DNA of 64,000 bases from Neelides folsomi. Taxonomy: Eukaryota; Arthropoda; Collembola; Neelipleona; Neelidae. The notes under the pieces are model-generated. The model searched no databases, was not told where the DNA came from, and was given only the letters and a program-made list of their open reading frames with translations. The position numbers and the translations under genes were made by a program. The DNA is taken from positions 370,453 to 434,452 of the forward strand of contig JAQGBZ010000020.1 of assembly GCA_034687125.1 (NCBI GenBank), written 5' to 3'. Below, piece by piece: positions 1 to 64,000 of this stretch (positions are counted from its first letter, which is position 1; each line of letters opens with the position of its first letter).

Positions 1-562
1 ATGGCGATGTTCAAACTCCTTCCACGAATTCCGGTGCGGTGTAATCACTTTTTACCTCATTTAAAAATTTGTTGTTGATTTCAATTTGTGGGCGAGCACT
101 CGTTGGACTCTCGGGAGAAATCTAATCTACCCTTTGGCTACATTTTAAACAGGGAGATTCAAATGATTAAAACTCATTTGATAAAGCTCAACATTTCAAT
201 GAAAACATTTAAATCAAGGATTTAAATCAACTTTAACATCTTTAAAACATTTAAATCTAACTGTACACTCATACATTTTCCCAAATATTCCATTTTTTCA
301 CATTATAAGTTTATAATGAAAAATAAGCACACTATTTTGGATCCAAAGTTTCAGTAGTATTATTACATAATAAAATAGATTTGTTCTTAATTAAATACAT
401 TTATAACCATTTACTGATAATTCAGGTATCAGTAAATAGTACAATTACAGAGGTTCTTTAACTAAAGTTACACAATGATATAATAAATATCGACTGGGAT
501 TTGGAAAGCCAGGATTACGATACTTTTTCCATGGTGCATCATGGTGAGGCTATTCAATTATA

Positions 563-580
563 TTAGGTTAGGTTAGGTTA
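563..580 (+). repeat. Short TTAGG telomere-type tract
   Basis: Three perfect TTAGG units followed by a degenerate one. TTAGG is the ancestral arthropod telomere repeat. At this length it is an interstitial trace, possibly from a repeat family, since similar tracts lie at 33281-33360 and 57151-57165. Confidence 0.6.
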
Positions 581-2280
581 AGTTGGAGGGCGTAACTTGT
601 ATTCATATACCAATACACAAGATTCCATGGTGCTGGCTTTCCGAAAGTCAGCCTAAATATCAATGGCTAAGCTCAAGTAACTTATTAACCTTTTATAATA
701 AATAATAATATCGGGTAGGTTTGATAGTAAACACATTTTGTAGATATCTTTATATGGAAAAGCTCCATGAGCTAGGAATATGCTTGTGACCATAATGTAT
801 GTGATTTTATGAAGGCATGAGATCACCTTTATTTGGTTTCGGTTTTTATTGGAGGCATAAGGTTGAAGAGATTCTCTCTTGTGATTCTTGTGATGTTGAA
901 GCAGAATGAAGATAAACCACACGCAAACGTCGTCCTCCTCCTCCCACATGCAAATGAGGATTATTGCGTAGAAGGCGGATTGTGATCTCGTCGCGTGAGG
1001 CCCGCCAACTCTCCACGCAGATCCCAAATCGCCCAATGAACTTCCTCTCCTCACTCGACCCCCAAAACCCAATTAGATAACCCTCACAACCACTCTTTTC
1101 AATTAGGGACAGATAAAGAAATTGACATTTTAAACAACTTCCAAAATCAGACCACAAATACCACAAATACCTCAATGTTCACAAAATGTTCACCATCTTT
1201 GACTTATTCAAATCACAATTTGTACTTTTCCCCCAAACTTCCCCAATCTCAAATATTTTGTATTTCACGAATCAACCAAATGTTGAAATTTCTTTGCCAT
1301 TCAAACTTTAAAGAATTTATAAGAAATTTACCTCCACAATTTAAATATGAATTAGATTTTAATAAGAATTTATAAAAAGAATTTAAGGTAAGGATTGTTA
1401 AAGGAATTTGAATTGCCCTTTCCAAATGTCCTCATGAAAGATTCCAAGTTTTGACCTGATTGTGACTTTTGACAATTCAACTTCTTTTGAGGATGTCAGG
1501 AGTAATATTGTAATCCATAGAAAGAGATAGGGATGGATATTTGGATTATTGGATGATTTGTGAATGGACACTTTAGAGATTCCTTTGGTGTTCTTCAAGT
1601 GTCTGTTTGGGGAGTTTTGTGGGATGAATGGAGATTCTCCAATTGGGACATTTCCCTTTGCCAGACAACCCAAGAGATGTCAAAAGTGACAAGGGACGGG
1701 GAGATGAGGATGTGACAGGTGATGGGCGCATTCTTTCCCATTGCCACAGTACTCAAAATGCGCAGTGCGAATGAGTTAATTGAAGAATCATTCCCTCGCA
1801 GGTTGAATCATAAGTTTTCATAAACAAATAATCACAGGTTTGATCCAAGGAGCGTAAATGAGGATTTGGTAAACGTGGAGTCATAAAGTGAAGGTAAATG
1901 GAATTTCTGTCCTGTCAACTCCCATTTGAATAATTTGAAGGAAGTGAGCTGGGGAGTTTGACAACCCAATGGAGCGTGTGAGATGAAGTGGGGGATAAAA
2001 CGGCAATGTTCTACACACTCAAATTCCCATGTTCGAATTCCTCCTTTATCCATCCAAATATTTATTATTGAGGAATCAAATCACTAAATCTCAACTTATG
2101 TACAAAAACAATTTACAAAAATCCTCGCAAACAATTCCAAAAAACACGACCAAATTCACAAAATAAATCCGTTAAGTGTTTTATGGTCAAACAGGAATTT
2201 TCCCATATAAAACACCTTACATGATTATTGGTATTTTTATTGATCATATGAACCATTCATATTAATTCTATTTACTTGTA

Positions 2281-2355
2281 CAGGTTGGGCCATAAGTATC
2301 TTTCTTTTTAAATGGACAATCGTATAAAAAAGAATGAAACTTATGGCCCACCCTG
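2281..2355. mobile_element. 75-bp mariner-type MITE, copy 1
   Basis: The ends are an imperfect inverted repeat: the left end reads tgggccataagt and the right end reads acttatggccca. TA dinucleotides sit directly outside both ends (2279-2280 and 2356-2357), as expected for a Tc1/mariner target-site duplication. The interior is non-coding. A second copy with the same ends lies at 37855-37928. It is too short to encode a transposase, so it would have been moved in trans. Confidence 0.75.
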
Positions 2356-5300
2356 TATACCTATACAAGAAGCATTTTGCTCTTTACATTTGTGTATTTT
2401 AAGTACATACCTACGTTTATAATTTTAATTATTCCTTGGATTCTTAGTTAAAATGATTTGTGCTGTTTTTAAATATTAATTTTTATAAAATTAATTATTG
2501 ATTATCCATTAATGACTGGTTTTATTGTATGGGTGAGCTCTGGCTTTTGCCGGAGAGATAAGTGACGTAATGTGGGCACTTAAATTGAAAGAAGGGGATT
2601 TGAAGAACATGAAGTTGAAAGTGGGCTTTGAATTTCCCAAAGAATCTCCATGTTGTTTGGGATTTCGTGCAGCGAGCCGTCGTCCGCGGAGTGTGCAACC
2701 AGCTAATGCTTTCAGTCCAACACACACACACCACTCATTTTTATATTACGTCCTTATGCCTACCTTTATGACGAGTTATTCAACTTGAAAACTCCTATTG
2801 GGACTTTTCCGGGGTTTCGGGCCTATTTGAAGCATTTGAGGTATTCCAGGTTGTATATTTAATTTCTACGAGTCAATTTGCCGTCTCATGATAATGAGAC
2901 AGTGGGTCAACCTCCCCGCACTCCACTTGCATTGATTTGAAGGGAATTAGAGAGGGAGATGTCTGCGTGATCGCGTGACTCCCTCCCCATATTTCCAAAA
3001 TATTTCTTACATATTTCTCCCGTATATTACTCCCGTATATTGCTCCCGGTTGTGATCCGACGTGTTTCGAGTGTCTCATCTCGCCCTTTATCGTCCCTCT
3101 CCATAAATTGATTCAAGGAGCTGATGGGGAGGGAAGAAGTGGGACGCAAATCCAAAGATTAAAATCTCCTCCAATAATAATAAACTTTTATATCCTCCAC
3201 TTTTTTGCACGCGAATTGCGACGGGGCCGAAGGAGAAATGACTGTTATTTCCATTATCTCAAATCCCAATAATCCCCCTTGCGTAAATCTCCATTCACTC
3301 AGCTCTTATTGAATGAAGGGAAATGAAAAAGGCAAGGTGATGTTTAAAAGAGTTGTGTGAGAAGTTAATACACCACGTGGTTGAATGATGGACCAGAGAT
3401 ATTTCCCAAGACCAATATTTGGTAAATTGTAAAGGGATCGGAAATGAAATGGATCGGAGGATTTGTGTAGGACTGAGAGGGCCGGCTGTGTCAATTGGGA
3501 AACGGGGAAATGAGGGGATTAAGTGGGACAGATGAGAAAAGGGTTGAGGCGACAGTTGATGAGACATTTGAGACTTATTGCCTCCACTCCCTCACGATCA
3601 CAGAAACTGAAGCTATTATTAATTACCAAATTCCTCTAGCTATAACTAACTCTAAGTCAATCACTTAAAATGTGACTACCTATTTTATACTCATCCAAAT
3701 AGGAGAACATATACAAAATATATCAGTATGTATGACATCTTATAATATGTATGTACAATGTAGTACATGTGTTATATGAAAGCTATCTTGGGTTATCTTA
3801 TGAGTGGATTATGTGCATTGACACTTATAGGAATTCGGGAGTGACATTTGAGGGCGAAGGGTGATTAAGAGAAGTGTCCGGGTGACTCGTGCCTCTTAAG
3901 GGGGGCGGGGTTCCCCTCTCTCATTTAGCAATATTTGAATGAATTGTTGTCTTTGGACCTCACAAGACGCGCTGGCCTTCTTATCATCTATCTGACATGG
4001 ATCGTTGTTTGACCAAGTGAATGTCCCATGTCACCCTTGGAGATAATCCACCGTTCCAGCACACTTTCTTTGTCATTTGGAACAACATTGGGATTCTGAC
4101 CACCACTTGACCAGCTCCCCAACGGACCCTCAAAACCACTTATTTAAATTCACCTTTGATGAGACAGGGAAGTGTCAATTCCACTGTAAATAACATTACA
4201 ATCCCCTTATCATGTAACGGGAGGATGATGAGGAGGAACAAGGGGATTTAAACATTGGAATCCCAATTAAAATATTTATTAAATATAGAAGACGATCGAT
4301 TGGAAAAATCTCGACCGTTGTTGACTCAGGCGAGGAATAAATGGAATACAATTCCTTTAAAACGACTCCGCTCAAGCAAATATTTGCCAACCCGAGTTCC
4401 CCAACATATCAAATAACTCGGACACGAATGATCCAATGCATGCAACAAAATTACAAAATAAAGATTTCACTAATCCGCTTCTTTTTAAAATTTAATCTAT
4501 AAATGACTTTAACAATTTTATTTTTAACATGTTACAAATAATTTTTATTAAAATCACAATTAAAGGTTTATCATTAAATGGTATACTTAATATTATTTAA
4601 ACGAGATTAGTATTGAGTATGGTTAATGCATGAATCTCAATGGATGGAATTGAATGAAGGTGAAGCGATAAAAAAGATAGGCTCATCGTCGACCTTAATC
4701 TTCCTTCAAAGGACTTGTGATAATTCCTAAGATAATTTTGATATTTTATCTTAATCCTCATAATCCAATGTTATTTTTATTCGACAAACACGCAAATTTA
4801 CACTTCAATGTCTGCCCTGCCCAAATTCGGCCAAATATAGACATCAAAGCCTAAAGTCTTTTCATTCTCATTAAAAATCCGCTTTATCTCCCATTTTTTG
4901 CCAGCTTAAATGAAAATTCATAAATAAATGAAACATCAATTCAATCCCTTTGATAAAAATTTTAAATGCAATTGTTCAAAATACAAATACTTAAAACAAT
5001 AAGTAAGTTTATAATACCTATAATTAAACATATTCCAGTTAAAACTAATAGTTAGGGCATTTAAATGTGTATCCAAAGTAGATCGTATAAATGAAGTTGT
5101 CAGAAATGAGATGTTGAGATTTGAATTCCCATCTTGGACTTGTATTGAATGGGCAAATGGACCTGGGAACTTGGTTGAGCAAAACGGCTTGTATTGAGAT
5201 TTGAGATCTGCGATAATTCTCCTCGAGTTGTGCATAAAATTAAGTGTATTTTTATTGAGGTGATGTGTGGAGGGTTTGGGACTGCAGAGAGATAGGCGCA

Positions 5301-5555
5301 TGAGATAAGCGAACCCTTTCCATACATTCCATGCACCTTGAAAGGGTCGATGGAGGGATTTGGGGTCGACCGCAGGTACGCCACTAATTACTCCAAATCG
5401 ATCCCCCTCACACGACCCTCTCAACCAAACCACCCCAATTAAAACTTCAAATAATGAATTAAACCCTGGTCAATTAAATCTCTTTAATTTCTTTATGCGA
5501 ACATTCCACTCCTTTTCCAATTAAATTCTTCCGGAAAGTAAAAAGCTGAAATTGG

Positions 5556-5615
5556 GTTTTCTTCAATTCCGTTTTCTTCAATTAAGTTTTCTTCAATTGA
5601 GTTTTCTTCAATTTG
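5556..5615. repeat. Four tandem copies of a 15-bp unit
   Basis: The unit gttttcttcaatt plus two variable bases is repeated four times without a gap (5556-5570, 5571-5585, 5586-5600, 5601-5615). It lies about 0.5 kb upstream of the labial start codon. Because 15 is divisible by three it keeps an antisense frame open (IEEN repeats), but nothing suggests that frame is translated. It could be a minisatellite or a cluster of binding sites. Confidence 0.7.
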
Positions 5616-6080
5616 TTGTGTGAGCGGAGAATGATTTGAAAAGAAGCTCAAGAAGATTTTGCTGTCGGAGGAGTCGTGGTGGTGGAGGAGGCGGAGTTTC
5701 CTTGGATCTCTTGTGGATTGGGGCGGGGAGGTGGAAGGGCGGATGGGGAGGTGGAGCACCCAAAATTCACCCGACTCCCAAAGACCCAAACTCCGCACCC
5801 AGACCTCCGCAGTTCCACGATGGGAACCACCGACCATCCATCATCCACTTCATCCACATACCACGCTCATTAACAAGTTAATTAATTGAAAACAAATCAA
5901 AGTCCCGCCATGACAAGTTGACAGTGAACTCCGTCACAGTGTTTAACCTCATTATGACTCTTCTCCTCCATAATTTCACCTTAATTGACAAGACTCCCAA
6001 GTTGGGCCCAATTAACCCAATTAGTTTTCCCTCAGATGATTAAAGTTTCCCTCTGTGCCTGGTTTTCCGCCTGAACTAAT
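5616..6080. other. Probable labial promoter / 5' UTR region
   Basis: No separate gene is seen. A GC-richer patch at about 5640-5830 is followed by AT-richer DNA up to the labial start. All forward frames are closed just before the chosen ATG, so exon 1 cannot extend upstream in frame. No clear TATA box was recognised at a fitting distance. Confidence 0.4.
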
Positions 6081-6089
6081 ATGAAGTGA
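6081..6089 (+). promoter_or_regulatory. Three-codon upstream ORF before labial
   Basis: ATG AAG TGA (Met-Lys-stop) ends three bases before the labial start codon at 6093. A minimal uORF this close would force termination and near-immediate reinitiation, or leaky scanning, and could damp labial translation. The sequence is plain to see; the effect is inferred and depends on the transcript starting upstream of 6081. Confidence 0.4.
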
Positions 6090-6092
6090 GAA

Positions 6093-9000
6093 ATGAGTTC
6101 GAACATGATCTACGGCCTTTGCAACGGAGGAATCGGCCCGGACACTTTTCCCACCACCACCAATAGCGGCGTCAATGCCAGCGTCCAACATCTCCCTTCC
6201 CAACATCTACACCAAAACGTTTACCATCAGCACTTTCCCGAAACCACCACGAGCGGATATTCCTCCTATGCCCAGAACGACTTCTACGGGGGCTACAATC
6301 ACCCGAATGGCGGGTCCTCGCCGGAGGGAATCTCGCCCGACAACAACGGCCTTTCCTACACGAACCTCGAACCCGGGTATAATTTCTACAACGGCGGGGC
6401 CGCGACGACGACGGCCAATTCGACGGCCAATTCCTACGAGATGGGGGCGAGTCCCGTCCTGGCCGACCCCGTCGCTCCCTCCGTCTACTCCTACACGGCC
6501 GAGTTCCCCCGGGGGGAGATGTGCGAAGGGGGGAGTTATCCTCTGGGCGGCGGGTTCCATAACGGCGGAGGAGTCCTCAACCTCCCGCCCCACACGCACA
6601 GTTCCTGTCTGCTCTCCTCAAACCAGATGACCCACGGCGGGATGGGACTCGTACAGCAAGCTTCCATTCAGCACTTGGGAAACACAGGGAATTTGATACA
6701 GCCTCATCAGAACAACCCAAATGTCCCGACCTACAAGTGGATGCAAGTCAAGAGAAATGTTCCTAAACCCACACCTCAAGGTAATTAAACCCGTTTTAAT
6801 TTAATTCTTATTCAATTCCCAATAAATAGTCATCTAATTAATGAACATGTAATTAATGAACTTTAATCATTTAAGTTATATGTAGCATTAAATGTTACTT
6901 TAAATGTAATTTAAATCCTTGCACTTATCACCAAATGAGGAAGAACAGAAATGTTAAATTTGTCTGGAGGGATTAAAGGGGAAAGTAAACAATGGGAGTT
7001 GGAATGAAAAACTACGTTTTGATCAACTCCGAAGCTCAAGTGACATTTTCATGAGCACCGGGGAGTGATTAGATAAAAGGGATTAAGGTGAAGGAACCAA
7101 ATCTCTTTTTATCTTTTATTTTCCTTACTAAGCCACCACTCACTTTGATTCAATGATTAAACTTTTCACTCTTATCAACTCATACCATAGTTAATTCATT
7201 TAGATATACAAATACTTATTTATAACATTTATCATTGCTTAACATTATTTTTATAATTTATAGTTAGTCAATGTTTCAATGAATTTGTTTATGAGAGTTA
7301 GTTTGGGCGAACAAAGCTAGTGGCTTAAGATAAGGTTTTTAAGCGTAACTTTAAATGCATTTTTAAATCTGTAACTCATGATCTTTTTTCAATTTAATAG
7401 ACAGCGGAATTCATAACTTAAGCAATGGTACGCCAAAATTACTTTTTTGTATTACAAATTTGCCATTACACTTTAGCCATTTAGTGAATAATTTAGATGT
7501 TTTTATCATTGAATAGACTATATATAATTTATAATAGACTATATTTTGTAACTATGTGTTTTTAATTAACTATGTTGTTCTTGTTTTATTTACCGGAATT
7601 CAAACTAATCCGAACTACAGATAGGTATTTATGTATTAATAGATGGAATCATACGATGGTTTGATGTTATTGTTTATCGTAATCTTCCCAGACATTGTGC
7701 AATTAAATCGTCATCTGTGAGCTATAAACTGATTGTTTCAAAATCATGTGGTCGGGGAGATAGGACGGGAGTTATTGACAATTTAATCTCCATTATCTTC
7801 CTCATGCCAATCAGGATGTTTGAATTTACGAGCCAGTTGAGGTTGACGGCTTCAACGGCGGCAACTTTTCAAAGAACAATTTAACGAGGAAATTCTTTTC
7901 ATTCTGCATTGAGAAAATAAATTTCCCAATCAGAGGTTCATTTACACTTCAAATACCCTTCTTATAATTCTTCCATTCACCCCCAATGATTTGTCATTTA
8001 AAGACATCATTTTTTGACCTGTAACGCTTTTAAACTTTTAACATGAAATTATAAGACATTAAACATTATTATACGAATTAAAAAAGCATTATGAGTTTTG
8101 TGAGAGTTGTAATGTGTATAAATGCATTGAGTATAAAATGTGTTTGTTATAATGCAGAAATGTATAGGGATTTTTCATTGCTTGAAATGGCCGTGAGGGA
8201 ATTTTGGACTCCGCGGTGAAGAGGAAAAAGGAGATAAAAAAGCTAACTGTCTTCTTCCTTGTCAGAGACATTTCATTAATTCTCAACCCCGAAGCTCAAA
8301 AATGTGACAATGATTATTGTTGGACATTTGAAGGCTTACAACTTTCGGCAGCTTTTGACCTCTTCAAATGGAACTTGGGGAGAAATGAGATCTTTTACTT
8401 CAAACATCTCAACAAATTCAATTCCAGATTCTTCCAATCTACGTATAATGTCTCAAGATCTCCATATAAAATTTTATTATCTTTGAGATGTTCTGTGTGA
8501 GATCTGTAAGATTTCTGAGATGTTCAGATCTGTAAGATTTGAAAGTTTAGATCCGTGAGATAAGAGAGAGTGTGTAAAAGGGTGAAATGAGTATTAAAAT
8601 GAGTCTGAGGATTGATGGGGTTTGGACGTGATTGGACCACCCTTCTTGTGAAGCCTCTAGGCGTGTAATTTGCATATGTCAAGTGTCAATTGGATTCATT
8701 TGATTGGGCGGGTATTGATAGGACCAAGCGGTTCGTGACAAATGTCATTTGAGTTCGTTGAGGATTTCTTTCAAGGTTTCATCCCTTGGATTTGCCCCCT
8801 ACCCACGCAAATCCCTCATCTATTCAAAATCATGTTTTCCCTCTGTCATCGCCCATCATTTCACCAACTTCACATTCAGAGCTTTACATACTTTACATAT
8901 AAGTCCAGTATGAAAGATATTCAAATACTATTACTTTCTAAAACGAACACTTGTTGTAATTCAGTTATCTTCTATACATTTATCATCATCGTATTGTATT

Positions 9001-12000
9001 TTATCTTAATGTATTTTATATGCGTACTATGAGCTTCTCTTGGTTATTTTTAGCATCAGGATGACAAAAACAAGATAGTTAAAATGACAAAATGCTTCCG
9101 GGAAAGAAAAGGATAAGCATAGACTCCAAACAGTTTTAGCCTTATAAAAAAAGTATCGTATTTTTCCGAGGAAAGTTGGGGGAAGGAAGCAATATGTGAG
9201 TCATTTGTCATCTTCTTGGCATCTCAAGTGATGAGACCTGAGAGTTTCCCATTCATCTATTGATCTATTCAAGATCCACTCGAGATCATCCCAAGTTGAT
9301 CCATAGGAAGGAGAAAAAAGATGGTGCAAATGGAGAGTGAGTCAGAGTCTATTCAACCAGTCACCCGCACAATTCAGGAGAATATAATGGAAAAACTTTT
9401 ACAACATTTTTACCCCAAAGGCACCGACGTTCAAAACTCCCCTTTGGAAAAGTTCTCCCTTCCCCCAAAACTGTTATTGACTATCTCAATTCCACAGAGA
9501 ACTTCCATTCCACGCTAGTCCTTTAATTTGTTTAATGCCAGGCCAAATTTTTGTTGGGTTTTATGTTCAAATAAAATCCAATTCCGCAAGGTTGGAGATC
9601 TTTGTGAAATAACCCAAGAGTCATAAGAGTTAATGTGGAACTAATAAAGAAAAGGAGGATTGGGCCTTAATTAGACGATTAATAATTTTTATGTGGTCCG
9701 TGAGGGAAGTCTATAAAATGAGAGTGAGGGCAGGAGAAGAAGTTTAATTTCTCTACCGGTCCCTATCAAAGGAAGAGATCTTTTATTGACCAAGGAGCTT
9801 TGCCCCTTTTAGTATTTTATAGTCTTGATAGGGAAATCTCTGGGAAAAAACTATTTTTGCGAATTTAATCGACATGTCGAGGGAAGGAATGTGAGTCATA
9901 AGGGGAAAAGATTTGAGTGGTGAGGAAAGGTCCAAAACACGCCACTTATTCTCAAATGCTCAAATCTCCCTCATTCATTAACACCCATTTCAGTCCATTC
10001 CAAGTTTAGAGGAATATTATGAATTAAATACCAACAATTTTATCAAACTCTCAACCACTTTATTTCTTAAATATCGAATGTTCAATTAATTTATATAACT
10101 TTAAAATATACACTAAAAATTTAATTGTAAATAAACTAATTGAATTGCAAACATTTATTTTTGGTAGTTGACAATTAAATTATTTAAGTAAACTTTTAAT
10201 CATTTTATTTAAATTGATTTTAATGTTACGTATTGGATTTTGAATATTTTGCACGGATATACAGTTGTATTTGAATTTGATCGTATGGAGAAAGTGGAGT
10301 CATAAAGAGAAATGGCTTTGAGTTCTGGAAGGGTTGCTTGGGCCGAGATAGGAGCAAAGATAAACCTCCAACAACGACCAAAGCACGAACTCCCGAATAT
10401 TTTTTCCATCAACTTACAAACTCCGACATTCGGATTAAGCAGAAAAGCAAATCCCATAAGCTCCAACACATTTTTCCTTTTCATTCAATCCTCAATACAT
10501 TTTATAAAAATTGCCAATAAATAATTCAATAATAGGAATTCATTGAATTTAAAATATCTCAATTTATTCACCTTAAATCATTCGCTTCAAATCCAAATTC
10601 CTTTGTATATTAAAATCCTAATATGGAACTGAAAGTGTTAACGATCAATTATTTGTGATAACGTGGGAAGAAGATGGCCGCTCCGGCCATGACGTTGTTT
10701 TTGTTCATCTTTTGGTCAACAAGGTGTTTATTTGCGCCCCGCGAGGCAGCGAGTGGTGAAGCGGGAAGAAAGGAGGCCTTTGGATTCGGATTGGATTTGC
10801 TTCTCCGCTCCCATTCCCTTTGTATTTCCCCCGAATTACCAACTCTGACTGTCGCGTCCAGCGAATGATGGATCGCTCCAACATTCTCCCAACCTTTCAC
10901 GAGAACTTCGCCCTCACCAAAAGAAAAATAAAACTTTTTCCCCTGCTGCTCCGCCGACCGTTGAAAAAACACTTTTTTATTCCATTCAAAATCCTCGTAC
11001 AATGAACAACAATACAAAAAATCCCCTTACTGGTGAAAATCCAATCCATAGGACAGTTTTAGCATTCAGAGCGAACAGCCCAGAGGAAATTCTTACTTTA
11101 TATAAGATAGAATTTAATTTAACTGATTTTTCTAGTACTTATATAATATTCTATTACATGATAATACTTACTGATAGTACAGATATCCTCTATACTATAC
11201 AAATGAAAATATGTATAGAGTACATAAGAAGCTTATCAACTTATAAGATGTTTGTACTACTGATATTGAATATACTATACATAAATTACAGATCATATAC
11301 CAGATAGTGATTGATTGACAATGGTGTTAAGGGTCCTATGCAAATAATTGAATTAAGGAGTCATCGGTCAATTAGAGCAATGTGATTCATTCATTAAGAT
11401 CTGACTTTTTTTCCAGTGGGTGGGAGCGAATTCGGGAACGGCGTGTTGACCGCAGGCGGAGGGAATCATCTAGGCAATTCCCTCATGGGCGGCAGCGGGG
11501 GTCACGGGGGCAGCGGAGGTGCTGCGGGTCGGACGAATTTCTCCACGAAGCAGCTAACGGAGCTTGAGAAGGAGTTCCACTTCAACAAGTACCTCACCCG
11601 GGCGAGGCGGATCGAAATCGCCTCTGCTCTCTCACTCAACGAAACACAGGTGAGGACAAAATTCAATATTTAAATCGATCCTTCTCAACTTCTTCAATGC
11701 TCAATGAAAAAATTAAATCACTTTGAAAGAGATTAATCTCTTAATTAATCTCTAATGTCAATTAATATTAAATACAAATTACATTACAAGTAGGATTCAG
11801 CAATAACAATAATAAGTTGTATTGTAGTTAATTGTAAATAATAAAGTTAATTATATTTTCAGGTGAAGATCTGGTTCCAGAATCGTCGTATGAAGCAGAA
11901 GAAGCGAATGAAAGAGGGTTTGGTGGTTCCTCAGGAGAGCGGCGGAGTGAACGGAACGTCGCCGACGACGCCCGACACCCCGTCCGACAATTCCAACTCC

Positions 12001-12066
12001 AACTCGAGCTGTCACACGGAGAACAACAAAGTGGAGGTTCCGTCGCCGACGCCTTCGCCGCCATAG
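6093..12066 (+). CDS. lab: Hox1 homeodomain transcription factor Labial
   Basis: Nuclear DNA-binding protein that specifies the anterior head segment in arthropods, usually with Extradenticle. Three exons join in frame: 6093-6780, 11417-11649, 11863-12066, giving 374 residues. The labial-class hexapeptide YKWMQVKRN lies at residues 214-222 and binds the PBC partner. A glycine-rich linker follows, then the homeodomain at about residues 264-323, with [24 protein letters not shown], and the recognition helix [15 protein letters not shown] (W48 = 311, N51 = 314). The second intron splits the homeodomain between positions 44 and 45, a position I recall for labial genes. The start is the first in-frame ATG after stops. 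Exon 1 is much GC-richer than its surroundings and holds long open frames in other frames, which are shadows. The N-terminus is rich in Asn, Tyr, Gly and Thr, as usual for the family. Confidence 0.96.
6781..11416. other. Large first intron of labial
   Basis: Begins gtaatt and ends ttttccag. At 4.6 kb it dwarfs almost every other intron in the window. I see no gene in it. GC-richer islands occur at about 7740-7990, 8160-8860, 9180-9980, 10310-10480 and 10670-10990, with AT-rich DNA between. Large first introns of Hox genes often carry enhancers; that role here is inferred from position alone. Confidence 0.6.
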
Positions 12067-12669
12067 CTTTTCTATCTCCATGAATCTTGTCATATCATTC
12101 TTGCTCTGTAGATCCTCCCAAGTTACCAATTAGTCACGCCCCGACTAGACCCACTCAAGTATTCAAATGATCTTCTGCTTTGGTTATTCAAATATTACAA
12201 ATCATATCCAATAAATTTACAATATCTCAATAATAAACAAATCCATTTATTCACCAAATATCATCAATTTACATAATTATTCATTATTAAAAATTATAAT
12301 ACTTTCATTTAAAACATTAGTTCATAAATAATAAGTGTTCTTAATTAATCATCTTCATAATAAAAATTTTAAAGAGTAAATTTTAATTAGAAATGATAAT
12401 TCACCAATATATATATATTATAATAATTTCAATTACCATCAACGTTTATTTTTTTATTATTGACTAATTGATATACTGCGTGATATTTGTATATTATACT
12501 TATAATGTTATGCTTATAATGATTCTTATCGTTAGTTAAACTGGTCATGTTTAGATTTGAGTTGTCCTTGTTGGAATACAGGTATGTAAATGAACCATTG
12601 TTATCTCCTCAAGAGCCCATGTGATTCCCTTGAGGAACTTCAAGCCCCGTCTTCAATTTATTCCACAAA
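12067..12669. other. Intergenic, labial 3' side to LRMDA-like gene
   Basis: Contains the labial 3' UTR. Several AATAAA/AATAAT words occur around 12210-12360 and could serve polyadenylation. The second half is very AT-rich and ends just before the next gene's ATG. No coding exon seen. Confidence 0.5.
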
Positions 12670-13614
12670 ATGACTTCACTCGAGAAACACGTGTTCGTGG
12701 ACGTACGCGAAGGGAATATTGTGAGCACGGAGGAGAAAAGACTTACATTGGCCCATGAGGGACTCATTGACATCCCAAGAAATCTCATCCTCGACTACGC
12801 CCATCTCATTGAAATTCTTGATCTCAGCAACAATAAAATTAAGCAAGTTCATATTAATTTTATGCCATCTTTAAATTACCTTTTAATATTATTTTATCAA
12901 TTAAATTAATTAACATTTAATGAGCTCCTATAAATGTGTTGGATTAATAGACAAGTTGGATTTCTGAAAGAGTTTTCCCAACTAACAACTTTGATTCTCG
13001 ACCACAACTTCCTGGATTCTGAAATGGAATTTCCGTTCATTCCCTCTTTAAGAACTTTATGGTTGAATCACAATCAAGTTGAAAGTCTTTATCCCTTCAT
13101 TCCAAACATCCGCCGTTCTTTCCCAAATCTCACCTTTTTGAGTCTCATGGGAAATCCCGGATGTCCGAGTTATCTCAACGGAGGAACTTACTATCAGTAT
13201 ATAAATTACAGGTAAAGGTTAATTTCTCAACTATAATTAATTAATGATTTAGTACAAACTTACAATTTTATCTGTAGATAATATCGAATGAAACATTATA
13301 AATATTTAAGTTTTTAATTGTAATAATAAACGATTTTCAGGCTTTTTGTGATTTCCTTCCTTCCAAAATTGGAATATTTTGATGACAAGGCTGTGAGTGT
13401 TGACCAAAAGAACGAGGCGAATCGACTCTTTAGAAGATCTCCACTCCTTGCATTGCCAAATTTTGTTCAAGAACGACTTCAAGCTTTTGGTTTTTTTCCT
13501 ATGGACGCTCAAAATGAGGCATTGGGAAACCACGACGTTTCTCTCAACCAAAATGAATCTTTTTTCAATCCTTTTAACATTTTTAAAAAGAAGAAAAGGA
13601 ATCGAGTCATTTAA
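12670..13614 (+). CDS. LRMDA-like leucine-rich repeat protein
   Basis: Small cytosolic leucine-rich-repeat protein of 235 residues resembling vertebrate LRMDA (C10orf11), which acts in melanocyte differentiation and membrane trafficking; the arthropod role is unknown. Exons 12670-12842, 12951-13211 and 13341-13614. LRR units read IEILDLSNNKIK, LTTLILDHN, LRTLWLNHNQVESL and LTFLSLMGNPGCPS; an LRRcap-like end follows (YINYRLFVISFLPKLEYFDD). The family signature is the cysteine-capped NPGCPSYLNGG followed by YR..VI..LP.L..FD. The first intron starts with GC (gcaagt) rather than GT; this is the only splice that keeps frame and gives a continuous LRR. The Lys/Phe-rich C-terminus after residue 150 is not recognisable. 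Confidence 0.75.
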
Positions 13615-13903
13615 AACTAAACTCAAACATTTTAAACAACTTTTATTAATGAATTTCCGCAAATATCTATTTGAATAGCATTTTTTTATTTCAAATGCTT
13701 ATCGTTGTAGCATTTTTCACTCTTATTACTTATTACTTATACTTTGTATTATCAAAAATATCAAGAAACAATGGGCATTAAATTAACTCTAATACAAATA
13801 CAACCATACTAAATATGTGGTAACTTAGCAACTTATTAATTTAATTATACTTATTTAGGAAAAAATATTTAAACATTAAACTTTAATTAAAAACTTAATG
13901 TTT

Positions 13904-15127
13904 TTAAAAAGGCGCTTCAAATGATTCAATTGGTTCCTTTAAGTCATCTTTAAGTAATCCTAATCGTTTTCTTAAATAATTAACAGTTCCAAAAAGGCCA
14001 TTTGAAAACCCGGGTTTTGCAAACCGAGAAAGAAAAGCGTTCAAGTTGAGATCCGCATCCACCAGAACTTCTATATGACTTTTAACTTCATTCCCAATTC
14101 TTTTGATTCGCCAGCCACTCGTCTCATAAATGGCTCTTAAGATCAAAATTTTATTAAATCTTTTTTATATATCTTCTTATTGTTATATTATTAATTAATT
14201 TTTTTAATTAATTATGCTTTTATATTATTATTACTTGACTCCATCCAAATTCATTTGTTTGTAGTCAAAGGCGTTCCATGCCAAAATAATGCTTTTGTCA
14301 GAGAATTTCTGTAAATGTCGATAGAAGAAAAAGTTCCTAGAATCCACCATGTACATTTTCTTTGTCCTCTGATACACAATGTCACTTGTACTATTGATTC
14401 TCTATTCAAATATAATTGCCATTAAACTTCAAGTTTTTAAATTAATTAAAAAATTATTTAAATTAAGCTTCCGAATAAATATGGTATACCTCTAATATTT
14501 TAGAATTTTCAATATCTTTATTCCATTCTTGAGTTTTCTCAAATTGATCAAAGAGGATTGTAATGATTGTTTGCGGAGTGGCTTGAAGTGCGCCCTAAAT
14601 ACAGATGAAATATTTCAATAATTGTTATTAAATGTAAAGTTAAAAGTTAATAAATCGACCTTACAATTAATTTAACTCGGTTATTTCCTTCTTGTGCGTA
14701 AACCATGTCGCCATTTTGCGAGTCATAAAACTTCCATTTCGGAGAGTCCAACTTTTCCACAAGTTCTTTTATGATTCCATCGGCTTCTTCGAACTAATAA
14801 TACCATTTCGTATTTTATTTAAATTAATACTTTGACATTTTAAACAATTTAATGTACTTGAACTGTATAGCTTTTATTTAAGTTATTTAATGTAATTATT
14901 AATTATTAATTTTTGTAAATTGGAATTTTTATCTGATTAAGAAATGTTGAATAGACAGAAATGGAATGAACCTCAGTGATGTTAAATACTGATGTCATTT
15001 GAAAATTTTCCACTGCCCCGAAGATAATTCCGGTGACGGAGTAATCAAAAGCACAAGAAACGGCGAAGAGCACGAGACAACCTAAAAACTTTGAATTGAT
15101 GTTCTCAATGGCCCCCATATCCTCCAA
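13904..15127 (-). CDS. START-only lipid-transfer protein (STARD3 paralogue)
   Basis: Predicted lipid-binding protein of 262 residues. Exons in coding order: 15127-14972, 14793-14665, 14594-14490, 14401-14235, 14135-13904, all GT-AG with matching phases. Residues 14-30 are hydrophobic (signal peptide or membrane anchor) and the START fold covers about 53-255: LDSPKWKFYDSQNGD, ITILFDQFEKTQEWN, INSTSDIVYQRTKK, IYETSGWRIKRIGNE and a C-terminal helix FGTVNYLRKRLG. Its last three introns sit at the same places and phases (0, 0, 2) as those in the neighbouring STARD3-type gene, so it is a tandem duplicate that lost the MENTAL domain. It lies 711 bases downstream on the same strand. The bound lipid cannot be read from sequence. 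A second in-frame ATG three codons on is an alternative start. Confidence 0.8.
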
Positions 15128-15838
15128 TTTTCATCTTGTCCTCTCCGCCGTTCCTACTTATACCCAAATGTGGTTCTTATCGCTCATCTTCCTCTGCGGC
15201 ATTTCACATCTCTCATTTGCAATTCCAAATGTTTTCCATCGCAAACAACGAGACTTCACCTAAGATGAATATTTCTTTATTTTATTGGTGCATTTCAATT
15301 TCGACAAAAAGAATGTAAAAACAAATTCATATTTTATTCCTTTTTTTCACTTTAAGAATAAAATTAATAAAAACAAACGATGAGCATTTTTAGTAAATTC
15401 GTAGTTAACAATGTCTCTTCTTATTTAGTGCCATAATCATCAACAGAACATAGCTTTTAAAACGGTATAAAATTCAGAATTAATTATGATTTGACATTAT
15501 TTTAATAACTATTTACAAAACATTGGAAGCATTTTGGAACATTCATTTTAAGTACACTTGAATTTTTAAAATTAATTTAATATTAAAACAATATAATAAA
15601 TATTTAATTAGTATTACACAACATAAATATGGATTAATTAATAATTAAGATGATGTAATTATTTAATCAGTAATTATTTAACTTTTTAAGTGTGCATTTC
15701 ATTCGAGTCAGAATAGTAGAAATAGTAAATAGTTAATAGTAGATATTCATCTCTTAAACAATTATTGACCTTTTTATTGGTTATGAGGAAAATTGGTAGG
15801 AATTGCGGAGAGGAATAAATTAAATAAATTAAAATGAA
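15128..15838. other. Intergenic between the two START genes
   Basis: Very AT-rich 711 bases holding the 3' end of the upstream STARD3-type transcript and the promoter of the START-only gene, both on the minus strand. No coding exon seen. Confidence 0.5.
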
Positions 15839-18518
15839 TTATACTTGAAGATTGTCATCTAAAAAGGATAGTTTTTTCCTTAAGCAAGTGAGGGTTTCGA
15901 GGGCTGCGGAAATGACGCCGTTGTCGATCAACCTCCGCGGAACCATCGAGATGTGAAGATCAACATCAATGAGAAGTTGAAACTCCGTCTCGTTCTCATT
16001 TCCATAACTTGGAGTCAAAACCCACCCACTCACTTCATTCGTTCCCCTAAAATATTTAAATTCATTACTTTACTAAATAAAACAAACTTTGTTTATATAC
16101 AGTTTATATCAACTTCTCTTAAATATAGGAGTAATTAAAATGAGTTAGTAACTTTGGAAATTTCTCAAATAAACAAAAAATTTTAATTCTTCAAATAAAA
16201 AACCCAATTCTAGGCATTCCTGCAATGTTCTCTAAAGTTGAAAAGATTTGAATTTCATTGAATTTCATTTTCGAAAATTCATTTTTTGTTTATTTGAGAA
16301 ATTTCCTAAGTTACTAACTCATATTCATTACTCCTATATTTAAGAGAAGTTGGTATAATCTGTAAAATTATTGGTATATGATTTTATGTAAAAAAAGGTA
16401 TATTTTATTTGGACTTGAGTTAAAAGAAAAAAATTACAAATATAATGTTCAATTTACCTAACAAACTTGGGCTGATTGGGTTTGCTCGTGTGTTTGACTG
16501 AAACTCCGGCCAAGACATGACTTTTAAATTCTCCAATTGGTTTTCGGTAATGACGCAGAACAACAAAGTCTCTTGGGCTGATTCCATTCGATTTGCACAC
16601 CTGGTAGCTGATGTCACTCGTCGCATTGAGGTGCTAATTCAAAAGAGCCGATCAATTCACAATTCAAAAAGCTCATTCAAATTCAACTTGGAAAAAGCTT
16701 TTAAGCTTTTGTTTCTTACCTGTAAGATCTCACAATGTGTGACGGTTGGATTCCAATTTGGTGTATCTTCCATGTTGTCAAACAGCTCTTTGGCCACTCG
16801 AGAAGGAGAATGCGGAATTATGCCCTAATAATTTTTTTAAATCTTTAGCTTTTCATTCAAAAATCTTCACTCAATGTGTGAAATCAATGCAATGCAGCAA
16901 ATAAAGATAAAAGCCCTTATCATTTTGCTTATTTAATTTTAAATCGAATACAGAAAGTTTCAGTTCTTTATGATTGTTTAAGCAAAAGCAATATTCAAAA
17001 TACCGAGATCATAAATATTTTTCTTTGAAGTTTTTGCGAAAAGGCAGAATCTCCTTCTTGAGAAGTTCTTTCAAGAATCCAGTCAGAAACGTTTATTTTC
17101 TCTACAAGTTCATTGGCAATAATTGGACCTTGTTGAATCCACAAATTCACCTTTGCCCAAATAAAATAATAATTATTGACCTACTCACAATTAAAAGTTT
17201 GGCCAATCTCATCCAAAATTGTCTATATAAAATGAATATGAAAGAAAATTAAAAAAAAACACCTCAGGTGATTCCAAATTCCTTTGAAGTCTTCGACTCT
17301 TTTTTTCCATTGATTCCGTTTCGGAATCCTGATTTTCCCCTTCGTTGTCTGAATGGATGGGGGATTCCATGGGTGAATAGAAATTGGACGTTGACTCTGG
17401 ATAACTTTGGGTTTGATTGGAATTCCGCATGATTTGACTAACAGTTTGACTAAGCCATGGAATGACTGAACGATTTCCACCTTCACCATTATAACTCCTC
17501 GAATGCCCTGAATTAATTACAATTTATTAAGTTAATTAATTCTCATTTAATAAAAGCAATCCAATCATAGTATTTAATGACAGATTGAATTTGTTTGTAT
17601 GAACTTACTTGCATAAAAAATGGCAGCTTGTCTTTCTTGAGGAACAACGCGAAAATCAAAAAACCATGCTTCAGACCAAGCAATGACAAAACTACTTAAA
17701 ATTAACATCACTGGATACGTTGCATTTAGAAACTGATTCCACTGTAAAAGAATATTCATCATATAAAAATCATTAAATAAGTGAATAAATTATATGTATT
17801 TAAATAGTTTAGATTTAAGATAAATGTAATATAAATTACTTACGTCAAATAAGAAAACTTTGGCTAAAAGGAACGCACAACTACCAGCCGTGGTCAACTG
17901 ATAATAAGTCATTTTATTAACATTTTATATTATATAAATAATGAAAATAATTTTCTATCATTCAATATTGGCAAATCTTCTACTTACAGCAACTGGAAGC
18001 CAATGGTGAATGGACAAGAGTGCATAAAATAACAACAAAATGGTAAATCGACACGCTGCGAGCATCTGTAAAATAATGAAACTTATCAGATATTTATTTT
18101 TATTTAAGTTATTAACCAAATCTGAATATTTAGTATTGAAGTTATAAACATTTGAAAATAAATAAAATCTTCCATACCACGACATCAAATATGCTGTGAT
18201 AAAGACTATAATTTAAAATTTGATTCTCCAGTGCTTCTGGGATTGAACTATCCCCTTTCACCTAAAAATCCAATTCAGTACAAATTAACAAATAGAAATT
18301 GAAATCATTTTACAATGAGCCAATTACATTTATTTAACTTAAACATGATTAAATTAGTAACATACCAATATAATGCAAAGAGTCCATAAGAGAATCGTAA
18401 AGAGGAAGTCGAAGGTGACGAGAAGCGAGAAGAATCTTCGGACAGGTGAAAGATGATTCCCCTCTGGGGTTCCCATCAACACATCCTCAGAAGGAGGAAT
18501 TCCCTCGTAAGAATCCAT
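15839..18518 (-). CDS. STARD3: STARD3/MLN64-type late-endosomal sterol transfer protein
   Basis: Moves cholesterol at ER-late endosome contacts. Eleven exons: 18518-18366, 18261-18178, 18065-17988, 17897-17844, 17741-17609, 17507-17263, 17222-17189, 17128-17004, 16824-16720, 16633-16458, 16046-15839, giving 464 residues (human about 445). Residues about 25-160 form the four-helix MENTAL membrane domain (SPVRRFFSLLVTFDFLFT at the start, AWFFDFRVVPQERQA at the end). A linker carries FYSPMES at 210-216 followed by acidic SDNEGENQDSE, which closely matches the phospho-FFAT motif of STARD3 that binds VAP on the ER. The START domain fills about 250-460 (DTPNWNPTVTHCEIL, ISPRDFVVLRHYRK, EVSGWVLTPSYG). 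Drosophila Start1 is the expected insect counterpart. The exon 7/8 junction (acceptor at 17129) was chosen to keep frame and is the weakest splice call. Intron 10 carries a foldback repeat. Confidence 0.9.
16096..16368. repeat. Foldback element with ~90-bp inverted arms
   Basis: Left arm about 16096-16187 and right arm about 16278-16368 are near-perfect reverse complements (for example cttctcttaaatatagg against cctatatttaagagaag), separated by roughly 90 bases. The whole lies in intron 10 of the STARD3-type gene. It is either a foldback/MITE insertion or a long hairpin in the pre-mRNA. No target-site duplication could be fixed by eye. Confidence 0.8.
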
Positions 18519-19396
18519 TTCAAATCTGCTCCACGACCATCAGAATTTCAAACTGAAAATAAAACCAATTTGTCATTATAATCCCGAAAATTCCATCGTT
18601 AACATCGACAGTTAAACATGAATCATATGAAATAGAACATAGAATAGATTAGAATAAAATTAATTATTTAAGATTAATCATTAGAACTTACAAATAAAAC
18701 TGAGAACTGTTTGGTTCATTTACACTTTTCACGCACTTGGCAAATTAGGTAATAAATCTTTTTATGACGCAAATTGAGTGGTTAACTTTAATAAATAATA
18801 AATAAAAGAATGGAGTCTTGAGCAAATAAGAATGGATGATTCATAGGCTAATCATTATTTAAATAACAAACAACCTAACGCCTAACGGTTTGGTTATTTA
18901 AAATAAAATTCCAATTCGTTTAGTAATAATAATACATGTTAAAACTTTCCCAAAACTTATTTCCACAGTTTGACTAAATTAACTATCAGTTGAATTACAA
19001 CTCTATAAATAAGTAACAAAAGAACTTTCGATTTTCCACCAAGGGCAAGGACCAACATTCAACTTTTAATGTTTATCTTAATCCTCTATACGAATATTCC
19101 CTCTCATCCCACAAGAGATAATTAACATGCTAAACTTCATAACAGAAACATTAAAGTCATTTAACCAAAGAGCGGATACAAAATTGGACATAAAATATTT
19201 CACACTCAATTCCAAACATGTTGGGAATTTATCGCTTCAACTCAATGATCCTTTCCCATGAATTTCATGTGAACATGAAAGGGATTGGAAGGTTATTCCA
19301 TCCATGTGAGTCAAATCTTCGCCGCTCTCAACTTCCACAAAGAGAATTTTAATTCGAAGCAAAGTTAATTACAATTAAACTCTGAGTCAGTGAGTA
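18519..19396. other. Divergent promoter region, STARD3-type gene and NACA
   Basis: 878 bases between two genes transcribed away from each other, so both promoters and 5' UTRs lie here. A minus-strand UTR splice donor may be present near 18555 (tgaaattctg then GT on the minus strand is not certain). No coding exon seen. Confidence 0.45.
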
Positions 19397-20438
<1,042 letters not shown>

Positions 20439-21166
20439 AATTGTAATTAAAAGCATTTTAATGACACAATCTTCAATTTTATAAAGAAACCAATCTTCTA
20501 TCTATAAAAATTAACTATGAAATTTATTATTTAATAACATTATTATAATATGAATCCATTTACAATTTACAATTGTTTATATGAACTAGCAATAAATGTT
20601 CTCTTTACAATATTAAATAATTAATCCGTTTCAAATGTTAAATGTTCTTAACTTGATTGGCAAAAAAGAAAGAAGGAATAATAAAAATTGAATTGGTTTT
20701 AGTTCCTCTCAAAAAATCTTTTATTAATTAATTTCACACATCCTTTTGCCCTTCTTTCTCATTTTTAAAATGGTCAATATTAAAAGAGCTTCATATTTAT
20801 CTATAGTCTCATATTCATATTTAACTAAACTATGTAATTATTACAGTTATAAAAGTAATCTTATAAATGTTGAATTGGGAGCATAAATCAAATGTTCGAT
20901 AGGTTGAACCTTAATGATATGATTAATTAAAGTGTGCGTGATCGACTTTTTCCATTGCATCACTTTCACAGAAGAAGACGGATCAAAATGTTCTTAAACT
21001 TTCTGTCAATCGATCCAGACATCCCTCCACTCACATTTGTTCCCAAAATGTCGTTAAAAGAGAGCGAGACAACCCGGGTCAAATCCATCGTATAGTTTCA
21101 CTTTCATTTCCCCTTCTACTCGTCTCATAAGTGGCATAGTTTTAACTCTATTTAATTTCATTAACA
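20439..21166. other. Intergenic, NACA to Amt
   Basis: 728 AT-rich bases with the NACA 3' UTR and the promoter of the ammonium transporter. A somewhat GC-richer 100 bases precede the next start codon. No coding exon recognised. Confidence 0.5.
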
Positions 21167-23864
21167 ATGGCATCTAGTCAAAGCGAAATTAATGGAAGTG
21201 CGAGAATTCTTTGGCCATGGACGACGCCGACCACCACGACCGAATCTCCTTTTGTTGAAATTGATGCAGCCGACGCGACTTGGATTCTTATTTGCGGAAT
21301 GATCATTTTCACAATGCAAACTGGTAAAAATATATAAAAATACAAAATTATAGTTTAATAGATTAATATAATTAAAAAACATTTATAAAATGTATATTTG
21401 AAGTTTTTGAACATTTTCATTTTACACAGGTTTTGGCCTTTTGGAAGCAGGAGTTGTAAATCCAAAGAACGAAGTCAATATTATGATGAAAAATGTGGTA
21501 AAAACATTATGCAAAAATGTTAATGTCTCTAATGTAAAATGTTTATGTAAAATGTAAAATGTTTATGTAAAAATTTTTCAAAAATTAATTGTTTGAAAAT
21601 AAAATCTTTTCATAGGTTGATATCGTATTGGGAGGATTGAGTTATTGGCTATTTGGATTTGGAATGACCTTTGGTCATGATCGTCCATCAAATCCATTCA
21701 TTGGATTTGGGGAATATGTAGTGGATGGAGGTCTGTCCAGAATGGGCCCGCTTTTTGTTTCTTTCTTCTTTCAACTTTCCTTTGCTACAACTGCCACAAC
21801 GGTGTGTTTAGTTAATTTTAATTTAATTTAATTTTAACAAAATTTTATACAAATTTTTTACATCAAAAGTCACGTAACAGTTACGTAATTTTAGATAGCA
21901 TCCGGATCAATGGCTGAACGGTGAGACTTTTAAATAATTGAACCGGAATTCCTGAAGGTTATAAATTTCAAATATTTAAAAGCCAATGGCTATTTCCAGA
22001 TGCGACTTCCGGGCCTATTGCGTTTTTTCCCTTCTTAACCCGATCGTTTATTCAATTCCTGCTCGTTGGCTTTGGGGCCCAACTGGATTCCTTGCAGAAC
22101 TCGGAGCATTTGACATTGCGGGGTCTGGAGCTGTTCATTTACTCGGTGGAGTCACAGGTTAAATAGGAAATGAATCAAATGATCAATTTAAATTAAAACC
22201 TATACCAAATGCAGCTTTTGTTGCCGCGTGGTTTCTTGGACCGCGATTGGGAAGATACGACAACGGAAGATCGCCACCTGCACCTGGAAACGCTGTAAAT
22301 TGCATTTTAGGATTATTCTCCTTATGGTGGGGATGGATAGCTTTTAATGCTGGAAGGTAAAAAAATTAAATTTAAAAATGGCCAAACGGCACTTTTATAA
22401 TTAAATATTAATTATTAGTACATTTGGTGTAAGTGGAGACAAATGGAAATTTGCAGCGAGAGCCGCAGTCACCACAATGGTCTCTTCAATTGGAGGAGGT
22501 TGAGATCAAATTCCCGTGTTGTTAAAATTGATGTGATCATTTGATTTTAAAGGTCTAGCTGGAGTTGTGTTCTCCTTCATTAAAGGAACCTTCGACGTCC
22601 TGGACATGGTCAACAGCGTTCTGGGAGCTTTGGTTGGAGTCACTGCTGGATGCGCCGTTTACCACGCTCTAGACTCGTTCATTGTTGGAATCCTCGGGGC
22701 TGTGTTCGTCCTCCTTCTCTCTTCCGTCACTGATCGCATGGGGGTGGATGACCCGGTCGGAGCAACCGTTGTGCATGGTATTTTCAATAATATTTCATAA
22801 TATATTTTATTGTTACAAAATGAAATTAGTATTTATGTATTTACATAAAAGATTAATTAAAATCAATTTAGGCTTTGGTGGAATATGGGGAATGTTAGCT
22901 GTGGGTTTGTTTGCCGAAGATGATCAAGCACTTTTAGGAATTACAAAAGGACAATCAGGGTTATTTAGAGGTGATAAAAATACGCTCGGACCAATTAGTT
23001 ATAAAATTTAATATAAAATTAATTATTGTTTTTTTAGGTGGTGGATGGAATTTACTTCTTGTCCAATTTATCTCTTGCGTTTGCATAATCGTTTGGGCGT
23101 TCTTCGTCACTTTCTTTATTTTATGGGTATAGAAATGTTAATAATTAAAGAAATGAGAAACATGTAAAAATCATAAAATTTAAATCAATTAACATATTGG
23201 TTCCCACACTGTATTTATGTTCAAGATGTTCAAGTTTAAAATAATGAATTTAAATAGATCATTGACAAGATTCTTCCATTCCGAATGAAAGCCCACGAAG
23301 AGATCTTGGGAGCAGATTTCGTCGAGCATGGAATTCCACCCAAACAGAATCCCATTTATCCAGGATTTCTCAAACAAAATAGATGCAACCATAAAATGAT
23401 GATTAGAATAGCCAAAGAAGCTTATGAGGCTAAAATTGGTATTCATTAATTTTAATTAATATTTACTTTTACTACTGTAGGTAGAGTACATAGTTAGTAC
23501 AAATGAAAGGTTAATAATGGAATATTTGGCAATTAAAGACGACCGTGATGGTTTATTGAAGATCATTTTGAAAAACTGCGTGGAAAATGAAGTGAGAGAA
23601 AGTAAAAGGAGTTCCAAATTGTCGAGTATTTTGAAAAGTGCTTGGAAGAAGAATTGGAAGAGGAAAGAAAGTTCTATTAGCATCAATAGGATTTTGGATC
23701 TAAAGAATATTAGTCAATCGCAAACTTCCTGGGACACGAAATTCGATTCCAATTTCGCGAAAGAAAAAGTTGGGACAATCGAGAACGAGAAAAATTATTG
23801 CTATCCAATTGACTATTCAAAGAAATACATCGAACATAAAAGAACTTTCATATGGATGGATTAA
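21167..23864 (+). CDS. Amt-type ammonium transporter
   Basis: Plasma-membrane ammonium/ammonia channel of the Amt/Mep/Rh superfamily, Amt branch. Twelve exons: 21167-21323, 21430-21497, 21616-21801, 21895-21920, 22000-22157, 22215-22356, 22419-22498, 22553-22777, 22872-22970, 23038-23126, 23258-23438, 23485-23864, giving 596 residues with about eleven membrane helices. Hallmarks: QTGFGLLEAGVV, FQLSFATTATTIASG, the pore histidines in GSGAVHLLGG (H192) and VVHGFGGIWGM (H347), and GWIAFNAGS. The proximal tail RMKAHEEILGADFVEHG resembles the regulatory tail of Amt proteins. Beyond about residue 440 a basic, serine-rich tail (KSAWKKNWKRKESS) extends some 150 residues and matches nothing I know. 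The last acceptor was chosen as tag before AGTACATAG because only it keeps frame. Confidence 0.92.
21532..21573. repeat. 20-bp unit repeated twice in Amt intron 2
   Basis: The unit atgtaaaatgtttatgtaaa occurs at 21532-21551 and again at 21552-21571. It is a simple tandem duplication inside the intron between Amt exons 2 and 3. Confidence 0.7.
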
Positions 23865-24242
23865 AAACTCTTTTTATAATTTACCTTCAAATTATTTTTT
23901 ATTAACGCTATTAACTATTACATAAATAATTCCTATAAAATATATATTGTAAATTCTCATATTGAATTTAAAACTTTATTACAAAATGATTAAACAATGA
24001 AATAAAATTTCTTGAATGGTTATTTTTATAATATTAAATCAAAATTTAACCAAACGCACGATTGAACTTGGCCCAATAAAAGTCGGTCATTGCAAAGTAA
24101 TGCTGTAAACAAAGAATTAATTGAATTGATTTTTAACTTTATTGTTTTGTATCATCGCATTATTTCTCATTCCATTATCGTTTCCACAAAGATTACTGTA
24201 GGAAAGTTTATTGTTGTTTCTTAATTTTTTTAATTCGGAGTA
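23865..24242. other. Intergenic, Amt to astacin
   Basis: 378 AT-rich bases containing the Amt 3' UTR and the astacin gene promoter. Nothing else is seen. Confidence 0.5.
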
Positions 24243-25877
24243 ATGAGTCAGAAGAATAAAATTCTTGTAATCATTTCTTTATTTGTAAAGTTTATACCAT
24301 TTAATGATTCACAATTATTGGATCAAAGTTCGTTAGTAAAGAAATGTAAGTCAATGCTACGTTATTTAAATAAAATAATGCATTATTTTGCAAATAATAT
24401 CAGATAGTAAAAATTGAAAACTAAAATTTTGTTATATATTTAACAGTAGGAATGAAAGTGAGCGTAATTGACGACATGATATTTTTAAATAATCAGAATG
24501 AAAAATCTGGTCAACTAAAAGAATCATACCGTTGGCCAAAAGGAATTGTGCCTTTTCTCTTTGGACCTGGTTACAGTATGAACACGATTAATGTAACCAT
24601 TTAATTTACAACTTTAATTAATTAAAATTTTAATTATAAAAGCTCGAAACAACATGATGGAAATTCACCAAGCTATGAGATATATCGAAGCGTATACTTG
24701 CATAAGATTCCTTCATCGTAAAAAAGAAGAAAATTTCCTTTATATTGAAAATAAAAAGGGCAAATGCCAATCGTTTGTTGGAAATATTCAAAGTGGGCCA
24801 CAGGTTTCTTATATTAAATAAATATGTATAATAATTGACTATGTATAAAAATTGATAGAAATAACATTACTCCTGTTATCAGCATGTCGGTTTGGATCCA
24901 AGCAGCCGAAATTGCAATCATCCAAATTTTGCTGGCCATGTTCTACATGAATTGGTTCATGCAATTGGTTTCTTTCATGAACATGCCAGAGACGACCGAG
25001 ATAATTATATTAGGATAGCTTATGAAAATTTACCCCAAAGTAAGTTTTAATCTTAGAATAAATAATTCGTATATATAGTATATATACTTAATATATACGT
25101 GTATTCACGTTCTTTTATAATAAATTTCACATTTGATTTTGTATATATGTAATTAATATATAATTTAGTTTTTTACCTCAAGTAAAATTTTGTGAATTAT
25201 CAATAAAATATATCTTATAGCTGACAACACTAAAAAGAATTTTAATAAGAACGGAGATAATGGATTGCATTCTGGGTTTTTCGGAGTTCCCTATAACTTT
25301 GACAGCATAATGCATTACAGCATGAGGGCTGGGTCAATTAACGGAAGAGAAACAATACTTAGAATTGTTAGTCTTACTGTTTTTAATTATTTTAATAATA
25401 TATTGTATATAATTTAAATACCTAATAATCAATTTTCAACTTAACTTTAAATTAAAAAATGTTTCATTTAAAGAATTACCCTAAAGATAAGTTTGCTCCA
25501 TTGGACGGAGAAATGGGACAAAGAAAGAGATTGAGCAAAGGAGACATCCGAATGATTCAAAATATGTATTCAGGAATTTGTGGTCGCACAGGAAGAACCA
25601 CAACGGAAAACGGTGAAATTTTAATTAAATGTTATAATTTTAATCAACATTAATTAATTGATTAGATGAAAGCGATAGTGATTCGTATGAAGATTCATCT
25701 GACACAAGTGAAGAAAGTGACGAGAGCGATGAAGAAAGTGAAGAAGCCGAAGAGTCTCCGAAAGATTTACAAGATTGGATGAACGACCAGAAAGATGAAA
25801 ACCCCGAATTTCCTATAGGTCAAATCCAAATGCCGGAAATGGACGAAAATGACAATGAAGTGATGAATAATCCTTAA
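24243..25877 (+). CDS. Astacin-family zinc metalloprotease (M12A)
   Basis: Secreted zinc endopeptidase. Seven exons: 24243-24345, 24447-24575, 24643-24803, 24883-25039, 25221-25366, 25474-25612, 25666-25877, giving 348 residues. A hydrophobic signal-like stretch covers residues 6-20, followed by a short propeptide and the mature domain from about [10 protein letters not shown]. The zinc site [13 protein letters not shown] has all three histidines (153, 157, 163) and the general base E154, followed by the family ARDDRDNYI; the Met-turn SIMHYSM supplies M214 and Y216. No EGF, CUB or ShK domain follows. Instead a very acidic Ser/Glu/Asp tail (residues about 280-348) ends the protein. The specific substrate cannot be inferred. 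Related enzymes act in digestion, hatching and matrix processing. Confidence 0.92.
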
Positions 25878-28172
<2,295 letters not shown>

Positions 28173-29530
28173 TTTTTTATTCTAATCAATGTAAGTATTT
28201 TTTCATGTAATTGTAAATTCAAATATGCTTGGTAGTTTGTAATTTTATTACCTTAATATTAAAAACCGTTCGAATATTATAAGTTCATATATTTTAAAAT
28301 TGGCCAACTCAAAGTAGTAATTTAATATATAAGAAAATTACACGCTAAATTAGTCATGATCTTAAAACCACTCACCGCATCAATGTAAAAAAGTGGGAAA
28401 TTGAAGGATCTTGAACCAAAAATAAATGTTTATTTATATGGTTCATATTAAATTCGTGTATGATTGATGGTTGAAATCTCAAATTGCCTTCTCGGATCTT
28501 TTGTTCAATGACCTTCAAGAATCTATTGTAGTTTGGTGGAAAAAAGTGTTTTGCTTTCTATTTACCTCTACTATAGCTAAATGATTAAATCAAATCACCG
28601 CATCTCTTACATCACATCATCCATCATTGATAAATGAAAATGTTATAAAAGCTATCCTTAAATAAGTATTTAGTTATACTACAGATATATCCAATTATTC
28701 CTAATGTAAAAGTTGATCTATCTGTAGTTTAGTTCAATGATAAAATGATAATCTCATAAAAGAGCTGAAATAAAGCATATCAAATTGAGTTTTAGTATGA
28801 GTGGTGTAATGAATGTATGGAGTGGACCATAGGGTGATAAGAGAATGTATTATATGCCGTTAACATTATAAGATATGAGAGTGAGATGAGATGAAGCACA
28901 TGGTTCTCCCTCCGATGCACACGAGAAATTTTGAGAAGTTTGTTTTTGCATCCTTGGGGCGGATATGGTCTTATTCGATGTTGTTGGTCTCTATAAGGCA
29001 GATAGCGGGTCTGGAAGTTGCGCGTGTCTGGATTGGGCCACCCTTCGATTCCTCGGTGGAGAAGCTAAGATTAGAAGGGAGGCAGACGGAAGGATCATCA
29101 CCCTGCCCGAGTTCACCAACCACAACCCTTAAAACCCCATTTGAGAAGACCAACAGTTAAATCCTCCACGTCTCACATTAGCCATTTCAATGCCATTCAA
29201 TTGAGAAGTCATTTAAGAGGTTTAATAGGAAAAGTCAAAGTTATATATTAACTTAAGTAGAAAGGGACTCACTCGCAATTGTCAGTGACAAATGGAAATG
29301 AGAATTAGAAGATGAAATCATAAAGTTCATTTATCATTTCGTCACATCCTTCGATTGTTCTTTGTTGTTCTTCCGAGGGCGCCGGAGTGAGCGGATCTCA
29401 AAGGTGCACATTGGCGAACCTGTTACAGCCAAGATAAAGAGGGAAGTAAAAAGTAATGGACTTTAATTTCTTGCAGAGATAACCGGAGGTCGAGTTGCTC
29501 TACCCGATAAACTCCCCAGTCGACGACAGG
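28173..29530. other. Intergenic, DUS2 to prolyl 4-hydroxylase
   Basis: The first 0.7 kb is AT-rich. A GC-richer island at 28890-29160 keeps an 89-codon forward frame open, but without motifs or splice partners it is not called. A likely 3' splice acceptor (tttcttgcag, ending 29476) just before the next start suggests that the prolyl hydroxylase transcript has a 5' UTR intron in this region. Confidence 0.5.
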
Positions 29531-32089
29531 ATGATGCAGAAGGCGATTCTCCTCCTCGGCCTCTTCGCCCTCGCAACCGCCGAAGTGTTCACGGCCCAAG
29601 TGGAATTGGAAGCTCTTTTGCACCCGCAGGCAAGCATCATCGAAGCAACGGAGATTTATTTGGCCAAAGAGGAAATTCGACTCAAGGAAATCCGCCGTCG
29701 TCTTGTCCCGTACATTGAGCGAGGACGGAAAGATCCTCGTGAAGTTGTGGCAAATCCAATTAGCGCCTTCCTCCTTGTCAAAGGGCTCTCGGTGGATTTG
29801 GACGATTTGCTCTCTGTGGCTGATCAAAAGGTCAATGCCTTGGGTAAGAAATATTTCAAAATAAATAAAATAATTTAATTTGCCATACAAAAATTTGTGT
29901 TAATTATAAATATTAAACAAAATTAATAATTGTTGTTTTGGTTAGAATTGATGGGGAAATTGGAGGCTCTGAAAAATGTGAGCAGATTCCCAACAGCTGA
30001 AGATTTAAATGGAGCTGCAATTGCCCTTACAAGACTTCAAGACACGTACCTTTTAGAAACTCAAGCCATGGCCCGTGGAGATCTTGATGGACATTGTTGC
30101 ACAAATAATCTTAATGGTAAATAGTACTTATTTAATTTATATTTAACAAACGATAATTGTTAATAAACCATATTAGTAAATCATAATATATTTTAAAATT
30201 AAGTTTTTAACAAAATTATAATTTTAACATTTAGCCGACGATTGTTTCGAGCTCGGACGTCAAAATTACAATTCCGGTGACTACGATCACACTATTCTAT
30301 GGATGAATGAAGCTCTGAATCGTGCTCAAGAGGAAGCACAAAATTCTAGCAAAGCAGATGATTTCCACGTTGTGTCCCAAGTGGACATTCTCGAATATCT
30401 CGCATTCTCCACTTACCAAAAAGGAGAAATTCGAAATGCCATTCAATTGACTGAGCAACTTCTTTCGCTTGATCCAACTCACCCAAGAGCCAAAGGAAAC
30501 ATTGCACATTATGACAAATTGTTGCTTGATAGGAGAGGTGAAGATGGACAAAAAAGTGATTTGGTAATTGAAATCTTTTAACTCGTATTTTCACTCAATT
30601 TATTCATCTATTCCTATTCTCTTTACAAATTTTCAAAATTTAGACTTGTATTCTTATTTAAATTGTTTTTAGACATTAACAGTAAGAGAAAAACGATCCG
30701 ATAAAGTTGGTTGGGAAAAGGCAAAATATGAAGCTCTTTGTCGAGGAGAACTTCAAACCAAAAAAAGCGTTGAGAAAGGAGCGAGATGTTTTTATTACAA
30801 CAATGGAAATCCCTATCTTCGAATTGGCCCCGTAAAGACTGAAGTTGCCCACGTCAATCCAACCATCTTCATCTTCCATGAAGTCATCTTTGACTCGGAG
30901 ATAGAAATTATAAAGAAGCTCGCCGTGCCAAGGGTAATGAAATTAATTTATTATGCGTAATGAAGTAATGATCTTTGTAAGATAAATGGATTAAATTACA
31001 ATATCGAATGAAACGAAAATAATTCATTTATGAATAATTATCATCAATAAACAAAAATTAATTATTAATGCATAACGTTATAACAGCTTATACATTGACT
31101 TATTAAAACGATATAATTCATAATTTATAAGTATATCAATAGTTGTATTGGTATTTAAGTAACAGACATTTAATACTAACAAGTTTAATGTTGAGTAATT
31201 AAATTTTTAATCTTTATAATTTAATACCCAATAGTTCAAGAGAGCAACAGTTCACAATCATCAAACTGGCGAACTCGTGACGGCGCAATACAGGATTAGC
31301 AAATCATCTTGGCTTCAATCTGGCGAAGATGCGTCAGTGAACAAAGTGAATCAAAGAGTCAGCTTCATAACGGGACTTGACATCTCCACTGCCGAAGAAC
31401 TCCAAGTCGTCAACTATGGATTGGGCGGACATTACGAACCTCACTTTGATTTCGCACGTGTAAGATAGGGATTTATTTTAATTTTAGCATTTGAACTTTT
31501 AGCTAGCTTCAGCTTATATACTCATTTCATATCTTTTCATTTCTTGCCATAATTGATTATTTGAATCATTTAATGTTTCCTAAATCAATTTGTATTTCTT
31601 TTACAGCGAGAAGAGAAGGATGCGTTTAAAACTCTTGGTACGGGAAATCGAATTGCCACTTTCCTCTTTTACATGAGCACGGTCGAAGCTGGCGGTGCGA
31701 CGGTTTTCCCTTCGATCGAACTCACCCTTTGGCCCAGAAAGGGATCCGCCGCCTTTTGGTTTAATTTGTTTGAAGATGGGAAAGGAGATTTTGGAACGAG
31801 ACACGCGGCTTGTCCAGTTCTTCTTGGAACCAAATGGGGTATACACAGATACCTGTAGTACATAATTAATTACATTATGTATTTAATTTTATAATATTTA
31901 ATTTCATTAAATCTAAATAAATCAACATTAATTAAAATATAATAATTAAACTATAAATTGTAATTGGTTATTAAATTTTTTTAAAATGTTTTATTTAAAG
32001 TATCAAACAAATGGATTCACGAAAGAGGGCAAGAGTTCAAAAGGCCATGTAAAACAAAGCCGTCGAAGAAATCTCCATTTGAAGTCTAA
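29531..32089 (+). CDS. P4HA: Prolyl 4-hydroxylase alpha subunit
   Basis: ER-lumen iron/2-oxoglutarate dioxygenase that hydroxylates proline in collagen-type Gly-X-Pro repeats, normally with protein disulfide isomerase as beta subunit. Seven exons: 29531-29843, 29946-30116, 30235-30563, 30673-30933, 31235-31459, 31607-31838, 32001-32089, giving 539 residues (human about 534). A signal peptide (MMQKAILLLGLFALATA) precedes the dimerisation and peptide-binding TPR regions. The catalytic domain shows YGLGGHYEPHFDFA with iron ligands H428 and D430, then GGATVFPSIELTLWPRKGSAAFWFN, and RHAACPVLLGTKW with third ligand H499 and 2-oxoglutarate lysine K509, ending NKWIHERGQEFKRPC. Every key residue is present. 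The second Met (29534) could also be used; upstream frames are closed or lack ATG. Confidence 0.95.
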
Positions 32090-33827
32090 ATATTGAAATT
32101 ATTGAAAGAGAAGCGAAGATGAGTTGTGAACATTCTCCCACCGGAATTCTCGATTTTCAAAACAAACATGCTACGAATATAAATATTTAATACTCAATTT
32201 TGAAAACTTTCCAACGAAGTCTGTTTCCTTTTATACAAAAAACAACCATTTTGTTACCGGTATATTCAATAAGGCAATAATTTTTAAATTGTAAGAGTAG
32301 TTGAGAATCTCATAACATTTTCTAGTTTTTATGAGCTAATTGTTACCTTTTCAATTTTTCATTTTCTTAATATGTATTTCCTATTAAAATAGACTTTGAG
32401 CGAAGTGTGGAATTTCAATTAAAGTCATTTTGTGATTTGTAATACACTTGTGAAGGATTTATACGAACATATGTGCCATAATTTCGTTAATAAGAGATTT
32501 CCCTCGTCACAATAAACTTTGAATGAAAATGTTGATTTGACTTTAACGTCAATTCAACATGCTCACTATAATTGAAGATTTAACTTTCTTTTTTGACTAG
32601 AAAAGTCTTCATTATCTTTATCCAATGAATCTAACGTAATTTTGATTCAATCTGCGAACACTTTCACATTTGAAAGTTTTGTTAAAATGAATTTCTTCAT
32701 TTTAGCTACCTTCTATTCATTAACAGACTGATATATTTATATAAATATGTATCACTATATTATCAATACACTAACAATCAATTATGTTAACCAATTGTGC
32801 TAATATATAAAATCAAAAAGAATATAAAAATGTAATAGTATTTACAGTACACAACATGCGTATTAAAATTGAATTTACATTTTAATAAAAATCAAATAAT
32901 TTTTACCAATCAAAATGTGATTGCATAACATTCGTACCCTGCATTAGCTTTTACATATTATTATGTATATCAATTTGAATTATAATATATTATTTAACAA
33001 CATGAGTTAAATTGTAATTAATTGTTAACATTATTTAATATTGCTTGACATAACCATCTAATTATTTGTATCTTAATCTTAATCCATTTGTATTCAATAT
33101 TTCATTAATAAAATGTAAACTAATTATTTAAGGTTGAATTAGAACAAGCCCTATCCCTCTAAATGGGTTAGAGTCTAGATATTATAGGGCCAGCCTCGAA
33201 GTTTTTTCCTCAAAAATCAAAGTTGTTCAGAATGTCGAGAAAAACATTTTGAGACACATACAAAACAGAGGTACATACAAAACCTAACCTAACCTAAACT
33301 AAACTAATCTGACATAACCACATATTCAACCACATATTTAGGTTAGGTTAGGTTAGGTTTGTTTTAATGTTGCTTAATTCACCAATAAAGACTTTACAAA
33401 CCTGATGAGTGGTGTTTCTTTTCGGAATCAATAACTCGTTAATTAATGAATTATTATTCTTTATATAAGTTTATATACACATTAAATAGAAAATTACCTA
33501 TTGAATAACATTTCGTATATTAATTATTGATTAAAGTCACTGGTAATTATATATTTAGAATAATTAACAAATTTGAGTCAATTATTAAGTCTTTAATTAT
33601 TGTGTGTTCCATTTCACGTGTCCAAGGATCCATAGTTGAATTATTAACTATTAAAAATGTTGAAAAATGTTCTAGAAGGGAAATTGCCAATTTATGCACA
33701 TTTGAATATTCAACCACATCTCGCCCAAAATGAGCATTTTAGAATATTTTTTAATAATTCGACTCGCACATGGACAGTTAGTCGAAAAGACAATACTGAC
33801 ATGGCGACTGGAATTCCCCCTTAGAGC
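32090..33827. other. AT-rich intergenic region right of P4HA
   Basis: 1.7 kb containing the P4HA 3' UTR and long AT-rich DNA. The only structure recognised is the inverted CCTAA/TTAGG pair listed separately. No coding exon. Confidence 0.55.
33281..33360. repeat. Inverted CCTAA / TTAGG tracts
   Basis: A CCTAA tract (33281-33299) and a TTAGG tract (33338-33360) face each other across about 40 bases, forming a palindrome of telomere-type repeats. Between them accacatatt is repeated. It may be a foldback element or a healed break site. Confidence 0.7.
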
Positions 33828-34515
33828 CTTGAAATATTTTGGTGAATTGATATTCATTTTGAGGAATGCTGCTGCATGAAGGGGAAACTCTACCGCCCTG
33901 ACATTTCCCACTATCTCTTCCAATGGACCAAAAGGCAAGTAATCTGATTCGGTTCACGTTTGCTCATTCGACCAACTTCTTTGCATGTCTCAACTCGAAC
34001 ATCCGCCCATCGAAGTTTCGCCCGAGCATTGGAGTAACGCCGAGCATTCCCTTTACCTCACCCTCGCACTTCTCCGGCCAAATTCCCCTGATTTGGGATA
34101 AAACGGCCCCAGCCGCCGCAATGACACTTTCCCCCACTCGAGCTGACTTGGATATTCCATAGTCATGGCATTCACAATGTCAACCCGAACTCCATGCTTT
34201 TTTGTCGAACGGAGAACACTCGTACCCAAATCCTTTGTTAATCCATAATCATCTCCTTACAAGTAGGAGGTAATCAGGTAGTGTCAATGAGACCTTAAAA
34301 TTAATTAATTGAATTATTATTTATAATATTCATAGATTTTCCATGATAATTTGATAAATAATAATTTTATAGATTTTGGGAACGCGAACATTAAATGTTA
34401 AATGAACCTAACCACTCTTTTATAACAACTTTTAAAAATGTGGATAATATGTGTAATGCACTAAATGGGTTTATGGTGGTGTACATAATATATTCTTAAA
34501 ATCTTATTTTGCTAT
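33828..34515 (-). pseudogene. Truncated GH18 chitinase copy
   Basis: This is a close copy of the last exon and part of the last intron of the GH18 gene at 37355-38720; similarity starts at cttgaaatattttgg and fades around 34515, near the exon 2 boundary. It is broken in at least three ways. One C is missing from the run at about 34129-34133 (five C against six in the intact gene), which shifts the frame inside the exon. Bases caagtaggaggtaat are inserted near 34265. The last codons differ after KIFQ. Exons 1 and 2 are absent. The shared intron shows it arose by DNA duplication, not retrotransposition. Direction is the same as the intact gene, with CDC34 between them. It lacks the MITE found in the intact copy's intron. 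Confidence 0.85.
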
Positions 34516-34935
34516 TTAGGTATCTTAATATATATGCCTTTCTCAGAAATATTCAAAGAGACGATTTGTTGTGTGTGATATTTTTTTCATTTTTCTTATT
34601 CCTTTTCTCATTGTAAGATCTCCTTTGGCTGCTTGAGGTTGAGATCCACAGAGGGTGCGGCCAGAGGGAAAGTCTCTGCCGTCCGCCACGAAAATATTCC
34701 TCAGCTGTTTGGAGGAACTACGTCCCCGCCTGGACCCGCTCGCACCCGCCCTCGTCCTTATCTCACGCTTTGCTGACTCTCCTCGACCTCGCCGTCGTCC
34801 TTTTGTCGGCCGTCTTGGATAACCAGGCTCTTTGAGCCCATTCGATACTCGTGAGAGGTAATTTCCCCCTCGACATTGAGAAATGGGCTCATTTGATCTT
34901 TATTCAATTCTTCAGCAGTCACTGTGGCCTTGAGG
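34516..34935. other. Probable CDC34 promoter and 5' UTR
   Basis: About 420 bases, AT-rich at first and GC-richer from 34640 onward, leading into the CDC34 start. The minus-strand open frame across 34758-35099 overlaps the real gene and is a shadow. Confidence 0.45.
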
Positions 34936-35942
34936 ATGAGCGGGGTGAGTTCGTCGTCGCAGAGCTCAAGCGCTGTCCGGGCCCTGGCAATAGAATACAA
35001 GGGGATTTTGGACGAGCCAATCGAAGGCTTCCGTGTACGACTCCTCAATGATGACAATTTGTTCGACTGGGAAGTCGCGATCTTCGGTCCTCCTGACACG
35101 CTTTACCAGGGTGGATACTTCAAAGCAAACATACGGTTTCCGTCGGATTATCCCTACTCGCCTCCAACCGTTAGATTTCAAACGAAAGTTTGGCATCCCA
35201 ACGTCTACGAGGTAATTAAGAAATAAGGAATTATTCATGATCTTGCCAATATCTCTTTGTTTCAATTTTTGCAAATTGTTCAATTTTATATTTTTGCATT
35301 GCAGAATGGGGATTTGTGCATTTCCATATTGCATCCACCAGTAGATGATCCTCAGAGCGGAGAGATGCCTTGCGAACGATGGAATCCAACGCAGAACGTG
35401 AGGACGATTCTCCTTTCCGTTGTCTCCCTCCTCAACGAGCCGAATACGTCGTCCCCCGCTAATGTCGATGCCTCAGTCATGTACCGGAAATGGAAAGAAT
35501 CAAAGGGAAAGGATAAGGAATATGAGAACATCATAAAGTAATTTATCACATTTATATTCAATTAACTTTTTTGATTATTAACCATTAATAAAAATAAGGT
35601 GTTATTTATTTTTTAATACTGAAACTGAAGTTTATTTTTATTAATATTGAAGTCCTTTTTAATTTTAATGATGCAATCTTATCATTTATTTAATTGTAAA
35701 ACTTTAAATTGTTTAGGAAGCAAGTGGCGCTATCGAAGGCAGAGGCCGAGAAAGACGGAGTTACGGTCCCGACCACGTTAGAAGACTACATTCTGAAGGC
35801 GAAGCCTCCAGAACACAATTTGGAAATGACGGACTTCTACGATGATGATTATGACCTCGACAACGATGATGATGAAGGAGATGAGGGGGAAGAAGCCCCA
35901 AACCACTATGATGACGACTCAGGAAACGGCGGAGACTCATAA
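34936..35942 (+). CDS. UBE2R: Ubiquitin-conjugating enzyme E2 R (CDC34)
   Basis: E2 enzyme that works with SCF cullin-RING ligases to build Lys48 ubiquitin chains on cell-cycle regulators. Exons 34936-35211, 35305-35537 and 35717-35942 give 244 residues (human CDC34 236). The UBC fold reads [34 protein letters not shown], the HPN motif in WHPNVYENGDLC, and active-site cysteine C97 in [12 protein letters not shown]. The acidic loop [19 protein letters not shown] that marks the Cdc34/Ube2g class follows it. The tail is strongly acidic ([21 protein letters not shown]), the segment that in the family docks onto the cullin basic canyon. The start was placed at MSGVSSSSQ; a frame extends upstream without another ATG. 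Confidence 0.96.
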
Positions 35943-36299
35943 ATTAAATTATAAATCCACATGCCGAAACACACACGTCGGATTCGTCAATTGAAGTGAT
36001 AAAAAATTTAAAAGTATTCTTTAATTAACTATCCATAAGTGAAATAAAAAAAATCTTTTATTGTCATACATAATTCATAATTAAAAGCCTTTTTTCTAAA
36101 GAAATCTTGTCTATCTGAATTATTCGATCGGGTCACGTCACTCGTAATGCGTATAAATCCAATATACCTATTTAATATTTTATAAAAACAATTTACGATA
36201 ATCACTGACTCATGGTCATACTTTAAAAATATTGTTAAATTAACTACTATTTTATTTGAAATTATGCATCCAATTATAAATAGGTTAATATTTTTCTTC
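35943..36299. other. CDC34 3' flank
   Basis: 357 AT-rich bases with AATAAA at about 36042-36048. No gene is seen. Confidence 0.5.
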
Positions 36300-37231
36300 C
36301 TCAATTTTAATCAACATTGCCCAAATTTTAAATGTGAGTTTGCCTCAATATTTTTTCAGAATGCCTAAATTTTTAATGAACAGTGCCTTTATTCAAAAAG
36401 ACATTGATTTTAACAAAATTGAACAATAAATTTTAACTTTATTCAAAAAATGACGAAATAAACAATATATGGACAACTGCAAGATGTATCCCAAGATCCT
36501 TTAAAAATAACTTCCCAACTTAATTTTTTGTTGGTTAGTTGATTTGATGTAGAAATTTTTAACATCTCTCATTTTTACGCCCATATTACCTAAAACCCAA
36601 TTACCTTATACTTATTACATAGATGAAAAGAAGGTGGAATTTTTTTCAAAAAGTTTGGCGCTTTGATTGCTCGGATTTCTTGGATAAGACCATTCTCAAA
36701 GTAAATCAGAAAATTCAATAAATTGTCCCAATTGTAGACGATTTCTGAATGTTCTTACGCCTACAATGATGTTTACATTGGAAGATCATGTTTGTGAAAT
36801 GTTTAACCTGACAAAATAGTGATCATTATTAAATATTCTTATTGATTAATCAATGAGAATAAATGAGAAAGGTTAAATTTTGGTTCGGGTATCGCATCCT
36901 GTCTTAATTGTCTTAGTATTGTTTTTGGTTTAGTTATTCCGATTGAAAAAAGTTAATCGTTTTTAAAATTTAAAACTTATATAGGCATTTTGTTAAGGAT
37001 TTAAAATAAGTTCAATAATAAGTTAAAATTGTCGTACTATCTCTTATTATAATCTATCTTAGTTTGCATATTAATTGATGTTTAAGGTATTTAATATGTT
37101 ATAACCATTTAGATATATATATATAGACACAAAATTTAGGCAAACTTGATTTATTATTTAAGCAATATTGAGGCAAACTCACATGAAGGCAAACTTACAT
37201 TTAAAATTTAGGCAAAGTTGATTAAAATTGA
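36300..37231. mobile_element. ~930-bp element with long imperfect terminal inverted repeats
   Basis: The left arm (about 36300-36385) reads ctcaattttaatcaacattg and continues with gcccaaattttaaatg and gagtttgcctcaatatt. The right arm (about 37125-37231) is its reverse complement with extra copies of the ggcaaact word. The interior is mostly non-coding; a minus-strand stretch at about 36600-36745 reads like protein for about 45 codons (EIVYNWDNLLNFLIYFENG) and may be a trace of an internal gene. It looks like a non-autonomous DNA transposon, though no target duplication was fixed. Confidence 0.6.
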
Positions 37232-37354
37232 GACAACTTAAATGGTATCCAAAATTAATTGTTAACATTGTTTAATATTGCTTGACAATACTTTACATAA
37301 CTGTATAATTTATTTAATGTATTTGTATATAATGTTTCATAACTAAAATGTAAA

Positions 37355-38720
37355 TTATTTAAAGTCTTGAAATATTTTGGTGAATTGATATTCATTTTGA
37401 GCTATGCTGCTGCATGAAGGAGAAACTCCACCGCCCGGACATTTCCCATTATCTCTTCCAATGGACCAAAAGGCAAGTAATCCGATTCGGTTCACGTTTG
37501 CCCATTCGACCAACTTCTTCGCATGTCTCAACTCGAACATCCGCCCATTGAAATTTCGCCCGAGCATTGGAGTAACGCCGAGCATTCCCTTTGCCTCGCC
37601 CTCGCTCTTCTCCGGCCAAATTCCCCTGATTTGGGATAAAACGGCCCCAGCCGCCGCAATGACACTTTCCCCCCACTCGAGCTGACTTGGATATTCCATA
37701 GTCATGGCATTCACAATGTCAACCCGAACTCCATGCTTTTTTGCAGAAAGGAGAACATCCGTACCCAAATCCTTTGTTAATCCATAATCATCTCCTTGAA
37801 CAGGTAGTGTGAATGACACCTTAAAATTACATAATTGAAACATAATACATAATAGGGTGGGCCATAAGTATTTTTCTTTTTTATACAATTGTTTATTTAA
37901 AAAAGAAAGATACTTATGGCCCACTCTGTATATAATATTCATAGATTTTTCATGATATATTGATAAATAATAATTATAGATTTTAGCAACGTTGAACGTT
38001 AAAAGAACCTAACCATACTTTTATATAACAACTTTTAATAATGTGGATAATATGTGTAAATGCACTAAATGGGTTTATGGTGGTGCACTTGTATACTTAA
38101 TGCCTTATTTTGTTATTTATTTTTGTTTTACCGTTGTTTTTGGTCGTTCTTTTTGTAATTGAGCCAAAGCCCCGTTGAGAATATCCAAATTAATTGGAGC
38201 TTCAACGTCAATGTCTAAATGATTGGTTTTGACAGCGTCGAGAACTTTGATATATCCCTTAACAAGAGCTTCTTGAGTGTTGCACAAATGTTCCAAATAA
38301 GGCCCCGCGGCACCTCCAGTCGCAACAATGAAATCTCCTCCTTCAGCTTGAATTTTCCGTATTGGTTCGATGATTTCTGGGTCGTCAATGTCGTTGGCCG
38401 CTCCCCATTTGGGTTCACAACCAAGATAACTTCCAAGAGCAAAGGCAAGTGTGAAAACCTTTTGGCCGCTCTTTAAATAAACTTCCGTCAATTTCGGACT
38501 TTCTTTCAAATTCACGTCGAAATAAGGGGCAAACTTTGGGCCTGAAAATACCAAACATTTTTACCAACTATTTAAACTATTTTGTATAATTACTGTGGGT
38601 TGAAGCAGAGGGGATTTCATTATCTTCCGGTCTTGAGACATTTACAAACTCGTTTCCTCTCATTCCAAAGGAAAAATGTAAAAAAATTATTAAAAGCGTC
38701 ACTGACAAATTAAACTCCAT
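37355..38720 (-). CDS. GH18 chitinase-like secreted protein
   Basis: Glycoside hydrolase family 18 protein, likely acting on chitin or a related N-acetylglucosamine polymer outside the cell. Exons 38720-38594, 38541-38132 and 37819-37355 give 333 residues. The first exon supplies a signal peptide (MEFNLSVTLLIIFLHFSFG). The barrel then shows KFAPYFDVN, VFTLAFALGS, the SxGG-type strand FIVATGGAAGP and the catalytic strand NHLDIDVEAP with D152, D154 and acid E156, followed by VRVDIVNAMTMEYP and LLAFWSIGRDNG. The classic DxxDxDxE motif has Asn at its first position. It belongs to the bacterial/fungal-style GH18 class, not the usual arthropod cuticle chitinases, which fits ancient transfer but does not prove it. 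No chitin-binding domain follows. A broken partial copy lies beyond CDC34, and a MITE sits in intron 2. Confidence 0.85.
37855..37928. mobile_element. ~75-bp mariner-type MITE, copy 2
   Basis: Ends gggtgggccataagta and tacttatggcccactctg are inverted repeats matching the MITE at 2281-2355, with TA on both sides. It lies in intron 2 of the GH18 gene. The duplicated pseudogene intron (about 34300-34330) has an uninterrupted attatttataatattc at the matching place, so this is a filled/empty site pair. Confidence 0.8.
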
Positions 38721-41700
38721 GATTTTTGATATTGATTAATTTCAAGTTTACCACTGTAATTAAGTAAAATTTAAAAAAACTTATATTTAATAATTTATTA
38801 AATTATAATTAATATAAATATGAAACAAGAACATTATAAATGAAAAATTAGTATACTTATATCATAAATTATGATATTATACATGAATATATAATAAATG
38901 CAATACTTTCGAGCTATTTTCATGCAATAAGTTAGAAAAAATGAAATAATCTGGTTTTTATACACATTTCTGATTCGACATTGGAGATTGAACAAATAAA
39001 AGAAGGATTGTGATTTTAATAGACAATTTCCTTTATAACATTTGAATAGGATTGGAAGAAGAAAGGGAAAACTTATTCTTGCTGAATAAATCTCCTGTAT
39101 TCAATTTATATTACTGTAATATCATTTTCTAACGTTGAATTTATGTATATATGAGTTCTCCCTATGCCTATTCTGAAAAGAGTTATTTACTGATTTGTTG
39201 GAACGACAAATAAAAGCTGATAGTGGAAAAGACCTTTATTTATTCCATTCAATTGAAAAAGAGCCTTGTGAAAATCTGAATCATAATGGGATTTGGTAGA
39301 AGAATCATTCCAGAACATTTCCCCATTGTTGAAAATTGAATTGAGCTCATTGACAATCTGAGCTCCAAATTTTACTTTTTATGCTAATATGCGTAACATA
39401 AATGCATCTACTTAATGCATACTTAATTTCCTATTTTACCCAAATGAATATTTGCACATATTTTATTATTCTAGTAGTTATTTTACTATTCTAAAAAATA
39501 ACTAATTTCTTTCACTATTTCATTTAGCTAATTATACATAGGTATCTAACTTTAAGTATATAATTATGTCCAATATTACTTAAATATAGATAAGATACAT
39601 GTAGATAGGCATATAAATAAGTACAATATTGTAAATATGTATGTATGTATACCAATTACTATGAAAAGAGTTCAATCGAGATTTTTCCCTACCTTCTTTT
39701 ACTGCTCCTTAAATTAATATTTAAATGGACAACTTTAAATAAACTGTAACAAAAATTAAAATATAATTAATAATCTCACAAACCCCAATATGTTTATGAG
39801 CTTGAACGAACTCACTTGAGAATTAATTTAATAAGGGAACATCCCGGAAAGATTCGTTTTGTGTATGCATTGTCCTTTTATATTCACCTTTTATCACATT
39901 CTGTTCTAAGTTTTCCTCATTTCCAATAATTAATTAACCGCTTTACTATTTATATATCCTTTTTTCTCTACAGCCTTTCTCCCATTTGTTATTAGAGTAA
40001 TATAATTTTAACGTAAAAGATTTTTTGCGTAACGCTTTTGACCTTATTATGAGATAATTGACTAAGTATTATATTATTATTTAAATAATATAGTATTCAA
40101 TATTTATTTTATATTTCATCAAAGCATACAATTATGATTTAATATTTAGAAAATGAATTTCTAATATATATTAATGCAATAAATAAATTATGACAAAATC
40201 AATCGGTTGACAATTTTTATACTAATTATATAAATTCATACCCTTATTAGAACATTGTGAAGAATTGAGTATCAGAGATAAATTTTTATAAAAGAGATTA
40301 GGAAAGGCGTAAATGAAGAGAATAAATGTAACATGAGGTAAAGATTGATTTCTCATCAAGGTGAAGAGGGAGAAGTTTAATTGGAAAGTGGTGGGTGAAA
40401 AAGGGGCTGACGTTTGATTTATGATTTATTACCCGAAAATTACCCGTGTAATCCATGGGTGATGTCAATGGAGCTTCCTTCCTTTTGTCGGGCGAATTAG
40501 TTGGTAAGTTGTGAAGTTCAAAGAGGAGCTCATCTTCTCCACATTTCCCTTCCCACAATCGAGCGACCCATGAATAAACATCAATCGTCCGGATGCGGGC
40601 CACCGACCCTCCGCTATAAATTCACAGCCTCCCCGCTGGCAAATAATCTCTTTCCTATATAATTCCTCATATCCAACATCATTTTCCCTTTGACCGATTT
40701 GGGAAAGAAAGGTTGGGAAAAGAAGGGCTGTGTTTCCTCTCAGAATAAATCTTCCTCAGATTTACCTCCCACCATCAACTCAAAAAACTCAAAAATCACC
40801 TCTTCAATTTCTCACCACTATGCCAAATAATTCCTTAGTTTTGAAATCTATTTAGTTTAACAAAGATCAATTATACTACAAGCTACATTACATATATTGA
40901 AACTATTTATTTTATTTTTATAGACAATTGAGAACCACTTCAATGAACTCCCAACTTTTGGACTTTTATGGAGTGTGAAGGGTCAGGTCGTGAGTTGGAT
41001 TTGGACATCTATTCCCTCGTACTATAGATACGGGAGTCAAAGGCCCCAGTTCATGTAATTAGTTTCGGTTGAGAGGGAGTGAATTAATGCTTTTGTTTTC
41101 CAATTCAACCCCTCATGGTTCAAAGGTTCCAATTCCTATCATGAAAAAGGGAGAATTGAGGGGAAGTCAGATGATGAAATACATAGTTGGCAACAATACT
41201 CCAAAACTCAATTCGTCATAGACAAAATTGATCATAAGAGTAGATATATTTATGTATTAATTATTAGTAATATAATGTATTTTAACTTCATTTTAATTCC
41301 GTCAAATTAATAATTTAAAACGTTATTTTTTTAATATTTCACTAATGTTTTTATGTAATTATTATATTATTATTGAAATATTTTTAATTATCTTCTTTGT
41401 AATAAATACGCAATTTTTTAACATTAAATTTAAAATTAATATTTATATTTTTTTGAAAATTAATATTACATTATTTGACCATTTGATTAGCTTTGAATAA
41501 TTATTTATTTACTTAACGTAATATACTTAAGTATAATCTCATGTCATAAGTAGTCATGTTTTGTGTTGAGATCCAAGGACTGGTGACTTTTTTGTTTCTA
41601 GGAATAGGGGAGTGACAATGTAACGAGAGCCTGAGAATCCGTCAGTTGGGTAATGTAGGTGAAGGGAAGCGTTTAGATTTTGAGCTCAGGAGGGAGATGA

Positions 41701-44700
41701 ATAGGAGCTAAATGATCTCATCCGAACCATCTGCGGACTCTTTAATCCGCCTCTCACTTTCTCCTCTCCCTCACAATTAGGAGATTAGCATCGCATCTCC
41801 ATAAATCCCCCGTTCCAACTCGCCCCCTCGTCTTTCTCGCTTTTACAACACCTTGGAGACTTGGGTGGGATCATTGAATGGTGTAATTGAAGGGATGTTT
41901 GCTCTTGTCCTTCCTTCATTCTCGGCACGTTCAATTCCTCGTCTTGTTTGCTCACTTCAACTTTCACCACTTTATTCTCAATTAGGATTACACCAAGAGA
42001 TAAAATGTCACGAAAACCGCACCAAATCAATCGTTTCTTCATCTTTTATTCAATGGCTCCTTTTATCTAAACAAACAAAAGGATTCAAACTTATAAATTG
42101 AAAACTGGAACTTATTTCTAACTATATATTGTAGAAATAAAAATATTTGTATGAAAATGCCTCAAAGTAAAATTAATTTTATTGTTAGTCTATTTGATAA
42201 GATGCAATAGGTGAGAATAAGAACATTACTAAATGATTTAAAATTTTAAAACATTTGGTTATCTCATCTCTTATATATGAATATATGATTTTCAAATTGA
42301 AAGTGAAGGATTGAAATTGAATTCAAACGGAGATTCAGTTTTGTGAAGTAACAAGGGGAGTCATGTTGAACAAATCTATGAAAAAGAAATTGGTTCTAAG
42401 AATGTGAATTTCTCTTTTGTAGCGGTCAGAAGAGGTGTGAGGGCTTTTGTAGTTTCCACAATAGGAAACATCCGACCAGCATGAAACCTTCTCCGTATAA
42501 TGTAATCATGAAATGAAGAATTGGGAAGATTGTGAAAATGAATGTATAAGATAGGGTCCATTATTCCGCAATTTCAATCTCGCCGGTTTCACCTCGCGGC
42601 TCCACTTCGCATCTCAAGTCCCGATGGCAAAAATACAAAAGGTTTTCTATTAATTCAAATCTCATTGTGAGCGGTTTGAAAGGAGTGAGCTAATGGGGAA
42701 ATTCCTTTTCTGAGTCTATAACTGAAAGGAGAGTCCTATAAAAGAAAACGACTTTCCCCGGGTCTCGGAGGAAATAAAAGCGATGGGCATAATGGGAAAT
42801 GGATTGTGAGCGGATGAACTATAAGCGATTTGTCGGGAAAGTAAAGTTGAGCCGTCGTAGTCACGTCGCCGGTGGAAGTGGGAAGTAACTCGCCAAGTTC
42901 CCAATGTCCCTATAAAAGAGTAGCCAAGTGGAAAGAGAAGGGATTTCCCTCACCAAGAAACTGACCACATGCTACGTCGTAAAAATGGAAAAGAACACCC
43001 AAAAGACCTCCAAGATATTCAACGCTAAACGTAATACAATTCTCCTCCATCGATCTCGTCCTAAACCTTCCAACTTTTATTTTGAAACATTAAAGTTTCC
43101 CCAACATCAACATTCTTTTTGAATACCAGCAATTCAAATGACAAAAATAAAAAATGATTTCACCATACTGCCTTTTTCATTCTTCCCCATTTCTTCACAT
43201 TCATAATAATAAAATACATCTACTGATAGTATTTTTTTAACTCCTAAATTTACGACTGCTTTATCTTAAACCAATACTAAATTAATTTACCTAATGCCAT
43301 TACGTACATTCTTAAAACTTATCTATAAGAAAAATATATTACTTTAATATGAAATGTATAATGGACGAATGATGTGAGAAATTTAAATGAACATGTTTGT
43401 AAATAGGGTGAGGGTCCTTTTGTATTCCATTTCAATTGTGTTGGCTGCTCCTTTCCTCTTCCAGTTCTCGTGCCTTGAGCAGAAGAAGGCTAACTTTTCG
43501 GGATTTAAGCCACATGGAGAATGGGGAAATGAGAAGGCCTGAGAATTTCACAGGTGGACGCCTTTTCGGCCACGACGAAACATGAAACATCCGCTCCACT
43601 TTGACTCAATCTCATTCCTCCTCTTTTAATTATCAAATGCCCCTCGAGCCCTCAGCCGCTCCGAATAAATATTATGGGAGAGGAAAAAAGAAAAGTAAGA
43701 AAGTTGGAACAAGTTAATTAATGGCTCTACCCCGATGGAGACATTGGTAAGTGGGAGGGGGAAGTGGCAGGTGAGAAATCAGGTGCATTATGGGAGATGG
43801 AAAATACAAATGTCTGTGTCGGACTGTCAAGGAGGTTGGCTAAGTGCTCCGCCGAATCCATTACCCCAAGACAAGACATCAGGATGAAAGAAGAGGAATC
43901 TCCGCGGGATTGAGACTTCATTTTACTCACATCGAGAGGAAAAATAAATCAAGGAAATAAATTATGGAAACTTCAAATTCCACTTTTCCACTCATCTCAA
44001 AGAATTCAAAAAATTTTAATTTTTAGTGCAAATTCAAATATGGAGCTTTCTTTCATTTTGGTTTTAAAAGGCTAAAAGAAATCTCGCTTCGGCATTAATT
44101 TTATAGATCAAAATTCTTTCTTGTTTGAATAAAAATAAATCTGAAAGTTTTTTGATTTTGATTGTTGAAATCAATTTTAAAAACTTGTCAAATTAAAATA
44201 TTTCAACTAAAATCTATTAAAAAATTATAATTGATAGATTTGTATGATCAAGAGTGCGTATTAAAAAATCGTTATTCATTTTTTAATATTTAGATATGTA
44301 TCCTGTTAACGTAACATAATATAGGAAATGTTTTGGTGAGTGAGAAAGTAAAATGGAATTGATCCAAAAAGTTTGAATGAGCCATCCCATTGTTCCCCAA
44401 ACTTTTGACCTAAAACAAAAGCCCATTTGTTCGTTCATGAGATGAAAGTTTCCTTATTATTTCACGCTAGCTTCTTCTCAACTTATTTCCCATTTCTCCT
44501 CAAGGAACTTTCTAAGAGTTCCATCAACAACTTTATAAGCTCCACAAGAACAAATATTAAGCCTTATTTAAAGTATCTGATCATTTATTTTCCTGTTAAT
44601 TTAGAGATATGGCATACAAGATTTACCACATGTATTGTAAAATTTCTTAAAATTTTATTCTAAAAATATTGTTTTTATTTTATCAAATTTAATCTGAATC

Positions 44701-47403
44701 ATAAAATACATTTTGAAGGCTTGTTGTAAGATATGATCTAACGTTGTAAAAGTGACATACATGTGAGATGTTGAGTTTAATGGAGGAAGCCTAGAAAGTG
44801 TTGGAGGAGGGGAAAATGAAAAGTTTCTCCTCGTTTAATTAAATGAAATTTCCGAGAGAACTTGGCTCCTGGCAAATCTCTTTCAATCAATTTCATCTTT
44901 CTTTCTTTTGACTAGCTCCTTTTTCACGCTTCCCAACTTTCTGCTCTTCGCTTCTCCCTCCAGTTGATTTCTCTCATTATTCTCATCTGCTTTGTTCCCA
45001 GCCTCCCTCATCTAAACTTTTATTCTCCAACATGAAATTTTTATCCGTGACTGTTCATACCCATCCCAACTAATTCCCTTTCCTCATTCCTCCCCTGGCA
45101 CCACTCAGTTACTTTCTTTATCAATTAAACTTTTTCTTTTCTAATTACCAGACTTATAGCCAAGAGGTGTTGAAGTGGCACCGGAAATATCCACCGACTC
45201 ATATAATGGAGAGGTCATAATTTATGAGAAGGGAAGGTGCCCGTATTTACACTCCCGAGCCGAGGGATGATGACAGAGGAAAACCATAAATTGGAAGCCT
45301 GAAAAGGAATTGAGTCCGCTGATGTTCAAAGTGAGTTTCTGCTCTTCTGGACTCTTTAATCTCCCTCTAATCCGAGAGAAATTCACACTCGCCAGCTGCT
45401 CCAAACCCCGTTCTGAATTCCGCCGCCCTAATAATTCAATACATCCCCATAACTCTCCATGTTCCCATATACTATTTTGACAAGATGGCTCAAGAGACTT
45501 CATCAAACCATACAAGTTACCAATACTTTAGAATTTATTCAAATATAGAATTCTATGTTGTTAAATAGGATAGCGAAAATGAAATAACACGTAGAGTGAG
45601 ACCTATGTAGAAAGAGGTAATTCACATGGTTTCACTTAAAAGCTCCGGATTAGATAATTGTGAAGGAGGCTGAAAAGGTGGTGGAAGTTGAGGGATCTCT
45701 TAAAATGAGTCTGATGATGTATCTTATCATCTGCCCTGTTCTCACTCCCGTCATGTCATGAGTCACCGGAGATTAATTCAACATCACATATTCTCCCTCT
45801 CAGAGCGTAACAAGTAATTCTCCCCTTTATTCCACTCCACTCATCATCGCCGTCCAATGTTGTCTTAAACGAGGACTGTTTTTCTTCGGACACGCGGCAT
45901 ATTGAATCTTGATTTAAAAATTGAAAGTTTGTTCAAGTTGAGAAGGAGGGAAAAAGCGAAGGTTTGAGAGCGTTGGATTGAAATAAATTTCTTTTGTGTT
46001 CGTGTGGTTGGGGCTGTCGAGGGATTCATCCTTTCCTTCTCAATTGGGGGATTTGGAGTATTTGATCCCTCAGTTGATTTGGAGAAGGACTCAATTCACT
46101 AAGCTAGACGTTTCCAAATTCATTTCTCCCCTCCTTCGTCTGTTTGTCTTTTCGCAGGCTTTGAGATTTGAAAACTCATGGGTAAGGATTACCAGAGGAT
46201 GAGATGTCAGAATCCGGGATTACTATTTCTATCTTCCAATTTGCCCAGATCCTCTTTACATGCTATCTTACCCGTTTTTAATATATGAACGAAATTTTAA
46301 ATATACCAGAAAACGGCAATTATTTGAAACAAAACTAGGTAATTTTTAAGTATTTATTTCACTTGAATTTTAATATAGAAATTCCCCAAATTAATAAGTA
46401 CAATTTACATGAATAAATCCTTTATTAAATATTTATTATATCAGTATATATCTAGTTTAGTTACAAATGTTTTGCTATAGGTAATATAAAATTAAATGTA
46501 CCGTAAAAGTATTAAAGGTACATATATTATTTCAAATAATTATCCTTAATTGTACACAAAATAATGAATCAATAATTAGTCAACTAGTCGAATGAATTGA
46601 TTTTTATTATAGTTAATAAGAAATTGCTATTCATAAAGTAAGAATGGAATAAGTCAAGCGCCAAGAACTGAAAGTGGATTGGTGGTTGATGGGAGAGAAA
46701 GTCGAGAAGTCAACTCCCCTTTTCCTTACTGGTCCTTGCATAGACTTCATCTACGTCTTACTTAACTATCTAATCTACGAATGAAAGATTTAAGTACAAT
46801 TTTACATTTAATTAAATAAGTTTATATTTCTATCTCCTAATATTTTTATTAATAATTTTTTTACATTTTATTTTGAATATAACTTGAAAAGGCGGATTTG
46901 ACTAATGGTAAGTAGGCTTCAAATATTAAGAATTCCACGATGCAATAAAGAGTTTTATCTCCAGTTTTTCGCGGACCATTTATTGAGAAACTTTGAAATG
47001 TGGGAATTTCTTTTATAGAAGCAATAGATTTAAAGTGGTCAGTTGAAATATTTATCACTGAGATCGCATTCATAGCTCGACAATTCTAAGACGCACTATG
47101 ACTCATGTCTTTTAGAAAGTCTGTAAATTATTTATATCATCTCTGATCTTATTGTTAACTTTAACTCTGCTTTTTTATAAGTACAATATGGACAGTGCAC
47201 AACCTAGTATGAATATGTACTATTATATAGAGTTAAATTGTATGCCCATTCGTACTAAGGGAGGAGTTGATAAATCCGAGGAAAGAGATTGGCTAAAAAG
47301 AACGCAAGTGTGAACTCTATTCCGATTACATAAAACTGCGACTCTCCCCCAAACAACGTTATTAGAGTCACGATCTTCAACACTATTACTCTCCCTGTTC
47401 ACC
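38721..47403. other. 8.7-kb gene-poor region upstream of dissatisfaction
   Basis: I find no convincing exon. AT-rich DNA (38750-40280, 41200-41560, 42060-42300, 43110-43400, 43980-44740, 46280-47160) alternates with GC-richer islands (40300-41190, 41570-42050, 42300-43100, 43410-43960, 44750-45520, 45590-46240). Open frames in the islands carry no domains. TATA-like words with GC-richer context occur at 40615-40620 and 42911-42917. Its position makes it the likely control region, and perhaps untranslated exons, of dissatisfaction. Confidence 0.5.
42911..42917 (+). promoter_or_regulatory. Candidate TATA box
   Basis: tataaaa in a GC-richer context, followed 17 bases on by an open frame without domains. 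It may drive an untranslated exon of dissatisfaction 4.5 kb downstream. TATA-like words are common by chance in DNA this AT-rich. Confidence 0.2.
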
Positions 47404-49346
47404 ATGGGAACAGGTATAATATTTAGTCAAACCTTTTAATAAAGTAAATGCTTTAAATCTATTAAATTTATTAGGTGATCGCCTTCTTGATATACCATGT
47501 AAAGTTTGTGGAGACCGAAGCTCCGGCAAACATTATGGAATTTATTCATGCGATGGTAAAATATTTATTTTGAAAATTATTATTAAAAATAATATAGTAA
47601 ACCGAATCTAGATATTTTAATATTCTATTTATGTATTTTATTTATGATTAAATAATTATCAGGATGTTCGGGATTTTTTAAGCGGAGTATTCACAGAAAT
47701 CGTGTATACACATGCAAGGCACAAGGAGATCTTAAAGGTCGTTGTCCAATTGATAAGACTCATCGAAATCAATGTAGAGCGTGTAGGTTGAAAAAATGCT
47801 TTGAATCATCAATGAATAAAGACGGTAATTAATACACTAAACTAAATCAATACCATTAGAAAATCTTAAAAGTTGTATTAAATATTTATTTTTAGCTGTT
47901 CAACATGAGAGAGGCCCTCGTAAGTCTAAAGGGAATCCGAAAGAAAGTCATTCAAGTCTTCAATTAACATCTCACTCTGGAGGAACTTCTCACCCTAATA
48001 ATGTTGTCGGGTTAGGAATGGAAGGGATTGGATCTTTTCTCAGATCTCCCCAAGTACTTTCTTCTGCTTCTTCTGCTTGCGGAGGAAATTCTTCACCTCT
48101 AACAACATCCAACTTTAACATTTTACCATCTTCCTCAAACGGACATTTCAATTTCCAAGCTGGGAGCCATTTGATTCCACATGATCATCCTCATACTTTA
48201 GGTGCAACATCCGGACCATTCTTTTTTCACCATTCAGCAGGTCTTCTACAAATTCTTATGGCTGCAGAGAGATGTCAAGTATGATTAATTACCAAATAAT
48301 TAATTATTATTTCAATAGTTTAAATAGTAAAAGTGTTTGGTTGATTATTAAGGAATTTGTTTGGGGACCGAGAATCAATGAGGGTTTAAATTCATCCAAC
48401 GATCGTACTTCTCACATCTCACCACTTATTAGTTTGAGTCCTTCCTGGGAAGCCGTTCAGGTTAAAAAATCAATTGATAATTATAGTACTGAATTTATTC
48501 TCATTATAAATTTCATAGGAGACTTCAGCACGTTTACTTTTTATGGCTGTTCGTTGGGTGAAGTGCCTAGGACCCTTTCAAACTCTTAGCAAAAGAGATC
48601 AAGTAATATACAAATCCGGTCACTGAATTATTATTCTTTCATTCTTATATATATTTATATATATATACTAATATCTACTATTAATTTCTTTAAAGATTCT
48701 TTTGTTGAGTGAGTCGTGGAAGGAACTTTTTTTACTTCACTTAGCACAATGGTCTGTCACTCTTGATTTACCATCTCTTCTCAAAGCCTCAAAGGCCCCA
48801 GAAAGATTTCCTAAAGATGCATTGATTCTTCAAGACATTAAATCCATTCAAGTAAAATATATTTATAAACAAATTTTTAATAAACAAGTTTATATAATAT
48901 ATTATCAAAATTACCTTAGGAAATCATGGGTAGATTTCGACAACTTTCTCCCGACGGTAGCGAATGTGGGTGCATGAAGGCAATCATCTTACTCAAGCCA
49001 GGTAAACATTTTTGAATGGACTCGTTCTTTAAATTCAAGTTTATAGAAACTGGAGGACTCCTCGACATCCAACCTGTAGAAATGCTTCAAGATCAAGCAC
49101 AGTGTATTTTGAATGATTACATCAGAGGCAGGTATCCAAGACAACCCACAAGATTTGGAAGGCTCCTTCTATTGGTCCCAAGTTTGAGGGCAATTAGACA
49201 ACCCACGGTTGAAAATCTTTTTTTCAAAGACACGATAGGGGAAATTCCAATGCAACGGCTCCTAATTGACATGGTAATGTTTTTATTCAAAGACAATATT
49301 TAATGAAATATTTTGTTTTCAGTATCAAATGGATAAATTTGCATAG
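47404..49346 (+). CDS. dsf: NR2E nuclear receptor Dissatisfaction
   Basis: Orphan nuclear receptor, normally a repressor; in Drosophila it controls sex-specific neurons and behaviour. Ten exons: 47404-47413, 47475-47555, 47663-47824, 47896-48278, 48353-48460, 48519-48602, 48696-48851, 48920-49001, 49047-49273, 49323-49346, giving 438 residues. The N-terminus [20 protein letters not shown] is close to that of fly Dsf, which supports a first exon of only ten coding bases. Zinc finger 1 uses C12, C15, C29 and C32, with the tailless-class P-box CDGCSGFF; finger 2 ends [19 protein letters not shown], then [10 protein letters not shown]. The ligand-binding domain covers about 195-436 and ends in the AF-2-like [40 protein letters not shown] distinguishes Dsf from Tailless. 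The hinge is shorter than the fly's. Confidence 0.93.
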
Positions 49347-50699
49347 TGGAAGATTAGAAACATTTATAAATTTACTATAATATTGTCAATCAATTATTAA
49401 AAACCTGTAATTTTTCAACTGCCGAGAAAGAAGATAAAAATAAAATCGTCTCCGAGTCTCCACCTCGATCATCCCATTTAAACAATTTGGTAAATCATTC
49501 TAATTATTGTTTTAATTAATAAATAATCAATATTTCTATTAATCAAACGCAATTTAAATCTACAATGTACTTTTTGGAAATAAAATATTTTATTTTGGAT
49601 TCTAGATACTGATTTATTTCTCAATCCTGAACAAATTATCAAAATTAAAAAGTTGCTTATATCCAAAATTAACCTATTGATAACATGATCAAAAAATTAA
49701 TCAACTTTTTAATTAAAATTGTATTTATTATGTTGATAATTACATCTGAATATAATTAGTTATAAATTAAATAAATTATAGAATTTTTTTTGCTTCTTTA
49801 TAAACATAATAAGACAATTTGGTGTGATTATAATTATATATTATTACCATTGAAAGGTTAAAAATCCCAATTTTTATTATAGAAATGGCCATTTTCAATT
49901 ATTAAAGTAAGGGAGACTCAGGCTTGAGAACTAAATCGGTAGAAAATTATTTCAATGTAATTCTGCATCTTGTAATTTATTTGAAATCAATCAATACATA
50001 CATAAATAGTTACAATTGTGTATAAAATTTAATTATTGATAATTAATATATTTCTTCTATTCATTGTTATTTCATTCATTTTCATCCCACTAGTCAGAAA
50101 GGAGTCAGGGTGCGAAAGGACGGTATGAAATCCACAAGAGTGCGACTTTTAAATGGTCATTTGAAAACTAAATGTAAAGGTTCTCTCTCATTCACTCCCT
50201 AACAAGTACAGGTGGCTCTACAACCGCATCAACATGTTTCACCTCCTTCAAGGAATGTTAATAAAATTTATTTTAACAATTGAAATTAATTAATGCTAGA
50301 TGATATTTATATTATAACCATCTACTTTCGTCTACCTTCTTTAAAATCTGAATCTTTATTTGATAAATATTGTAATAACTCAATTTTATTTAATGTTTTT
50401 AAATTGAAAAAAATTATTTTGATGGGGATTTGGTATAAACAACACATTGAGAGAATTTGGATTTTTTCAAAAGCTAGGAAAAATTGTGAAAAATTTAACA
50501 ACTGTTTGGAAAAATGGTTTGTTTGCGAGAATTCCAATTTTAAATCTGTCACATTTTTAAAAATTGGAAATAAATTGAAAAATAGTAAAATCGCAAGTTT
50601 CCAGCACATTGGATTTGTCGTTTTTGCGGTAATGATATTTTATGGTCAATTTGTTCCATTTGAACTTGATGAGAGCAGCTTTTAAATATTGGAATTGAC
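49347..50699. other. Intergenic right of dissatisfaction
   Basis: 1.35 kb with the dsf 3' UTR. It is very AT-rich except for about 50090-50250. Overlapping open frames on both strands at 50290-50690 have no domain content. No gene is called. Confidence 0.5.
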
Positions 50700-51190
50700 C
50701 ATCATTAAGAGTCACATTGGTTATCCGAACTCGTGCTTGTGAACGAAATTCTCTCGATTCCGTGACCGAATGATGTTTTGGGAGAAGCTTGTGAACGGAT
50801 GGCTTGATTTTCTTCACATATCCCATTTTCTTAATTTCTTTCCTCACAAAACTTTGAGAGACATTTAATGAGATGGCCATTGAATGTTGAGTGCGAGGAT
50901 AAAAGACGGATTCTCTTCAGTTTCTCCTGTCAACTTTCTGCGACGTGGTTTTGTTAGAAGAGTTTTGAGCCCATCGCTTTTTTCTTCTCTTTGTAGGCCT
51001 AAAATGGATCTTATTAACTATTGTTTTATATCATTATGATTACCTTTGTTATGAATAATGTTGGCAACTCCAGTCTTGGAAATTGAAATGTGTTCCTCTT
51101 TTAAAAGATTTACAATCTCTCTTTGACTATAACAAGTTTTGTGAAAACCTAATACCAATCTTTCCACTTTTTGGGAGATTTTTGGCCCAT
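50700..51190 (-). pseudogene. Decayed Tc1/mariner-type transposase N-terminus
   Basis: Read on the minus strand from 51190, the pieces make a two-helix-turn-helix DNA-binding region: MGQKSPK, then after a one-base slip VERLVLGFHKTCYSQREIV and NLLKEEHISISKTGVANII, then a GT-AG gap (about 51045-51000), a basic linker with KPRRRKLTGETEENP, another slip, and RTQHSMAISLNVSQSFVRK followed by EIKKMGYVKKIKPSVHKLLP. This layout is that of Tc1/mariner (IS630 superfamily) transposases. The catalytic DDE/D domain was not found. At least two frameshifts make it non-functional. Confidence 0.6.
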
Positions 51191-52245
51191 TTTATCAAAA
51201 AGATTAATAAAATATATCTTAATATAATAACAAAAGCCTGTGTTTGACATCCCGCCTAAATATTTCCCGCTTGCAAAAGTTATTTGCGTGAAAACGAGGA
51301 CCATCCAAGTGGAATTATAGGAAGGAATAACCCTTGTGTGATATGACGCCTTGTTCTTAATGATAAACCTCTATTTGTACACTTTAATCCTCTTCTTTAA
51401 TAATAAAATCTCCTATATAAAAAACTACTTATAAGTTAATAACTTAAAAAAATTATTAGGTATGCATTATAATTTTCATAATTTTTAAAATTTTAATAAA
51501 AATTTCAAAAAAATGCAAATATAAATCTTTATTACGTTCCGTAATTTTAAATTTGTAAACCAATTAACAAGATAACTTCTATAAGCATCAATAAACAGAA
51601 GAACGGCTTATTTTAAAAAAAGAAGTTGAAAAGAAGAAGAAATTTAAATAAAATCACAATAGCTGATGATGGGCTATAAAGTTAAAGTAAAAGCAAGCTA
51701 TATAGTATAGCAAGCGTTTTGAGTGCACGGGCATCTGGGAATAGTCGAGCAACTCAAATTTGCTTTGAGGGCGAGAGAAAATTGCCCATTAGCACAATAT
51801 TATATCATATTATCTAAGAAGCTACATCTATTTTTGGAGGTTAAATATTATATTGAGAGCATTTTAGTGAATATAAGAGGCTTCTTATTTAAAATGAGAT
51901 GAGATACATGTTTGAGGCTTTTTGGATTTGTTAGAGGTGGTTTAGTTCTATATTTTTGGAAGTTTTTATTTATTTACCTAGAGGTGACTTTAAACATATG
52001 CCATTGTTTTGATATAAAAATAAATTCTATTATTTGTTAAAACCAATTTGTATCAATGTATACTTTTTTTCATTCTGAAAATGCGAGGTTATCATTTAAT
52101 ACATCTATTACAATTATACATTTATGCTGTTTAAAAATATCAAAAATAAATTGCGAACTTTTTTTCCTTAATTACTTAAACTCAAACGCTGCAAAAAACA
52201 CATTCACACTTCACAAGCACAATGTATTTAATGACTTAGATCTGT
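51191..52245. other. Intergenic, transposase remnant to PHB-depolymerase-like gene
   Basis: About 1 kb, AT-rich, holding the 3' flank of the minus-strand gene to its right. No coding exon seen. Confidence 0.5.
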
Positions 52246-55200
52246 TCAAATGGTTCCCAAGGGAGTAATGACTTTCGCTTCAATCTGCTCAAACGAAGGT
52301 TCCTTGGAATCTTTTTCTTTGATCAATCGTCGGCGTCTGATAGGAAATCCTCCAATTGCGTTATTTTCGGGAGCATTGAAGTTATTCGGAACTTGAAACC
52401 CAGGAGCCAAAGTCGGATTGTTGAGAGAAAATTGGCTTGGAGCTTGGAAATTTTGGAATGACTGTGGTTGGAAAGGACTTTGTGTTGGGTTATCCAACGA
52501 ATTCCGGCTTGGCGTCTGGAATTGTGGGAACGGGCTTTGTGTTGGATTATTCAATGAATTTCTGCTTGGAGTGAACGGTTGCAGGAATGGGTTTGGAGTT
52601 GGATTATTCAAAGAATTTCGGCTCGGGGTTGGGAACGGTTGCTGGAACGGGCTTTGCGTTGGGTTGTTAATCGAATTTCTGCTCGGAGTGAACCGCTGTT
52701 GGAACGGGCTTTGCGTTGGGTTGTTAATCGAATTTCTGCTCGGAGTGAACCGCTGTTGGAACGGGCTTTGTGTTGGGTTGTTGATGGAATTTTGACTTGG
52801 GGTGACGAATGGATTTTGAAACGGGCTTTGTGTCGGGTTGTTGAGCGAGAATTGGCTTGGCGTCGGGAACGGGCTCTGTGTTGGGTTGTTGAGCGAGTCT
52901 TGGCTTGGAGTTGGGTCTGCCCTGGGCAAAGAGTCCAATAGCTGGAACGCTTGAGCTCCTGTCAACCCGTTCACTCCTGGATTTTCACATTGTGGACTTA
53001 CAATGAATCGATTTGGGCTTCCTTGTGGCTGTGGAACTCCATAGTCACCCAAGCTGTAACCACCGTAACCACCGAAACCACCTGTGCCACTCGTTCGGGT
53101 CAGACTTGGAATGAGCCTTTCGAGCATTCTCCTCATCACTTCCACTTGTGGTCCGTTTTGAGTAGCTAAGAAATTTTAATAATTAATTTTAAATAAAAAA
53201 TGATTATTTTATTATTACTCTTAGAAAAAAAAGGAATATAAGTCAATAATGTTTTATAAAAATATTCACACTGTTCTCATTGTCTTATACAAATATTTAT
53301 TGGGATAAAAATTATTTACCAAATTGACTTCCAGTTAATCCAAAGGTGTCCCAACATCCTTCTTCGTTGTCACCCGAACTCATTGCTTGTGGAAAGATCA
53401 TGACAATGTCGTTGGTTTCGGCAACTTGCAAAAACCCGCTATTTAAAATGTGATTTGTTCCATTGAATTCTCTGTAATGTAAATAAAATAATTTAATTAG
53501 TATAATGAAATTGCCAAATTGAAAGTTTTACTCATCATATATACATGAAATTTTTATTATTTTCCTAAAGTGAAATTTCTAGAAACGTTTATTGTCAAAC
53601 CTTCCTGTGGCACAACCGTGGAAATAAAAATGTAGGAGGCAATTTATTGTCGAATCCCTGCACCTAGATGGTATGTACATGTAACCAATCCTATCCATAA
53701 AAGCCTCTCCTACGCCGTTAAAAAATTCTGATTGGTCAAATTGAATTAAAGGATGAACTGCGAGGATTCCTTTATAGAACAAAATTAATTTTAAATGGAA
53801 TTTAAATGAATGTGGATTGATATATCATTATCGTTAGACATTGCGGATTAAACAAAATGGAATAAAAAATTTAAATCTCAATTTACTTGCAGGAGCTCTG
53901 AGCAATCTCATCAAAAGGAAATTAAGACCTTCGTAAGCACCATGGTAATTGCAATTGGCAATGAAGAAATTATTTGAAGCGTCATCCATACAATTTCCGC
54001 CAAATGAATTTGTTGGCTAAATAAATTGTATTATAAAATTTAATTAAATTGTAAAATACTTAAATTAGATAAAACTGTAATTAAATTATTTTATGTTTAT
54101 TTTAAATTAAGTTAATTACTAAAACAGTATCAGCAATTTGAACTTGTACAAAAATATTTGACAGATTTCCAATGTAAGGTTCATAAAATTCCAAAATTCT
54201 CAAACTTTGATCTAAAATGTATATATATATATATATTTTTTTTTTATTTTCTATTATCATATTATTATTATATCAATTTATCATTTTGAATAAAAATTTA
54301 TTTCATATTTTTAATACGACACCTGTTGAAAATTTTGCACTTCTCGTCCCAGCGAAAACATACAACCTTGTATTTCTCAAGTTGAGCGGATTTTCAATTA
54401 ATCCTGAAAGAGCATTAATTTCGTATTCTCTAATGGAATTTGACACATTGTAGTCACGGCGAGTTCTTTGGCTAGCAGAATTTAATCTTGTGCAAGAAGA
54501 TTCGTAATCTTCAATTCTCCCTGACGGCGAACCACATCGGTAATAGGCTAAAATTGAAAAAATCTTTAAATTAGTTTATCATTAAATTATTTGGTAATTT
54601 TCTCGTATTTCCAAAGTGTCCCAATTTAAGAAATTGCAAAAATCTCAAATCAAAATTTTGTTCTTTTCTAGAGAATATTAATTATTACTTTCAATTAATA
54701 TTAAATATTATATACTTTCTGTTTAATACAATACTAACTAGAAAAGAACAAATTAAAAATATATAAAAAGCTCTCAATAAAAGATATAGCTTTGATCAGA
54801 GTATCAGAGATATACAGCTTTTATTCTCACATTTAATTGCTTATAGTTTAATTAACTTACTAATAAACTGTCAAATAGGTAAAAAAAACTTACTATCGGA
54901 GAAAACGGCAATTCCATCAAAAAGACTTGAATAAGATAATTGGAATTGTTGAGCCATCACGCCACCACTTGAAAATCCACTCAAAGTGATATGATTCGCA
55001 TTGAGATTCATTGGACCTTGAATTTTAAAAATTTCCATGTACTTAAAAACAATTAACTTTGAGACTATAACCAAAGATTGATTAAATATCACCAAATTTA
55101 TTTATGCGTCTATTTACACAACTAGCCACCCATTTTCCCATTTAAAGAAATCTCATATTTCCCATACACTTATAAAAATCATTATAAAAAGAATAAATAT

Positions 55201-55405
55201 AATTTGTCAAATACTTCATCCCAAATTAATAAATTGAAAATTGAACACCAAAATAATGAAATAAAATTTTTCATTATTTAATTCTCTGAATCAAGATTTT
55301 ATTTTGTTACTTACTCAATCTTGCAGTTCTCTGATTGGTTCTTGAACGTTGACAATTTACTGTCTGCATGAAAATTGCAAACAAAAATAATTTTAAGAAG
55401 TTCAT
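52246..55405 (-). CDS. PHB-depolymerase-like secreted alpha/beta hydrolase with repeat tail
   Basis: Eight exons: 55405-55315, 55016-54894, 54547-54323, 54211-54120, 54016-53887, 53769-53601, 53471-53320, 53165-52246, giving 633 residues. A signal peptide (MNFLKLFLFAIFMQTVNC) is followed by a hydrolase with the circularly permuted order of fungal poly(3-hydroxybutyrate) depolymerase: lipase box GFSSGG near the N-terminus (nucleophile S46), a middle region with NCMDDASNNFFIANCNYHGA, then the HGC oxyanion motif (271-273) and NSGFLQVAETNDIVMIFPQA with GCWDTFG. Where the family's Asp and His of the triad should stand I read AGTRSAKF and IADTVLPT, with neither residue in place, so catalytic activity is doubtful. 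Residues 413-584 are nine Asn/Pro/Gln-rich repeats. This family is mainly microbial, so horizontal origin is possible. Confidence 0.8.
52396..52911 (-). repeat. Nine coding repeats, TPSRNSLNNPTQSPF type
   Basis: Inside the last exon of the PHB-depolymerase-like gene, about nine units of 16-24 residues share the core TPS(R/Q)xS(L/I)NNPTQSPF with variable QQRF/QPF spacers. Central units are almost identical in DNA, showing recent unit turnover. Unit length differences are multiples of three, so frame is kept. Confidence 0.9.
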
Positions 55406-57023
55406 CTTGAGCAATTTTTTGAAACAAAGTTTAAAAAACGGTCTTTATCCCTAAAATATCCCAATTTTCCCACAAACGATTTTCTTATAATTTTTCAGAT
55501 AAGAAATGAGGATACATTAATTTGCGCATCTTCTTTATATACCACCAATAGAGGAAAGACTTTTGACTGCACCTTGGCCCGGAAAAAGGAAATAAGGGAA
55601 AAGGCGCCAAAAGTGAGGGCAATAAAAAAATGCATTTTTCCAATAGGTCGATTAGAGAAAACGAGTTCCTTTGATAAATGCAAACAGAAGTTTGTTTTTG
55701 ATAGAGATTTCATTTCTCGTGTGTGATTTCGTAAACGCCACCCGTTTCACAAACTCACATATAGGGATTATTTTTATTGTTATTACACTTGCCTGCGAGC
55801 TTGAATAAATGAATTAAATGATCCTTTCCCTCAAACAATAATTCCACATGGCATTCTACTTTTGATTCTCCTTGGCTGGTTTATGTAACAGTCCGGATCT
55901 CGCTTCTATTTATTTAAATTGACCATCTTTAATAACAAATGGAACATGAAGGAGAAAAACAAGTTTGCTTTTTCCTTGTTTCTAATTTATAGCTCGGCTG
56001 CTTTATCACTTTCATTTCTGACCACTTCAGTTATAAATTGGACATGACAGATGTGGGACTATAAAATTGCTCTTCTTATCGAATTAATTTCCTCGTTAAC
56101 TCGGTATATGCTCCATTGCATGATGTGCATATTTAGATGTAATTTGTATGTGTTAAATGAATTTGCTGAATAAATTCCACATTAAAATAGAATCTTAATT
56201 ATTTTACATTATAAATAAATTACATTAATCATAAATAAAGTTGCCTCGGAAAATTGAATCACTTCAGATTGTATTTTCCACTTTTACTTTCCTAATATGC
56301 TCATTGTGTTTATTAACCCCATGGATGCTTTCCATAATAAGGTTACGTCATTCAACTTATAGAGGGTTTCCTTTTAAAAGGATTATGAAATATTAAATGA
56401 AACCTTTTCTAATATTACATGTATTATATATAATAATTACATAAGATGGTTTAAACCCTAAGAAAATTATTCCTCAAGTTCATCCATTTAGCGTCAGCGT
56501 TTGCATTTCATACTTCACCAAAATCTTCGTGATATCTTGAATTAAATGAACCAATGAAATTGGGGAAATCTTTAAGGGAAATTTTCTGAAGTAGGGACAC
56601 TTTCGTAGTGGTAAAATCTTACTTAACAGTAGGAAAATGGGAAAATATTCCGAAAACAAACCAATCTTGTGAACATTCAGCATTTCATTTTATCATGCTT
56701 CGGGCATGTCACTTTATGTAATAGTAATTGTATCTTATATTCAATTTAAATTTAATAGATTTACCAAGATATGATTTTATTCAATCAACAATAGATATTA
56801 ATTCAACTTAACATAATTTTACTTTATCTAAAATACTCAAACTCATATATGAAATGACTAAAAATTTTCATTTTAAATTCTATTTATATTTTATTCCTTT
56901 TACACAATAAATTCTTCTTAATTGCTTGTTTCAGTTAAAATGAATATGAATTAAATTCTAAATACCCTAAATATTTCTTATTCTTCTTTCAATCAACAAA
57001 TATGGAAACAAACAATGAGAGAT
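55406..57023. other. Upstream flank of PHB-depolymerase-like gene
   Basis: 1.6 kb, AT-rich with a GC-richer patch at 55540-55760. Short open frames only. No gene recognised. Confidence 0.5.
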
Positions 57024-57281
57024 GGTTCAGGTCGATCGATCGCGGACCAAGCTGAAAAATTTCAGTTTTTTCAAAAAGCTAATATGTTCAATTTGACTCA
57101 ATTCGTGTAGAAAAAGTCATTAGAGAGATTTTGGTTAAAATTATCTAAAGCTAACCTAACCTAACATAAACAAACCAAATCATCTGAAATGACATTTTCT
57201 ACACAAATTGAACATATTAGGTTTTTGAAAAAACTGAAATTTTTCAGCTTGGCCCGCGATCGATACCCTGACCGTTAGTTC
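57024..57281. repeat. ~255-bp foldback element with CCTAA core
   Basis: The left arm (about 57024-57118: gatcgatcgcggaccaagct, then gaaaaatttcagttttttc, then aatatgttcaattt) and the right arm (about 57185-57281) are near-perfect inverted repeats. The loop holds two CCTAA units (57151-57165). The outer ends share tcagg and atcgatcgcgg. This looks like a foldback/MITE insertion. Confidence 0.8.
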
Positions 57282-57523
57282 ACCCATGAGTTTAGATCAT
57301 TGATTTGGTATAAATATTTATTTTCAGCTTCAAAAACGTAAGCGTTTACTTAATGTTTCGATAAAATAATCATTAATATAATATTAAGCTCAATTGATGA
57401 GGATATTATTATATTTAAAACGACAGTTAAATAGTTTTTATTTATATTGCCATCTGGTGTTTGGGAAGAACAGGATGGGCTTGGAAATATTTCCGATTTT
57501 CTTCCCAGAAATATTCCCGGGAG

Positions 57524-57634
57524 TATATATAAGTCTATTCTTCCGGGGAACACGGCATGTATTTCGACCGGGAATTAGGGCACCGTGTAGGTAAAATCCA
57601 ATGAAGTTCAAGTGTCAAAAGAGTTGCTCTATTG
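57524..57634 (+). promoter_or_regulatory. Candidate TATA promoter with short first exon
   Basis: tatatata at 57524-57531 stands in a GC-richer patch. About 70 bases on, ATGAAGTTCAAG (57601) opens an 11-codon frame that ends in a consensus donor, attg|gtaagt, at 57634. This would fit the start of a plus-strand gene whose further exons I could not find. It may be chance. Confidence 0.2.
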
Positions 57635-60600
57635 GTAAGTAGTTACCTTAATATGCTGTATGGGTATAGAATGGTTATGGATTTAATTTTATATGGATCA
57701 AATGGCTTTGTATAAACTTTCCAATCGCTTATTTCAGAACTTACATTTGTTTACTAATTAAGAACATATGAATATTGTAAGTTATTCATTTTAGCTGAAA
57801 AAAACATGAATTTTTTGTGTTAAAGGAATAAAATATAAATAGAATTTAAAATAAAAGTTATTGTCGTCATTATCTTTATTTTGTGTAGCGGGATCTAACT
57901 ATCATGTGTATGTGAGTAGCGAAGTTCCAGTTGCCTAATGGTTTTTAGATTCTTTAAAGTTTAATCATAATTCTAAGTCATTTAAGGACTTTCACCAACT
58001 TACTTACTGTGAATAAAAAGTTGGACAATTTAAAAAAACCTTCGAAATTTGGCGTGTAAAAGGTAATTAATAATAAATAATCATCCGAATATATAGAAAA
58101 CTGTGAAATTGTTAAAAAAAATAGTAGTAAATAAAGTTTAATTTCTAGTCTTGTGTTAAATTTTACCTTAAAAATCCAACCTCGTATAAAATGGCAATGA
58201 ACTTTGTATATCATTAGTAAATATAAAGCAAAATTTATAAATCTATTGTTTAAATTGCTAGTTTTTATTATAGACTTTCAAAATCAATCTAAGAACATTG
58301 CCACATGATATTTATATTTTATTCATATACTAATTTGATAATATGCCTTTAATTCATGCAATGAATGTACCATTGACTGCTAGTAATCTACATATAAAAA
58401 ATTTAGAAAAATTATTAAAAATATAAATGGCAAAAAATGAAAAAATTTTAAAATTCCATGAAATAGAGAAAAAATTGCTCTATTTATTGTACAAATTGCC
58501 TTATTAGAATTATGTAAAATTATTTTCCAGTCTAAAATATATTTAAGATGTCGACCAAAAAATCCACTGTGCTTAGAGAGTACTGTGAGAACTAGCTTGT
58601 AGTTGCCCTAAAATTCGGGAATCTGATTAGGCCTAATTAAAGATTTTATTTAGATTTATTGATTCTATTAAAATAAATTAATAATAACTTACCAAATCAA
58701 GCCATTCTATGAAATTCGGATATTTTTTAAATTTTATTTTTGGGAAATAAAGTGAGGGAGGTCGAATTCAGTGAATCTTTTGGATAGGAAGTTGCGAAAT
58801 AGTATACATAGTAGGCATTCTAGACATTCATCACATTCATTGTAGGATATTTTTCGAGACCTACTTGCCAGTTGGACGCCTATAGCTTCTAGATGTTTTC
58901 CACATTTGTTATTGATTACACCATAATAAGGCATTACAAGTGCCAATGAAAATTGATTTTGTTAAGCATGAACTAAATTTCTACTTTTTAAGTATAGATA
59001 TTTAAATGTTTCTGATTTGACAAAATTAGTTCTCTTAAGTTTATAAACCTACCTATAGGGAGATAATGATTTTAATGAGTTATGAAAAAGGATTTAACAC
59101 ACTAGGACCATTAAGGGTCGAATTTACAAGTTAACCGTTTACTGATTAACAGGAAAATCGTCATATTTTGGCTTACCGTTTTGCGGTAAAAATTGAGCAG
59201 GTAAACAGGGAATTTTAGTAAATTATATCATTAATCATTAATAAAATTTAAATTATACTCATAATTTGCCTAATTTTACATGTAAAACTCACCTTTTTAT
59301 ATAGAATCATAATGATATGTATATTTAATATGACAAATTTATTAATTTTTATATTGTTCTTAAATAAAAATAATAAATTCTTTAATAAATATTATTAATT
59401 GTAAAAATTGGTAGCAAAACAATACTGTCTTTAATTTACATTTTATCATCAGAAAAGATAATGCTCTTTTTTAAATGAAAAAAAATATTTAATGAATTAT
59501 TTAAACTTTTTTCTAATTATAAACATCAAAACATGCACTTAATGATTTTACCGGTTTTTTACCGAAACTGCCTGCCATAAACCAACTCGATAATCCAATA
59601 TACAAATTCCGATGATAATTAATCCACAAAGTTAGTTAAAACATTTAAAACATTTAAATTTTAGATTGCAAAGCGAGAAACAAACGTAAAAGTATCTTTG
59701 CATGTCAAATTAACAAATTATTACCATTATTATTTTTATCGCATTATTATTACTGTAGTGGCGAATTTCCCTAGAAATGTGATTATTATGATTATTTGTG
59801 TATTTGTGGAAATATGTAATATTCTATTAAACATTGAAGTGAACGGACGTGTTTTGTAGAGCTCTCATTGACCTTTCAACCTTGACCTCTACATTTTCCC
59901 CCAATTTACCTGATTTTATGCCAAAACAATTACTAGCAGTAAACTACAGGGGTTTGAACCTGACTTGGGCATAAAACTCGTTTAGTTTCATATTACTCCT
60001 TTCGAAGGAACGGATCGTCTGGCCTTCCTCCGCGAAACAACTTTTCGCAATTCTACATGTCTACTCCATTAATATCGGTCATATACCAATATAGATTGAA
60101 CCTTTTTGTTAACATTTGAGCTGAACACAAATTCGTGTAATCGATCATTTAAAAATGTTTTTCTCTGAATTATCAATATCATTTTTACATATATACTTAT
60201 ACGTTTTTTTTAAAAACTTTCCTCCTTTTTTTTTATAAAAAACACAAATAGAAGAGGAGAAAAAAATTTAGTTTAAATATTGTTCAAATTTGAACTGGTT
60301 TATAAATGAAATAAAAAAGGTTTTGTGTCTGTTTATCAATATCATTGAACCAGTTGATTGTTCCTCTTACATCAATATATAGATTAAGATTCTTATTTAG
60401 AAGCTAATTACATCAAATGATAAATTATCTTTATTATTTAAAGGTAAGTGAATTCAAAATTCTTAAAAGACCCATTACATCTGCATGAGTAACATTATAA
60501 TCTATTATACAATTGATGTTAGTGATTCTTACAATTAGACTAGTAAATAAAAAAGAAATTGGAATATAACATAAACAATAGCTTATTATTTAATAAAATA

Positions 60601-60763
60601 TTTTAATATACATAAGTTATATGTAATATGATGATAAGAAAGCATGTGACGAGTCAAAGGATACGTGGATGATAGGTTAATTGAATAGAGAGGGAATTAA
60701 AAAGAACTATGTCTAATTTATTCAGAGTTTAGAAAAGTCTTTTAGGGCTGTTAGGGGCGTAAC
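57635..60763. other. AT-rich gene-poor DNA
   Basis: 3.1 kb with almost no GC-rich patches. A 66-codon minus-strand frame (58934-58737) beginning MPYYGVINNKCG contains several cysteines (NECDECLECLLC) and looks more protein-like than its neighbours, but has no recognised family and no clear splice partner. Nothing else is seen. Confidence 0.45.
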
Positions 60764-60904
60764 TTAATACGCACAGTAACAAAGAGACGACAGTATCCGG
60801 GGCCCTAGTATCGATGAGTTTTCCTGCAGCTGTTCCTCCTTCTGCTTGAAAGCCGGTCCTTTGCTTCTTGAGTCACTGTCCTGATTTGTACAATTTTCGG
60901 ACAT
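60764..60904 (-). CDS. Possible 46-codon exon or small ORF
   Basis: Starting at 60904 on the minus strand a frame reads MSENCTNQDSDSRSKG, then PAFKQKEEQLQENSSILG and PRILSSLCYC before a stop. It is the most GC-rich patch within several kb, and its composition is that of real protein. A donor-like gtgcgt near its end could splice it to exons further left, making it a first exon. I recognise no family. Confidence 0.3.
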   Translation of the reverse strand: MSENCTNQDSDSRSKGPAFKQKEEQLQENSSILGPRILSSLCYCAY

Positions 60905-61491
60905 ATTATACTTTTTTCACAATTAATAATAGCAAAAGTTACAATAGTTTGCTTGTATAATAGTGACTCAAGAACTGTCTATTGAAACGGTAATTTAAAT
61001 GGAGTCATAATCCACTTTCACTAAGATGTGATTTAAAAAGATATTTTGGGGTTATTGATTATGTACATGAAAGTCGGCTTTTACCATAATTTATGAAGGA
61101 TGCATATTTCTAATTGAGGTTAAAAGGGATTGTTTATTAGTACATTTAATAAAACCACTTATATTAGGTATATTTTAAAATATCGTATATACATACATAG
61201 GTAATTTATATATTTCTTAAACATCTTTTTTTATTTCTTTTATATGAACTTTTTTGTTTTATGTAACAGTCATGTTCTCTATTGGCACCAATATGCCTCT
61301 TGGCCCGGAAACGATTTTGTCGCTTCAAGATCAAAATTATGTTCGAGAGGGACAGCGAATATGTTTATAGCTTTTTCGGGATTTTTGGGACTTTGTGTGA
61401 GAGCGGGATTTATAAAAAGTGGGAAATGAAGGAAAGCAGAATTTTCAAAATTCACGGGCCGAGAAAGTGTTGAATTACACACATATTTTTT
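60905..61491. other. Unassigned AT-rich DNA with one GC-richer patch
   Basis: Overlapping open frames at 61244-61480 on both strands lie over a GC-richer stretch. None shows a domain and the competing frames suggest a decayed or non-coding sequence. Confidence 0.4.
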
Positions 61492-61624
61492 GTTACCACT
61501 TAGCTGCGGATTTCGCGGTTTTGAATATCACTATATCATGTTGGTTTCTAACATACAATTTCATTAAAAATCCATAAAAATATTTCTCGCCAATAAAATC
61601 GTAAATCCGCAGCTAAGTGGTAAC
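61492..61624. mobile_element. 133-bp MITE with perfect 22-bp terminal inverted repeats
   Basis: gttaccacttagctgcggat plus tt at the left end (61492-61513) is repeated exactly in reverse complement at 61603-61624. The interior is AT-rich and non-coding. Perfect ends on such a short element suggest a young insertion. The superfamily cannot be assigned because no clear target duplication is visible. Confidence 0.85.
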
Positions 61625-62900
61625 GGAGAATAGCGTAATTTATGAAAAACTTGTTGCATTTGCTAACAAAAATGACCTTTCAGAAAATTTATACTTTATA
61701 CTTTAAAAAGTTAAAACTGTTATATAAAAACATAAACTTTCAATATGGCCAATTGTATCAAATCATTGACTAAAAGTATGCATATTATATAATTATTTTG
61801 CATTATGCATTAACAATATTCTATCCAATCATGATGCATTATTGTATACGAAATTAAATGCATGGATCTTTTATCTAAATCTAATTATGTAAGGTTACAT
61901 AACATATTTAGAATTACATAAGTATAATAATCAGTCGTATCAATAAATTAAAAACTTGCTCTTATAACCTTATCATTTAATCATGCACTAAATATTGATT
62001 TGCTTCATCCACTTTATCAAATCAATGAACTTCGTGAAAATCTTGTGGACAAAATTGAATTTCATTACAGTTTGGAATATTTCAATTGCGAACACTTTAT
62101 AATGATTTATGTCTAAGCTTTTAACTTTAGATAAACATAAATTTAATTAAATTTGGATTTGAAGTAAGCATATTTACTTTCAGTTATCTCATTATAAATA
62201 ATATACGAATACCTATGCCTAGAATTATATAAATTAGGTAGTGTAGTAAAGTAAGTAGTAGCAAAAAGCTTAATAGCGAATCGACTTTCCTCCATAGATA
62301 TGCTTTTGCTTTAAATGGGGAATGAATGTTTGATTTTTTTCTTTTTTGATCTTTATGTATTTTTGATGAAGCACATAAGTATATTTTACAAAGTTAATTT
62401 GGGGTAAAATTACAAGTTTGAAATTTATGCATTATTAAAAAGCATTGACTAGAATTTATAAAAAGTCAATACTTTTTATAAATTCTTTGCATTTAAAATG
62501 ATATTTTATCAAATTATTCTTTGGTTAACATGGGAGCAGTCGAGCAATTGATTTGAGATCATTTCAGATTTCAAGTATTTTTTCTGTGCGGAACCCCAAA
62601 TAACAATTCAGATTTTAGGTTTTTTTTTATTAATCATTGTTGTTTTTATCATTAAAAGAAGATTTTAAAAAAGGAATCTTTAAATATAAAATGCATAATA
62701 AATGTTAAAAAAGTTTACATAATAGTTATTAAATTTATATCTGTTCTAATTTCTATAAATTGGGATTCTAAAAGAGGCAACTTTGTTTACAGAAAAAAAC
62801 ATTTTGAATAAAATTCTTTTCCCTTTAGTAGTATATTCATCTGTGATTCTTTTTTTTTATTTTACATTCAGATTTTCTTATGATTTGAAATACAACAAAG
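61625..62900. other. AT-rich DNA, nothing recognised
   Basis: 1.3 kb of strongly AT-rich sequence with many short A and T runs. No coding or repeat structure was seen. Confidence 0.5.
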
Positions 62901-63456
62901 ATGACTTTGATCGAGTTCACATATATAATTTATATTTATTATAATACTGCATTGTTTGCAGCTTGGTATTGTATTTCAAAAATATATAAATGTATTAAAC
63001 ACAATGCATACATTTTCAATCAGATAACGAAACTTAATAGAGCCATTGAAAGTAATTTTTACTATAATATCATAAAAAGTTAAATAAAATGTATTTTTGT
63101 TAAATGTTTAGTATAAATTTAGTTTGCATTTTTTATTATTAAAAATTAATGAAACTATCATATTTAATTTAGCTTTTAAATAATGCTTATAAAAACTATT
63201 ACTACCATCTATTGATTAATGTAATTATGTTATATTTGTAGAATTATATTTTAATTCAAATGAATTAAAGACTCAAACATATGGATTAAGCCTTGTTGGA
63301 ACCTTCCTCATTTGTTTATTTGGTTTATACTTTCAAATACTTTTGAATGCCCAATACGAAACATTTAGGTACATTAGAGTAAGAAACGGCGAGTGTAAAA
63401 TATTAAATATATTTTGTAAATTAAGAAATCCTTTTCCAATTTCGATTAAACAATAA
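62901..63456 (+). CDS. Candidate membrane protein fragment, possibly chemoreceptor-like
   Basis: Two plus-strand pieces, 62901-63051 and 63242-63456, join in phase across a GT-AG intron to 121 residues. The first has a hydrophobic stretch (IEFTYIIYIYYNTALFAAWY) and a basic segment; the second reads KTQTYGLSLVGTFLICLFG then LYFQILLNAQYETF, a likely membrane helix. The last helix followed by a short tail is reminiscent of insect-type gustatory receptors, but the diagnostic TYhhhhhQF motif is not clearly present. Further 5' exons would be expected and were not identified. It could also be chance in AT-rich DNA. Confidence 0.25.
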
Positions 63457-64000
63457 TATTCATGCTATTAATAATATTTACGTATGTATTTTATAACGTA
63501 TGATTTATTATGTATTATAATTTTATAATTATAGTAGTAGGTATTAATAAGAATTTCTTTATATGGATTAATTCATAGATTTTATGTAAGCAAATATGCT
63601 CATATATCATGTTTAATTTATCTGTATTTCTAATTTGCAATGTCAGTAAAGAGTCACTGAGAATCACAATAAAGATGTTTGTTATTTAATTCAATCTACA
63701 TGATTTGCTTTAATAATTAAATGTCTTTAATGCATTTATAAACAAGTCCTGGGCAAGATTCATATAGATTTTTAAGACATTCCGGCTGCTTAATCAAAAT
63801 ATTTTTAGATCTAAAAAGTACAAATAAATTGTCAGAGAAGTCACAGTCACTCAAATATTGTAATGAATTAAAGTAAAAATATTGTCAAGTGGCACCGATT
63901 TGAAATGAAATGCTTTGGAGGGTGGTTCTAAGGGAGGTTCTAAAACTAGCCAGGATTTATATTTGATAAAGAAACATTTGTCGCATAATGACCCAAACTG
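63457..64000. other. Window edge, nothing recognised
   Basis: 544 AT-rich bases to the end of the window, becoming slightly GC-richer after 63880. No feature supported. Confidence 0.5.

Follow-up and report, generated by a model that had tools for sequence, protein, structure and literature searches.

A predicted permuted type 2 PHA-depolymerase-like protein of Neelides folsomi without the triad Asp and His of its family

Described depolymerases and related proteins without a triad

In serine hydrolases of the alpha/beta-hydrolase fold, a His residue activates the nucleophilic Ser, and an Asp residue orients the His. The PHB depolymerase of Penicillium funiculosum (structures 2D80 and 2D81) has the triad S39-D121-H155; S40 and C250 constitute its oxyanion hole, and W307 recognizes the ester, as described in PMC9878459. 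In type 2 depolymerases, the oxyanion-hole region is located C-terminal to the triad region (PMC2666664). Animal proteins of the alpha/beta-hydrolase fold that have no functional triad are an established class, and neuroligin, neurotactin, gliotactin, glutactin, and a thyroglobulin domain are given as members in PMC5943944. Among the papers listed in searches of the open-licence PMC literature, none describes an animal PHB-depolymerase-like protein, as judged by titles and the starts of abstracts.

Gene model, family assignment, and surrounding genes

The window, that is, the whole stretch of 64,000 nucleotides of N. folsomi DNA that was analysed, contains a depolymerase-like gene on its minus strand at positions 55405 to 52246. 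A splice model made from the sequence gave one gene of eight exons whose introns are all GT-AG, and the spliced product is a single frame of 1902 bases encoding 633 residues. The coordinates, exon number, and protein length proposed in a first-pass annotation were all reproduced by this model. The annotation had also described the exons as in phase, which holds for the spliced frame but not for the introns, whose phases are mixed (1, 1, 1, 0, 1, 2, and 1, in order). An alternative in-frame acceptor of exon 6, located 12 bases later, would remove four residues and give a protein of 629 amino acids; it has no effect on the triad argument. The exons and the codons at the three triad positions are as follows.

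55315..55405, minus strand: exon 1, residues 1-30 and the first base of residue 31, with the hydrophobic start MNFLKLFLFAIFMQTVNC, a putative signal peptide
54894..55016, minus strand: exon 2, lipase box S43-G-F-S46-S-G-G, holding the nucleophile Ser
54970..54972, minus strand: TCA, encoding S46, the nucleophile that is kept (Ser39 in 2d80)
54323..54547, minus strand: exon 3, C76, C90, and the LYVFAG strand, after which comes the Asp position
54339..54341, minus strand: AGT, encoding S141 where 2d80 has the triad residue Asp121
54120..54211, minus strand: exon 4, DQSLRILEFYEPYIGN...QIADTVL, containing the His position
54126..54128, minus strand: ACT, encoding T175 where 2d80 has the triad residue His155
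53887..54016, minus strand: exon 5, PTNSFGGNC...NCNYHGAYEGL, with C186 and C199 kept, and H202
53601..53769, minus strand: exon 6, FDQSEFF...HFYFHGC, with H271 and the oxyanion-hole C273 kept; alternative start at 53757
53320..53471, minus strand: exon 7, FPQA...GCWD, with W317 kept, equivalent to Trp307 of the fungal enzyme
52246..53165, minus strand: exon 8, the last part of the domain (to approximately residue 346), with a Gly/Tyr-rich stretch, the repeat tail, and RRRR between it and the stop codon

The N terminus, MNFLKLFLFAIFMQTVNC, has a mean hydropathy of 1.95 over residues 3-14 and from this hydropathy may be read as a signal peptide; at least three 19-residue windows near residue 210 are slightly more hydrophobic than the N-terminal window. 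No paralogue was found within the window, where a tblastn search with the model returned its own exons and one chance match (E 4.8).

The first approximately 346 residues correspond to a complete permuted type 2 PHA depolymerase domain. Residues 33-345 matched positions 4-305 of the 305-position NCBIfam profile NF050059 (extracellular type 2 short-chain-length PHA depolymerase) with an E value of 7.6e-62, and the homology thus extends over the full length of the profile. The window protein shares with this family the whole domain, the permuted order, the lipase box, HGC, GCWD, and the Cys pattern. On the other hand, its score of 209.4 bits lies below the curated cut-off of 280, it has no triad Asp and His, and it carries a repeat tail. 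A Pfam search of the 633-residue model gave no significant family, the only match being PF02230 with an E value of 0.07, under its cut-off.

In a phmmer search against solved structures, the best match was the fungal PHB depolymerase 2d80 (E 3.1e-24, 89 bits), in an alignment that spans residues 30-338 of the window protein. An HMM built from 91 homologues, including the best 80 of at least 572 genome relatives, gave 254 bits for the window protein. Among the matches listed, the best single bacterial match scored 145 bits and the highest identity was 34%. The depolymerase kinship proposed in the first-pass annotation stands as regards a full-length permuted relative in a multi-exon animal gene, with the qualification that, among the matches listed, the closest are bacterial (145 bits for the best bacterial protein versus 89 bits for the one solved fungal enzyme). 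The S46 box GFSSGG comes first in the protein and is followed by HGC (residues 271-273), FPQA, and GCWD. The oxyanion-hole motif is accordingly C-terminal to the triad region, as in type 2 enzymes; the same permuted order had been noted before, and the phmmer alignment with 2d80 agrees with it. In a tree of 92 rows, the end branch of the window protein had a length of 2.8 compared with a median of 0.34. Because its placement in this tree is uncertain, no donor lineage is claimed.

Seven of ten other pieces of the window matched known families, namely a homeodomain, a nuclear-receptor ligand-binding domain, an ammonium transporter, Dus, a 2OG oxygenase, a ubiquitin-conjugating enzyme, and leucine-rich repeats. 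This content marks the window as animal DNA, and its make-up resembles that of an arthropod. Pieces of a homeobox gene lie on the plus strand at approximately 6090-11670 (Pfam homeodomain, E 4.5e-12) and appear similar to labial. In addition, pieces of a chitinase-like gene are present at 37358-38560 (minus strand) and 33821-34258. One of them matched the solved chitinases 3a4x, 2dsk, and 3a4w (E 1.5e-25), presumably from Pyrococcus furiosus, and the two pieces gave no Pfam or NCBIfam match. The chitinase-like gene has a partial second copy, 95% identical and 3.5 kb apart, and is perhaps a second prokaryote-type enzyme gene, approximately 14 kb from the depolymerase-like gene.

Residues at the triad positions and splice alternatives

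The window protein has S46, S141, and T175 at the positions of the triad S39-D121-H155 of the P. funiculosum enzyme. The phmmer alignment with 2d80, the MAFFT alignment, and the HMM alignment all placed S141 (AGTR-S-AKF) in the Asp column and T175 (IAD-T-VLPT) in the His column. S46 lies on Ser39 of 2d80 within G44-F-S46-S-G48, a sequence of the GxSxG form, and coincides with the site at which 2d81 differs from 2d80 by Ala for Ser.

Of the 33 plasmid records that matched, 10 contributed homologues, and to these the best 80 of at least 572 confirmed genome relatives and one viral contig were added. They were selected by similarity to the window and by peptide patterns, and rows from close strains are not independent in the counts. 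Ser, Asp, and His were each conserved in 91 of these 91 homologues; the conservation of Ser is biased upward because one of the search patterns includes the SSG box, whereas no pattern covers the Asp or the His column. None of the 91 rows was gapped at the columns flanking the Asp and His sites. Among the 16 columns that are invariant in this set, 14 are kept in the window protein, and its two departures are S141 and T175; if two departures were placed at random among the 16 columns, this pair would be obtained with a probability of 1/120. These results agree with the first-pass annotation, in which the nucleophile Ser had been read as retained and the triad Asp and His as absent.

For a wider count, 238 loci were reduced to 229 distinct aligned rows, of which 185 were full-length and 44 were partial and set aside; several of the partial rows have their motifs in another order, as in type 1 proteins. 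Of the full-length rows, 184 have S/D/H and the remaining one has A/D/N, so that Asp was present in 185 of 185 and His in 184 of 185. The window protein is the only full-length member without the triad Asp in comparison with these 185 rows; the loci are mostly best-scoring matches, together with 28 further matches, and further dead members may be missed in such a sample. In a smaller count of 149 loci, 142 of 145 distinct rows had S/D/H and three were gapped.

It is highly improbable, in our estimation, that the gene model or the assembly is wrong at both sites and that the true protein has the Asp and the His. The splice model was made from the sequence itself, and an earlier end of exon 3 is possible that would give AGTRNQSL, with an Asn near the Asp position. 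Open splice paths between LYVFAG and NSFGGN were listed with AG as the acceptor and either GT or GC as the donor. They were examined for an Asp at positions 2 to 5 after LYVFAG and for a His separated from NSFGGN by one to five residues (four in the form that the family would give). With at most two introns, 21 paths were open, and none of them supplied an Asp or a His at these places. With at most three introns, none of the 44 open paths (minimum intron of 30) or 50 open paths (minimum of 20) did so. No listed path thus corresponds to a corrected splice model with both residues, the outcome that had been named as contradicting the earlier reading. Furthermore, an in-frame TAG is located immediately before the PTNSF exon. 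The codons AGT of S141 and ACT of T175 are each at least two substitutions away from an Asp or a His codon, respectively, and single-base sequencing errors are therefore insufficient as a cause. Skipping of exon 4 was also considered and was ruled out, because the intron phases would put the product out of frame.

Retained residues, the C-terminal tail, and the Azospirillum copies

Eight Cys columns that are at least 85% conserved in the 91 homologues are all kept in the window protein (C76, C90, C186, C199, C257, C264, C273, and C316), as are the oxyanion-hole residues S47 and C273 and the cleft Trp, W317. Two residues around the cleft that PMC7034887 names as contacts in 2D81 are changed: Y43 is replaced by V50, where 82 of 91 homologues have F or Y, and V124 by F144, where 75 of 91 have V.

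Because the nucleophile and the oxyanion hole are retained, residual or altered chemistry could remain. We consider it unlikely that the protein is an active esterase with a changed substrate, in which the relay has been rebuilt with, for example, D147 or D174 as the acid and H202 or another His as the base. S46, S47, C273, and W317 are kept, D147, D174, and H202 are all present, and H202, in exon 5 (53887-54016), occupies a column with Asp in 82 of 91 homologues. However, 184 of the 185 full-length rows have Asp and His in their usual columns, and since the sole exception also has no Ser, no row among these has a shifted relay. S141 and T175 are in register with ungapped homologues, and H267 and H271 are invariant residues of the family and thus not new.

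Downstream of the domain, exon 8 encodes a tail with the following features.

53038..53088, minus strand: Gly/Tyr-rich stretch GTGGFGGYGGYSLGDYG, residues 354-370
52396..52908, minus strand: nine tandem repeats of the type TPSRNSLNNPTQSPFQQPF, spaced 16 to 24 residues from start to start, mostly 19 or 20, with a DNA period of 57

The repeats are rich in Pro, Asn, Ser, and Gln. When eight units were compared over 14 codons, pS was 0.67 and pN was 0.10, and the corresponding values for nine units over 15 codons were 0.76 and 0.15. The variable sites numbered 14 at the third codon position, four at the first, and four at the second. In the other two frames, stops were present and the bias was gone (pS of 0.17 and 0.14; pN of 0.24 and 0.23). 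This synonymous bias is the pattern that a translated and constrained tail would show, with the reservation that the units are duplicated and hence not independent. A run of four Arg residues (residues 604-607; 52327-52338) could be a processing site before a short charged tail.

A gene in decay, either a young pseudogene or a relaxed duplicate that is now functionless, seems to us very unlikely. The long end branch of the window protein is also compatible with relaxed constraint, and of 56 columns conserved in at least 85% of the 91 homologues, 41 are kept and 15 are changed. Against this stand the frame of 1902 bases, open across eight exons with GT-AG introns, the eight family Cys residues, the synonymous bias of the tail repeats, and the restriction of the departures among the 16 invariant columns to the two relay residues. 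With its Cys residues, oxyanion hole, and cleft Trp kept, and with repeat differences that are mostly synonymous, the gene does not look decayed.

Plasmid AZO_p1 of Azospirillum lipoferum 4B carries, at L150:1180-2217, a stop-to-stop frame of 346 codons in which Ala replaces the Ser, Asn replaces the His, and the Asp is retained. This A/D/N copy is a full-length type 2 domain located just upstream of an intact depolymerase gene, and one of the partial rows (L002) is a fragment of this A/D/N gene. The same arrangement of an A/D/N copy and an intact gene was found on a plasmid of Azospirillum sp. B510 (L239, frame from 800). In A. ramasamyi (L241), only a 157-codon frame with the same SGLAAGAF box is present upstream of the intact gene. 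The 5501 bases read in A. oryzae yielded the intact gene alone. The dN/dS between 4B and B510, calculated on the stop-to-stop frames, was 0.23 for the A/D/N copies and 0.17 for the intact copies. The Azospirillum copy resembles the window protein in that its type 2 domain is full-length and its triad incomplete, but it is bacterial, retains the Asp, has Ala for Ser and Asn for His, and its ORF ends with the domain and has no tail. Triad loss with continued constraint is thus not confined to the animal protein. The constraint on the A/D/N copies supports the idea that the fold can be kept for something besides hydrolysis, and it makes the finding in the window less unique.

Interpretation of the depolymerase-like protein

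From the sequence we infer, with a probability of roughly 0.68, that the protein would be secreted and that its type 2 PHA-depolymerase-type domain, having neither base nor acid, would be non-hydrolytic and would work as a binding or assembly module together with the repeat tail. The general base would have been lost by the replacement of His with T175 and the acid by that of Asp with S141, while the Ser, the oxyanion hole, the Trp, and the Cys residues stay. Because His and Asp are both missing, PHB hydrolysis by the usual route is not expected; a Ser without the relay could not be activated in the usual way, and polyester hydrolysis has most likely gone. The kept Cys residues, nucleophile elbow, oxyanion hole, and Trp, in combination with the low-complexity tail, suggest a folded and probably disulfide-bonded module with a binding or structural role, perhaps associated with a matrix. 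The earlier reading of an inactive protein is thus well backed by the sequence, and the new role that it proposed is plausible. The Pro/Asn/Ser/Gln-rich tail may then serve outside the cell as an extended linker or as a matrix-forming part.

As an alpha/beta-hydrolase relative whose triad appears not to be functional, the window protein would fall into the non-catalytic class and would resemble the other animal relatives in this respect. The members treated in PMC5943944 are cholinesterase relatives, whereas the window protein belongs to the permuted PHA-depolymerase branch and has a low-complexity tail. The principle of dead alpha/beta-hydrolase proteins in animals is therefore known, and what is new lies in the family branch and in the tail.

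A more tentative and rather doubtful proposal is that an animal lineage adopted a bacterial polyester depolymerase, disabled its relay, and fused it to a Gly/Tyr-rich stretch and a repeat tail, resulting in an extracellular matrix, cuticle, or adhesive protein. If this were true, a plastic-digesting enzyme would have been turned into building or binding material. Dead alpha/beta-hydrolase proteins of animals are known from the cholinesterase branch, and one that stems from the permuted PHA-depolymerase branch and carries a repeat tail would represent a separate origin of the same trick. Family matches alone would then be poor ground for labelling such animal genes as bioplastic-degrading enzymes.
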